A stretch of 64,000 nt of DNA, from the NCBI RefSeq assembly GCF_009727055.1, contig NC_052350.1, positions 34,248,172 through 34,312,171 of the forward strand, written 5' to 3'. The position numbers and the translations under genes are program-made. The stretch's first letter is position 1. Every line of letters starts with the position of its first letter. The notes under the pieces are model-generated. The model made no database searches. It saw only the letters and a program-made list of their open reading frames with translations, and was not told the origin of the DNA. Source of the DNA: Benincasa hispida. Taxonomy: Eukaryota; Streptophyta; Magnoliopsida; Cucurbitales; Cucurbitaceae. Positions 1 through 64,000 of this stretch are shown here, piece by piece.

Positions 1-10
1 GTTGACTTGA

Positions 11-180
11 GTCTTATGAACTTATTAAAGAGATGTTCAAAGCATTATAATCTACGTATTACTAAACCTAGAACTACCCATAAATAATGGCCCGCAAGTC
101 TTATGAACTTATTAAAGAGATGCTCAAAGCATTATGATCTATGTATTACTAAACCTAGAACTATCCATAAATAATGGCCC
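11..180. repeat. Two-copy tandem repeat, 87-bp period
   Basis: The block starting gtcttatgaacttattaaag at 11 recurs at 98 with only a few substitutions and runs to about 180. This is a direct duplication with an 87-bp period. No open frame of note lies in it. The window starts just before it, so more copies could lie upstream. Confidence 0.9.
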
Positions 181-1300
181 ATGGAGCCTTTAGCTTGAAG
201 ATGTGTGCAGTTAAATCATGTTTTATAGCCTGTAGTTTTTACTTTCATGGAAATAAAATGTTTAAATTTAACTCTAAAACCAAATCAAATTTAGAGTATG
301 TTTGACTTGTGATACGAACTTAAATAAAGATCAAATATGACGAATTACAAGAAAAGAAATTGAATGAAAAATTGGGTGTTAATTAGAATTTGAGTTTTAA
401 ATTTGATCATATGTTAAGAAATATTGAATAAAATATTAAAAAAAGTATGGTTAAAATATTATATTTTAATCTCTATACTTTGGAATTTATTAATTTAGAA
501 TTTGTTAATTTAAGTTCCAATATTATTTACTTCAAATTTTGGTCATATAAATTCAATAATTTAAATTTTAGTCTTTCAAAGTTAAAGACAATGGTTCAAT
601 AATAATTATTATTTTTATGCGAGAAAATAAAATATTTGAATATGAACAAAGTTTATAGTGAAAATGCTAATCGATGTTAAAATGCATATTTAATTTAATT
701 ATATATATATATAGGATAATTTAAGAAATTAATGTGATTCAATTATATAAATATGTGATATATATGATCCTTGAAAGGAAACACGAAGGGGAAAATGCAC
801 TGTTGACCCAATTAGAAGGCCCAAATTGAAAAAATACCCCACCTTTTAAAAACCACTAATGATTGATCTTTTGCGGACGTCATGCGAAGTCTCAATTACA
901 TGCGCTACCCATCTCGCTCTCGCACTTGGCTCTTGGTCGTCTTGCTCTTGGTTCTTGTCTCTTGCTCACTTTGTTCTTGTGTGATATTGCATGTCAGTAT
1001 ACGTATAACCAATTTGACAAGTTCATGTAATCACTTATTTCAACCCTCAAATCAACACTACTTTTACCCAATATATTTAAGTAAATCCTGTTTTTAAACC
1101 CAAAATACCAAAACTTTTCATTCGGGAGTGTTTCATTCATTGACAGTGTTCTCTTCAATGGTGCTTTTTCGAAAATGTACGTAGAGAACATTATTTACGG
1201 GTGTTTGAATAGAATATGATTCTTGGACGTTTTGTGTGTTTTAGCCGTTTAATTTATTTGCAATAACTTGATACCAGAATTGTTAGTAGTCTAATTGATT
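181..1300. other. AT-rich intergenic DNA, no gene seen
   Basis: This stretch is AT-rich with no frame resembling a known protein. The part around 450-640 (tctctatacttt, aattttggtcatat, tagtctttcaaagtt) resembles 29130-29300 in wording and order, so both may be copies of a dispersed AT-rich repeat. A (ta)n run lies near 702-712. The short open frames here show no domain and are treated as chance. Confidence 0.5.
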
Positions 1301-1304
1301 GGAA

Positions 1305-1515
1305 ATAAAGAGAGAGAAAAGAGTGAGAGGTGAGAGAAACAAAGAGTGACAACCACTAAGGTAATGACGAGTGAAAAAGAGAGCAATAGGGCGAGAGGGA
1401 AAGATAGTGAGTGAGCAAGAAAGAGAGAGCGAGTGAGCAAGACAGCGAGATATAGCAAGAGAGAAAGAGAAAGAACGATTGAGCAAGACAGTGAGATATA
1501 GCGAGACAGAGAGAT
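1305..1515 (+). repeat. Purine-rich GAGA/GCGAGA low-complexity block
   Basis: About 200 bases are almost purely purine on the plus strand, built from gagaga, gagcgagtgagcaag and acagcgagatatagc words. It resembles in style the gagcgaga arrays inside the solo LTRs at 42292-42640 and 52603-52934, though no clear LTR surrounds it. Its translation on either strand is low complexity and is not taken as coding. Confidence 0.55.
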
Positions 1516-2029
1516 ACAGTAGGCTTATTTTGTTATTTGAAAGTTATTGACTTGTATTCTCTTACTTGTAGGATGACAGAGAAATTTTTACTCATACGAT
1601 ATGGAAGTGACTAGGATGAGAACTAAAGTTCTTATATTAGAGGTAATTTGACAGGAATTATTTTGGCCACTACGTTGAAGTATGAAAAACTTAAACTTCA
1701 CATATATGGGATTACAAACGTCAGTTCTACAGAGTTTGATATTATAATGAGGGTTAAATATAAGCTAGACTATGAAGCCCCTTCATAATATATAAGTAAC
1801 AATGGAGATTATCGTTTTCTCCTTTTTTGGGATGATCTTTGTAGAGTTCAATTATTTGTAATGCTAATCAAAGCATGTAATTCATGAGAATATAGAGTTC
1901 AATAGTGTGAGGTAATTCTTCATCTAGTGTGGATGTGAAGTAGGTCAACTATTCTTTTATAAAAAAAATTTGAAACTGAGATTAGTTATTCTATCCATAA
2001 AAAAATGAATTTAAAGTTAAAAAATCAAG

Positions 2030-3570
2030 CAAATCTTTATTCACTTTTCAACGTATTGGAGAGACTTGTAAGTGGAGTCTTCATGCAATGAAACTAATAG
2101 GTTGTGATATATTTATTATCACAAAATACTTAAGTTTGCATACGTGTTCAATTGAAATTTTAAACCATGACCACAGGTAGGCAAGTTCTATAGTTGTTTG
2201 TCAAATAATGAAAGACAAGTTCACTAGTGTAGGTCGTATGTAGTGGTCACGTAATTGAGGACATAAGAAAAAATTATGGCGTAAACATAAGAAAAGAGAA
2301 AACATGGCATGCAAGGTAACAGCCTATGCTCTTACTAGGGTACTCTAGAGAACTTATATGCCATTCTCCATGCTTATAGGGAAGCATTAAAGATGGAGAA
2401 TCCGGATACTAAGTTTGAGATAGAGCATGAGGAATACATGCATTTCAAGTACATGTTTATGGCATTAGGGCCTTGTATCTGAGGTTTGGTAAGTTGTCGA
2501 CCTGCGATTATCATAGATGGGTCGCATTTGAAAGGCATATAAAAGGACTATGTTGGTTGGTGTTTCCATGGACGGTAATAATCAAGTATATCCACTAGTG
2601 TACATGATAATGGACAACGAGATTAATTGAGCATGGAAATGGTTAATGACAAATTTGAAGGCTGCAAATGAAGAACCACCTAATTTAGCTTTTGTGTCTG
2701 AATGCATGGTAACCATATCCAACACTGTTCGTGCAATATTTCTTACAACATTTCATGGACTATGCACATACCACATAGAGAGGAATTTGGTTACAAATTT
2801 TAAGGACAGTGCGATAGTTGGTGTGCTTTATGATGATGCAAGGGCATTTTGCATGGTGGAGTTCTAGTCACATCGTGAGGAACTTCGTAAATTTTGAAAT
2901 GTTTTTGTCACGAGACATCTGGAGGATGTTGGCATAGAGAGATGGGCATATTGTAATCTAATAGAACGAAGCTACGACAACATGACATCTCGTATAGTGT
3001 TTCAATAACATAACGAAGGTAGCGAGATTATTGCCCATAACATGTTTACTTGAACATGTTAGAGGAACTATTCAGGTGTGGTTTTATGAACGTAGAAATT
3101 ATTAGGCTTCCCGAACCACAACACACTCGGACTATTGTGAAAAATGATTAGCAATTGAGTTTGACAGAGGTAGGAGATACCAAGTTGAACCGATTGATTG
3201 CTATAGGGTTTATGTGCGAGATAATTGGCTGGAGAGTCTTATTAACCTTCGCGCACATGAATGCACTTGTAATAAGTTTGAATCACTTGGTATCCCATGT
3301 TCCCATGTAATAGTAGCAGTTAAAGAATGTAACATCCCTATGGACACCCTTATAAGCCGGTATTATGGCATTGAATCCCTCATGACTGCTTATGCAGAGC
3401 TGGTCTTTCCACTTGTTAACTTAACTGAATAGAAGAAACCACTAAACTATGTGGAGAATAAAATCACCGAAGAGAGTTTCACAAGTTTCATGGCGTAGAG
3501 TACGAAAATACTATCTATTGGAGAACGTCTTGCGCACGCTAAATGTGGTAAGTGTAGGGAGAGAGTGCAT
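2030..3570 (+). pseudogene. MULE (Mutator-like) transposase, degenerate
   Basis: This is a broken transposase of a Mutator-like DNA transposon. Three landmarks occur in the right order. At about 2050-2210 there is a MuDR N-terminal DNA-binding-like stretch (SLHAMKLIGCD, then LHTCSIEILNHDHR). At about 2505-2880 there is the MULE catalytic region, with IIIDGSHLKG holding the first Asp, then AFVSECMVTISN, then CTYHIERNL. At about 3214-3432 there is a SWIM zinc finger with the CxC...CxH pattern (CTC ... CSH). The reading frame is interrupted by several stops and shifts. The second catalytic Asp, usual in an SDR-type motif, appears as Glu in SECM. No terminal inverted repeats were identified. The element is therefore certainly inactive as read. 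Confidence 0.85.
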
Positions 3571-5236
3571 AATAGACTAACATGTAACCAACCGATCACG
3601 ACAAAAGGACCCAATCTGTTAAATGATACACGATTTTAATTATTTTACTGTAATTGTATGTAGTTGAAATTTTGTTGACAAATGGTTGTACATAGTGTAA
3701 ACTCTAGATTTTGAATTCCTTAATGTCTATGCTTGACAATTTACAATGTTACTTATTGTTTTAAAAGCATGTTGAGTAAGGTAGGTTTATTTGTTAAGTT
3801 GTTTCAATAAAAGGAGTATGTGAATATGCAATTAAAAGGAAGTTTTCTAGGCGATAAAGGAAAAGAGATGAAACTTGGTTAACTAATGGGAAGAGTGGAG
3901 TGATTAAGTAAAAATTAAATGTGGTTGGGAGAAAAGTATTTAATATTTGTTTATATATAAGTTAAAAGGGATTAATTATTTATGTATTAACAAAAGGGGA
4001 GTAATTAAGCCTAATTGAGTGGGGTAATCAATGTAAAGTAGTTGCTGGCAAAATTTTTAAGGAGAAGAAAAAGGTGCTGCCAGTGCATATAATGTAGCAG
4101 ATTGTGAAGGTCGGTGTATAGAAATTAATCGTGCAATTTTCAAATTTCTTTCATAAACTCATTGGAAATTGAGTGGAGAAGACGGACCAGGGTTGCTGGA
4201 GTGAATCTCAACCGGAAAGATGGTGAAAAATGGAAAACACTTAAGGTTGGTCTAAATTCATTCAGGTTCGAGCAAGTTGTGGTGTTTTTGCTACTTCGAG
4301 CTGTAGAAAAGGAATTAGAAGCTAAAATTTTGGGGTTAGAATGAAAAGAGGGTTATTAACAGTTTTCATGAAGGATGGTTATGCAAATTATGGATGGAAA
4401 TTGACGAATTTGTAGGTAAACTGAGGCTATATGGGAACTCAGTTGAAGTAGAGTAAGGGTAGTTTTGGGACCGAGACTATACGGGAATTCAATTGAAGCA
4501 GAGTAAGGGTGTTTTTGGGAGCTGATTTTGAAGTATTCAAGGAACATTAAAGCTAAATCCTCAGGTTAGTAAATTAATAGGTTGTTTATGATTTTAATGT
4601 AAGAAATTGGAAGGAATTTGGTTTAGAAATTAATGAATTAAAGGCTGAAAGCTGTAAGTGCTACTGTCACATACAATTGTATACCGTGGAGAATTTGAAG
4701 AATTTATCTCAAACCAGTTAATCAATCAGGATATTTGCTTCACAAATGTTGAAGAGAATCGAGTAAGGAATAATTTTGAGGGTAGCTTAAGGAGAACGAA
4801 TTTGGGAAGGCTATCAATTTTGAGGAAAACAGTGGGTTGTGCAAAATTTCGCAGAAATAGGATAGTCAGGATTCAATCAAAATTTCGAGCTATCCAAGTT
4901 AATTCGTGAACTTTAACTTATTAGGTAATTTAATTTAGAGGTAGTTATTGAGTTTTGTTGAAGAAATTTGAGTGATTTTGGGGCTAGATTGGGTGAAATA
5001 GAAGCTCAAGAGCTTGAAAGTAGCTGCCAAAAAACAGAGCAACTTGTAGAAAATTAGTGGTCTGAAGGAAGAAGATGATGTCTATCATCTTTTGCCCATC
5101 ATCAGAATCCTATTTCTGAGATTTAAGGTCGTGTAAATAACTGGAGGTATTTGTTTAAGACTATCTTTGAACTAAAGGAGGCTATAACTCGAAAAAGGGA
5201 TTTTATAATAAATTTGGAAGATTTAAGGTTGTTTTG
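3571..5236 (+). other. Unassigned, probably transposon-derived DNA
   Basis: No recognisable protein is encoded here. The sequence is moderately AT-rich, with long plus-strand stretches of short direct duplications. Its style is similar to the solo LTRs further along (52087-54928 and 59200-60591). Small open frames at 4162-4344 and 4658-4909 show no domain. It ends where LTR family B begins. Confidence 0.35.
4421..4520 (+). repeat. 50-bp tandem duplication
   Basis: Two adjacent 50-bp units, 4421-4470 and 4471-4520, share ctatatgggaactcagttga / ctatacgggaattcaattga and then gagtaagggt. They differ at a handful of positions. Confidence 0.85.
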
Positions 5237-6890
5237 AATGGGTGACCATAGGTAACATGACCTCAATTCTGAGTGAGTTGTGAACTCCTGCCATTGAGGG
5301 CGGTCCTTTGATTTGCATGGGTGCGAGTGACCAGAGCGCCAACTCAAACCTACCATTTTGGGGATTCGTCTGATTTAGGAGCTGGGAACTCAGCTTCACA
5401 ATATGGAGTTCACTTCTTCCCCAAAGTAGGGGTAAGTAGATAGATTGCTCTGTTAAGGGCTAATCCCGGGGCTTGAATGATGTGCGCCCACGTACCTTCT
5501 CATGGCCCAAAGGTGTTCACACATAGCAGGACTATGTTGTATTGTTTATTAGAGGGATCAGTGGTACTTAAGGAGGGAGATGTAAATATAGGGGCAAAAC
5601 GGTAAATTGGCCTACTGTAATTACGAGCATCTGTGAAGGGTCATCGTACTGATGATTGGTTATATCCAATGGACATAGAAATATATCTATGGCAAGAAGA
5701 GTTCAACTGTCGGTCTTTAGTGGAAACTTGACAGTTAACGAATGGTTGGATATCGTGACTAAAGAGTTTAGTCAGCTATTCACGTACCGTTGGAGCTTCG
5801 AGCCATAGGTCCATAAGGTCCCCTTGGTAGCTTGGATACAAGTTGAGAGTCAACTTTTGGATTAGTTTGAAATGTTCAAATTGACAAGAGAGAGTTTGAT
5901 TATATATGATATAATTGAATGAGTTAATTAAATATGATATAATTAACTTTATGTATGAGATACATTAATTTGGAGGAAATTGGATTTAAATATGATTTAT
6001 ATCTTGTAGAGGAAAATATTATAATTAATATATGATATTAATTTATATGTTATGAATATGATAATATCACATTCATTGGATGGTTATAAAGGAAATGGGA
6101 CGGCGTCTCTTCTGTTCTAAATAATGGATGAGTGCATTATAAATAGCTGACGGTGTGTTGAGCATGAGGCATGGACATTGTGTTAAAGAGAATGTCATCG
6201 TTTAGAAAATCAGTGCCTATACGATAGTGACTGCACGATCGCTTACATATACGATATTGCTAAGTGATCGCTTACTGGTTACACCTTCGCGCGCTATTAA
6301 CTAAACGATCATTTACCTTTTCCTAAACGATGATTTAGCTCCCGATATTTACTAAACGATCATATAGACAATCACTTACTTTTTTCTACGCGGTCGTTTG
6401 GATGATTGCTCACCCTTTTCCTACACGATCGTTTATACAATCGCTTACCTTTTCCTACACGATCGTTTAGACGACCGCTTACTTTTTCCTATACAATCAT
6501 ATACTTCACTTAAATGATCAAGCATCTTGTCTATGCGATAGACGATCTCATCTCCCACTTGCTTAATAGTTGTGTACGGTCTCTCTTCCTTCTTCCCTCA
6601 ACCAAATCCGAACGAAGCCCACACTTTGGATTCTCACTCCAAGAATACTGAGGGCTCTGAGTGGTGGTGTCTTCTTCATTTTCTTCTATCCAAGTAGTGA
6701 TTGTTCGAGGTAGACGGTTGGGTTTTAGACTCGCTGTGAAGAAGAAATTTTCATCTGATATGATCTCCTAATCTCTTTAGCATTATGAATGCATATTAGT
6801 ATGTTTTTAATGTATATGTGGTAATTCTGTCACAATGAATTGGAAAGATCCACTTCCGCTCGTAGGTACTCTTGAATAAGAGTTCCTTCA
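5237..6890 (+). mobile_element. LTR, family B, plus orientation, 5'-truncated (B1)
   Basis: This is one of several copies in the window of a long LTR I call family B. Its hallmark is gaccataggtaacatgacct followed by the words ttggggattcgtct, ggtaagtagatag and atgttgtattg. Compared with the copy starting at 50573, the first roughly 460 bases are missing here and the match begins at 5237. The 3' part carries an array of cgatcgttta/cgcttac repeats (6225-6540). An inverted partial copy follows at 6893. The internal coding region it once flanked is not attached. Confidence 0.7.
6225..6540 (+). repeat. Degenerate ~35-bp tandem repeats inside LTR B1
   Basis: Imperfect units such as cgatcgtttagacgaccgct followed by tactttttccta recur, with starts near 6357, 6391, 6426 and 6460, a period of 34-35 bp. 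Looser copies lie upstream to about 6225. The units are themselves partly palindromic (cgatcg). The homologous LTR at 50573 has the same repeat zone, now split by an insertion at 52087-54928. Confidence 0.75.
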
Positions 6891-6892
6891 AG

Positions 6893-7832
6893 TCCGACAG
6901 CTGAACACTTCTTACCACAAATATATTTCTGTGTCCATCGGATATAACCAATTATGAGTACGATAACCCTTCATAGATGCTCATAAGTACAGCTGGACCA
7001 AATTACCGTTTTACCCCTGTAGTTACACCTCACTTCTTAAGTACCACCGATCCCTCTAATGAACAATACAACATAGTCCAACGTGTGAACACCTCTCGGG
7101 CCAAGAGAAGGTGTGTGGCGTCACATCGTTCAAGCCCTAGAATCAGCCCTTAAGGGAGCTATCTATCTACTTGCCCCTACTTCAGGGAAGGAGTGAATTC
7201 CATCTTGTGTAACTGAGTTCCCAACTCCCAAATTAGATGAATCCTCAAAGTGGTAGGTTTAAGTCGGCGGTCTGGCTACTCGCACCATGCAAATCAAAGG
7301 ACCGGCCTCAAAGGTAGGAGTTTCCAACTCATTCAGGATTGAGGTCATGTTACCTATGGTCATCCTAGTGAAGTGAAGTCTCTGTCCTAAATGGTGTTAT
7401 ATAACAAGACGTTAACACTTCGTAGTCGGGTCTTATACAAACTCTTTATATAGGACGCCCCCGCTCGCATGTCCCCTACACGAATGATCAGGATAGTCCA
7501 TCTATGACAAATCATAACACTTGTAACTATTCCACAAAGCGGGCCGCATCTGTAGCATTACCAGGATAAGGTTTTCCTCCTATATTCATATACTACAGAC
7601 CATTTTGGTTATCCCTTAAGACATGATCCACTTGTATATTACCACATACATGCCTAAATTACATAAAGACAACAAGGGATTTTAGTTTATTGGTTTATGG
7701 TAAAGCAAATAAAACATTTAACTGAGCAAAATCAAGAAGTGAAGTAAAATATCATATATTATACATCACAAGCATTCGTACAAACTGTTTACAAACTACA
7801 GGACACGAGACTTTAGGGCATCAACCCCAACA
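6893..7832 (-). mobile_element. LTR, family B, minus orientation, 3'-truncated (B2)
   Basis: Read on the minus strand, the LTR begins at 7832 with tgttggggttgatgccctaa and runs through the family-B landmarks to about 6893, where it stops inside the LTR. Its 3' half is absent. It lies head-to-head with B1, so 5237-7832 contains a large imperfect inverted repeat. On its right side it cuts directly into a gypsy gag gene, which suggests insertion into that element. Confidence 0.75.
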
Positions 7833-9383
7833 CTCTCATTTTTCCTGGCCTGTCTCTTCCTCATGCAAAGCTCCTTCAGAATTTGGCATATTTAGGAATT
7901 TGCTTGACTGCATCGAGAAGAGGAATATTTATCTCTACCATTCTAAACATCTTCAAATGCTCATTGTCCTTGTCTACAGCTAGTTCCTTTGGCTTTGCAA
8001 GCCTGGAAGGAAAAGGTGTTTTAGGCACATACGCATCCAAAGGAGGATAAGGATGAGAAGATACTCCCTGTTTGTTTTGTGGCGGTAAGACGATTGGATC
8101 TAAAGAAGAAATTCTTGGACTCTCCAATTCTGGCTCTATCACTGACTCAACAGGCGGCTCCAACTTCTTACCACTCCTCAATGTGATTGCACTAATATTT
8201 TCTCTAAGAATTGACTCGAGCTGGGACGGAAGTTTGCCAGACTGTCTTTCCAATCTGCTCATAGAGGTGGCTAGCTATGAGACTTGGGTCCCCAAAGCTT
8301 CAATGGCTTTCTTTGTATCCTATTGAAAATTCTGTGTATCCTGTTGAAATTTAAAAAAGTTGTTAGCAAGACTTTTAACAATGTCTTCTAAGGATATACC
8401 TGAACCAGACGAAGCTCTATGATGAGGCTAACTCTACTTATTTTGCCATCCCCATTTGAAATTTGGGTAGTCTCTCCACCCAGGATTGTAAATCTGATTG
8501 AATGGGTCCCGCCTCCTATTTTTCCCATTATAATTGTAGCCTCCAATGGCATTTACCTCAGGAATTGTTCCTTGCAGAGCACTTAGGCAAACGTCAAGTG
8601 AATAGCCAATCCCATAACATACTTGGCAAACAGAAGTGGGCTGCCCAATCTCCACTTTTGCTAACTACTTAATAACAGAAACTAAGTCAAATATTTCTTT
8701 TTTAAGTTCACTTACCTCATTGGCGGATTTAACACTAACTCCAACTCTAGTTCCAAATTGTTGAGGATTTGTAGCCATGGTAGCTATTGAGTTCATGTGC
8801 TCAGTCAGGGTTTTATTGACTAAGGCTCATCCTGAAGCTGCATCTATACTGCTTTTGTCGGTTTGCATCAGTTCCTCGTAGAAGTATTGGATCAAGAATT
8901 GGTCTGAGATCTGATGATAGAGGAACTTGGCACAGGTCTTTTTGAATCGTTCCCAATACTCATGAAGGATATCCCCATCGAACTGCATGATGTTATAAAT
9001 TTTCTTTCTGACACTAGCAGCTCGGGATGCCGGAAAGAAGTTATCCAAGAACTACCTCTACAATTCTTCCGAAGACGTGATGCTTCCTGGTGGAAGAATG
9101 TAGAGCAACTCCTTGGCATCTCCCTTCAATGAAAAGAGGAATTCTCTTGTGTTAATTTGCTCCTAGGTCACCCCATCATGTCTCATTCCATTGCATACCA
9201 CATAAAATTCCTTGAAGTGTTTGTGTGGATCCTTGCCCTGTAGAACAGAAAATGCAGGAAATAAGTTAATTAAGCCAGATTTAAGCTCAAATTACCTATT
9301 GTCTCAGGATAAGCAATGCACAAGGGCTTCTGAGTGAAGTCAGGTGTTGCAAGCTCCTTGAGGGTCTTTTCTCGTTCAGCCAT
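7833..9383 (-). pseudogene. Ty3/gypsy gag remnant (element G1)
   Basis: This is a gag polyprotein of a gypsy retrotransposon whose leader resembles a tRNA-Asp primer site. The start codon at 9383 begins MAEREKTLKELATPDF, a start typical of this gag family. The capsid (retrotrans_gag) part lies at 8827-9048 (EYWERFKKTCAKF, then IQYFYEELMQTDKSSIDAAS). A knuckle-like Cys-rich segment (CQVCYGIGYSLDVC) lies at 8434-8655. The linker segment with ISAITLRSGKKLEPP lies at 7876-8262. The frame is broken several times. The gene ends abruptly at 7832 at the LTR-B2 tip, so protease and pol are missing. A primer-binding-like site and the LTR lie upstream at 9508-11020. Confidence 0.85.
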
Positions 9384-9507
9384 CACTAGAAAATCTTCAA
9401 GAATGCCTTCTTCTCCTGATGTGTCTTCAACACGAATCTCTTTTCAAGGGAAAATTGATTAACAAGGATAAACACTACAAGTTTAAAAAATCAAGGATTC
9501 CATCGGC

Positions 9508-9525
9508 TCCCCGACGATGGTGGCA
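9508..9525 (-). promoter_or_regulatory. Primer-binding site, tRNA-Asp-like, decayed
   Basis: On the minus strand, tgccaccatcgtcgggga aligns with the tRNA-Asp-type primer site used by plant gypsy elements (tggcgccgttgccgggga), with several substitutions. It sits about 125 bp upstream of the gag start at 9383, between gag and the LTR, as expected. Confidence 0.6.
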
Positions 9526-11020
9526 GTTTGGCCGGTCACCAGATTTACCGTCGTTCGTGAACCCGCACCGAACGAAAATAAAAATTTGTATACACCAAAC
9601 TAACCCCTTACTATAAGTAGTAAGTCCAAGGTCGAACCACAGAGAGCTGAATACGGATTCCTCAAATATTGGAACTTGTAGGAAGTATCCAAAGGGGGGG
9701 GTGTTGTGAGAAAATTTGAAATAAATTTGCTAGAGAACAAGAAGTGCGCAACGTAAACAAAATGTTAAAATTTATCAATCGAATAAACACTTAGCTTGGG
9801 TAATTATAGTTTAGTTCATTCCTCATCATTTCTATCATAGACTACTCAAAAGATGTGTGAGAATATTCGAATTAAGACTTAGCCTACTCAATTAGAATCC
9901 TAACTGGTAGTCCATAAAATCAAGATTATTAAAAGAAAAGCGAGAATCCTCAATTAATCAATCAATCAACAGAAATTAAGATTAAAGGCAAAGCTAAGCC
10001 AATTAATTGATTTCCATCGTCTAACCAACTAATTGAACGAGATTTATCTAAGTTAGAAAGTAAATGTTTGCTAATTGGAATCCCAAATTAACACAACAAA
10101 CTAGCTTAACTCATGCATCTAGGTGATGACTACCTAACGATTACAAATTAGGGCCAATCAAAGCAATCAGTTAAACATGCACAACTAATTTGTAAGATTA
10201 TCCCATACATGAAAATTGAAGAATAAGCTCAAGATAAATTCTCATAAGTTCATAATAAAAACTCATAGAATTACTTTACGAGTCTCAAGAATTGAATTGG
10301 AACCAAACTAAACTAACAAACAAAAGCTAAGTTCTTAGCTTTTAACCTCAGATCATGCTCGAATTCATGGCAAAGGGAAGAGTTTTTACAGAATTTTGGC
10401 GCAAAAAGAGAGCTAAAACTAGGTTGGACAGAGCGGTAGCATTCAAGAATTGGTTTACTCGAGGATGATCTAATCGGTTGACCCAAATTATTCTTTTATA
10501 AAACTTCCGCAGCATCGCAACACTAGGAAGAGCGTTGCAACGCTGCGACGCATAATGGCCGAGCATCAGGCAGGCATTGAGCACTAGCCTGACGCTACAT
10601 TACACGCGCACTGGGGCTATGCGTTCGTTAAGCCACGTAGTGTTGCAACCTCAGCAAAAGCGTTGCAATGCTGCCTATTCTGTCTTAGAGCGTTGGAGGG
10701 CAGCGTTGACGAGCGGTGCGACGGTGGCATTGGGCCATCTCTAGAGCATTGCAATGCTACCCTGCAATCGAGCATTCTGCCTTCTAGCGTTGAGCTAGCA
10801 TTGAACTTAAGCTTATTGGGAGCGTTGCAACACTCGGCAGGGCAGCAGTCTTCACTCCTTCGTCATTTGATCAATTTAGCTTATAACTTCATCATTTTAA
10901 TGCTTTTTTTTTTCCCGAACAGTTAATTTGACTGCTTATACACTTGAATCCTATAAAATGATCAATTTGACCAAATTAAGTAGCTAAACAACCCTGAGTT
11001 AAGCGAAAGAAGATAGCACA
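9526..11020 (-). mobile_element. Gypsy 5' LTR region of element G1 (E1)
   Basis: This is the region upstream of the G1 primer site in minus orientation. The far end reads tgtgctatcttctttcgc on the minus strand (11020 downward), a plausible LTR start. The composition parallels 12441-13682, another copy of the same kind. It contains iterated palindromes of the type agcgttgcaacgct. The inner LTR border was placed next to the primer site and is approximate. Confidence 0.55.
10505..10835. repeat. Cluster of agcRttgcaaYgct palindromes
   Basis: At least five palindromic or near-palindromic words occur: agcgttgcaacgct near 10531, agcgttgcaatgct near 10660, agcattgcaatgct near 10745 and two half-matched forms near 10511 and 10820. 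agcgttgcaacgct and agcattgcaatgct are perfect palindromes. The same module recurs at 13477-13580 and 44222-44310. Confidence 0.8.
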
Positions 11021-12440
11021 TTTCCAGTGTTATCGCTCCTTCCTGACTTTAGGGTAAGTAGATCAGTGCTCCCTTAAATGATTTCTTTAGGACTTAACAA
11101 AGGGCCTTACCCTTTCATTGGCTCGGAAAGGGTTTTTGTTTAATGGTTGGACCATGAATAGGTTGTTCATTAGAGAAGCATTGGTACCTAAGGATGTAAA
11201 AGTAGTCCAGGGATAAAATAGTAATTTGACTCAGTTGGTGTTACAAACAATCGTGAAGGACTACTTGCTATTATTGGTCAATATCCATGGACATACAAAT
11301 ATATATGCAGTGAGAAAAGTGCAGTTGTATGTCTTTAGTGGTGTGTACCCATAGTCAACAAATATTGATTAATGTGGTTAATTAGTTTAGTCAATTAATC
11401 TCAACTTGTTAGAGATTCTAATCTAAAGATCAATGAGGTCCCTTCCTAGCTCGTAAAGAAAATTGAGGTAACCAAGTATTGAATAGAGTTTGAAATGTTC
11501 AAACTCACGTAGGGAAATAGTATAATGTATAATGATACATTATAATATAAAGTTTATATTTTAATTAAACTTTATAATATAAATTTAATTTGGGATATGA
11601 TTCAAAATTAATTTATGGGAGAATGAAATATTTGAAGGAGCTCAAATATTAATTTAATTTGAATTAGATTCATATTAAAACTATAGGTTAAAATTAATGT
11701 GTATTAGATGCACATTAAAAGCTATAGGTTATGAGAGAAATACAATTAAATATGATTCATTTATAGGTTATATTAAATATTTGTTATTTAATTTGGTAAT
11801 TAATTAATTATTAATTAAATTAAATTAAATTTGGTTTAATTGAATTAATTGAATTAAAACTATAGGTTATGTGAGAGATATTTCATTTTAAATATGATTT
11901 AAATGAAATCAGTAATTAATTACATTAAATTATTTAATATATTAAAACAAATTTAACTTCCACGTTCGGAGCTAATAGAAACATGGGATGGTTCCCACGT
12001 TTCTCTCTCTCTCTCTCCTTTGATCATATACCTGCAAAACATTTGCAGGGTACAATGTGGTTGTAATAGTGATCTTCACAAAAGCATTATGTATTCAACT
12101 CTCTCAAAAACTCTCCCATCTTTTCCCCAATTTTGATATTTTGGTTCCCACAGACCTACATTCTTCAATTCTCAGAAAATAGAGAGGTAGCCTCTTTTGG
12201 TGGTGTTCATTGATTTCAATCAAAATGGAGAATTGACTATTTTGTCTGAATCATCGTACAAAAGTAAGTATCAATTTGTTTTCTCTATAGAGTTATTCAA
12301 TTGCATGCTTAACATAGGAATAATACAGTAGGTGGTATTTAACTTTTGGTTTCTATGATTTTCTGATTTTCCCAGTGTACTGGTATTCGTAACCTTTTTC
12401 GATGTCGTTTAATTCCTGAAAAGAACCACAAATCAAAAGA
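11021..12440 (+). mobile_element. LTR-like segment related to families A/B, 5'-truncated
   Basis: From ctgactttagggtaagtaga onward this follows the same word order as LTR families A and B: gttcattagag, a 'ccatggacatacaaatatat' phrase, a 'gaggtccctt' phrase and gtttgaaatgttcaaa. It is diverged from both. The start of the LTR is missing. The 3' side carries a transcribed-leader-like stretch up to roughly 12440. No internal coding part is attached, so it is best read as a solo or truncated LTR lying against E1. Confidence 0.55.
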
Positions 12441-13682
12441 AAATTTATAATATCAAAATACTCCTATCACTACAATGATGTAGCAATAGTGGTAAGTACG
12501 GGTTAATCTATAGGGAAGCACGATTTATTTTGGTAAGCCGATTTCCTAACTAGAGCGGTAAATAGGGAGTTTTGGTGTGAAAGAGATAAACATGTGAAAC
12601 ATAAAATGCAAGGGTAAATGTACTCTAGGATGGGGATCTATCTAATTTCTAGAGCAAGAGAAATAATCATATGCAATTTCTATCATGGAATTCAATAATT
12701 AAACAAAAAATTCATTCTATGCATGCACAACTGCTAAATCGTTTTTGCTTAACTAGTTTCTACAAAGGCCGGCAACCAATTAAAACTGAATCGATCTAGC
12801 GTCCTAATTATTAATCAAGATTCAAAAAGCAAACCTTAAGTAAACTATATGTTATTAATTCTATTGGGTTCGATAGCATCCATATATAATTAAAGCTCAT
12901 GTGCATGAAGATTGAGGATTCAATTGTGTTGACTAATTGATTGGACAACCTAATTCAATTAATTAATTTGTTCTTTGAACCTAGGTTGAAAACACATTAC
13001 TAAGATTCAAGTCTAGCCTATAAATCTAAGTATTCACATTCAATCTTATGCTACCAGGGTAAATTTAAGCATAGACAAACACAAGAACGTGCGCGAGCTC
13101 GAAATTAACTAGCAAAGATTTGCAATTATGATACGATCATCAGTCCAACACATAAATGAAAATCTAAATTACATCGAAATTCAAAGAAGGCATATAGTTG
13201 AAGAATATCAAATTTAATCAAGAAAATATCAAGAAATTGAACATAGAAACTCTTGCTCAAAGAAATTAGATAGGAATTACTTTAAAAAATCATAGGCAAA
13301 CTTGAGATAAAGATCTGATCCATCGATTACAACCCAAAATAAAATGTAAAATCTAGGCTAAGATGCTAAAATTCGAAGGGAGAAGAAGGAAACTGAAGGT
13401 TCACTTCGGCCTCCATGAAATTAACCTCCTCTCTTTTACCTAATTCGGAAAGAATCCTTTTATATAATAGATGCAGAGTTGCAACACTCTTGAGTAGCAT
13501 TGTAATGCTACCTTGCATCCATGCATTCTGCCTTTTAGCATTGGACCGGAGCGTTGAGCGAGGGTTGCGATGCTCTGGTCAGGGGCATTTTGATCATTTC
13601 TACTCCTTTGAAGCCCAGATGCTTAAATCACCTTAAAACTGCCAAATTAACCTCGTTTGACTCCAACTGCTCTGTTTTACCT
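12441..13682 (-). mobile_element. Gypsy LTR-like sequence (E2), split by solo LTR D1
   Basis: This resembles E1 (9526-11020) in composition and carries the same gcaacact / agcattgtaatgctacc palindrome module at 13477-13580. It continues after the D1 insertion from 15714 to about 15808, where tgatagttct on the minus strand could be the LTR start. No gag or pol is attached. The assignment rests on similarity to E1 and is tentative. The small open frame at 13415-13636 lies inside it and is not taken as a gene. Confidence 0.45.
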
Positions 13683-15708
13683 TGATGACAGGTAGAAATG
13701 TACGGCATTATAAGCCTTTTATTTAGAATTATGAGGTTGTTAAGAAGAATATGTGGCGATTATACTAAGAATTCATGAGAAAATGAGCTTGCGTCGATCG
13801 GCATTAAGAATCTCGGCTAACCCACTATTATGCGTTATTATGCATCCAATTGTCTATTTTTGTAGCTAACGCAGGAATCGATCGCTGTAGTGAATCTCGC
13901 CATCACAGAGGCATTGCATACGCGTTCGCATACGTTCAACGCATGGATGTTGCGTCCATTAACCGCATGCGTCCATCACATAGAGGTTGCGGCTGCAGAT
14001 TATAACCATAATTAAGGGATGACCGCAAGGGTGGTGGAATGCGATGATACTCCGAAAACCAAGCATGGACGCATACCTCGGGAGTATCAAAAGATGATGT
14101 TGATATTTCACCTACCACACTGTTAGCAGCAGAGATTCAGAATAGGTCCATCACGCCGTTTGCTGCAGAATTTCAGAGAAGGACCATTAGTGCTATCGCG
14201 ATCAAACTTTATAAATAGAAGCCTTAGAGTCCAACTTCAGATCATCCAAGGTTCCCTTCCTGAAGGCATTTAGGGTTTTCTGCCTAAAGGCATCCAAGGT
14301 TCCCTGCCTTAGGGCAGATCCTTGTGATCCAGTCTAAAGCTTGAGAAGATAATCTTGAGAGTTCTTCATCCCTTCAACCATTCCAAGTGACAATCGGAGC
14401 TCCGCTGGAATTAGATCTCGAGAGAGACTACTCCACCCCCCGTCCATGGCACCACCAGTAACCTTGACACACATCTGATGGAAGCAAGACATTGCTTCCA
14501 TCTGGCCCTCTATATCTCTTCTATCTTTGTATTGTATTACATTGTGGCTTAAGAGGTTAATGCATTTTGTGATCAATACATTTCTATATTTTTCTTTGAT
14601 TCCATCTCCATCTTCATTTACTTAACATCCTTTACTTTCATTGCACCACTAAGTAAGACTGCTAGAGTATCACATATTTAATCATGCGGCATAGACATAT
14701 GAAGCATGTACCAAACCACCAAGAGGTGTGCGTTGCGTGAGTGTTGTGAGAAAATCTTATTTGCCTAGTGTGAAGCTGTAGCAACGCTTATCTATAAGCA
14801 GACACAATGCTTGTCTATGAGTAGAATCAGCATCGACCAACTACCCAGAAGGGTAAGTAGTTGAACATATTAAGCAAAGTAAGCAGTGTTCCTAGAGATA
14901 GGAATAATCTTATGTCAACCATGTTTATGTGATTACCTTGTCTTATGAGTAAATCATTCATCATTTAGGCATACTTGAGAGAGTGGTCTAAAAACCAAAT
15001 CTAGGCTTAAGAGAGTCAGATTAGATCGCATAAGCAAGAATAGAGGCTTAGAGATAAACTCTATTTGCTATTACACAGCGTATGCACCTTATAGATAGGA
15101 TATGAAAGTATACGATCACATTGCATGCATCCAGAAGTAGGACTACACGGTGGTATGCGGTCATCTTGTTTATGTGTGGTACCATGTGAGCAAGAATAGA
15201 GACTTAGACATAAGGTCTCTCGACACTATCGCATATACATCGCATGCGTCTTCAGCAAGTGTATATAGCATAATCGCATAACTTGCGTTGACTGGGGTTA
15301 CCCTTGCGATCAAACTTAGTGATGCGGTGAAGTCATCCCCGCCATTTTATCTATTTTTCCATGCATTTTATTACGCGTTAATAGTTTCCATGCCTCTATC
15401 TCTCATAGTCATACTTCCACTGCTTAATCTATTAGTTAGGAGTAGGAGTAGCGCATAGACCATAACCTTCAAATTTTTTTATTCTTCACCGCAAACACTT
15501 TACTTCATACCATTTAGCTACAAGTCCCTAAGTTCGACCTCAGATCACCCAAGAAACTTGCGATCTTATTATACTTGGCAAGAGAGCAAGAAAACTTGTG
15601 GCAGGAACGCAAGGTCATTGCATACATTCTTAGACGCATATTGCATATCCGACGCATGGAGAACGCACGATAAACGCATATTTATTTACTCCATTTCCCA
15701 TACCATCA
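13683..15708 (+). mobile_element. Solo LTR D1 with perfect 5-bp target duplication
   Basis: A 2026-bp sequence starts tgatgacagg and ends ccatacca-tca, so its termini are TG...CA. It is flanked on both sides by the same five bases, tacct (13678-13682 and 15709-15713). A second copy of the same LTR lies at 55018-57107. It has its own promoter-like TATA (14208-14217) and a downstream leader with repeated tccaaggttccctgcc words. With no internal region between two LTRs, it is a solo LTR left by recombination between the ends of a full element. Confidence 0.88.
14208..14217 (+). promoter_or_regulatory. TATA box of LTR D1
   Basis: The word tttataaata lies in the middle of LTR D1, just upstream of a stretch that reads like a transcribed leader. 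The homologous position in D2 has ctatatacag (55611-55620). Confidence 0.55.
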
Positions 15709-15713
15709 TACCT

Positions 15714-15808
15714 CTTCGGAGTTCAATACCTATAAAATAGGATAATTAACATTAAATCCATTGAGCCTAAATTAAGCTAAGAATAATAACTCTTTTTTAG
15801 AACTATCA
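15714..15808 (-). mobile_element. Remainder of E2 after the D1 insertion
   Basis: This short AT-rich stretch follows the right-hand tacct of D1. It most simply continues the E2 LTR whose other part ends at 13682. Its outer end, tgatagttct on the minus strand, has a TG start. Confidence 0.4.
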
Positions 15809-16249
15809 ACTGGTATTTTAGAAATCCTAAATTAATTTTGAATGTTGGTTCTATTTTTTCTTCCGCTACGTTATGGCTTTCATCACTACACTTATGATGT
15901 AGAGGATGGAGTAACAAGGTCTGCTATGTGATGCATCTGAAATAGCTTGTATTTTAGAGATAACAAGGAATGAATGGTCCAATAGGTTCAATAGAAGAGA
16001 TCAAATCAAGTTTTTGAGCTAGTAAAATACCATAGATCAGTCAGGGATAGCAAATGGGTAGTTTGAGAGCTTGGGAACCAATATGACACTTGATCTGATA
16101 ACAAACGGTCCATAGTTGAATGGAGCAGAGATTCCTATTTAATAAAGCAAACTAACTAGAGAAAGTGAAAGACCTGATTTGTGAGACGGGGGGCAACAAT
16201 TTGATATCCCAATTTGTGAAGAGTGACATATTTCACACTCAGCATAACA
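15809..16249. other. Unassigned stretch next to copia K
   Basis: No confident feature was found. A minus-strand frame ending near 16140 contains a CEICHSS stretch that faintly recalls a copia integrase zinc-binding region. The resemblance is too weak to call. The stretch may include the 3' part of the neighbouring LTR. Confidence 0.3.
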
Positions 16250-16618
16250 ATAGATATTTGTCCTATTGGAAATAGTAGGGCCCTCAGAATGACAAACTGT
16301 AAGCCGTCGAGGCACGACGGTCAAGCGAAGAGCAAAACCTACAAAACAGAAACTCGTTATAGGTTGAGTCGCGGAGCTTACTCTCTTTAAGACGCTTCGC
16401 AGCTCTACCCAAGTGTTGAAGTAGGTCTGAAAATTGCCATGTCGTCTCCAGGATAAAACAATCAAACGAAAATCGATCGAAAATGCACCGTTACCGATCG
16501 GAACGTGCACCCTTTCTAAATTCACTGCTCGGAAAGCTAAGATGGAGGAGGAGAGGAAAATGAAGAGGGAATTTAGAAAATGAATTCTATATTTTTCCGG
16601 ACTGCTGAAGGTCTCGCC

Positions 16619-16625
16619 TTTTATA
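16619..16625 (-). promoter_or_regulatory. TATA box of LTR K
   Basis: On the minus strand, cctataaaaggcg lies just downstream of the 23-bp repeats and upstream of a pyrimidine-rich leader. It is a good match to a plant TATA box at the expected place. Confidence 0.7.
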
Positions 16626-16642
16626 GGCCTTCAGCATCGAAA

Positions 16643-16800
16643 CGAACCGTTTTAAAATTAATCAACGGACCGTTTTAAAAATTAATCAACAGACCATTTT
16701 AAATATAATGAACGGACCGTTTTAAAATTAATCAATGGACCGTTTTAAAAATAATCAATGGACCATTTTAAATATAATCAATGGACCGTTTTAAATATAA
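16643..16800 (-). repeat. Seven ~23-bp repeats in the LTR K upstream region
   Basis: Units of the form ggaccgttttaaaattaatc begin at about 16643, 16666, 16691, 16714, 16737, 16760 and 16783, a period of 23-25 bp. They sit between the LTR start and its TATA box, the usual place for retrotransposon enhancer repeats. Confidence 0.9.
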
Positions 16801-16814
16801 ATTTGCACCCAACA

Positions 16815-16826
16815 ATCCCCCACTTG
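16815..16826 (-). promoter_or_regulatory. Polypurine tract of copia K
   Basis: caagtggggga followed immediately by the LTR tip tgttggg, on the minus strand, is the typical primer site for plus-strand DNA synthesis beside a 3' LTR. Confidence 0.75.
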
Positions 16827-17389
16827 AAAATTTAAACAAAACGAGAAGAGAGGAAAGATTTTCATCGAGCAGTTTCAGTCTATACGACATTATGCATAAG
16901 CAAAGGTGTCTTACGACTTGAACCTTTACATAGTGTAGATGATTCAGAATATACTAGAGTAACCCTTGGTTTTGAACTCTATCTCTAACATCATCTCGCA
17001 CAGAGTGTCATTAAGGTGTAGTACGAAAGCCCGTGCTTTTAAGGCCTAGCACATGAATCTCGATTTAGTGAATGCTCTAGAGAGTTTGCCTAAAAACTCC
17101 ATAGGAAGCGACCCTCACACATTCACACAGGTGAGTCTATCAAGGGTACTCTTATAGCTGGGTAACCCACTTGTCATCAAGTATAGATCTCATTAAGAAC
17201 TGAGTTCAACCTTTCTTATGCTTCAGGATATCATGCTTAGACATTAAGTCATAGGAATGGAACTCTGTGTTTGGTTTAACATGATTCACTATATATCACT
17301 CGTGATCAGTTATTACCTGCTGAACCTGTTTCTTGGGATCTCCAGTCTACAGGTTGGGTTTTCCTCACGGTGATTTATCTTTCGATAGG

Positions 17390-18860
17390 CATGAGTCCCG
17401 TCTTTTCTAAGGTTCTGAAAACCTTTTCTCTAGTCAGCCCTTTCGTCAAAGGATCTACCAAATTTTCATCAGTTCGTATGTGATCCACTCTAACTGCACC
17501 AGTAGTGAGAAACTCTCTAATAGTACTGTACTTACGATGTATTTGACGTCTCTTTCCGTTGTAGTAACGGTTCTAAACTTTTGCGATTGTTGCAGTACAA
17601 TCGCAATGGATCAATATGGCTGGTGTCAGCTTTTCCTATAAGGAAATCTCTGATAGCAGACTTCTACCCAGCATGCTTCTTCACTAGCTGTCGCTAGTGT
17701 TATCATTTCTGACTCTATCATAGATTGGGCTAAAATAGTTTGTTTCTTGGAATTCGAAGAGACAGGTCCGCCAGCTATATTAAAGATATAGCCACTTGTA
17801 ACCTTTGAATCACCCAAAAGAGTGTTCCAATCAGCATCGTTGAACCCTCCAGGACAGTGGAAAACTTTTGATAATATAATCCTAGGTTTTGGGTTCTCTT
17901 TAAGTATCTCATGACCCTTTCTATAGCATTCCAATGCTCTTTACTAGGTCTGCTTGTAAACTTGCAAAGTAATCCTACAGCATAAGCTATATCAGACCTA
18001 GTGCAGTCGGCAACATATCTAAGACTGCCTATGATGCTCGAATACTCAAATTGATTAACACTGTCACCAGTGTTCTTGAACAACTTGACACTAAGATCAT
18101 AAGGAGTACAGGCTAGTTTACACTCAAAGTAATTATATTTCTTTAGAATCTTTTCTATATAGTGAGATTGATCTAAAGAAATTCCCTTTCAAACCTATTT
18201 ACTTTTATGCCTAAGATTACACTAGCTTCTCCTAAGTCTTTCATGTCGAAGTTCGCACTCAATATTGATTTTACATCATTTATGATGTGCAAGTTCGACC
18301 CAAAGATCAATAAATCATCTACATATAGACACAAGATAGTACAGAGGTTATTATCAAACTTATGATAGATGCATTTGTCACTTTCATTGACCTCGAAACC
18401 TTTAGATAGGATAAGGTTGTCAAATTTTTCATGTCATTGCTTAGGAGCTTGTTTAGTCCATAGAGAGATTTGTCTAATTTACACACGTTGTTTTCTTGAC
18501 CATGGACAACAAAGCCCTCAGGTTGTTCCATGTAAATCTCTTCTTCAAGTTCATCGTTTAGGAAGGTGGTTTTTACATCCATCTGATGTGCTACAAGGTT
18601 ATAAAGGGAAACTAGAGAGAACAGAACACGGATAGAAGTAATTATAGTGACAGGGGAGAAGGTGTCAAAGAAATCTACGTTTTCTCTCTGTCTAAAGTCA
18701 TTTGCTACTAACCTGGCTTTAAATTTGTCGACAGTCCCATTAGGTCTAAGTTTCCTCCTTAAGATCCATTTGCACCCTATTGCCTTACATCCTGGGGGTA
18801 GATGTACTAAGTGCCAAGTCCTATTTGATTCAATGAACACTTGGTTCACTAGATCATAGT
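17390..18860 (-). pseudogene. Ty1/copia reverse transcriptase-RNase H remnant (element K)
   Basis: This is the C-terminal half of a copia polyprotein that copied element RNA into DNA. The RVT_2 domain starts near 18849 (NRTWHLVHLPPGCKAIGCKW, then FKARLVAND). The catalytic YVDD is intact at 18314-18325. The thumb segment follows (SSIIGSLRYVADCTRSDIAY, about 18030). RNase H extends to about 17390 (HIRTDENLVDPLTKGLTR). Several frameshifts and stops interrupt it. A few substitutions alter usual motifs, such as ARLVANDF where ARLVAKGF is common. Upstream of 18860 the integrase, protease and gag are absent, so the element is 5'-truncated. A gypsy fragment on the opposite strand begins at about 18960. 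The 3' UTR, polypurine tract and 3' LTR follow at 17390-16250. Confidence 0.88.
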
Positions 18861-18959
18861 ACCTGTAGGCTTTCGATATTTTGAATGTGTTGAAAATTCC
18901 AAAAGATATGGAGGAATGCTCATCTGTTTAAGAAAGGAACACTAGGTTCCTAACATCTA

Positions 18960-19445
18960 GGAAATGTTGATTGAAAGCTCACATGTAAATTCTTGAAAAG
19001 AGATGATGATGATGATGCACTATGTGAAAAGGTTGCATTAGTAGTAGTTGTAGAAGAAACAAAAATAGGGTAAGGGATTCCAAAATAATTGAAACTATCC
19101 ATCATTGACCCACTACAATTTACGGTAAAGTCATTGATGTCCCATTTAAAATGTCCATAACATGGCGAGAACAACACCTCTTTCAGTAATCATTGCAGCG
19201 AAATTATCTAAAGAGAATGAATGGTATCTATTGCAGGTTTTGGAGAAACAAAAATAAGCAATTGTATGGACAATTGCTGACATAAGAGGCATCAATCCGT
19301 CATTTTACATGCACCCAATTAATCTGAAAGAAGAAACCAAGAATTAAATCCAATTACGAAGGAAGTTGTCAGAAAAGAAATCATCAAATCGTTACACCTC
19401 ATATATAATCTATCTTATTACAGATGGCAACATAGTATGAAAAGA
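18960..19445 (+). pseudogene. Ty3/gypsy pol fragment, start of RT
   Basis: This short plus-strand scrap matches the junction between protease and reverse transcriptase of the same gypsy lineage as G2. In order, I read SHLK and GENNT (around 19140-19175), then a SVIIAAKLSKENE-like segment, then AIVWTIADIRGINPSFYMHP (about 19255-19315), then KEVVRKEIIK (about 19358-19390). G2 at 49352-49585 has the corresponding AIGWTLVDIQVINPSYYMHK. Frames shift at least twice and there are stops. It is isolated, with no other part of the element adjacent. An open frame on the opposite strand at 18950-19177 is a shadow of it. Confidence 0.75.
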
Positions 19446-19624
19446 TTTATTGAATTGAAGTGAATGGGAGAAATGTAAAGAGATAGAAACAATAATGTTG
19501 AAAGGAGAAAAGAAAAACAAAAGGAAGCCGATGTCATTCATTTACCAGAATTTTATTGGTGTACGTGTGAATAACATTAAATATTTCTAATTCTTCCTCA
19601 TTATTTATTTGGTTACTAATAAAA
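19446..19624. other. Short AT-rich spacer
   Basis: No coding or repeat signal was recognised between the gypsy scrap and the palindromic MITE-like element. Confidence 0.4.
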
Positions 19625-19870
19625 ATATAGACATTATACGCAAAGTATTAGCAGATATAGCATAGTGTAAAAAAATTACAAATATGATCAAATTCAAATA
19701 GTCTATAAGTGATACATCATATTATTGATAAGAGTCTATTAGTAAGAGTCTATCAACGATAGAATAGAAGTCTATCGCCGATAGACTTCGCTATATTTGT
19801 ATTTTTTTTAAAATAATGTTATACACTTAGTTATTATTCCTAAAAATGCTACCAATTGTAATTTTTCAAT
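19625..19870. mobile_element. MITE-like element with nested palindromes
   Basis: The block contains agtctatcg-c-cgatagact, a 9-bp-arm palindrome at 19769-19787. It is preceded by related gagtctatta / gagtctatcaacgata words and flanked by gcagatatagca and ttatacacttagttattatt. The arrangement matches a short non-coding element I know as very common in cucurbit genomes (recall, not searched). No terminal repeat or target duplication was fixed, so the limits are approximate. Confidence 0.55.
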
Positions 19871-21428
19871 ATTTTATTATGTACTAGGGTGCAAGGGGAG
19901 TTTTAAAATAAAAATATTACAGTTTTTAAAACTATTTACAAAAATATATAGTTTCTCAAACTATTTATAAAAATATTTTAGTTTTAAAAAATGTCCTAAG
20001 TAGCACGTCACGAGTTCAATATCTGTCTTTGTTAACAAATGTCATGTTAAAACTAAATCTCAACAGTTCGAAATTTAACGTTTTTTATTCCAACTAAATA
20101 TCAACTAATAATACATTTTCTCTATCCAATTAAATTTGGATAAGAAGTGAGTGTATTACTATCTCACTCTACATTTTCCCACTTCTCAAATATAAATTTG
20201 TCAACAAATATTGATAACTATATATATATATTTATATTTTTAATGTAGGGAACTTTATATATATAATACAACCACTATATGTATATAATGTATATGATTA
20301 ATTTTTTGAGAAAAAAAACAACAAAAGAAAATAGCCATTAGGCCATCTTGCATACTTGTACTAGTCAGAGTTGAACAATAGAGTTAACAATTTATAACAT
20401 TATAAATTAAATATGTGCTTAATTAAAACAAGTTTTATAATTAAGGATAGCTTTTATCAAATTCCCTTTTAATACTCTTTTTGAAAAAACATAAAAATAC
20501 ATCTTTTAAAAGTACTTGCAGTTAATACATTTGTAAATTTCTTGAATTCAAAGAAATTTTTTCTAAAGAAAGTTTATTTTGCAGCATTATCAAGAACAAT
20601 TTTGTATACTTCATTCCTTAAAATTGAGTCGGTTATATATATATATATATATATATATGCATATTTCATCACCCACAATCTCGACGAAACTTAGGCTAAG
20701 TTTGGAATTGTCCTAACTATTTCAAAAAGTCATTTGAAAAAAAAATTAACTGTTTTTTATGTTTTGTAAAACATATTGAAATTAAATCGATTAAAATCTT
20801 AAAAACACATTAATTTCATGTTCACTCTAAAAACAATATCTTCTAACTTTTAGATTCTCTTCAAATTAGGTAGAATTTTTAATTAACATTTTGTTTTAAA
20901 TTTTATACTTTAAAAAGAAGATTTATTTTATATATTTATTTATTTATAGCCTAATCAAATCTATTTTCTATTTTTCATGAGTTAAATGCATAATTTTCTT
21001 TAAAAGTATATCATATTTATTTAAAACAAGATATTTTCCTTAATAAAAAATTAATCTAGAACAAGCAAATTTTGTCATCTTAAACAATTATTTGAAATTT
21101 TAAATTATAAAAGAAAACTAAAAAAAGTTGACTATTTTTAGTTATTATATCTAAAATAAGATATTTTATATTTATTTACTAAACACTATTTTATTTCTAG
21201 CAATGCACCCACTCCTTATTCTAAAAGTTGAAGTGGTAAAAGTTGCTGCTAGCTGAAGCAAAAATAAAAAATAAAAAAATAAAAAAGCTCGGTCGAGCAG
21301 GACCATGGTTATTATTTTTAATCTAGTTTATCTTTCTTCTTCTTTTATTTTTTAATTGTTTTTTGGCCATCATAAATAAGTGACAAAAACAATGAAAAAT
21401 CACACAAAGGTTTCCTTCTAACCTCAAG
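19871..21428. other. AT-rich DNA upstream of the jasmonate-protein-like gene
   Basis: There is no coding signal. (ta)n runs lie at about 20219-20232 and 20634-20660. A possible TATA word, ataaataa, lies at 21372-21379, about 50 bp before the inferred first splice donor, so the promoter of the broken gene at 21810 may be here. Confidence 0.45.
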
Positions 21429-21796
21429 GTAAGTATATGATTTAGAAACATTCATCTTCTCATTCCTTTATTTCTTCTAAATTGAGTATATTTGGCAAAT
21501 ACTAGTAGGGATCTTTTTTAAATATAAAAAATATTTAAAAATATTTATACTTTATAGTAAAAAGTTCCAAAAGTACAAGCATTTATAGTTTTAGAACTTT
21601 TTGCTATAAAATGTAAATATTTTTGGGATTTTTTGTGTAAATATTTTTTAGATTTTTCTATTTAAAAAAAAAAAAATCTCATATTTTTGTTAAGTATTAT
21701 TGTTTTCTAATAAATGTCTTAAAGAATAAACACAATATGCTCTATTGATTATTTTTTGCAACCCTATTTTTAATGGCCATTTTTATTCTATTTCAG
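21429..21796 (+). other. Probable 5'UTR intron of the broken gene
   Basis: The donor caag/gtaagtatatg at 21428-21429 and the acceptor ttctatttcag at 21796 bracket 368 AT-rich bases. The acceptor lies 13 bp before the ATG at 21810. Both sites fit plant consensus well. Splicing is inferred from sequence only. Confidence 0.5.
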
Positions 21797-21809
21797 ATAT
21801 ATATTTGAG

Positions 21810-21850
21810 ATGGCAAACAATGTTTTTAGTAATCCAATCACAAAAATAGA
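21810..21850 (+). pseudogene. 23 kDa jasmonate-induced protein-like gene, 5' coding fragment
   Basis: The ATG at 21810 opens MANNVFSNPIT, which matches my recollection of the N-terminus of plant 23 kDa jasmonate-induced-protein-like proteins (usually M-A-N/T-N-V-F-G-N-P-I-T). After about 13 codons the sequence passes into a copia LTR at 21851, and the fused frame stops at 21869. The continuation of the protein is found 4.8 kb away at 26681, just beyond the right LTR. These proteins are stress-inducible and of uncertain biochemical role. The gene is broken and cannot give the full product. Confidence 0.6.
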
Positions 21851-22441
21851 CCCAATTAATCAAGATTAATCCTGAGATGGTGAACGAATGGCTAAGGAAG
21901 GCTCTGTTAAATCCTCGATGTGTAGATACTCGATACTCGATGAGTTTCTGCTCGTTACTCGATGGAATTTTCCTTCTATCCTCGATGAGTCTCTGTTCTT
22001 CGCTCGATGGAACTCGACAAGTGTTGATCGTTACTCGATTCTACTCGATGAGTATTAATCTTTACTCGAAGCAACTCGAAGATGGAAATTCTTGACTCGA
22101 TGCAACTTGATACTCTGAAAATGTAATGATTTGATAACAAGATCGTGTTTTGATCGATTTGCAGAGAAATAGATGAAGATTGAGAGAATATAAAGAGAAG
22201 AAGAAGAAACACGCAGAGTTACGTGGTTCGGCTAATAAGCCTACATACACGAGAAGATTCACTTTCTTTCTCACTTGAAGATTACTTACAGCAATTTTGT
22301 TTTAAAAAAAAAAAAGTACGATGATTATCTTTTGTGTTTTGATCAGTGGTATTTATAACACATACCATCTGACCGTTACAAGATAAAGTTAGTAATGTAC
22401 TCTAAACTAGCTGAAATGGTATTTGAGTCACGGTTTTTACA
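21851..22441 (-). repeat. 3' LTR of copia J
   Basis: It matches 26101-26680 over its length with scattered substitutions. It is dense in ctcgat/actcgaa words between 21910 and 22105. It also contains a poly-A/T tract near 22300 absent from the other LTR. The divergence between the two LTRs indicates the insertion is not recent. Confidence 0.9.
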
Positions 22442-22599
22442 AATTCTCCACCTTGACTCTAATGCCTGCAATCTTCTGATCTTCCTTTCTGACCATTCTG
22501 TTTACCCTGTGTCCAGAAGTTCAAAACCAACTTGCTCTAGACATTTGACCAATTTAAGTTTTGATACTGGTTTTGTCAACATGTTTGCTGCATTCTCTA

Positions 22600-25500
22600 A
22601 TGTGTGAACTTTAAGATTTCTATTTTCCTTTACTCAACTTTGTCTCTGATGAAATGATACTTTATATCAATGTGTTTGTTTCTAGTGTGGTATTGTAGAT
22701 TTTGAGATAAATGTATAACACATTGGTTGTCACGGTAGAGTCTTACCACTGTTTGACTTAATCCAAAGTCTTTCAGCAATCCCTTAAGCCACAATACCTC
22801 TATGACTGCTTCAGTTAGTGTCATATACTCAGCTTTTGTTGTAGATAAAACCATTATAGGTTGTAGTGTGGCTTTCTAGCTGATTAGATTTGGATCATAA
22901 AGGAATAGATAGCCTGTTAGGGACCTCCTTTTATCTAAATCACCATCATAGTCAGCATCCACATATCCATATAATTCTAAGTGTGGTTCAGCTGATTTTT
23001 GGTAGACTAGTCTTAAGTTCTTAGACAAGTATCTTAAGATCTCTTTAGTAACCTCTCAGTGTCTTTTATCTGGCTTACACATATACCTACTAACAAGGCT
23101 AGCTGAGTATGAGAGATCACGTCTAGTAGAAATCATTAAATACATTAGACTTCCGATTGCCTGACTATATGGTATAACAGATATCTTTTTTTGATGTTCT
23201 AGGTCAGAATCTTTATGAGAGTTGGTTAAGGATAACTTGAAGTGTTGAGCAATAGGCAAGCTTACAGGATTAGTATTACTTAGGTTGAACCTTTTTAGGA
23301 TCTTCTCACAGTAGTTAGACTGGTTGATGCTTAAGATAGACTCCTCCTTGTTCCTTAGGATCTCAATCCCTAGAAATTTGCTTACTTCTCCCAAGTTCTT
23401 CATGTAACTCTCTAACATACCATCCACATATATGAGTAAGTAAATCTTGTCCTTATAGGAGCTTGTATTTACATAAACACATATGTCAAAGGAACTTCTT
23501 TTGAATCCAATGCTAGATATATAGTTACTGAACCTTCTATACTAATACCTAGGTGATTGTTTTAGCCCATAGATTGACTTGTTGAGTAAGCAATAAAGAG
23601 TTTTTTCCTTTAACTTCAAATCCCTTAGGTTGCAACATGTAGATTGTCTCTTCTAGATATTCATGAAGGAAGGTAGTTTTCACATCTAATTGATACAATT
23701 CTAAGTTATTTTGAGCAACCAAGGATAAGAGAAGTCTTATAGAAGTTTGTTTGAAACTGGAGAGAAAATCTCTAAGTAGTCTATTCCTTCCCTTTGTGTA
23801 AAACCCCTTTGCAACCAACCTTTCCTTATACATAGGTTTTTGATCACATGATGCACCTTCTTTTAAGTTTGAAAACCCATTTGGAAGCAACTAGTTTATA
23901 ACCCTTAGGTAGAGGAGCTAAAAACCAAGTATCATTCACATTTAGTGAATGCTTTTCCTCATTCATGGCTTCTATCCAATCCCTTGTATTAGAACAACTT
24001 GTTGCTTCTTCAAATGTTGTTGATTCTTAGTCAATAGAAGCCACAACAACATTTAGAACTAAATTCATATAGTTCATTTTAGTATATCTTGTTGAAAGAA
24101 TAATGGTTCTCCTTTTTCTATCTCTAGCTAAGACATACTGACTCAAGTCTGGCTACTCATTAACAGTCTCCTCTTGTTCCCCTGCATCTTCCTCAACTTT
24201 TCCTGTGTCACTAAGTAAGTTAAGTTATGTTGGTTGCTCAGTAGTTAACTCCACCTCAATTCCTGTGGTAGATATCTCAGCTTCATCCTTAAGTCTCTTA
24301 TCCTTTTTCATAAACGTCTTCTCTTCACTAAAGGTGATGTCTCTACTAATTATGAACTTCGTCTCTATTGAATGTCACATTTTAAATCCTTTGACACCCT
24401 CTGTAAAGCCTACAAACATGCACTTAACAGCTCTGGCTTTCAACTTTCTTTATTTTGGTGAACAAACCATACACACCCAAAAATCTTAAGGTTGTCTAGA
24501 TTATGAGGATGATTAGTTCACTTCTCCTCCAGTGTAAACAACCCTAGAGATGTGTGAGGGCACCTATTCAAGGTATAAATAGTGTAGGCTGCAGCTTTTA
24601 CCCAAAAGTTTTCACTTAGGATAGCATCAGAAAGTAAACATCTTACCCTTTCCATTATAGTTATGTTTAACCTCTCAACAACCCTATTCTGTTGAGGTGT
24701 GTACCTCATAAGCCTATGCCTAGTTATATCATTCTCACTAAAGTATTTGTCAAATTCCTCATTACAAAATTCAAGCCCATTGTCAGTTCTAAATTATTTT
24801 AACCTTTTAGATGTTTTTGTTTCTATCATAGCTTTCCATTCTTTAAACTTCCCAAAGATTTAGTCCTTAGTTTTAAGGTATCCAACTCTTTCTAGAAAAA
24901 TCATCTATTAAGGTTAGAAAATACCTTGAACCACTAAGGCTTGGTGTAGGAGATGGTTCCCATAGGTCAAAATGAACATAGTCCAATATTCCTTTGGTGG
25001 TTTGTTGAGATTTTGTGAAGCTCTGACTGGTAGCTTTTCCTAAAATATAGTTTACATATGGAAAGATGCTCACTGATCCCTTTGGGCAGTATACCCTGTT
25101 TAGACAGTGCTTGCATCCCTTTTGCACTGATATGGGATAGTCGTTTATGCCATAAGTCTACCTCTGTCAAGTTTGCTGCTGAAACAGTGTAGGCACTAGT
25201 CATCATCTCTATTCCTTGTACTATATAGAGATAAAACTTTTTCACCAACCAACACTACCTTAGAATCCTTAATCACTTCTAGGATTCCGTCATTTCCTCT
25301 ACACTTACACCCAATGGAGTCAAGCATGCCCAAAGATATTAAATTTCTCTTGAGTAAAGATACATGTCTCACATTTCTGAGAAATTTGATTGATCCATCC
25401 TTTAGCTTTAAGGATACTGAACCAACCACTTTGATTTTGTAGGCTTCATTATTCCCCATGCACACAGATTCTCCATCCACATCCTTATAGATTCTCTGCC

Positions 25501-25975
25501 ATATTTCAAGGCATTCTTTACCTCTTTATAGCCTTTGTGTAGATAGTTCAACAAAACAAAGGCTTCATTCTCATTGCCAATCTTTTCCCCAATGCTCTTG
25601 AACTTAGAATCCTTTTAAACTCATCCAAATTGTCTAATAGTGTTTTAGCAGAATCCATCTTAAATGTGAAGAACTTTTCCCTTAAAAACATCTTGTTAAG
25701 TAGATCCTTAGTTGCATAGAGACCTTCCAGCTTGACCCACATTTTGTATGCCATGTCTTGATCGATCAGTTGTCTTAAGATGCTATCACTGAGATTAAGA
25801 ACTAAAGTTCCATAGACAATAAATTTCATATCTTCCCTTTCTTGAGCTGTTAACGTAGGTGGCATCAATGGGTCTAAAAGGGCTTTATGAACTCTCTGTT
25901 GTCCAAGAATAGTCTTGATTAACCAAAATTACTCTTTCCATCAAACTTTTCTATCTCAAATCTAGCAACAGCCAT
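22600..25975 (-). pseudogene. Copia J gag-pol polyprotein, degenerate
   Basis: Read from 25975 downward. Gag: start MAVARFEIEKFDG, UBN2-type gag at 25548-25868. Protease/GAG-pre-integrase part: 25196-25480 (LRNVRHVSLLKRNLISLGML), then DLWHKRLSHISAKGMQAL. Integrase core: about 24890-25020 (ILDYVHFDLWEPSP, YFLTLIDDFSRKSW) and 24518-24709 (YTPQQNRVVERLNITIMER). RT: 23549-23890 (LYQLDVKTTFLHEYLEETIY) to 23056-23427. RNase H: 22630-22854 (STTKAEYMTLTEAV, RNKHIDIKYHFIRD). The zinc knuckle between gag and protease is missing. The RT catalytic motif reads YVDG at 23419-23430 instead of YVDD. Stops and frameshifts are frequent, so it is inactive. Confidence 0.88.
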
Positions 25976-26057
25976 CACTGATCTGGAAAGAATGTCGAGA
26001 ACGGTTTTCTTAAGTATCTTGATGCTTCAAGAATGTTGATCTTGATGATCTTTAAAT

Positions 26058-26069
26058 GCTCTGATACCA
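26058..26069 (-). promoter_or_regulatory. Primer-binding site of copia J
   Basis: tggtatcagagc on the minus strand is the exact 12-base complement of the 3' end of plant initiator tRNA-Met, used by most copia elements. It lies 8 bases inside the 5' LTR end at 26078. Confidence 0.9.
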
Positions 26070-26077
26070 AATTTTTT

Positions 26078-26680
26078 TGGATTATACTATCTTTTCTAAG
26101 CCCAATTAATCAAGATCAATCCTAAGATGGTGAAGAAATAGCTGAGGAAGGCTCTGTTAAATCCTCGATGTGTAGATACTCAATACTCGATGAGTTTCTA
26201 CTCGTTACTCAATGGAATTTTCCTTCTATCCTCGATGAGTTTCTGTTCTTCGCTTGATGGAACTCGAAAAGTGTTTATCATTACTCGATTCTACTCAATA
26301 AGTATTAATCTTTAATCGAAGCAACTCAAAGATGGAAATTCTTGACTCGATGCTACTCGATACTGTGAAAATGTTATGATTTGATAATAAGATCGTGTTT
26401 TGATTGATTTGTAGAGAAGCAGATGAAGAGAAGAAGAAGAAACACACAGAGTTACATGGTTCAGCCAATAAGCCTACGTCCACAGAAAGATTCACTTTAT
26501 TTCTCACTTGAAGATTGCTTACAGCAGTTTTGTGTACAGAAATAAAAGATAGAAAGTACGATGATTATCTTTTGTGTTTTAATCAGTGGTATTTATAACA
26601 CATACCATCTGACATTACAAGATAAAGTTAGTTATGTAAACTAAACTAGCTGAAATGTTATTTGAGTCACGGTTTTTACA
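26078..26680 (-). repeat. 5' LTR of copia J
   Basis: This is a 603-bp LTR starting on the minus strand with tgtaaaaacc and ending tataatcca beside the primer site. It carries the same ctcgat-rich segment as the left LTR. Its outer edge abuts the continuation of the jasmonate-protein-like gene. Confidence 0.88.
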
Positions 26681-26877
26681 CTCTATAAGCCATGCCTCAA
26701 TATGAAGGAAAAAACAATAACATGTCGAGATAGAGCATATGTAGCACTTAATATGAAGAATGCTCAAAGTAAGGACATAAATCCTCGACAATATGTAGAA
26801 AAATTAAGGGAACGATGGGGACATGGAGTAGCTACTCTTTGCTTAATGTATAATGCTACTGACGATACCATAACATA
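26681..26877 (+). pseudogene. 23 kDa jasmonate-induced protein-like gene, middle fragment
   Basis: After the copia J LTR the gene resumes with act cta taa gcc atg cct caa (T-L-stop-A-M-P-Q), where the family has a Thr-Leu-Lys-Ala-Met-Pro-like segment; Lys seems to have become a stop. One extra A in the run at 26708-26713 then shifts the frame. From 26702 the frame reads TITCRDRAYVALNMKNAQ, then INPRQYVEKLRERWGHG, VATLCLMYNATDDTITYV. This matches the conserved core of the family (RDRA.VAL.MKNA ... TLC..YNATGDT). The fragment ends at a second insertion, solo LTR A at 26878. What follows that LTR (gttggcacg at 28681) could encode V-G-T, as expected next in the protein. The family name is from recall; the split-gene structure is read directly. 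Confidence 0.65.
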
Positions 26878-28675
26878 TGTGTTGAGAATGTCCTAGAACT
26901 CGCAGTTCGAGTTAAACATTTTATTTATCAATAATAATAAATTGATGATTTTGCATCTTATTATGAAAATCCAACAAACATATTGATGGCTATAGTCTGA
27001 ATACTATAACTTTATGTAGTGACATAAATAGGATCAAGTTAACGTTATATAGCCTAAATAGTCTAATAAGTATATGGATCATATTGGGTATCTCATCCTG
27101 GTAACACTATTGGATGCGACCCACTCTGTAGTTGTTACAAGAAGCTGTAAAGTACTATAAATGATGTGATCCACAGATCGTTCATGTTAATACATGTGAG
27201 TGGAAGCATCCTATGCAATGAGTTTGCGTATAGACTGGACCGCGAAAATAGTCACTTTTCTTTATAACGACCGTTTACTGTTAAAACTGACTATTTCATT
27301 TATTAACATAATCTAGGTTAACTCGATTTTAATCTTGAGCTAGCTATGAACTCTTGTTTGTTCAGGATTATCCTTTGATCTACAAACGGTGAGAGTAGTC
27401 CAACAGCACTGCTCAATAAGCTTCCCATTTTGGGATAAGATCGGATGAATAGTTGGGAACATATCCCTGCAAGATGGAACTCACTCCTACCTGATTTAGC
27501 ATTAGCAGATAGGTTGTTCTCTTAATTATTGATTCCAGGTCTTGAACAATAGGGACCTCGCCTTCTCATGATAGAGAAAGGACTTGATTCATAGTTGTTA
27601 TGAATTAGAATTGTTCATTAGAGGGTCAGTGAGAACTTCAGGAACAAGATGTATTCACAGGGTTAAAACGGTTATCTTGACCTATATGTGATTACGAACA
27701 ACCTATGAAGAATCGACTTACTGATTATGGTTATATAAAGTGGACATAATATATATCTACAGTGAGGGGAGTTCAACTATGGGCTATAGTAGAGTGACCC
27801 ATTAGTTAACGAATGGGGGTTAGATCGGTCTAATGAGTTTAGCCGATTAATCTCGGATCAGTGGAGCCCATGATCTGTAGGTCCGCGAGGTCCCCCTACT
27901 AACTCGTAAATGGTTAAGCTTTAGAGTAGCTTGAGAAATTAATTTGAAACATTCAAATTAAAATTAAACGGAATAAGATAATATATATTTAAATATGATT
28001 GAAATATATGAAGATGGATTTGTGCAAAAACTTAATTTAATATTTGATATTAAATTAATTAGTATTATTTAAAAATTAATTAAATTTTCAGTTTTTAAAA
28101 TCAAAATGGATTTTGAAATCAAATTTTGATTTTGAGAAAAATTGGAAAATTGAAATCATGCACAAAATAGAATTTCAAGGATTTCCATTATCATCTTCTT
28201 CATGCTCTCACAAAACCCATTTTCTCTCCTTCATTAACTCCAAGCATGAGCTGCAAGTCATGCAGAATTCTTCTTTGCATCTTCACCTGCAATAAATAAA
28301 GAAGAATGGAGTGATTTTGAAGCATGCATTCTATAGAAATTTGAGAGAAAATTTCGGCAGGAAGAAAGAGTTCTTCGAGTGAGTATTGTTGTGAGCTTCT
28401 CCTTGCGTTTACATTGCTTCAAGGTGTTCTTGAGTCCCACAACTCGGTCTAAAGCTCCAAGAGGATAGTGGGGAAGATCTTGAGGTGGTTCGCGGTGATC
28501 TTTGGAGAAGACTGTTGCTGATTGATTGAGATCTTAAAGAGTTCTACAAAAGTATGATCTAAAACCCTCTTATTTAGATGAGCTTTCTTTAGTTTCTGCC
28601 AAAATTAGTGAATTTGAATGCTTATTGATCCTTGTTACTTCTGCTGCATGTTATTATCTTCCAATATGATTGTGA
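26878..28675 (+). mobile_element. Solo LTR, family A, inserted in the same gene
   Basis: The LTR begins tgtgttgagaatgtcctaga, equivalent to the family-A tip tgttgggaatgtcctaaaac on the minus strand at 38253. It runs through all family-A landmarks (tcactttt, gttcattagagggtcag, gtccccctactaactcgtaa). The five bases acata occur on both sides (26873-26877 and 28676-28680) and are the likely target duplication, although the LTR then ends in tgtga rather than the usual ...ca. No internal region is present. The open frames inside are not taken as genes. Confidence 0.75.
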
Positions 28676-28686
28676 ACATAGTTGGC

Positions 28687-29060
28687 ACGTGTGCGTGTGC
28701 TGTGTGTGTGTGTGCGCGCGTGTGCGTGCATGTGTGTGCGTACGTGTGTGTGCGCGTGTGTGTGCGTGTGTGTGTGCGTGTGTGTATGCATGCGTGTGCG
28801 TGTGCGTGCGCGCACGTGTGCGTGTGCGTGTGTGCATGCGTGTGTGCGTGTGTTCGTGCGTGTGTGCGTGTGTGTGCATGCGCATGCATGCGTGTGTGCA
28901 TGCGTGTGTTCGTGCATGTGTTCGTGTGTGCGTGTGTGTGCATGCACATGCATGCGTGTGTGCGTGAGCGTGTGCGTGTGTATGTGTGTATGTGTGTGTG
29001 CGCGCGTACGTATGTGTGTGTGTGCGCGCACGTGCGCTTTTGTGCGTGCGTGTGTGTGTG
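28687..29060. repeat. Compound (TG/CG/CATG)n microsatellite, 374 bp
   Basis: An uninterrupted alternating purine-pyrimidine tract of tgtg, tgcg, gcgc and gcatgc words. All six frames are open through it, which produces Cys-Val or His-Thr repeats that are not proteins. Alternating Pu-Py DNA of this kind can adopt Z-form. It begins a few bases after the acata duplication of the solo LTR. Confidence 0.95.
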
Positions 29061-29515
29061 AAGTTTGATCATGTACTATGAAATATTGGATAGAATATAT
29101 GGTGAAAAAAAACATGCTTAATTAAATTACCATATTTTTGTCTCTATACTTTAGAGTTGGTTTAATTTTAGTCATTATATAATTTAATTTCAAATTTTAG
29201 TTCATATAATTTTAACAAATCTCAGTCTCTCAAAATATAATTTATCCAAGTTGGTTAAATAATAACAATAACTTTGATATGAGGAGAAAGAATGTTTAAA
29301 AAAAATGAAATTTGACAATAAACTAGCAAAAGGACAAAATACAAATATTTAGTGAGGAATTAAAATTAAACAAATGAAGAGACAATTATTAAAACTCAAC
29401 AACTTTTAGAATACAGAACCAAAGTAATATTTTATGGAAAAAAATTTAATTGTCTCAAATATTTTATTTTCTAAATGAGTTATTCAAATTGTGGTCTATT
29501 CTTATAGATAAGATT
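29061..29515. other. AT-rich intergenic DNA
   Basis: No gene. The wording at 29130-29300 (tctctatactttagagtt, tttagttcatataatttt, tcagtctctcaaaata) parallels 450-640, suggesting a shared dispersed repeat. Confidence 0.4.
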
Positions 29516-29516
29516 A

Positions 29517-29720
29517 AGGACCCGTTTGGATTGATTAGAGAAGAAAGTATTTTCTTTATAAAAAAATTATTTTTATTTAAACACTTTTGATTAAAAAAAA
29601 AGTGTTTAAAATACACTTTAAATATGCTTTAAAAACTATTTTGAGTGGCTATCAAACATTCATATTTGTTCCAAAATGACTTGTTTTTTAAATTAAACAC
29701 TTAGAAAAATTTAGTGCATG
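29517..29720. mobile_element. Possible MITE end (ggacccgtttggattgatt)
   Basis: ggacccgtttggattgatta followed by poly-A/T-rich aaaacactttt-type words and gtggctatcaaac resembles the end of small non-autonomous DNA transposons common in plants. No matching inverted end or target duplication was found. Confidence 0.35.
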
Positions 29721-29727
29721 ATAAAAA

Positions 29728-29905
29728 TAGAGAGTTGAGTTAAGTTGAATTGGTAATTAATCTAGAGAGTTAAATTGTGTGTATTTGTTGTGTAGAGTTG
29801 AGTTGAGTTGGTAATTATTGTCTGTATTTGGTGTATAGAGTTGAGTTGAGTTAAGTTTGGAAGTCTTTGTTTGAGTGCAGAGTTGAGTTGAGTTGAGTTA
29901 GGATA
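29728..29905 (+). repeat. gagttgagttgagtt-rich repeat, about 60-bp period
   Basis: Three imperfect units are built on tagagttgagttgagtt, with spacers such as ggtaattattgtctgtattt. Such runs are frequent inside Harbinger-type MITEs in cucurbits (recall). The decayed Harbinger genes start about 500 bp to the right. Confidence 0.6.
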
Positions 29906-30421
29906 TATGATGCAGTTTTTGTAAATGAGATTTTTTTTTTTTTTTTTTGCTTTACTATTGTTGATTAATTTTCAACTATACACTTATTTTCTCAAATCTT
30001 TTGTGATATAAACTGGACAATCTCAATTTTTTATCTCAATTTGTAAAAAATAACAGATTATTTTCAATGAATTCTTTTCAAAAACTGTAATAATTTTAAT
30101 TCTCTTCGATATGTAAAACATACCACCAAAATACATATCATATTGTTACTCAATTACTAAAGAATTGGTATACTGTATGTATGTATATTGCATCTTGCTA
30201 ACTGAACATTATTATTTTACATATTGTACACATGAACTTGAATAACTAGATAACTTAACAGTTTATGTTCATATAATATGGATCGTATATCTAGAACTGA
30301 AATTGTACATAGAATATTACTTTCCATTTCATCATGATGGTGAGAATGTGATAGTGTAGTACAGTAACATTGTTCTGAACATCACAAAAATAATATCAAC
30401 CAACCGAACGTGTGGCTGTTT

Positions 30422-31580
30422 TTAAAAAAAAATCACAAAATATATGTTTTCAAGTTGAAATATTAGGTGGTTAGTCCAGTGGGTCCGAGCAAATAAGCGT
30501 GTGCAGTACCATAGCCGATTATCTTCTGGTACGACTAGGAAGTCTGTTTTTTGTATGTTCGTGTCAATTATATCGATTAGGTCACATCTATCATCCTCAG
30601 TGAGCCCTTCAATACAAAATATGGCCTGAACTACCTCCGTTCGACGTCCAAATTCCATCTCATATTTCTCGACTTGCCATGCAACGAGTCTGCCCATGTG
30701 CACTAACTGCATATCAACTGTTGATCGCATGATGCCAATCATTTCATTCTGGAATGTGAGTCGTTTCCTCTTACTCCCTTTGGATGGCTCCACTGATAGG
30801 CTTGTTCTGCTAGTAGAAATATTTGGTACACTTGTTCTCCCCGTGGACATATCTACTTGATCTTCTTACATTACATCCTCAAGTAGTTGGGTTTGCTCAT
30901 TATCAGGGGTAGGGTATCCTTGCGATCTTAGCCGAATCTCGTCTTCCATTTTTCGAAACAAATTTGATGCCATCACCACTGGGGGCTCGCAATAGTGCCC
31001 ATTTGCTCTGTCCTTCCCAAATACACTTAATAGTTTATCGTAATGCGGGAATGGCTTGTTCCACAATCCCATCGTGTTAGGATGGCACTGCGTTCATATA
31101 TGGAAGCAATATTAGAAATTATACAAAAATAGGTACAATGTACATTGTTTAATATTTTAAAAAACGTAAACAAAGACGTCGAAGATCTTCCTATCCACCT
31201 GAATGCACTTGAAATTCTCGTTCCATCCGAACCCTGATTGATTTAACATTTTTGTTACTGCCAAATATTGTTTCTTAAAACTTCTAATCTTGCATTCGAT
31301 GATATTCTGTTTTACCCACACCTAGGAAACTTCTCCTCATTTTTCTCTTCAAGTGTTGTAAATATCCCGCCGAAAGGTCCCATTGTCGGACTTCCAACCA
31401 AACTCCACCATAGAGGTTAGGGCATTCACGAACCCAGTATCCTCGGCTTTTGTCCATGTGTTTTTCAATCTTTTTCCATCGTTTGCCATTCTTATTCATT
31501 ACGTCATAAAGACATTGTTTAAAATTAAATAGCTTCGTGCGGCATGTTAAAAAATAAAAAACTAAAACCATAAAGTCAAA
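30422..31580 (-). pseudogene. Myb/SANT-like partner protein of a PIF/Harbinger transposon
   Basis: PIF/Harbinger transposons carry a second gene for a Myb/SANT-like DNA-binding protein that helps the transposase. Here the SANT-like part lies at about 31400-31540 (QCLYDVMNKNGKRWKKIEKH), followed by decayed sequence. From 31072 a long frame continues with GLWNKPFPHYDKLLSVFGKD, the conserved central motif of this plant family, and an acidic segment to 30866. A single in-frame TAA near 30863 interrupts it. The same frame then runs on from 30850 to 30422 with a basic KGSKRKR patch and a C-terminal domain (GLTEDDRCDLIDII). Upstream on the same strand is the transposase remnant. The N-terminal part has several stops; the C-terminal half is well preserved. 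Confidence 0.7.
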
Positions 31581-31699
31581 TAATAAAATTAAAAATGTTA
31601 AAAATGTTCATGAAAGAAACATAATCATGACCTTTGCCATTGGGAAAACATTTCGGTAGCTAGATCATCTTTAAATTAGATCCATTCATCTGAGGTCTC

Positions 31700-32954
31700 A
31701 ATGAATTAAATATTCTCTCCCTCTGTAACAGCAAAAGAAGAATTCTCGTCCAACGAATCATCAAGTGAAGCATCGATGCGCATCTCCCTTGTGATTAATT
31801 TTTGAATGAGGCAACACACAGTTATCGTTCGACATTGGACCTGTACCGAGTATAAGGATTTGCCCCTAAGAATTTTCCATCGGCTCTTCAATAGTCTAAA
31901 TGCTAGCTCGATAACATTTCTTGCTGCCGAATGCTTCATGTTGAAGACTCAATGTTGTCGTTACCCGCACCACACCAGTCTTAGAGATGGTAGCATTCCC
32001 CTCTATACGGAGCCAAAAATCCTTCAACATCAGGGTACCAAACATCACACAGATAGTAGTACTCTATACCATTTTTATGATTGTAATACATGTCTATTAG
32101 TAGAATAACTGAAGGTTGCTTATGTACATGAGTGATTCTTATACCCTTGGGAACCATCAACCTGTGTGGTCGCACAACTGTAACCTCAGGACCCTAGAGT
32201 CAGCGGTTGAGCCCTCCTAGCCTGGTATAATGAAGATGAATTCTTCGTTATGCTTGCATACCGCAAGAACATTTTTGGCGATTTCTCTCTTCCTCGTTCT
32301 ATATCGTGGTCAATCTATGGCACTGACATTCACTTTCACATATGTGTCGTCCAATGCACTCAGGCAATTCTGTTGAAATTGTTTAATCATGATAATTTGA
32401 GAAGATGTCAGCATAATTTATTTCGGATGCATTAATAAAATGGTATTGGAACATTTTTTTCTACCTTAAATTATTTCTATCGTCCATCGGTACATGCACT
32501 TGTAACTGGTTCGAGGGTTTTCAACAATATTATCTGTAGTTGTATTACTGCTCTAAAAACTGCATTGAAATATTTTGAAAACCATCTCACCTAATTTCAA
32601 GAACTGGGTGTTTACTACTCTATTCTTCACATCATGAGCAAGAATATGTAGGAACATTGCCACCACCTCTTCAATACCAACACATCTACCTGGCTCCAAG
32701 CATCCCACCATTCGAATCATGTTGCACAAAATCATAAACATCCTTACATCCATTTGAATACTCTCACGACACGCCAAGTCACTCTCCTAAATGAGGCGGA
32801 AGAATATCAATTTTCGAATGCAGTGTCTAAAGTTCGCTAGTTATTGTTCTATCCTTCTATTATTGTTAAGCAGCGTTGCCAAAGTGAAGAACGATTGTCT
32901 TTGGGACTCAGTAATCCTTGTTATGATTTTAAACAGTTCTTGAATATTCTCCAT
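31700..32954 (-). pseudogene. PIF/Harbinger transposase (DDE_Tnp_4 family), degenerate
   Basis: The likely start is the ATG at 32954 (MENIQELFKIITRITESQRQ). The N-terminal helix-turn-helix-like part lies at 32553-32777 (IQMDVRMFMILCNMIRMVGC, VEEVVAMFLHILAH-type). The catalytic core follows, with the first Asp in a LDDTYVKVNVSAID-like segment (about 32340), RYRTRKREIAKNVLAVC (about 32290), YYLCDVWYPDVEGFLAPYRG with the second Asp (about 32000-32060; the usual motif is CDAGY) and ARNVIELAFRLLKSRW with the Glu (about 31900). All three DDE positions are recognisable, but stops and frameshifts separate the pieces. The partner gene follows downstream at 31580-30422. No flanking inverted repeats or 3-bp target duplication could be fixed. 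Confidence 0.85.
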
Positions 32955-33057
32955 CTTACTTGGCTAATGGACGAAGTATGTAGAGCCTGAAAGGATGAAC
33001 TACATTTAGAATTAGTGAACTTGGGTTTAAAATGACAAATCATGAAAACTAAAAACA

Positions 33058-33325
33058 TCACTCATATCTGACTATCCCGAGCCAAGTATACATTACAACC
33101 ATCCCAAAAAAGAAGCCAATTACAGTTGCAATAGTTGTACTACATTGTCCTACACCCTGGTTACTAACTTGTCCAATGTGCAATGTACTGTAAGACCTAT
33201 ACACATGCTCTGCTTCATCGAATGTTTCATACGACTTGTATAATGCCCCCTTATACTCACTCACTTGTCCATGACATTCGTGCTAGGATAAGTAGATCCT
33301 TGGGTTACAACAAATGAAAATGACA
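33058..33325 (-). pseudogene. RNase H1 N-terminal (viroplasmin-like) domain fragment
   Basis: On the minus strand a segment reads RIYLS-stop-HECHGQVSEYK, then GALYKSYETFDEAEHVY. It fits the small RNase H1 N-terminal domain (PF01693), which binds RNA-DNA hybrids; the usual Trp is replaced by a TAG stop. The frame then runs into an unrelated tail ending at 33058. It lies just upstream of the Harbinger transposase on the same strand. Whether it was part of that element or of another gene cannot be told from this window. Confidence 0.6.
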
Positions 33326-34855
33326 TAGAATAATTGTTTTCCCATCTACTTATATTTTCATAATAGGGGTAGTCAATACCAGTAATGAACGTTGAAGTAA
33401 ATGGTTTTCTAGGGAGTTAGGATGCAGAGGTTATGGTATAAGGGTCCCTTCATACAACGCTTTACTACCTATAAAAAACTAAAGTGACAGAATGTCTCTA
33501 CATAACAGTGACAGAAGTCCACATAAGTATTATAATACTTGACGTGTTTGGATTTGTATAAAATTTGATATTATAGTCTACAATTTTTTAGATTATCTAA
33601 AATTTATTATAATAGTTTACAATTTAAACATAATTTAAAGTTTGTTTGTAATGATAGTTTTGGGACTTACTTAACCTTACCTACAACAACTCTGTGTAAT
33701 TAATATAATAAATATCAACTCAAAATATAATATATGTACATTAAAACAAAACACTACTTTCATATTATAAAACAATAGGACAATTAGGTTTTAGTCAATA
33801 TTTGATAGTTAAGATTTTTGAGTTATATAGTGGGAAAAAAATGTAGAGGAAAATACCAAAGTACTTAAAATTATTTCTAGGAAGGCCCTTTTCATCTCAC
33901 ACCCAAAAAATAAAAAAATTGGTTTAATACTTTCATGTGTGTAGTTAATTTTCAAAATTTATTTTAAGACCTTTTTAATTTTATTGCTATGTCTTCTTTA
34001 TTTTCAAAGTTTTAATCTATATTGCTTGAATTATTTCATATATGTAGTTTTAAACTTTTATTTGAATTTTTAAAGGGATAAATAAAAAGATCAATAGAAA
34101 CCTATTAACTTTGAATATGGTATCAGTAAAAACATCAAACTTAATTATTTATCCTGAACTTAGTTATTATTCTTCTTCCGTTAACATGTTTTTAAAGTAA
34201 ATACAATGGGTTAATAATAAATAACTTGGGAAAATTTTCAGTTTATACATTTTATATTTTATATTTGTATCGTATAAATTTCAACCGTAAAATAATAATT
34301 GTATCAACTGAAACTTTGAACTTCTCATAAGTGTATTAATTAATACTCCTTAGACTTATTTTAAAAATATCATGCAAACATATGATTATTTCTAGATTAA
34401 TAAAATGGACAATTAGAATTGATGCTGGAACAATTTTTAAAGTACGTTCAAATTAATTCGTTTGTGAAAATGTAGGGATTTAATTAACAAAATTAGAAGT
34501 TTGACACTATGTTTATCCAAACCAAAAATAATGAAAGATGTAAACTAATATACTTTTGAGAAAACTTATGATTTAAAATGATTCATTTTATAATTCAAGA
34601 TTTAAATTGATACGAACCAGAATTTAACAAAACAAAATAATATTTTTCCTAATAACTTTTTGTTATAATAGTCTTCTTGAAGAAAAAAAGGAGAAGAAAG
34701 AAGTCTAATATTCTCTCAAGGGGGAAAATGTGGGAAAATATTGAACATACAAGTCAAAAATACATAACCATAATACATTACAACTAAACAGTCCCAACAA
34801 GTACAACAAAGAATAGACAATAATAAAGATCATTCCGAATGTAAAACTTTCAAAC
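33326..34855. other. AT-rich intergenic DNA, no gene seen
   Basis: No recognisable coding, RNA or transposon feature. The stretch is dominated by A/T runs. A tandem-like atagtctacaattttttaga / atagtttacaatttaaacat pair occurs near 33574-33630. Confidence 0.4.
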
Positions 34856-35254
34856 CTGAAACTAGTTACAAAAGGTATGTTCGATTAGTTTGGACCCTAC
34901 AAAGAAGAAAAATAAGTTTAGTTAGACCATGGTGTATATTAATACGATTGAAGTAGTAATAAAATATACAAGATCATACCTTTGTTTCTGTTCGAAGTGA
35001 AAGTCGAGACAGTCCACAAACTAGGAGGAAGCTAAAAAACAAAAAAAAAAATGTTAGCAATAGATCTTACTTTGATTATAAGGAAAGAATGAGGCATACC
35101 TTATATGGATGGAATAGGTTGAAGTTAGAGGTGGAAAAAGTAAACAAAGTATATTGCAACAGCTAGACAACACGGAAATGTAAAACAGATTTAAGAGAAA
35201 GTTGAAATAAAAAGGAAGGATCAAGGACGTACCAACACACATTACCAAAGGAGT
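34856..35254 (-). other. Unrecognised spliced-looking unit, four short exons
   Basis: On the minus strand four exon-like blocks are bounded by good plant splice signals: 35254-35233, 35162-35100, 35031-34980 and 34896-34856. The introns between them would be 70, 68 and 83 nt, close to the plant minimum. Each has a donor gtacgt, gtatgc or gtatga and a pyrimidine-rich acceptor (for example tttttttgttttttag, ttcttctttgtag). Joined, one frame stays open across three blocks and stops early in the fourth. The predicted peptide is hydrophobic and Cys-rich and I do not recognise it. The unit could be a non-coding RNA or part of a larger gene whose upstream end lies toward 36300. Inferred from sequence only. 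Confidence 0.35.
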
Positions 35255-36309
35255 CTGTGAAGAAATCTCAAAAAATATAAGGAGAGATTGGGATATAAGT
35301 AAAGGATACAATAAGGATGGTTGGTGAAGAAAATTAGGTACACACAAGTGAACCTAACCTCAATAAATTCAAACAGTAATTACAGTAAACTCATATTAAA
35401 GACAGTCAACTCAAAAGTAAATAAACTAAGTAATGGTCAGGTCAATATTAGTTCGGTGGTTAAGCTAAAAATGGACATAAATTCAACATAATATCTCACA
35501 CATGAAAGGACATAATAATGCAAATTAGAAGGCCTCAAGATTTCAAGAAGCTATTTCATTATGACAAATCTAACTCCAAGCAAAGAAAATAAAAAGTTTC
35601 AATACTTCTAAAATTGAAGTCAATTTTAAATGTACAAAAATTAAATTTATTTGAATATTGAAAACAAATTCAATGGAACGAGGAAAAAGATCCATTCACC
35701 AGAGTTAGAACATAAAACAGATTGAAAGGAAATAAAATTAAAATAGAAATCATATTCAAAAGACAAGGAAAACAGATTGAAAGGAAATTAAAAAAAAATC
35801 CATTCAAAAGATAAGGAAAAATAGAGATGCATGTCTTTTTATATCTAAAAATCGAAAGAAAATAAAATTAAAACAAAAATCATATTCAAACATGAGACTG
35901 TAGATTTTTGGAACAAATCATTATCGGCCTTCAAGGGAAAAATATAGAAAACAGGCCTGTTATTGGCGTGGATTGACCCCTCACCAAGCTCCATTAATAC
36001 GGTCAGGATCCTCTACTAAGAATTCACTCGCCGTCCAATTTTGACTGAAAATTATAAGAAAAACGGCAAGGGAAGGACACGTGCTTTAATATTGAAGTGG
36101 AAAGAGGAAATCTGGATAAAAAAAAGGTATAGAAGATAGTCAGGAAACAAAACAGATATAAGTAGGAGAAGGAAGAACATAGACGGATTTAATACAATTA
36201 GAGACGGATTTAATGATAGAGTAAATATGCAAGTAGCGGAAGAAATCAGAACCAATAAGTACTCTAACTACACATAGTTTGAGTTTAAAAGCATGCATGA
36301 AAACTAGGG
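35255..36309. other. Unassigned DNA, perhaps upstream part of the spliced unit
   Basis: No known protein was recognised. On the minus strand further acceptor-like tracts occur (for example tcttataattttcag near 36045), which may extend the unit at 34856-35254. Purine-rich direct repeats with aaacagattgaaaggaaat occur at about 35717 and 35771. Confidence 0.35.
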
Positions 36310-36430
36310 TTGATAAAAATCCCCACGAGGTCGGGTCCCTACAAGTCCCCACCCCGACCGGTTTGACCGGGGATGGGGGGTCAAACCAGGTCCCAAGTGG
36401 GAGACAGGGCGGGGATGGGAAGGGTATCCC
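36310..36430. other. G/C-rich block ending at the adapter
   Basis: A sharply GC-richer stretch (gaccggtttgaccggggatg, ggcggggatgggaagggtat) resembles the G-run ends of some plant DNA transposons. It stops exactly where the adapter begins at 36431, so its true continuation is unknown. Confidence 0.45.
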
Positions 36431-36468
36431 CTGTCTCTTATACACATCTAGATGTGTATAAGAGACAG
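36431..36468. other. Nextera mate-pair junction adapter left in the assembly
   Basis: Bases 36431-36449 are CTGTCTCTTATACACATCT, the 19-base Tn5 mosaic end. Bases 36450-36468 are its exact reverse complement. This 38-bp palindrome is the circularisation junction adapter of Nextera mate-pair libraries. Translated, it yields the well-known contaminant peptides SYTHLDVYKRQ and CLLYTSRCV. It is a laboratory artefact, and the sequences on its two sides need not be neighbours in the genome. Confidence 0.98.
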
Positions 36469-38253
36469 CAACAATTCCAGCTTCTCTCTACGTATTGGTT
36501 CTTCAAAACACCAGTAGACCACCATAAAGATCTTCTCTACTATCCTCTAACTTGGATTGAGAGGTAGAATCTCTAAATTAGCTCAATTAGGTGAAGGGAG
36601 TGAGGAGGGTTTGAGAGAGGGTATGAAATTCTGAATTTTAGCTTGCATCAATGATTCTCACTTTGAAATTCAGAGTATTTATTCATGTTCATCATGCCGA
36701 CACTTCAACATTCAGTTCATTTGACACATCAAAGAACAAAACAAAGTGGGCTTAGGTGTTATTTTGTGGATAATTCCACTAATTAAGGTGAATTTGGGAT
36801 AATCCCACTTTCACATTTAAAAACATTTTTTTAATTTCTTTTTCATTTTCAATTTAATTTAATTTTCACTGAAATTAAGTTTAATCAAAATTTAAATCTG
36901 AACTTGAATTTCAAAATTGAAAATTTTTTGTTTAATTAACTAATTAAGCAAAGTTAATTAAATAAATCATTTAATATCAAATATTAGATTAATTAAACAC
37001 CTAATTAATACATGAATACTATTCATGTTAATAAATATTTAAATCAATATTTAAACATTTTAATCTCTCTTATTACATTTAATTTCGATATATTAAACGT
37101 TTAATTATATCGAATATAATTGATCAAACCTTAAACTGAACTTGAACACTTCAAATTCAAAACCCTAATTTCGATTTTGAACGTTTCAAAACCGATCAAC
37201 TCACTAATCTAAGATACAATTTTACGAGTTAGTAGAGGGACTTTATGAACCTAGATCATGAGCTCCAACATTTTGAAATTAATTGGCTAAACTCTTTAGA
37301 CCGAATTAATCGATATTCGTTAACTACGGAGATACACCACTATAGCTCGATAGTTGCACTCTCCTCATTGTAAATATATTTCTATCCACTTTAACCATAA
37401 TTAGTAAGTTGAATCTTCACAGGTTGTTCGTATTTACAGCTACGTCAAAATTATCGTTTTACCCCTGTAAATACATCTTGCTCCTTAAGCTCCCACCGAT
37501 CCTCTATTGAACAATCAGTTTATAGTCCAACTATTAAATCATGACTCTCTTGATAATGAGAGGGCAGGGCCCCGTTGTTCAAGACCAAGAATCAGTACTT
37601 AAAAGAACAACCTATCTGCTAACCCTAAATTGGGTAGGAGTGAATTCCATCTTACTGAACTATGTCCCCAAATATCTATACCGTTTTATCCTCAAAATGG
37701 GAGGCTTATTGAGAAATGTTGTTTACTCTCATTTATGCAGATTAAAGGATAATCCTGAATAAATAACATATCATAGTTAGCTCAGAATTAAGATCGAGTT
37801 ACCCTAGGTCATCGAATTTGAAATAGTTAGTTTTAACAGTAAACGGTCATTATAAAAAAAAGTAACTATTTTGAGGTTCGGTCTTATGCAAACATCTTTT
37901 GCATAGGATGCCTCCACTCATATGTCTCCACATGAATGATTTTGGGATCACATCATTCGTATCATTATACAAAGTGGGTCGCATCCAATAGTGTCGCCAG
38001 GATGAGGTACCCAATCTCATCCATATACTTATAGACCATTTTGGTTATAAACTAAAACTTGGTCCACATTTATGTCTCTACATAAAGTTAAAGAATTCAT
38101 ATTATAGCCATGGATTCGTTTATTTGGATTTTTATAAAAAAAAATGCAATAACAATAACATTTTATTGAATGAACAACTCAATAATACTTTTATCGATAA
38201 ATAGAGTATGTTTCCAGTATTTACGAACTGCGAGTTTTAGGACATTCCCAACA
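36469..38253 (-). mobile_element. 3' LTR, family A, of copia copy 1
   Basis: On the minus strand the LTR starts at 38253 with tgttgggaatgtcctaaaac and follows the same landmarks as the solo LTR at 26878. It runs to 36469, where it meets the adapter, so its last roughly 100 bases are missing. A short purine stretch just outside 38253 and the decayed internal region to the right identify it as the 3' LTR. Small open frames inside are not genes. Confidence 0.8.
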
Positions 38254-38389
38254 ATCTCTCACTTAGACTAATACTCCAGTGAGTTACAAATATATACAAA
38301 TATATAATGTACACAATGTTGAGATTAAGAGAGAAAATACGATAAGCTAGGGATCTATATACCCTTTAAATTCTCCCACTTGCCCTAGA

Positions 38390-39922
38390 TTATGAAACTC
38401 GAAGTCCTAGTCCGACCAGGTGGCCCTCGAACACTTTAGCCACGAGGGCTTTTGTAGACTCACATATAGGTAAATAATTTTCTTCTAACTCACTTAGAAG
38501 TTCATTCTTCACCAGTCTCTCAATCCTATTAAGATTTACGTGTCCTAATCTTAGGTGCAATAGATGGGCATTTTCCTTAGGAGAAATTTTCAGTCTTTTA
38601 TTTTGAGTTATCGTAGTTTTAAACAATTTAGTATTAAGGAGAGCTTTAGTTTCTAATGGTCTTAGCACATAAAGATTATATTTGAGATTTGCAGAATAAA
38701 CATGTATTACGTTCTTGTAAAAAAAACATTTAATTTACATTAAAAGATAAAATGCATTTCTGTTCAAACAAACATTTTACAGAAATAAGGTTCCTTTTCA
38801 AACCTGGAACCACATACATTATCTAATAAAATATATGATTTCTGTAAACAAAGTCGACTTCCTTCCACTGTCGTAGCTGAGATGACGTGCCCAGTTCTAA
38901 CACGCATTGTCATCTCCCTAGCCTCTAGTTACTGCCAGAAACTAATTCCTTGAAATGAAGAACAAACGTGGTTAGTGGCGCCTGAATCAATTATCTAGGC
39001 CGAATCATTATTCTCCACTAAAAAAGTTTCTAATACAAGTAAATCACACTTACCTTGCTTGACCTTTTTCTTTTCTGTCAAGTATTTCGGATAATTCCTC
39101 TTCCAATGTCCCTCCTGGTTGCAATGGAAACAGAATCCTTTTGTAGCCTTGGTCTTCTTGCCCTTTTGGGCAGCAGCTGGTAGGTTAGCTTTCCCTTTTC
39201 CACCTTTCTTCTTCTTCCACTTTTTGGTGCCGGAAGAGGAAGACATAGACTTAGTTCTAGAGGTCGAACCTTTGAAGAACTTCTTAGAGGACAAGGCAAC
39301 ATTTGCCTCTCCCTTCTGTTCCTTGACTTTCATCAAGGACTGGAAAGTTTGTAGCTCGTTGAGCAAAGTGGTCAGGTTGTAATCAATCCTATTCATAACA
39401 GCATTGCTATGGAACTGCATGTAGGAGACTTTTAGGTAAAGTTTCTACGATGAAGCTAACCTAATTGGCCTCATTGATGACAGACTCATTCATCTCCGCC
39501 ATGTTAAAGTTGACCATCATGTTGAGAACATATTCTCGAACAGATGCCCCTTCTTGCATACGGGCATTGAAGATGGATTTAAGAGCGTCATGCCTGAGTT
39601 GAGCAGATGGTTTTCTGAACATTCCCCGTAGGGACTCCATTATCTCACGAGCAGTGAGCATGGGCTCATACTTCTTGGCCAAGACTTTAGGAAGGCTTTC
39701 CAAGATATATGCTCGAGCCTTTTTATTTGCTCATACCCAACGCTCGAATGCCTCCCAAATATTTTGAGCGGCATTTGGAGTAGGTACTGGAGGATATTCC
39801 TCCACAAGGACAAATCTCAGGTCATCCATGATTAGAACTATATTAATCGTGTTTTTTTAGGTGATGTAATTATCACATGTTAACTTATCAGCGACAAGCA
39901 TGTTTAATGTAGCGGAAGTCAT
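38390..39922 (-). pseudogene. Copia gag-protease remnant, copy 1 (pol deleted)
   Basis: The start at 39922 reads MTSATLNMLVADKLT. Gag follows with ILESLPKVLAKKYEPM, EIMESLRGMFRKPSAQLRHD and ASVREYVLNMMVNFNMAEMN (39461-39703), then 38995-39420 with a Lys-rich segment. The zinc knuckle CFHCNQEGHWKRNY has lost its last Cys (Tyr instead). The protease keeps IIDSGATNHVCSS (about 38960-39000) but has stops nearby. GAG-pre-integrase LRLGHVNLNRIERLVKNELL lies at about 38510-38570. After PICES the sequence jumps to a short tail and then to the 3' LTR, so integrase, RT and RNase H are gone. A stop replaces Trp near the gag start. Confidence 0.88.
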
Positions 39923-40630
39923 ATTGAAATTTGCTGAAACATACAATTTATTTATATTAGTATTCAAGCATTACCCAATTGGAAAAATCGATCAAATTTA
40001 GCAAAATAATTTAATGCACCCTATGTGACATCTATTTTGCAATAATGTTTCAGTGAGGCAGGGTGATTAGGTACCCCTTCACTGAAATGAGACCATCTCA
40101 ACCAATATACAAAACAACTCCTTGTTACTGTAACTATTAGTCACCATTGTTCAGTCCATAAACTGTTAATTATTTTAACATTTTCTTGTAAGCCTAACCC
40201 CTCATTTTAAATTCTAGAGTTACGCCCTAATGAGCCAACCGTAGGGGAAAACCAATTGAAGCAAAAACTAAAGGAATCCTATCCATTTTTGGAGTTTGAG
40301 TAAGGATGCAAATACCATCCGTAGGGGGACACAAGAAAAGGTGCCTCGAGGCCAAGTACGAAAATTTACTACAAACAAATTAGAGAGACCATGGGATGTG
40401 TTGACACACGTTTCACTCCCACTTACTATAAACACTATCTCCATTCACCTTGGTATTGATCTATAAAACACCACTTGTAGAGGCACACAAGCAAAGGTGC
40501 CTCGAGGTCGAGTATAGATCTTACGGTGTGAACTTTGAAAGAGAAATGTGAAAAGGAAAAATGAAGTATCATATACCCCATTTTCCTCCTACTAAGTGTT
40601 TTACCTAAGATTAGTTTAACTTAGAAAAAT
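39923..40630 (-). other. 5' untranslated leader of copia copy 1
   Basis: This AT-rich leader is shared with copy 2 at 62216-62545: cagtgaggcagggtgattag against tcggtagggtgatcaag, tgagaccatctcaacca, and cagttaccatttttcggtcc against gtcaccattgttcagtcc. It is interrupted at 40631 by a solo LTR and continues beyond 43092. Confidence 0.6.
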
Positions 40631-43091
40631 TGTCACACCCCCTCCCAGGCCTTACACCCGTAAGACCGGGAAGGGAACGTGAGAGTGATTATAACCCTTT
40701 CAAGACAATATTTGTACTAACTATTGTTTTCGATATTTATTATAATTACAATGGGTTTACAACATTTACCTATTTATCTATACATGTAACCAATAGGTTT
40801 TCATTATCCCACCTATTAATCTATACCACCATTTAAAAGGTTACAATATTCCACCTATTTATCTATATATATGCCATGCCCCGAGAGTTTACCGAGCTTT
40901 TAGTTGATGGTGGTGGGAGGTGGACTCTTTGTTGAACGCTCCGCTCTGCTACCTGGGGGGGGGGGTTAGGAAAACAATTTGAAAAGTGTGAGCTACTAAG
41001 CCCAGTGAATGGTTATTTTAAAGATGAAAATCATTTCGAAAATATCATTTTGGGAAACCAATCACATGTTGGCACTCACACTGAACTTAAGTGCAATCAA
41101 TGGCATAATCATGCTACTATTGAATTCCAACATCAACACATAGCAATAAACTCTATCATCAAACAATACAATCACCTATGGAAACCTTCCTATGACCCCA
41201 ATTCCCACCAATGTGCACATCGACCATTTTATTTATTCCGCTAGTCATGCTTAGGTATTTTGACCATATTTCCTCGGTCGTCACTGACTATAATTTCCGC
41301 CGACCGAAGCCGACCAATTTTCCCGCCAAGCACCTTTTTTTAGGCATGCTAACCACATCCCGGCATAATCGCAGTTTCCATAGTCACACACAAACAATAT
41401 CATGGCTTAACAGTATTTATGATGCACTTCTCTTTTAACTTAAGTAAATATCACAATGACTCTACTGTAATGCTTGTGAGAATGACGACAAACCCTTAAT
41501 TCATAACAAATAACATCTCAAGCTATGAGGTTCCGTTATACAACTATAATATTCACATTACGTACTGATTTTATCAAAGATACATGCTAACAAAGAAGTA
41601 TAATACCCACATACATCAAACTACTCACTGTACTTTCTGACAACAAAGCACATACTACTCACCAATATACTGACTTTACCAACTATCATGCTAACAAATG
41701 ATGCTCTGGAGTGACATAACATTTACCATTCATACTAACTAGCAAAATTATCATGCTAGCAGGGATGTATTTCTCATGCAACATAATACGCACAACATCT
41801 ATTGAGTTACTAAAAGCAATGTCACACTCACAACATATGTTAACTATAAAGCTATAACACTCACAGTAAGCTTTCCCTCTTAGAAGGAAATTTGGGTAGC
41901 ACCTTCCTCGAGCTTCTCTCTTTTAAACTCACAAAACTACCTTACTCTCTCCACACGATTATTACTACTGGAATTTGTTTGAGAATAAGTTTAATTCTTC
42001 AGCCAAAGCCTCCTATTTATAGTCGTTTTCAACTCTTCTCTATGTGACAACACATCCTACAAGTGGCCTATTTTAAATTACTGGGGTTAACTGAGCTTTT
42101 GAGTTGTCTAATTTTAAGTTTGCCAACCAAAATTACTCCTATGGCATGTAATCTTGGCCGTGCATTTCAATCCCTAAGTTTCTGCATGAAATCTCCTTTT
42201 GCCACCTAAATTGCTTAATTTTTTTACTCAATTATCAAAAATATCAAAGATCGCATTACATTCTTTAAAACACAACATTCTGTCCAAATCTCGCACTCTC
42301 CGCTCTCGCTCTCTCCAACTTTCTCGCTTATTTGGCTCTCGGCAGTGTCGCTCTTTCCATGTTTCTCGCTAAGGATCTCACTTTCCCCAGCCTTCTCGCT
42401 AGCTTGGATCTCAGCAGTGTCACTCTCTCCCATTCTCTCGCTCAGCCAGTCTCGCTCTCTCCCATTCTCTCACTCAGCAGTCTCGCTTTCTCTCCCATTC
42501 TCTTGCTCAACCGATCTCGCTCTCTCCCATCCTCTCGCTCGATCGATCTCGCTCTCTGCCATCCTTTCGCTCAACCAGTGTCGCTCTCGCTCTAATCTCG
42601 CTCTCTCCATTCCCTCCAACTTCCTCCAATCTCGCTAGTGGTCACCCTCACTACTTGCGACACATGGATTCCACTTTCCTTTTAAATTTTTAACTTACCC
42701 CGTACATTGATAATAAATTTTCACCTCCCAATCTCCCAATGAACAGTCTCCATACCAAAGGTATCCAAATTCTTCCCACCTTCAAATTATTAATTTCAAC
42801 CTCTCAAGCCTTCCAATGAACAGTTTCCAAACGAAAAGTTATTTAATTTCCTTTGTCCCTCGAATTTGCTAGCTTCCAACTTCCTTATTAATCTTCCCCG
42901 ATTCTGCTTACTTATTCATAGTTATATATTCTATTGTTGGATAATTATTAATAAATTCCTTAATTTATCAAAATTTTCCTTTAAATTCCACCTAACTTCC
43001 TCTTAATTTAATTTATATTTTTCATTATATTTTCCTTTATTTTCAGTATTTTATTTTTCCCTTCTTTCTAAGTTAGGGTTAGGGTTTTACA
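40631..43091 (-). mobile_element. Solo LTR with perfect 5-bp target duplication (copy i)
   Basis: The plus strand begins tgtcacacccc and ends agggttttaca. The flanks are the same five bases aaaat (40626-40630 and 43092-43096). Length 2461 bp. On the minus strand it begins tgtaaaaccctaaccctaac and ends gggtgtgaca, matching base for base, apart from transitions, the tips of the LTR at 52087-54928. It contains a ctcgctctctccc array (42292-42640). It is inserted in the leader of copia copy 1. The open frames inside (for example 42332-42638) are low-complexity readings of the array. Confidence 0.88.
42292..42640 (-). repeat. ctcgctctctccc / gagcgaga array in solo LTR (i)
   Basis: Imperfect short repeats of gggagagagcgagac with spacers such as tggctgagcg (minus strand). 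The same array occurs on the plus strand at 52603-52934 in the sister LTR, so it belongs to the LTR family. Confidence 0.85.
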
Positions 43092-43724
43092 AAAATACAA
43101 CTACTTATTTTTACTAAGTGATTGTTTAAATTCGCCCAAAAGTAACACTTACGTTTGATAGTTAAATAACTTCGATTAATGTTCATTAAACATTTTAATA
43201 AATTTTAATAAACAATTGCATACTTGTAGCAAATCTATCAAATTCACCTTTCTAGGTCAGTTTTCAGGTAGGGGTGTTCTATTTTCATCAACTTAAATAC
43301 CCCAGCCTAGACAGAACTAGCTTTAAACAAAAGATCCCTTATAGATACATTTGCTACAAATTTAATCTTTTAATTAAAACCGATTTAATCCTATTAAACT
43401 AATTTCTAATCTTATTAGAAATTTTGTGATCTTAAGTCTATGTGAATCATATTTTAAAAATATTTTTAAAAAAATTTTAAACCTAAGTTTGTATGCAATT
43501 CTGAATTATTGATTTAATTTCTAATTTCATTTAATTACAACAATTAGAAAATAAATGAAACAAATTAAAATCATACATTGCATTGAATGACATATTTAAT
43601 AAAATTATAACATTTATAAGATTGGCTAAAGTAGTATCATGCTTCATGCAATTCTCATTTCATTACTTAACATACATAACATTTATATATACTAAAGTAA
43701 TGAAATAATAAAATAACATTCATA

Positions 43725-43905
43725 CATACATCCAACTATATATTATAACTCTTATAATATAAATGACGTATGAAAATGTTATTATGCATTCAAACATATA
43801 TTATAACACTTATATTATATGATACATGAACATGCTTTAAAATTAAATCATGCAACTATATTTATAACATTTATAATATAAATGATGCATGAATAATGCA
43901 TAACC
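43725..43905. repeat. Three-copy ~60-bp AT-rich tandem repeat
   Basis: Units starting near 43727, 43787 and 43849 share caactatatattataactct-type cores and atgaatg/atgacg tails, with a period of about 60 bp. Confidence 0.7.
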
Positions 43906-44020
43906 TATGGTGGGATTTTACTATATGGCATATATTATGGCATATATAATTAAAAAATAAATCATACATCAAATGCATAATTTAAACAATAATTTATGGA
44001 CCGGAATTGGACTCCTAAGG

Positions 44021-44063
44021 AATTAATTAAATTAATATAATATTTATATTAATTTAATTAATT
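44021..44063. repeat. Perfect 19-bp inverted repeat, 5-bp loop
   Basis: aattaattaaattaatata (44021-44039) is followed after 5 bases by its exact reverse complement (44045-44063). It could form an A/T-only hairpin. Confidence 0.9.
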
Positions 44064-44221
44064 AAAACTAATGATTACATAAATAATAGCTTAATTGATT
44101 CAAAACAGGCGAACCGGACTTTGAACCGCACGAACTGGATCGCCCGAAACCCGAATCGCCCGCGAACAACTACCAAGCAAACCGGATGCGACCAAACCGC
44201 ACACGAACCGATCAAATTTTT

Positions 44222-44310
44222 CCATCTCAGAGCATTTCAATGCTATGGAAAAAATGTTTCGTCTACCTCATCGCAGCATTGCAATGCTAGGGCATAGCAT
44301 TGCAACACTA
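44222..44310. repeat. agcattgcaatgct palindrome cluster
   Basis: agcatttcaatgct, agcattgcaatgct and agcattgcaacact occur within 90 bases. These are the same module as in the gypsy LTR-like regions at 10505-10835 and 13477-13580. Confidence 0.75.
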
Positions 44311-44599
44311 CTGTACAGTCACCCACTGTATAGTTGTGATTTGCTTCATTTCTTCTCCGATTTGGGCCTCGTTTTCTCCACACAAAAAAATGCCTGAAAC
44401 AGCATAAATGACTCAAACAATAAATTACAGACTCGATAGCTTTAATTAATGCCCAAAAAATGAGCCCTTACAAACCAATTTGTAAAAATTAAAGCAATAA
44501 ATCTATAGACCAATCCCAAAAACATCCATAAATCGAAAACTATTCAACATTCATCAACATGAATAGAATTCAAAATGCAACCCACCATAAATTGTAAAT

Positions 44600-45215
44600 T
44601 AATTCTAGAAAAATAAAATTGGGACTAAAAACGCCGCTCCAATGCTAATCGAATGAACCATGAGGTCCAAAGAGAAAGCAGGATCGTCCCAATTTGGTTT
44701 TCACAATGTAAGATTATGCATAAACATAAAAATTATAGCATGCTAAAACTGAGGGAAAAGGGAGAAGGTTAGAATTCGACTTACTCTTGAAGAACAAATT
44801 CTTCATGTAATTCCTCCTCTTCAGTCACAAACAACCACGATCACAAACCCTTTAAAGATCATGAAAAAATAACCAAAGATCCAACATTTTGAACACTATC
44901 AAGAGATAATCCTCTGTATTCTCTATAGGGGAGAAGAATTACAAGAGGAGTGGGCTCTGTGTATTTTGGAAAAAGGGAGATAAGTTGAGAGGGTGCCTTT
45001 TTCTTAGGATAATTACATTCTGTTCAAGAGAGATTTTTCCAAAGAGCTTTTCTCTGTTTTCTTCAGTAAAGAAGATGAAGAACGTAAAAAACTGAGCCAC
45101 CCACTATCACGATTGATTGAGAGAAAAAAGAGAGAGAGTTACCACTCCATCCTAAATTAATTTTCAAAAAATTAATTTATTTCAATAAATTATTTTTTTT
45201 TAAAGAATTATATAG

Positions 45216-45249
<34 letters not shown>

Positions 45250-46631
45250 ATGTATATAATAACCACCTTATCATATAATATATATTAAACTAGATGTTAT
45301 ATCAAATATAACACATAACCTATAGTTTTTATTTTATATCAAATACAATATAACCTATAGTTTTTATTTCTCTCAACAATGCATGGTATTTATTATAAAT
45401 CATATTTATACTAAATTCAATTATATGAATCTCATCCATATAATTAGTATTTAAATCATATTCAAATATTTAATTCCTCGTTAAATAAGCTTTATACTAT
45501 AATATATCAAATACATTATATTAATTATATCACATATAATTAATTCTCTCAATTAATTTGAACAATTAAAATTAATCCAAAATTAATTCTCAATAATACA
45601 TGTTGAGCTACAGAGAGACCTTATGGACTTATAGATTGAAGCTCCAATGGTACTCAAATAATTAATTAAACTTCTTCAATTAAATTATTCAACATCCATT
45701 AATTGCCAGTCAGTCCATTAAAGACCAACAGTTACATTCTTTGCACTACAGATTTATTTCTATGTCCATTGGATATAACTCTTCACAAGTTGCTCGTAAG
45801 TACAACTAGGCCAAAATTACCGTTTTGCCCCTATGGTTACATCTGACTCCTTAAGTACCATCAATCCCTCTAATGTACAATAATTCATAGTCCAACTATG
45901 ACCAAACCCTTCTCAAGAAAAGAGAAAGTGTGGCACCACATTGTTCAAGCCCTGAAATCAGTCCTTAAAGGAACAATTTATCTACTTACCCCGACATTAG
46001 GAAATGAGTGAATTCCGTCTTGTGTAGTTGTGTTCCCAACTCTTCGATCAGACGAATCTCCAAAATGGTAGGCTTATTGAGTCGGCGATCTAGCCACTCT
46101 CACCCATATAAATCAAAGAACTGCCTTCATATGCAAGAGTTCACAACTCACTCAAGTTCAGGTCATGTCACCTATGGTCATCCTGATAAAATGTAAGTCT
46201 CTACTATTAACAACATTATATAATGAAACTAATCATTTCGTTTTCCGGTCTTATACAAACTCCTATGTATAGAATACCTCCGCTCAAATGTCTTTACATG
46301 AATGATCAGGATCAGATCATTTGTAGCACTTTACAACAATTGTAACTTCTACAAAGCAGGTCATATTCGTAGTGTCACCAGGATCAGGTACCCAGCCTTA
46401 TCCATGTACTACAAACCATTTAGATTATCACTTAAATATGATCCACATATATGTCTCTATATACATGTTTAAGCTACAAAAGATAACCTTGGATGTTAGT
46501 TTATTGGTTTGTGGGTTAATGGTACTAAATGTCGAATAAAAATATCTCATAATTTATTAAATAAATAAATTGTTTGTACATTACCATTACAAACTATAGG
46601 ACCCATGAGATTTTGGGCATCAATCACAACA
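44600..46631 (-). mobile_element. Solo LTR, family B, minus orientation
   Basis: On the minus strand it begins at 46631 with tgttgtgattgatgcccaaa and follows family-B landmarks (atgaccataggtgacatgac, gtaagtagataaat) down to about 44700. It then runs through a leader-like part that matches the end of B1 (aattggaaagatcc against aattgggacgatcc). The left border is approximate. It lies just downstream of the gypsy pol remnant G2. The small frame at 46008-46196 is LTR sequence. Confidence 0.72.
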
Positions 46632-46799
46632 ATCACATTATTCATTCCACATCGCATCAGATAATTCAATTTCAATCATATCCAAGTCAAGAGTCAAAAA
46701 TCAGAAATCCAAAACAACAATAATCAAATAAATCAAATTAAGAAGTTAACTAGGAAAGCATAAAAGTGAAAATAGACATCCTTTGAAAAATTGGATTGA

Positions 46800-49700
46800 A
46801 GTCACCGTAGGTATTCTTCAACATGGGCGATCAAGCTTGCCCGCCTAGTTAATGGATTCCTTGTCACGGTCCATAAAGGCTTCACTCGCTGACCAAAGAC
46901 ATTGATGATCTTCATTCATTAATTGCACAGCTCCATGGTGAAAAATTTCACGCATAATGAATGGGTCGGACCACCTTGACTTAAGTTTACATGTGGAAAG
47001 ATGAAGATGAGAGTTAAAAAGTAACACTCGTTGGCCAATAGTTAGATCTTTCTTATAAATCTTGTTGTCATTCTACTGCTCAGTTCGTTCCTTGTAAAGC
47101 TTTGCGTTCTCATACGTGATGAATCACCACTTTGTCAGTTCATTCAGTTGAAGTTTCCGAGCCTCTCCTACTATTGCTAAATTCATATTCAACTTTTTCA
47201 GGGCCCACTATGCCTTATGCACTAAATCTAACAGGAGATGGCATGCCTTCCCAAATACCAGCGCATAGGGAGATATGATGATGGGTGTCTTATACGCAAT
47301 TCTATTAGGCCCAAAGAGCCTCATCTAATCTCTACATTTAATCCTTCTGAAAGGTGTTTACCACTTTCTCCAATATGGACTTTATCTCTTTGTTGGAAAC
47401 TTCTGCCTGACTGTTTGTCTGCGGATCGAATGCGATCACGACCCTGTGATTACACATTAAATTTTGTTAACAAATTAGAAATAATTTGATTGATAAAATG
47501 AGTACCTTCATCACTAATCAAGGCACGGAGCGTCCAAAAATAGGAAAAGATATTCTTTTTCGAAAACTTAGCCACTGTGGCCGCATCATTCTTAGAACAG
47601 AAGATGGCCTCCACCCGTTTATAGATGTAGTCGACTGCTACCAAGATGTATTGATGTCCAGAAGAAGCAGGGAAATGACCCATAAATAAATGCTCCACAC
47701 ATCAAACAACTCTACTTCCAAAATTCAATTTAGTGGCATTTCATTTTTATTGGATATGTTGCCAATCTGTGAACACCGACCACAGTTCATCGCATGGGCA
47801 CGGGTGTCTTTGAATGGACTGAGCCAGAAGTAGCCACACTAAAGAACCTTAGCAGCGGTCCTCTGCCTCTTGAAGTGTCCACCATATGGGGACACGTGAC
47901 GTTGTTCAAAGATGCGTTGAACTTCGAACTTCGGAACGCATCGTCGTAAAATATGATCAAGTCTTAATCGGTATAGAAACGGGTCATCCCAACAATAAAA
48001 CTTGGCTTTGTGAATAAGTTTCTTCTTCTGTTGATAGTTATATTCTTTTGGCATCTAAGTGCGAACCAGATAATTGACAATATCCACATATCATGGTTTT
48101 TTCTCACTTATACTCATTAAGTTCTCATCTAAGAAACAATAGTCTATCTGTTTTTCTTTCTTCTGACTCTTTTCATTTTCCAACCATGACAAAGATCAGC
48201 AACTTGGTTCTCTGTCCCTTTCCTATCTTTAATCTGTAGTCAAACTCTTGAAGTAGTAGTAGCCATATAATCAATTTGGGCTTCACATCCTTTTGCCATT
48301 AGATACCTAATCGTAGAGTGATCAGTGTATATCACCATATTAGACCCCACTAGATATGGTCTGAATTTGTCTACCACAAATACCACGGCTAACATTTCTT
48401 TCTCTGTGGTCATATAATTTTCTTGGCCATTGTTAAGGGTTTTATTGGCGTAAAAGATAGGATGTAGGATTCTTTCTTTGTGTTGACGCAATACTACTCC
48501 CACTGCATAATTGTTTGCGTCGCATATGAGCTTAAAGAGTTGCGACCAATCCAACGCCACCAGGATGGACACAGAAATGAGCCAATCCCTAAGCATGTTG
48601 AATGTCTGGGTGCAAGCATCATCAAAATTGTTAGGTCTGTCTACTTGAAGGAGTGCACTCAAGGGTTGGGCAATTTGGGAGAAATCTTTAATCAATCTCC
48701 TATAGAATCCAACATGTCCTAGAAAGCATCTCAAGTCTTAATATTCATGGGTGCTGGTAACTTGGTGATCACATCAATCTTCGCCTAATCTACCTCAAGT
48801 CCTGCCTTGGAAACTTTATGCCCTAACACAATGCCTTCAGTGACCATGAAATAACACTTTTCTCAGTGGAGAACAAGGTTCATTTCCTCGCATCATTTCA
48901 GCACTTTTTCCAAATTCGTAAGGCAGACACTGTATGAATTACCAAAAATGGAGAGATCATCCATAAAAACCACCATTGACTGTTCCAAGAAATCTTAGAA
49001 TATGGCCATCATGCATCGCTTGAAAATCCCTAGCACATTACAGAGCACGAAGGGCATGCATCGGAAGGCAAAGTTGCCAAAAGGACAAGTGAAAGTGTTC
49101 TTCTCTTGATCCTCAAGTGCTATGGCAATCTGGTTATATCCAAGGTACCCATCCAGAAAGCGGAAGAACTCATTTCTCACCAATCTATCCAACATTTTAT
49201 CAATAAAGGGCAAAGGGAAATGATCTTTCTTGGTTACCTAATTCAATTTGTGGTAGTCCATACATATTCACCAATCGGTGATAGTTCTCATATAGATCAA
49301 TTCATTTTTAATATTAACAACAACCGACATGCCACCTTTCTTCGACGCGCACTATGTTGGGCTCACCCAGCTACTGTCAAGGATGAGATAGATGACTCCT
49401 GCATCGAGCCACTTTATTATCTCTTTCTTGACCACTTTGCACATAGCTACATTGAGCCTGTGTTGCCTTTCGATAAAGCCATCTTTCCCTTCCTCCAGCC
49501 TAATTTTATGCATATAATAAGAGGGGTTAATCACCTGGATATCTACCAAAGTCCATCCAATGGCCTTAGTGTACTTTCTCAACACCTACAATAGGGCCAG
49601 CTCATCGTCTATGCTCAATGGGGAGGAGATAATGACGGGCAGAGTGTCATTATCACCTAGATACACATACTTAAGGTGTGTAGGTAAGGCCTTCAGCTCC

Positions 49701-50572
49701 AAGAGGAGGGGCTCTACTAACAGCAATTTTATTTTTATTGCTTCTCTTTCTTCTAGATTCAAAGATTCAAAAATTTGGTCAGACTTGGTCACGACATGCT
49801 CTTCTTCCATTGCCAGCTCAACTTCTTTTTCTTCTTTTATTTCCTCTTCAAACATTTCCCAACAACTTACTTTAAGATCATCAATGTGCTAACATGTTCC
49901 CAATTCATCCAGGAACTTCAATGCAATGTGCTGACATGTTCCTAATTCATCCAGAAACTTCAATGCATTAAACACGTTGAATTTAACTTGTTGATCATCT
50001 ACTTTAATGGTCAATTCAAGTTTCTATATGTCGATCAGAAACACCTGGTTAATAAGAATGAGCGACCAAGGATGATAGGAATCTCAGTATCAACCTCATA
50101 GTCCAAAATGATGAAGTCAGTTGGGAAGATGAATTTATCAACCTAAATAAATACATATTCTATCTTCCCTTCAGGATATGTTATGAATTTGTCAGCAAGT
50201 TGCAAGATCACGGTGGTGGGTCTGACCTCACCAATTCCCAGCTCTTTAAAGATAGATAATGGCATCAAGTTGATGCTTGCACCCATATCACATAACGCAT
50301 GGTCGACCTCCTTCCCACCAATAGAACAAGGTAGAGTAAAGCTCCCTGGATCTTTCATTTTAGCCAGGATGTTATTTTTGAACAATGCACTTCACTCTTG
50401 AGTCAGCGTGACAGTCTCAAATTCCCCCAGCCTTTACTTTTTAGATAATATGTCCTTCAAGAATTTTACGTAACTCAGCATCTGTTCAAGGGCTTCTACC
50501 AAATGGATATTGATGTGAAGTTGTTTCAGTACATCTAAAAACCTCTTGAATTGTCAACTATCATCTTTCTTT
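46800..50572 (-). pseudogene. Ty3/gypsy protease-RT-RNase H-integrase remnant (G2)
   Basis: Read from 50572 downward. Gag tail and protease: 50143-50385 (DPGSFTLPCSIGG, LCDMGASINLMPLSIFKELG, with the Asp in CDMGAS where related copies have CDLGA). RT: 49352-49585 (AIGWTLVDIQVINPSYYMHK, KKEIIKWLDAGVIY), then 48995-49213 (FFRFLDGYLGYNQI, CMPFVLCNV), with catalytic FMDD at 48956-48967. RNase H: 48240-48734 (FLGHVGFYRRLIKDFSQIA, VIYTDHSTIRYL). Integrase zinc-binding part: 47839-48054. Integrase core: 47450-47698 (GHQYILVAVDYI, ISDEGTHFINQI). C-terminal part: about 46845-47230 (KLKSRWSDPFIMREIFHHGA). Stops and shifts are frequent. Gag is cut off at 50572 by an LTR-B insertion and does not resume beyond it. 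Confidence 0.9.
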
Positions 50573-52086
50573 TGTTGAGGTTGATGCCCTAAAGTCTTAT
50601 GTTCTATAGTTTGTAACCAGTTTGTACAAATGCTTGTGTTCTATAATATATGATATTTTACTTCACATCTTGTATTTTCCTCAGTTGCATGTTTTATTTG
50701 CTTTACCACAAATCAATAAACTTAAAATCCCTGGTTATCTGTATGTAACTCAAGCATGTATATGGTGACATACAAGTGGATCATGTCTTGAGTGATAACC
50801 AAAATGGTCTGTAGTATAAGGATATTGGAAGGAAACCTTATCCTGGTAATGCTACGAATGCGGCTCGCTTTGTGGAATGGTCAAAAGTGTTGTGACTTGT
50901 CACAGATGGTCTAATCCTGATCATTCATGTTGGGGACATGCGTGCGGGGGCGTCCTATACAAAGAGTTTGTATAAGACCTAACCACGAAGTGTTAACATC
51001 TCGTTATATAAAATCGTTCATGATAGAGACTTCACTTCACTAGGATGACCATAGGTAATATGACCTCAATCTTGAGTGAGTTGGGAACTCTTGCCATTGA
51101 GGGCGGTTCTTTGATTTGTATGGGTGCGAGTGGCCAGGTCGCCGATTCAAACCTACCATTTTGGGGATTCGTCTTATTTAGGAGTTGGGAATTCAGCTAC
51201 ACAAGATGGAATTCACTCCTTCCCTGAGGCAGGGGTAAGTAGATAGATAGGTCTTTTAAGGGCTGATTCCAGGGCTTGAACGATGTGGCGCCACACACTT
51301 TCTCTTGGCCCGAGAGGTGTACACACATAGTTGGACTATGTTGTATTGTTCATTAGAGGAATTAGTGGTACTTAAGGAGTGAGATGTAACTATAGAGCAA
51401 AATGGTAATTTGGCCTAACTGTACTTACGAGCATCTGTGAAGGGTCATCATACTCATGATTGGTTATATCCGATGGACACAGAAATATATCTGTGGTAAG
51501 AAAAGTTTAGTTGTTGGCCTTTAGTGGAATACCTGACAGTTAACGGATGGTGGATCTCATGGCTAAAGAGTTTAGTCAGTTATTCATGGACCATTGGAGC
51601 TTCGAGCCACAGGTCCATTAGGTTCCCTTGGTAGCTTAGATAAAGTCGAGAATCAATGTTTGGGTTAATCTGAAATGTTCAAATTGACAAGAAGAAGTTC
51701 GATTATATATGATATAATTGGACTGGTTAATTATATATGATATAATTAGCTAAATGTATGAGATACATTATTTTGGAGGAAATTAGATATAAATATGATT
51801 TATATCAAGTAGAGGAGAAATTACTATAGTAGATATGTGATATAAAACTACAGGGTAAAAATATAATAATAATTTAATTGATTAATTATATAATAATTAA
51901 CCTAAAATCTCTCTCGGACGTGCGTTAGTGGAAAACAGCGTCGGTTATTATAACCGATGAATAAAAATGAAATTTGTTTCATTTTGAAGGGTTCGAAAGA
52001 AAAAAGATTGGAAGGTTGCGTTGGTGTGAAAACGTAAACAATCGCTTAAAGTCAAGAGCCTATATGATAGTCGCTCAGTGCCTAAA
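50573..52086 (+). mobile_element. LTR, family B, plus orientation, 5' part (B3)
   Basis: The LTR starts at 50573 with tgttgaggttgatgccctaa and shows all family-B landmarks (gaccataggtaatatgacct at 51045, ggtaagtagatag, gttggactatgttgtattg). It is interrupted at 52086 by another LTR and resumes at 54929. It entered the gypsy element G2 between gag and protease. The 60-codon frame at 51045-51227 is LTR sequence. Confidence 0.8.
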
Positions 52087-52602
52087 TATGAAACCTGGAT
52101 TTCAATTTTCCTTACTTAAGCAAGTGATAAAAAGAATTAACTAAGTGAAAGTTAAATCCTAAGTTAAGGGGAAGAAAATTTCTAAGTGTTAAGTAGATTT
52201 TCCTTGAATAATTTAAATTGAGATTTAATTGGTAAAATTGTAATGAAATTTTTATAATAAATAGGTTGTTGAAAACAGTTAGTGTGATTGGTGAAAGAAG
52301 GAATGGAGATTTGAAAAGAAAAAAAACTGGAATTGAGTTAGGAAAGTTGGGAAAAAATAATAAGCAGGTTGAGCTAGTGTGGAATAATATGGAAATTAAG
52401 TTTGGAAAATTTGGGGAAAATTTCAGCTAAGTATGGAGAAATTAGTTGAAGTGCGTTATGGCTGAAGGATTAAGAAAAATATGGAATTTATGTGAAATGC
52501 AGAAAATATAGGAAATTACTTTGGAAAAATTTGGAAAATCCATGTAAAAGTATCACAAAGTGGTGAGCAAACGTGTACGGAGAACAATGTTCGCAGTAGC
52601 TA

Positions 52603-52934
52603 AGAGCGAGATCGTTGAGAGTGAGATCAACGAGATCGTTGAGAGCGAGATCATTGAGATCGAGACCAGCGAGATTGGAGAGGAAATGGGAGAGAGCGAG
52701 ATTGGATAAAAGATGGGAGAGAGCGAGACCAGCGAGAAAGCTGGAGAGAGTGAGAGTGGAGAGAAAAGTTAAAGCTGGAGAGAGCGAGAGGGAGAGCGAG
52801 ATTAGAGAGAGCGAGACTAGCGAGATTGCTGGAGAGAGCAAGAGTGAAGAGAGCGAGACTAGCGAGAAAGTGGGAGAGAGCTACACTGCCGAGAGTGGAG
52901 AGAGCGACACTGCTGAGAGCAGAAAAAGCGAGAG
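52603..52934 (+). repeat. gagcgagac / gagagcgaga array in solo LTR (ii)
   Basis: Dozens of gagcgaga, accagcgaga and gagattggagag words in imperfect tandem. It is the mirror of 42292-42640. Confidence 0.88.
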
Positions 52935-54060
52935 CGCCTATGCGTTAGCCTTGCTTTGTCCGATTCGAACGTCACACCCACGCCTCGCCTATGCATTGAA
53001 CGGCCGAGCAAGCTTCTGGGTGATGTATTTGGACACGTTGGGGTGGATTATGCATGTAAAAACCCTAATTTGAATACAAACAAAGCTTGGACGTAAGGGT
53101 AACATCAATTAAAATCTAGGTGTCCGATTAGAGAAATTCTTAAACCCTAAGAAATTGTGTTGGATGCATTTGGGAAGAACACTGAATCAAGGTGAAGTCA
53201 GTACTACGTTGATAAAGGGAGGATTAAACATTTGGCCATGCAAGCAGTAGATGTTGTCAATCCCATGAGCAAATTTGAACGCCTATAAATAGGGAGTTGG
53301 GATGTCATTTTCAAATCACACAAAAATCATAAATTTCGTAGAAAAAGTAAGGAGTGAGACTTCAAGAGAATGTGTCAACTTTGGATGAGGAGATCTTCCA
53401 ATCTACTCGTGCGTTTGGAGTGATTACAAAGCCATCTAAAGCTCTGGAAGTCTAGTTTTTAGAGTAGGGCTGTCGGAGGAAAAGGCCTCAAAGGAACTGG
53501 GCTAGAGGTTGAGAAGAAGGCAGAAGGGTCAGACTATCAGATCAGTCTGGGCCAGACTTGAAGATTTTGAGATTCCAGCCAAACACGAGGAATTATGAGC
53601 TGAAAGTTTAGGTTAAGACTCCTAAGACATTCTAGAATATGTTTGTAGAAGGAAGTATTTCTAAAATAAGGTTCAGAACTATAGGTAATCTAAGTTGTAT
53701 TTTGAATTTGGATTATAGGGGTGAAAAAGAGACCGAGGAGCTACTAGAGAGAAAAGTTCCTAAGAGTTCGAGGTGAGTGGCTAAAATGTTTTCAAACTAA
53801 AACGTTTTTAAAACTGTTTTAATTACAAATTTACATAAATCATGTTTGCGAAAAATAATCTCATGCCTACTAGTTTTTAAGTGTTTCCAAGTAAGTTTGA
53901 ATTGTGATTTGAACGCATGCATATTGTTGAAAAACTATTTACATATGTATATGTATTGATTTTATCCAGCATGCGTTACCATTTTTAAAGCCATGTTGTA
54001 TATGTGTTATACTGTACATGCTTTAAAGAAAAAAGTTGTTTATAAATAGTTTTGGTAAAA

Positions 54061-54273
54061 TGCGATGCCAAAGTACAAGGAGAAGGCATCCACCCAACTA
54101 GATACTGAAGTACAAGAAGAAGGTATCTATTGGTACTGAAGTACGTTTGAGAAGGTACCAAGCCAATGGGATACTGGTACGTTGGAGAAGGTATCCTAGT
54201 AGCTCGATACTGAAGTAGAAGGAGAAGGTATCTGAGCAGTAGTACCTAATGTGTGAAGGTACTTAGTGTGGCC
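54061..54273 (+). repeat. gatactgaagtacaaggagaag tandem repeats
   Basis: About five imperfect units of gatactgaagtacaaggaga plus aggtatc recur at a spacing of roughly 40-45 bp. They lie in the 3' third of the LTR, ahead of the ctcactgggcgtaagctaac segment. Confidence 0.75.
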
Positions 54274-54810
54274 ACACAAGTGATAAAGTCAGAGATTGAG
54301 CAAAAGGGTTCTCTCTGGACTAGTAGTTGGTGTTGGGATTATTTACCAGCTATACAGTACTTTGATTTGAGAAATGATTTTACTGTTTTATGTTTAAAAT
54401 AGTTTTATATACATTACACTTGGAAAATATTTATGCTGCAAAAGTTTATATTTCAGATAAAACTTTTTTCTGAAATTATGCATGAGAATTTACTATGTTT
54501 TCTCGGTCACTCACTGGGCGTAAGCTAACCCCATTTTCAAATGTTTTTGTTTTTCCCCCCCACAGGTAGCGGTCAAATCCTCTAAAGACAGCTCAGTATC
54601 TGCTCTGCCATTAAAGGACTAAAACACTTGTAACCATTTTCTAAGTGGTTACGGTTAATATTGTACACATGTTGCTATTGTTCATATAGGGACAAGGGTT
54701 TGTGGGTTTTGGGACTTGTAAATCTAATATTGTAAATACTCTAAACATATTAAGTTTCTAAGTTAATAAATTGTGGGCCTAAAGACGTCCCGTTGCATAT
54801 GAAGTATAAT

Positions 54811-54821
54811 TGGTATCAGAG
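54811..54821 (+). promoter_or_regulatory. tggtatcagag, primer-site-like word
   Basis: Eleven of the twelve bases of the initiator tRNA-Met primer site occur about 107 bp before the right end of the LTR. If real, the LTR proper would end just before it and the last 117 bases would be internal sequence. The flanking ctaaa duplication argues for the whole 52087-54928 unit having moved or recombined as one. Confidence 0.4.
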
Positions 54822-54928
54822 TTATTCTGCAAAAGTTATTAGGCAATAAGTGTCAGCCCAAGGATTGGTAACTGCTGCAGTCACGCCTTTCTCTAGGATA
54901 AGAAGGAGGTCTGGGGCGGGGTGTGACA

Positions 54929-55017
54929 CTAAACGGTCGCATACCTCGTGCCTAAACAATCGCTTACCTAGCGCCTAAATGATCACACATTAATTCCTAA
55001 ACGATCATATAGTGTGC
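54929..55017 (+). mobile_element. LTR family B3, resumed part
   Basis: taaacggtcgcatacc, taaacaatcgcttaccta and taaacgatcatatagtg are the same degenerate repeats as in B1 at 6225-6540 and continue the zone cut at 52086. The LTR is cut short at 55017 by LTR D2. Confidence 0.75.
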
Positions 55018-57107
55018 TGATGACATGCAAAAGTGCATGTCATCTTAGGCCTTTAACTTAGAATTATAAAGGTTGTTAAGCAGAATAAGCGACAATTATG
55101 CTAGGAATTCATGAGAAAATGAGCTTGCGTCGTTCAGCATTAAAGAAACTCGGCTAACCCGTTAGTATGTGTTATTATGCGTTCAATGTTCTATTTTTGT
55201 AGCTAATGTAGGAAGTGGACGCAACCGCGGAAACCGGACCACCACAAAGACTACCGCAGGCGGAGAAACTCTCCATCACAAAGGCGAACGCGTTCAATGA
55301 ATGCATGGATGTTGCGATAATCAGCCGCATGCGTCCATCGCATGGGAGTTGCGCTCGTCAAGTGATTGCGGTCATCATGTAGAGTTGAGGTATTAAGCGA
55401 ATGCGGTCATTGAATGATTGTGGCTACGCGATAACGTATGCTAATCAAAATTTAGTGGAATGAATGCATCAACACATCTACCTTGAGAAAATCAAAAGCT
55501 GATTTTAACATTTCACCTACCACACCATTAGCGGCAGAGGTTCAGAAAGGACTAAACGCGTCGAATGTCAGAATCAGAGTAGTCCATTAATGTTGTCGGC
55601 AATCCAGGCTCTATATACAGAAGCCGATGAGCAGAAATTCAAGTTATCCAAGGTTTTCGCCTGAGGTTTGCCTAGGGCGGATCCTTGTGATCCAGATAAA
55701 ATGTGTGAGAAGACGCTTGAGAGTTCTTCATCTCCTTCATCCATTCCGAGTGACGATCGGAGCCTTGAACCGGAGCTAGATCTCGAGAGAGGCAGCTCCA
55801 CCGCCCATCCATGGCACCATCGGCAGCCTTGACGCACATCTGCTAGAAGCAAGTCTTTGCTTCCAACCGATCATTTTATTTTCCTTTCTTTTCTTATATT
55901 GTATTGTATACATTTTGTGATTAAAGAATAAATATATTTTGTGTTCAATACATTTCTATGTTTCCTTCGATTCCATCTCCATCTTCTTTACTTAGCATCT
56001 TTAACTTCATTGCATCACTTAGTGAGATTTCTTGAGTATCGCATACTTAGTCATGTGGATTAGGAATATGAAGTATGTAGCAAACCACCGAGAGGTGTGC
56101 GTTGCGTGAGTGTGTGAGTAACCTTATTTGCTTAGTTTGAAGCTGTAGCAACGCCTGTCTATAGGCCAACGCAATGCTTGTCTATGAGTAGAGTCAGCAA
56201 CAACCAACTACCCGAGAGGGTAAGTGGTTGGTCACTTTAAGCAATGTAAGCATTGTTCACTAGAGATAGGAATAATCTTAGGTCAGCAAAGTTCATGCGG
56301 TTACCTTGTCCTATGAGCGCTTCATTCATCATTTAGGCATACTTGGAAGAGTAGTCTAAAACCCAAATCTAATACTCGAGAAAGCGGATTGGAACGCATA
56401 GGCAAGAATGGGGAACTTAGGGATAGGCTCTGTTTGCTATCACATAACATATGCACCCTACGGATAGGATATTGCATGCGTCCAGGAAGTAGGATAAGGT
56501 GTTATGCGGCTATCACGCTCATGCGACGAGAGCTCGTGAGGGGGTTATGGAGGTTTAGGCAGGCATAGGCTTCCCGGCAATATCGCAGATACACCGCATA
56601 CGTCCTAAAGTTAGGCTCAAGTGTGTGTAGCATGATTGCATGGCTTGCATTGACTCTTGAGTACTGCAATGAAAACATCTCCGCATTTTATCTATTTCTC
56701 TATTCATTTGTTTCATGTCAAGAGTTGTCGTGCCTCTACCTCTCATGCATATTCTCATTGCGTTGTCTGTTAGCTAGGAGTAGGAGTAGTGTTAATGTAG
56801 AAACCCCTCCATCATTCTTTTCTTTAAACCACCGCATGCACATTACCGTATTCATTTTGCTACAAGTCCCTGAGTTCGACCTTGGATCAACCAAGAAACT
56901 TGCGTTTGCGTTATACTTGGCATGAGCGCAAGAAAACTTGTGACAGGACGCATGGTCATTGCATACATTCGTTAACGCATTGTCATTCCAATGCATGACC
57001 ATCGACACATGACTATCAATGCATACCTTAAGAACGTGCATCGCATATTGCATCCAAGGGATTTTAGTTTTCGAGTAAATTGACATCTAATTTCCCATCA
57101 CCAAGTT
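55018..57107 (+). mobile_element. LTR D2, second copy of the D family
   Basis: It starts tgatgacatg and matches D1 (13683-15708) throughout: aattcatgagaaaatgagct, the leader tccaaggttttcgcctgagg, gaggtgtgcgttgcgtgagt, and the end ttcccatca at 57107. The TATA-like ctatatacag lies at 55611. The flanks do not share a 5-bp duplication: LTR B3 is on the left and a gypsy protease on the right. The copy therefore sits at a rearranged junction or is one LTR of an element whose rest is lost. Confidence 0.8.
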
Positions 57108-59151
57108 GTCGATGGTGATCAACACGTCCTTCACCTTCCCCTCTGGATGCACCAGAGATCTATCTGCAAGTTGGAGAGTCACAATCGTGGGCTCAATTGC
57201 CCCATATTCAGCTGCTTAAAGATCGACAGAGGCATCAAATTGATGTTGGCTCCAAGGTCACACAAGGCTTGCCCGATGTACAGTCCTCCTATGGAGCAAG
57301 GTATAATAAAGCTCCTAGGATCGCTTATCTTCGGTGGAATGATTGATTTCGAACTCTGTGTTAAAGCCACCGTGGTAAACTTACCAGCTCCCCTCTTCTT
57401 GGTTACCATATCCTTCAGGAACATTGCGTAGGCAGGCATCTCCTCAATTGCTTCACTGAATGGAATATTAATATGTAATTGTTTTAACATAGACAGGAAG
57501 TATTGATACTGTACCTATTTGTTCTTTTCTTTCTTAATCTTTGCGAGAAAGGTGGTAACAACACTCTCATGGTCCCCTTCTCTGTTGGCTTTGAGGTGGA
57601 CGCAACTTCTGGCCCTATTGCTTCTTTTTGTCCTTCTTTTTCTTGTGTCACCAAAATTTCAAGTTCCAACACAATGGGAGCAGTCCGGCTCGGCTCCTTT
57701 CTTTCTCCCTCCACAGTTTTTCCACTCCGCAATGTCACAACCTGGCATTTCTCTTTGCCTAATCCCCCCGGGTTGCGTGGGAGTTCTGTTGAACTTGGCA
57801 GAGCCCCTTGCGGTCTGTTCTTTAGCTCACTTGCAATCTGGCCCATCTGTAATTCTAGAATGCGGATGGACGTAGCCTGCCTTTGAAGCACAGTTTCATT
57901 TTTCTCTATATATTGCTTCAATAGGCTTTTCAGGGAGGAAGATTGCAGTAGTTGCGAGCTACTGACTTGATTGCTTGTCTGACCGTTATTGCACGAGAAG
58001 AATCCACGTGGCCCTTCTTTCTGCGGCACAGTTTGGAAATTCTACTATTGATTCTTCCATGTAAAATTGGGGTGGTTTCTCCACTCGGGGTTGTAGGTAT
58101 TCGAAAATGGAATATTTTTCACTAAGTAAATAGACTGTGGATTCTGTGGACATTCTTCCAGTGCGTGCCCATCACCGCAAGTCGCGTACCTTGCGGTGTT
58201 TTGACTAATTGCGTTGATTTGCCCATTTTGCGGTGTTGGATTGTTGATCGCAATTCCCTTAATTAAGTTCATCATTGCGGTCATCTGATTCTGTAGTGAA
58301 GTAATAGACCCATTACTTGCATCGTTATCCTTGATTCTCAGTCTCTGATCACTCTCTCTCCAATCCTCATGGTTCTTAGAGATGCGATCCAAGATGTTCT
58401 TAGCCTCGTCATACGTTTTGTCAAGCAGACCACCAGTGGTTGCCGCATCGGCAGCGGTCTGCGAAGCGGGATTTAAACCACGATAAAAGATTTCCATCTG
58501 AAAGTAGTCTGGCAATCCGTTGTATGGACAGTCCCTAACCAACCTCTTAAACCTCGCCCAGGCATCGCTGAGCGATTCGTCCATGTCTTGTTCAAAATTA
58601 GTGATTAGTCTCCTTCGTCTAGCATTCTCAGTAGGTGGAAAATATTTCTTCATAAATTTCTCTATGACTTGTTCCCATGAAGTGATCTCTCCCAGCTCGA
58701 GGGAATACGCCCATTTTCTTGCTTGATCACAAAGAGAAAATGGGAACAAAGTTAGTCGAACTTCTTCGCAGAGATGTTCGGGAACACAAAAGTATTGCAG
58801 ATTTCTATAAAAAGCTATGGAGGTGGGCGTGCGGGTCCTCGCCACGCTATCCTCCGAATTGTCCTGCAGTCTGGATCATCTGCAGCATCACCAGTTTCAT
58901 TTCGAATCGGCTTCTGTCAAGGGCAGGCCTCATGATTCCTAGAGAGAAATCATAGAGGTTTAGCGATGCATAGTCCTAATGGGCCTATTGTGATTGTTTG
59001 CCAGCAGGATTGGATTCGCCATGATGTTGTTTTTGTTTGGTGCTCCGTTTCCAGGCTGCTCCGCCATATCTTCTTTGTCTGACTGTTGTTGTTGGCAATC
59101 TCTTAATTTTTGTCTGAACGTCCTCTTAATCTTTGGGTCGTAATTCGCCAA
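57108..59151 (-). pseudogene. Ty3/gypsy gag-protease remnant (G3)
   Basis: The start at 59151 reads MANYDPKIKRTFRQKLRD. The capsid domain is well preserved at 58045-58845 (PFSLCDQARKWAYSLELGEI, FMKKYFPPTENARRRRL, FYRGLNPASQTAADAATTGG). It is followed by a knuckle ATCGDGHALEECPQNP in which the first Cys is lost. A linker with CQVVTLRSGKTVEGE lies at 57484-58029. The protease lies at 57179-57490 (DPRSFIIPCSIGG, ALCDLGANINLMPLSIFKQL). It ends within the protease at 57107 against LTR D2, so RT and integrase are absent. Related to G1 and G2 but a distinct copy, since both G2 and G3 contain protease. Better preserved than G1, with a few frameshifts. Confidence 0.88.
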
Positions 59152-59199
59152 AGATTGAGAGCCTGTAAAGAAATCAGAAAAATTACCGTTAGCACACTA

Positions 59200-60591
59200 T
59201 TGATATGGTATGTTGAGGCTTCATTAGTTAAGATAGTAACAATAGATGTTCGAGAACTATTGATTTTGGTTGATATGGTATTTTAATTGGATTTATTGGC
59301 TAATGGTGTTCTGCTTCAACCTATTGACACATATTTTTTTGGGTTTTAAAAATCAAGTTTTGGAGAAGCTTTGAAGTTAAAAGGATGCTGTCAAGCGTAA
59401 TTTGGTTGTGGTTTCGACAAGCTTTTGGGTAAGATTATTGGGAATTATTTGGTTAATTTGGTTGCTAGAACTAAGCTCTTTTATTAATTGTAAATTTGGA
59501 TTATGTTTAGGCCTAATTCAAGATCCATCTAAGCTAGGAGGAAGATTAATTTTCTTGTCACTTAGACATAATTTTTGACTTCGAGGTAAGTAATCTTACC
59601 ACTGGAACTGCCCACGGGCTAGGCTTTAGTTGTATGCTAGCATGATAAGTGCATGTTATGGTAAATGTTAGCACGTTGATTGACAGTATGACCTGAATGA
59701 AAGTATGTTCTGGCACGAATTCTGATTTGTTTACATACACACCTAAGTACTTGATTGTTAGTATGTGATAGTATGTGTTTTCATATGTCGATGCCTGATC
59801 TGCTGGTGTTGAGGCATACTTGCATGTTGTGGATTTATGATGTAAGTTATACATGGATGATGTATAATATGTTATTAAGAAATATGTGTATGTGATGAAG
59901 CCATGGTATCAAGAATTTTTATGTATGTTTTAGAACTGTATAATGTTGAATCTTAGCACGTTAAAACAGTGTGAATATCCTCATTGATTAGTTAGATGCT
60001 CACCGGTTTTGTGTTTCCTTCGGGATTCACCAGTTTTTGTTTCCTTTTGGATTCACCAGTTTTGTGTTTCCTTCGGGATTCACCAGTTTTGTGGGCATAC
60101 TTAACTACAATAGGATAGGACTCAGTCTCTTGGTTGTTGCATATATTTATGTGCCATATGTGGGTATCTAGAGGGCATAGATGCCTAGCCTGACCCCAGT
60201 GGTGGGGTTACTTACTGAGTATTTCATACTCATTCTTTCTTATGTTGATGTTTCAGATAAGGGTAGAGATGCACCGGCGATGGCGCAGCAGAATTCATGA
60301 TCAAGCCACTGAGACTAGTTTTTACACTTCTGCATCATGAAATTTAGAATCCTTATTTTACCCTTAATTTCTAGTTTTACTGTTTGAAACTTATTATGAA
60401 GGATTGTTACTTTTATATTTTAATAGTCTTTATGAATTATGGGTACCCTATTATTGTTTTAAAAATTGCTTTTGAACTTCTCTTGTCTATTTAGCATTTA
60501 TTTCAACATTACTGAGCGTCGTTTCAAATCCTATGCATGTATTTATTTTAGTAACGGCCTAACCTAAGTCCTAGAGGGTCGGGTCATTACA
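59200..60591 (+). mobile_element. Solo LTR-like element (copy iii), left end uncertain
   Basis: The right end gggtcgggtcattaca at 60591 is typical of LTRs of the Tekay/Del type. Upstream are ggttacttactgagtatttc and a gatgtttcagataagggtag segment like the corresponding part of copy (ii). It contains 27-29-bp repeats at 60001-60091. It cuts the integrase of copia copy 2 exactly at 60591/60592. The left border was not found; the gypsy G3 leader ends near 59190. Confidence 0.6.
60001..60091 (+). repeat. Tandem repeat of ttcgggattcaccagttttg
   Basis: Three and a half imperfect copies of gtttccttcgggattcacca with spacer gttttgt, period about 27-30 bp, in the 3' part of the LTR. This is the same relative place as the repeats at 54061-54273. 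Confidence 0.9.
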
Positions 60592-62545
60592 AATAAACAT
60601 ACCCATACCTGGAATAATCATCAGTAAAAGTGATGAATATTCATAGCCTCCCCTTGCTCGCACATTCATCGGACCACAAAGGTCTGAATACATTAACTCT
60701 AGAAGCACTTTGGCTCGATAACCTTTTCCAGTAAAAAGGTCTTTTAGTCATCTTGCCTTCAAGACATGACTCATACGTAGGTATAGAATTTTCTTCTAAC
60801 CCATTTCGAAGTCCATTCTTCACCAATCTCTCAATTATATTGAGAATTAAATGTGCCAAAGTTGGGCATTTTCTTTAGGAGAAAGTCGTTTATTTTGAGT
60901 TACGATAGTTCTAAACATTTCTGTGTTATGAAGGGAATTTGTTGCTAACGGTCTCAGCACATACAAATTAGTTTTCAATAATGCTGAACATATCTCAACA
61001 CCATCTTTTAGAATAAACATTTTATTTATAGAAAAATCGAGAGTATATTTACATTCAAGCAAGGATTTTACAGAAATCATGTTCCTCTTTAACTCGAGAA
61101 CTGCATACACATCATTCAAAATGATAAACCTATTATGTAAAGTCAATTGGAGGTCTTCCACTGCCACAGTTAAGACGACGTGCCCGATGACTACTCGCAT
61201 CGTTATCTCACCAGCCTCAAGCTGTCGCCAGGATCTAATCCCCTGAAAAGAAGAACAAACATGATTAGTAGCCCCAGATTCTATAATCCAGGCTGAATCA
61301 TCATTCTCCACTAAACAAGTTTCCAAAACTCTTAAATCACATTTACCTTGTTTGGCCTTGGCCTTTTCCTTCTTCCTCTCCTTTACCCAATATGGGCAGT
61401 TCCGCTTCTAGGGCTCATCCTGGTTGCAGTGGAAAAATTTTCCTTTTTCATCCAGCGTTGGTTGCCTACCCCGTTGAGCAACAGGTTGTGGGTTAGCCAG
61501 TGTCTTCCCTTTCCCCATACCACCCTTCTTCTTCTTCCACTTATTAGTGTCGAAAGAAGAAGGTGCAGACTTAGTTCCTGAAGTCGAACCTCACTGGAAC
61601 TTTTAGATGATGAAGCAAAATTTGCCTCACCAAATGTCTTCTTCTTGCTTTTCAGCAAGGATTGGAACATTTGCAACTTGCCGAGGAGAGTTTTAAGGGT
61701 GTAATTAACCCTATTCAGAACAACGTTGCTTACACAGTGTAGGAAGATTTCTGGCAATGTTTGCAGAAAATGCTAACATGGCTGCCCTCATCGATGTGGG
61801 CCTGGTTCAGCTCCGCCACATTAAAGTGGACCATCATGTTCAGAAGATGTTCTCGAACAGATGTACCCTCCTTCATTTTGGAGTTGAAGATGCTCTTTAG
61901 AGCATCATGATTGAGCTGTCCGGATGGTTGTCTGAACATTCCCTTCAGGGACTCCATGATCTCATGTGTAGTGACCATGGGCTCATGCTTCTTGGCCAAG
62001 AAATCATTTATGCTGGCTAAGATGTACGCTCGGGCCTTCTCGTTCGCCCTTATTCATCGCTCATACATGTCTCGAACATTTTGAGCAGCAGTAGGAGGTG
62101 GAATAGGAGGACATTCTTCCGTAAGGATGAATCGGAGGTCATTGATGATAAGTATTGTAAGTATTGAGTTTTTCCAACTAGCGTAGTTATCTCCAGTTAG
62201 TTTTTCGGCGGCTAATAAAGCTAATGTGGCGATTGCTATAATTTAAAAGTTGCTGAAAAAACAAGAATAAACTTAGTGAGTCTACTTGCATGACCACTTT
62301 TGACACCAATTTTAGGTTTTAGCAAAATAATTCTAGTGTACCCTAAGTGAAAAGACATCTATTTTACAATGATGACCTAGCGAGGCAGGACAAAAGTCAT
62401 CGGTAGGGTGATCAAGTGCCCTTTCACTAGGATGAGACATTCTCAACCATTAGACAGAAATAACTCTTGTAACTGACTCTAACAGTTACCATTTTTCGGT
62501 CCAAAATTTGTTAACATTTAAAAATTCCAAAATTTGTTAACATTT
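60592..62545 (-). pseudogene. Copia gag-protease-integrase start, copy 2
   Basis: This is the same family as copy 1. Gag: 61730-61999 (AKKHEPMVTTHEIMESLKGM, SVREHLLNMMVHFNVAELNQ), then 61383-61757 with a decayed knuckle region. Protease: 60847-61326, where the active-site motif reads WIIESGATNHVCSS, Glu replacing the catalytic Asp. GAG-pre-integrase and zinc part: 60641-60860 (IIERLVKNGLRNGLEENSIP, SCLEGKMTKRPF). The integrase start is visible to 60592 as FTDDYSRYGYVY-like sequence, where the solo LTR (copy iii) cuts it. The leader (62216-62545) resembles that of copy 1. Frameshifts are frequent. Confidence 0.87.
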
Positions 62546-63082
62546 AACAATTCCTAGTGAAGTGAAGTCTCTGTCATGAACGACGTTATATGACAAGACT
62601 AATACACTTCGTGGTCCGGTCTTATACAAACTCCTTTGTATAGGACGCCCCCGCTCGCATTTCTCCACATGAATGATTAGGATCAGACCATCTGTANTAG
62701 GACGCCCCCGCTCGCATTTCTCCACATGAATGATTAGGATCAGACCATCTGTAGCATGTCACAACACTTATAACAATCTACAAAGCGGGTCACATCTATA
62801 GTATCACAAGGATAAGGTATCCCTCCTATATCCATATACTATAAACCATTTTGTTCATCACTTAAGGCACGATCCACCTGTATGTCTCCACATACATGCT
62901 TAAGTTACAACGAAAACCAAGGATCTTAGTTTATTGGTTTGTAGTAAAGTAATTAAAACATCTCATGTTTCATAGACAATAGTGAAGAAAATATCATATA
63001 TTATTACATCACAAGTGTTTGTTCAATACAGGTCTTTATAGACTACAGGACCCAATGAGAGTTTAGGGCATCATCCCCAACA
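62546..63082 (-). mobile_element. LTR family B fragment, first ~480 bases
   Basis: On the minus strand it starts at 63082 with tgttggggatgatgccctaa and runs to about 62546 (cactaggaattg), where it meets the copia leader. Its apparent length includes the 56-bp duplicated block around the N at 62697. The rest of the LTR is absent. Confidence 0.75.
62641..62753. other. One-base gap (N) between identical 56-bp blocks
   Basis: Bases 62641-62696 and 62698-62753 are identical, separated by a single N at 62697. Other family-B copies have this block once. This is the signature of two overlapping contigs joined without merging, so 57 bases here are probably an assembly artefact. Confidence 0.93.
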
Positions 63083-63992
63083 ACATTCCACTCACTGTAG
63101 ATATATTGTGTCCACTCGATATATCCATAATTAGTAAGTTAATCCTTCACAAGTTGTTCGTAATAATGGCTGAGTCAAAGGGTTGTTTTACCCCCGAGAT
63201 TACCTCTTGTTCCTTAAGTCCCATTGATCCTCTAATGAACAATTGGTTTATGATCCGATCATCAAACCAAGTCCCTCTCAGGCCTATGAAATGGTGGGGC
63301 CCCTTGTTCAAGACTTGGAGTCAGCACTTAAGGGAACAACCTCTTTAGTATCTCTAAGAGTGGGTAGGACTAAATTCCATCTTGCACCCTATGTTCCCAG
63401 CTATCTACTCGGTCTTACCCTTAAAATGGGAGGCTTATTGAGCCGGCGCTGTTAAGCCAACTCTCACCCATGCAAATCTAAGGATAATCCCGAATAAACA
63501 AGAGTTCATAGTTAGCTAAGGATTCGAGTTAAGTTACCTAGGTCATCGTTGTGAAATAGTCAGTCTTAAACAGTAAACAGCATTATAAAGTAAGAGTGAC
63601 TTATTTCGTGGTCTGATCTTGTGCAAACTCATTGCACAGAATACCCCCACTCCTCATGTCATCACATGTACGAATTAGGATCACTTCATCTATAGCACTT
63701 TACAACTCCTTGTAACAACTACAGACTGGGCCGCATCCAATAGTGTTACCAGAATAAGGAACCCAACCTTATTCATATACTATAGACCATTTTGACTATT
63801 TACTCGAACCTGATCCACTTTTATGTCTCTACATAAAGTTCAAGTACTCATGTAATAGTCATGGATCTTTTAGTCTATTGGATTTGTTTCTAATGAAATA
63901 AGCAATTCATATATTCAATAACAACATTATTGAATTTTCAGAATAAGTTTTATTGTTTACAATCCACGAGTTTTAGGACATAAAATCCAATA
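63083..63992 (-). mobile_element. LTR family A fragment
   Basis: On the minus strand it starts near 63992 (tattggattttatgtcctaa, so the tip TG has become TA) and follows family A to about 63083, where family B begins. It is probably the remaining part of the 5' LTR of copia copy 2. Small frames at 63106-63455 are LTR sequence. Confidence 0.7.
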
Positions 63993-64000
63993 ATTTTTTC

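Follow-up and report, generated by a model that had tools for sequence, protein, structure and literature searches.

Position 36,431 of the 64-kb window (the whole stretch of DNA analyzed here, numbered from its first base) lies within a long terminal repeat (LTR) that, read by eye from its terminal TG/CA, spans 36214–38253 on the minus strand. Its outer end (36214–36304) is followed by a GC-rich block (36305–36430), then by 38 bases of Tn5-derived sequence (36431–36468), and then by the remainder of the same LTR (36469–38253), which by eye belongs to a minus-strand element as its 3′ LTR. Elsewhere in the window, fragments of RVT_2 reverse transcriptase and Retrotrans_gag occur on the minus strand at 18319–18849 and 58045–58845, and we take the RVT_2 fragment to be of the Copia type. 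At 42392–42604, CT-rich 16-mers (TCTCTCCCATTCTCTC with its variants) follow one another as direct repeats. The only N of the window, at 62697, sits between two identical 56-base copies; it is a scaffold seam at which overlapping contig ends were left unmerged.

Positions 36431–36449 match the 19-base Tn5 mosaic end CTGTCTCTTATACACATCT exactly on the plus strand, and a pattern search of the window showed that 36450–36468 is its exact reverse complement, i.e. an exact mosaic-end match on the minus strand. A mosaic end joined to its own reverse complement with zero spacer is the layout of the Nextera mate-pair junction adapter, and the resulting 38-mer is its own reverse complement, i.e. palindromic. 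No second mosaic-end match with up to three mismatches was found in the 64 kb, and 100 dinucleotide shuffles gave a mean of 0.02 matches. The peptides SYTHLDVYKRQ and CLLYTSRCV, which the sequence-only reading had predicted as products of the adapter, were both found in translations spanning the site. In the limited literature searched at the title and abstract level, no paper was found for SYTHLDVYKRQ and no title or abstract opening announced such contamination, a result that applies to that literature and not to print at large. PMC7357533 prints the identical 38 bases as a ring adapter for circularising ca. 4 kb fragments. These results confirm that 36431–36468 is a mate-pair junction adapter, a synthetic laboratory leftover and not biology; the artefact is real, of an already known kind, and had been rightly named from the sequence.

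To place the flanks of the adapter, the right flank (36469–36800) was compared with the window's own assembly. It gave at least 40 scored matches, itself included (of 1,057 candidates), and 19 of the other matches (at least 39) were examined. In all 19 copies, the LTR runs on leftwards past the point at which the adapter stands in the window. By BLAST, 36214–36304 matched beside the right-flank match and on the same strand at 18 of the 19 loci (missed in L201, partial in L204), and a local alignment restricted to 400 upstream bases placed it in 19 of 19. Between the two parts, these copies have 34–48 LTR bases (median, 47), which stand in the place of the GC-rich block. At the other end, the alignment stopped at 38253–38255 in five of the 19 copies. 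A direct alignment of this LTR with the window's other LTR showed no clear end. Since 91 bases of the LTR end precede the block and the remainder lies beyond the adapter, the GC-rich block is an insertion within one LTR. The flanks thus stand in the right order within a single interrupted LTR, and the right end of the block has been lost at this site together with ca. 47 LTR bases, the amount being estimated from the other copies. The sequence-only reading had a full LTR tail of ca. 100 bases missing exactly here; 91 bases of it are present at 36214–36304, and only the further 34–48 bases are absent.

The GC-rich block begins exactly at the LTR interruption with TAGGGTTGATAAAAATCCCC, possibly the end of a nested element of hAT-like type. 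A search for the block in 76 host loci (78 loci with 128,490 bases in all, of which the two containing the window site were left out) gave nothing with an E value of 1 or lower. At another locus (L152; contig 1, 3090300–3091350), the adapter was found within a GC-rich stretch that has TAGCGGTGTAC at one boundary and AACACCCCTA at the other. This stretch looks like a hAT-type miniature element, and GC-rich repeats may have been preferred gap sites.

The search for the 38-mer suggested by the sequence-only reading gave 9,991 exact copies in the window's assembly (912,946,352 bases in 1,791 contigs), while a control pattern, the 38-mer reversed but not complemented, gave none. The density is one copy per ca. 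91 kb; therefore, a single copy in a 64-kb window is ordinary in this assembly. Fifty sampled sites yielded 93 distinct outward flanks, so that the copies are many and their flanks unrelated. The recurrence of the same scar about ten thousand times in one assembly indicates a laboratory leftover.

The assembly was compared with the published genome of wax gourd (Benincasa hispida B227), which it probably represents. Contigs 1–12 sum to 859,310,342 bases (94.1% of the assembly), and the total and the anchored length agree with the figures given in PMC6856369: 913 Mb in total and 859 Mb (94.1%) placed on 12 linkage groups. Against this agreement, the 2,197 scaffolds reported there, of which 397 were anchored, lead one to expect ca. 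1,812 records, whereas 1,791 are present. The same source describes contig assembly with ALLPATHS-LG, gap filling with PBJelly, and five mate-pair libraries (2 and 8 kb). It gives library making as "Illumina standard protocol" with no kit name, and the words Nextera, adapter, trimm, and contaminat do not occur in its main text. A later paper, PMC9905507, which presents a chromosome-level wax gourd assembly from 2023 that its abstract ascribes to a hybrid strategy, calls the B227 assembly highly fragmented, with a contig N50 of 68.5 kb.

We then compared the two sides of plant junctions with each other. Direct similarity between the 450-base sides (E below 1e-6) was observed at 22 of 50 sampled junctions and was not found across the adapter at the other 28. 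In a test with pieces of equal size, the sides were similar across 14 of 31 single junctions compared to two of 62 splits made as controls in uninterrupted flank sequence; eight of the 39 plant loci, each with more than one junction, were dropped from this comparison. The window's own site, which is outside the 50, showed no direct similarity across the adapter, and the longest direct match there was 8 bases, not abutting. At L150 (contig 1, 2860750–2862350), four adapters are spaced exactly 167 bases apart; this array is a false tandem repeat containing the adapter. At L173 (contig 1, 6025750–6026950), two adapters lie 128 bases apart, each with a 90-base segment directly adjoining it on either side. 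No N was present in the first 20 plant loci examined. In the 60 bases next to single junctions, the GC content was 0.441, higher than the 0.372 found where these loci end (62 vs 62 stretches; Mann–Whitney p = 3e-5). Part of this excess may come from the preference of Tn5.

The same 38-mer was found in seven stretches of viral contigs and in at least 120 stretches of prokaryote contigs; among the prokaryote matches listed, 17 organisms were named and the titles were mostly those of scaffolds or whole-genome-shotgun records. It was absent from the complete E. coli genomes and the phage records searched. Of the 30-base flanks at 154 sites in these 127 viral and prokaryote loci, 151 on the left and 153 on the right were distinct, and an N lay within 200 bases at 44 sites. 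With nearly all flanks distinct and N frequent nearby, these sites do not form one repeat family and often lie near an assembly gap. A direct repeat of at least 15 bases across the junction was observed at 43 of 143 sites and an inverted repeat at five of 143, after removal of 11 of the 154 sites with a flank shorter than 100 bases. Five plasmid records also carry the 38-mer (NZ_KY978628.1, NZ_MF589339.1, NZ_CP032357.1, NZ_MF918372.1, and NZ_MT039157.1; 14 places, both strands counted). The four of these records that were checked are titled complete sequence. Each of the four was compared with one relative, the best-ranked other record or, for L131, the second-ranked one. The flanks were at most 50 bases apart on the relative in two cases (L128 and L131) and were not side by side in the other two (L129 and L130), where insertion sequences are annotated nearby.

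These comparisons bear on the possibility that the site is a chimera, in which one circularised fragment supplied both flanks from its two ends, kilobases apart in the plant genome, and a single junction read fused them. A junction read is physically exactly such a fusion, the flanks at the window site are without overlap, and the bases adjoining the adapter were not side by side on the relative in two of the four plasmids. However, both flanks in the window belong to one LTR and keep its order and orientation, 34–48 bases lie between the corresponding parts in 19 other copies, and in the other two plasmids no more than 50 bases separated the flanks on the relative. A chimeric join of distant sequences was therefore rejected, because both flanks lie in one LTR, and we consider it very unlikely. 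The suspicion that the GC-rich block and the LTR had been joined artificially was thus borne out in that the closure is artificial and sequence was lost; it did not hold in that the two sides come from one LTR copy and not from unrelated places. The doubled overlaps, the lost sequence, and the plasmid pattern together fit a false gap closure via a palindromic read end.

Tn5 has a target preference of GNTYWRANC. To learn whether the DNA beside the adapters carries this preference, we determined the flank composition of 50 plant sites (39 loci), which were the first listed on contig 1 and not a random sample, and of 147 bacterial sites (120 loci); duplicates and flanks that contained N or adapter or were shorter than 60 bases were left out. 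Reading outward from the adapter, bases 1 (G), 2 (T), 4 (C/T), 5 (A/T), 6 (A/G), 8 (A), and 9 (C) were biased, and the pattern was symmetric over 9 bases in both plant and bacterial sites. Positions 1, 4, 5, 6, and 9 fit the consensus. In contrast, positions 2 (T) and 8 (A) were biased where GNTYWRANC is free, and positions 3 and 7 were little biased where it asks for T and A. The plant flanks also showed some bias at positions 11–13.

Flanks were then scored against the consensus, with duplicates and flanks that contained N or adapter or were shorter than 200 bases left out. The stretches touching the adapter scored 3.79 in 90 plant flanks compared to 2.57 (sd 0.13, highest 2.91) at offsets 20–109 (z 9.1), and 3.64 in 216 bacterial flanks compared to 2.55 (sd 0.08, highest 2.74) at the same offsets (z 13.2). 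Near the adapter, the next best plant offset scored 3.04. The window's own two flanks match the consensus at four of seven positions each, which alone decides nothing. As populations, however, the 90 plant and 216 bacterial flanks show the target preference of Tn5, with departures at positions 2, 3, 7, and 8. The symmetric 9-base Tn5-like signature at the sampled sites indicates that a transposase cut the DNA.

This signature also bears on how the adapter was attached. A ring adapter of identical sequence may have been ligated to sheared DNA with no tagmentation, as in the procedure given in PMC7357533. That use of the identical 38-mer speaks for such an origin, and so do the departures of the flank bias from the Tn5 consensus at positions 2, 3, 7, and 8. 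However, sheared ends should show no bias, whereas the bias observed here is symmetric over nine positions and stands out in plants (z 9.1) and bacteria (z 13.2) alike. The Tn5-like signature favours tagmentation, and ligation to sheared DNA was rejected as a still more improbable origin.

A natural or transgenic insertion of a Tn5-type element in the plant, in whose favour it can be said that the 19-mer works as an end for Tn5 transposase, has a probability close to nil: compared with the natural ends, the mosaic end has three differences from the outside end and four from the inside end, the two ends are adjacent with nothing between them, the 8-base match across the site does not abut the adapter, the copies are about ten thousand with differing flanks among those sampled, and neither a target duplication nor a transposon body was found, so that insertion in vivo was rejected.

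We conclude that the 38 bases are almost certainly a leftover Nextera-type mate-pair junction adapter that remains in the presumed B227 assembly at a falsely closed gap inside one LTR. During library preparation, Tn5 transposase would have put the mosaic end on both ends of a kilobase-sized fragment, and circularisation would have joined the two mosaic ends into the palindrome. Mate-pair reads probably entered the assembly or the gap patching untrimmed. Reads leaving the left contig end and reads entering the right contig would then both have ended in the adapter, and because the 38-mer equals its own reverse complement, these read ends could have overlapped at the adapter and closed the gap within the LTR falsely. 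Where the contig ends overlapped, such a closure would have doubled the overlap; where they did not meet, it would have lost sequence, as in the window.

For users of the B227 reference, it is probable that a large fraction of its former gaps are now marked by some ten thousand palindromic scars. Nearly half of these scars would have added false duplications, including some tandem arrays with the adapter, many others would have removed sequence, and analyses of repeats, gene duplications, and structural variants would be biased at predictable places. The finding is useful for curation, since one search with the 38-mer exposes some ten thousand questionable joins in an assembly whose figures agree with those of a published crop reference, and the same search can be applied to any mate-pair assembly. 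Caution is needed with gene models or tandem-repeat calls that span adapter scars, while a scar need not imply that the order of its flanks is wrong. The wider use of the finding lies in the number of scars in the assembly.

The site can be compared with three known systems. As in a plant LTR retrotransposon whose LTR carries a nested insertion, the adapter flanks are parts of one LTR split by the GC-rich block; the site differs in that the nested block lacks its right end here and ca. 47 LTR bases are absent from the assembly. Leftovers in prokaryote assemblies (such as Enterococcus sp. 10A9_DIV0425, Collinsella ihumii GD8, and Scytonema tolypothrichoides VB-61278) share the same 38-mer and have differing flanks; the plant assembly has 9,991 copies. 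The Nextera mate-pair junction (circularisation) adapter, which is expected to be trimmed before assembly, showed no difference from the window site: the 38 bases are identical, and the flanks of the sampled sites likewise carry a Tn5-like target signature.
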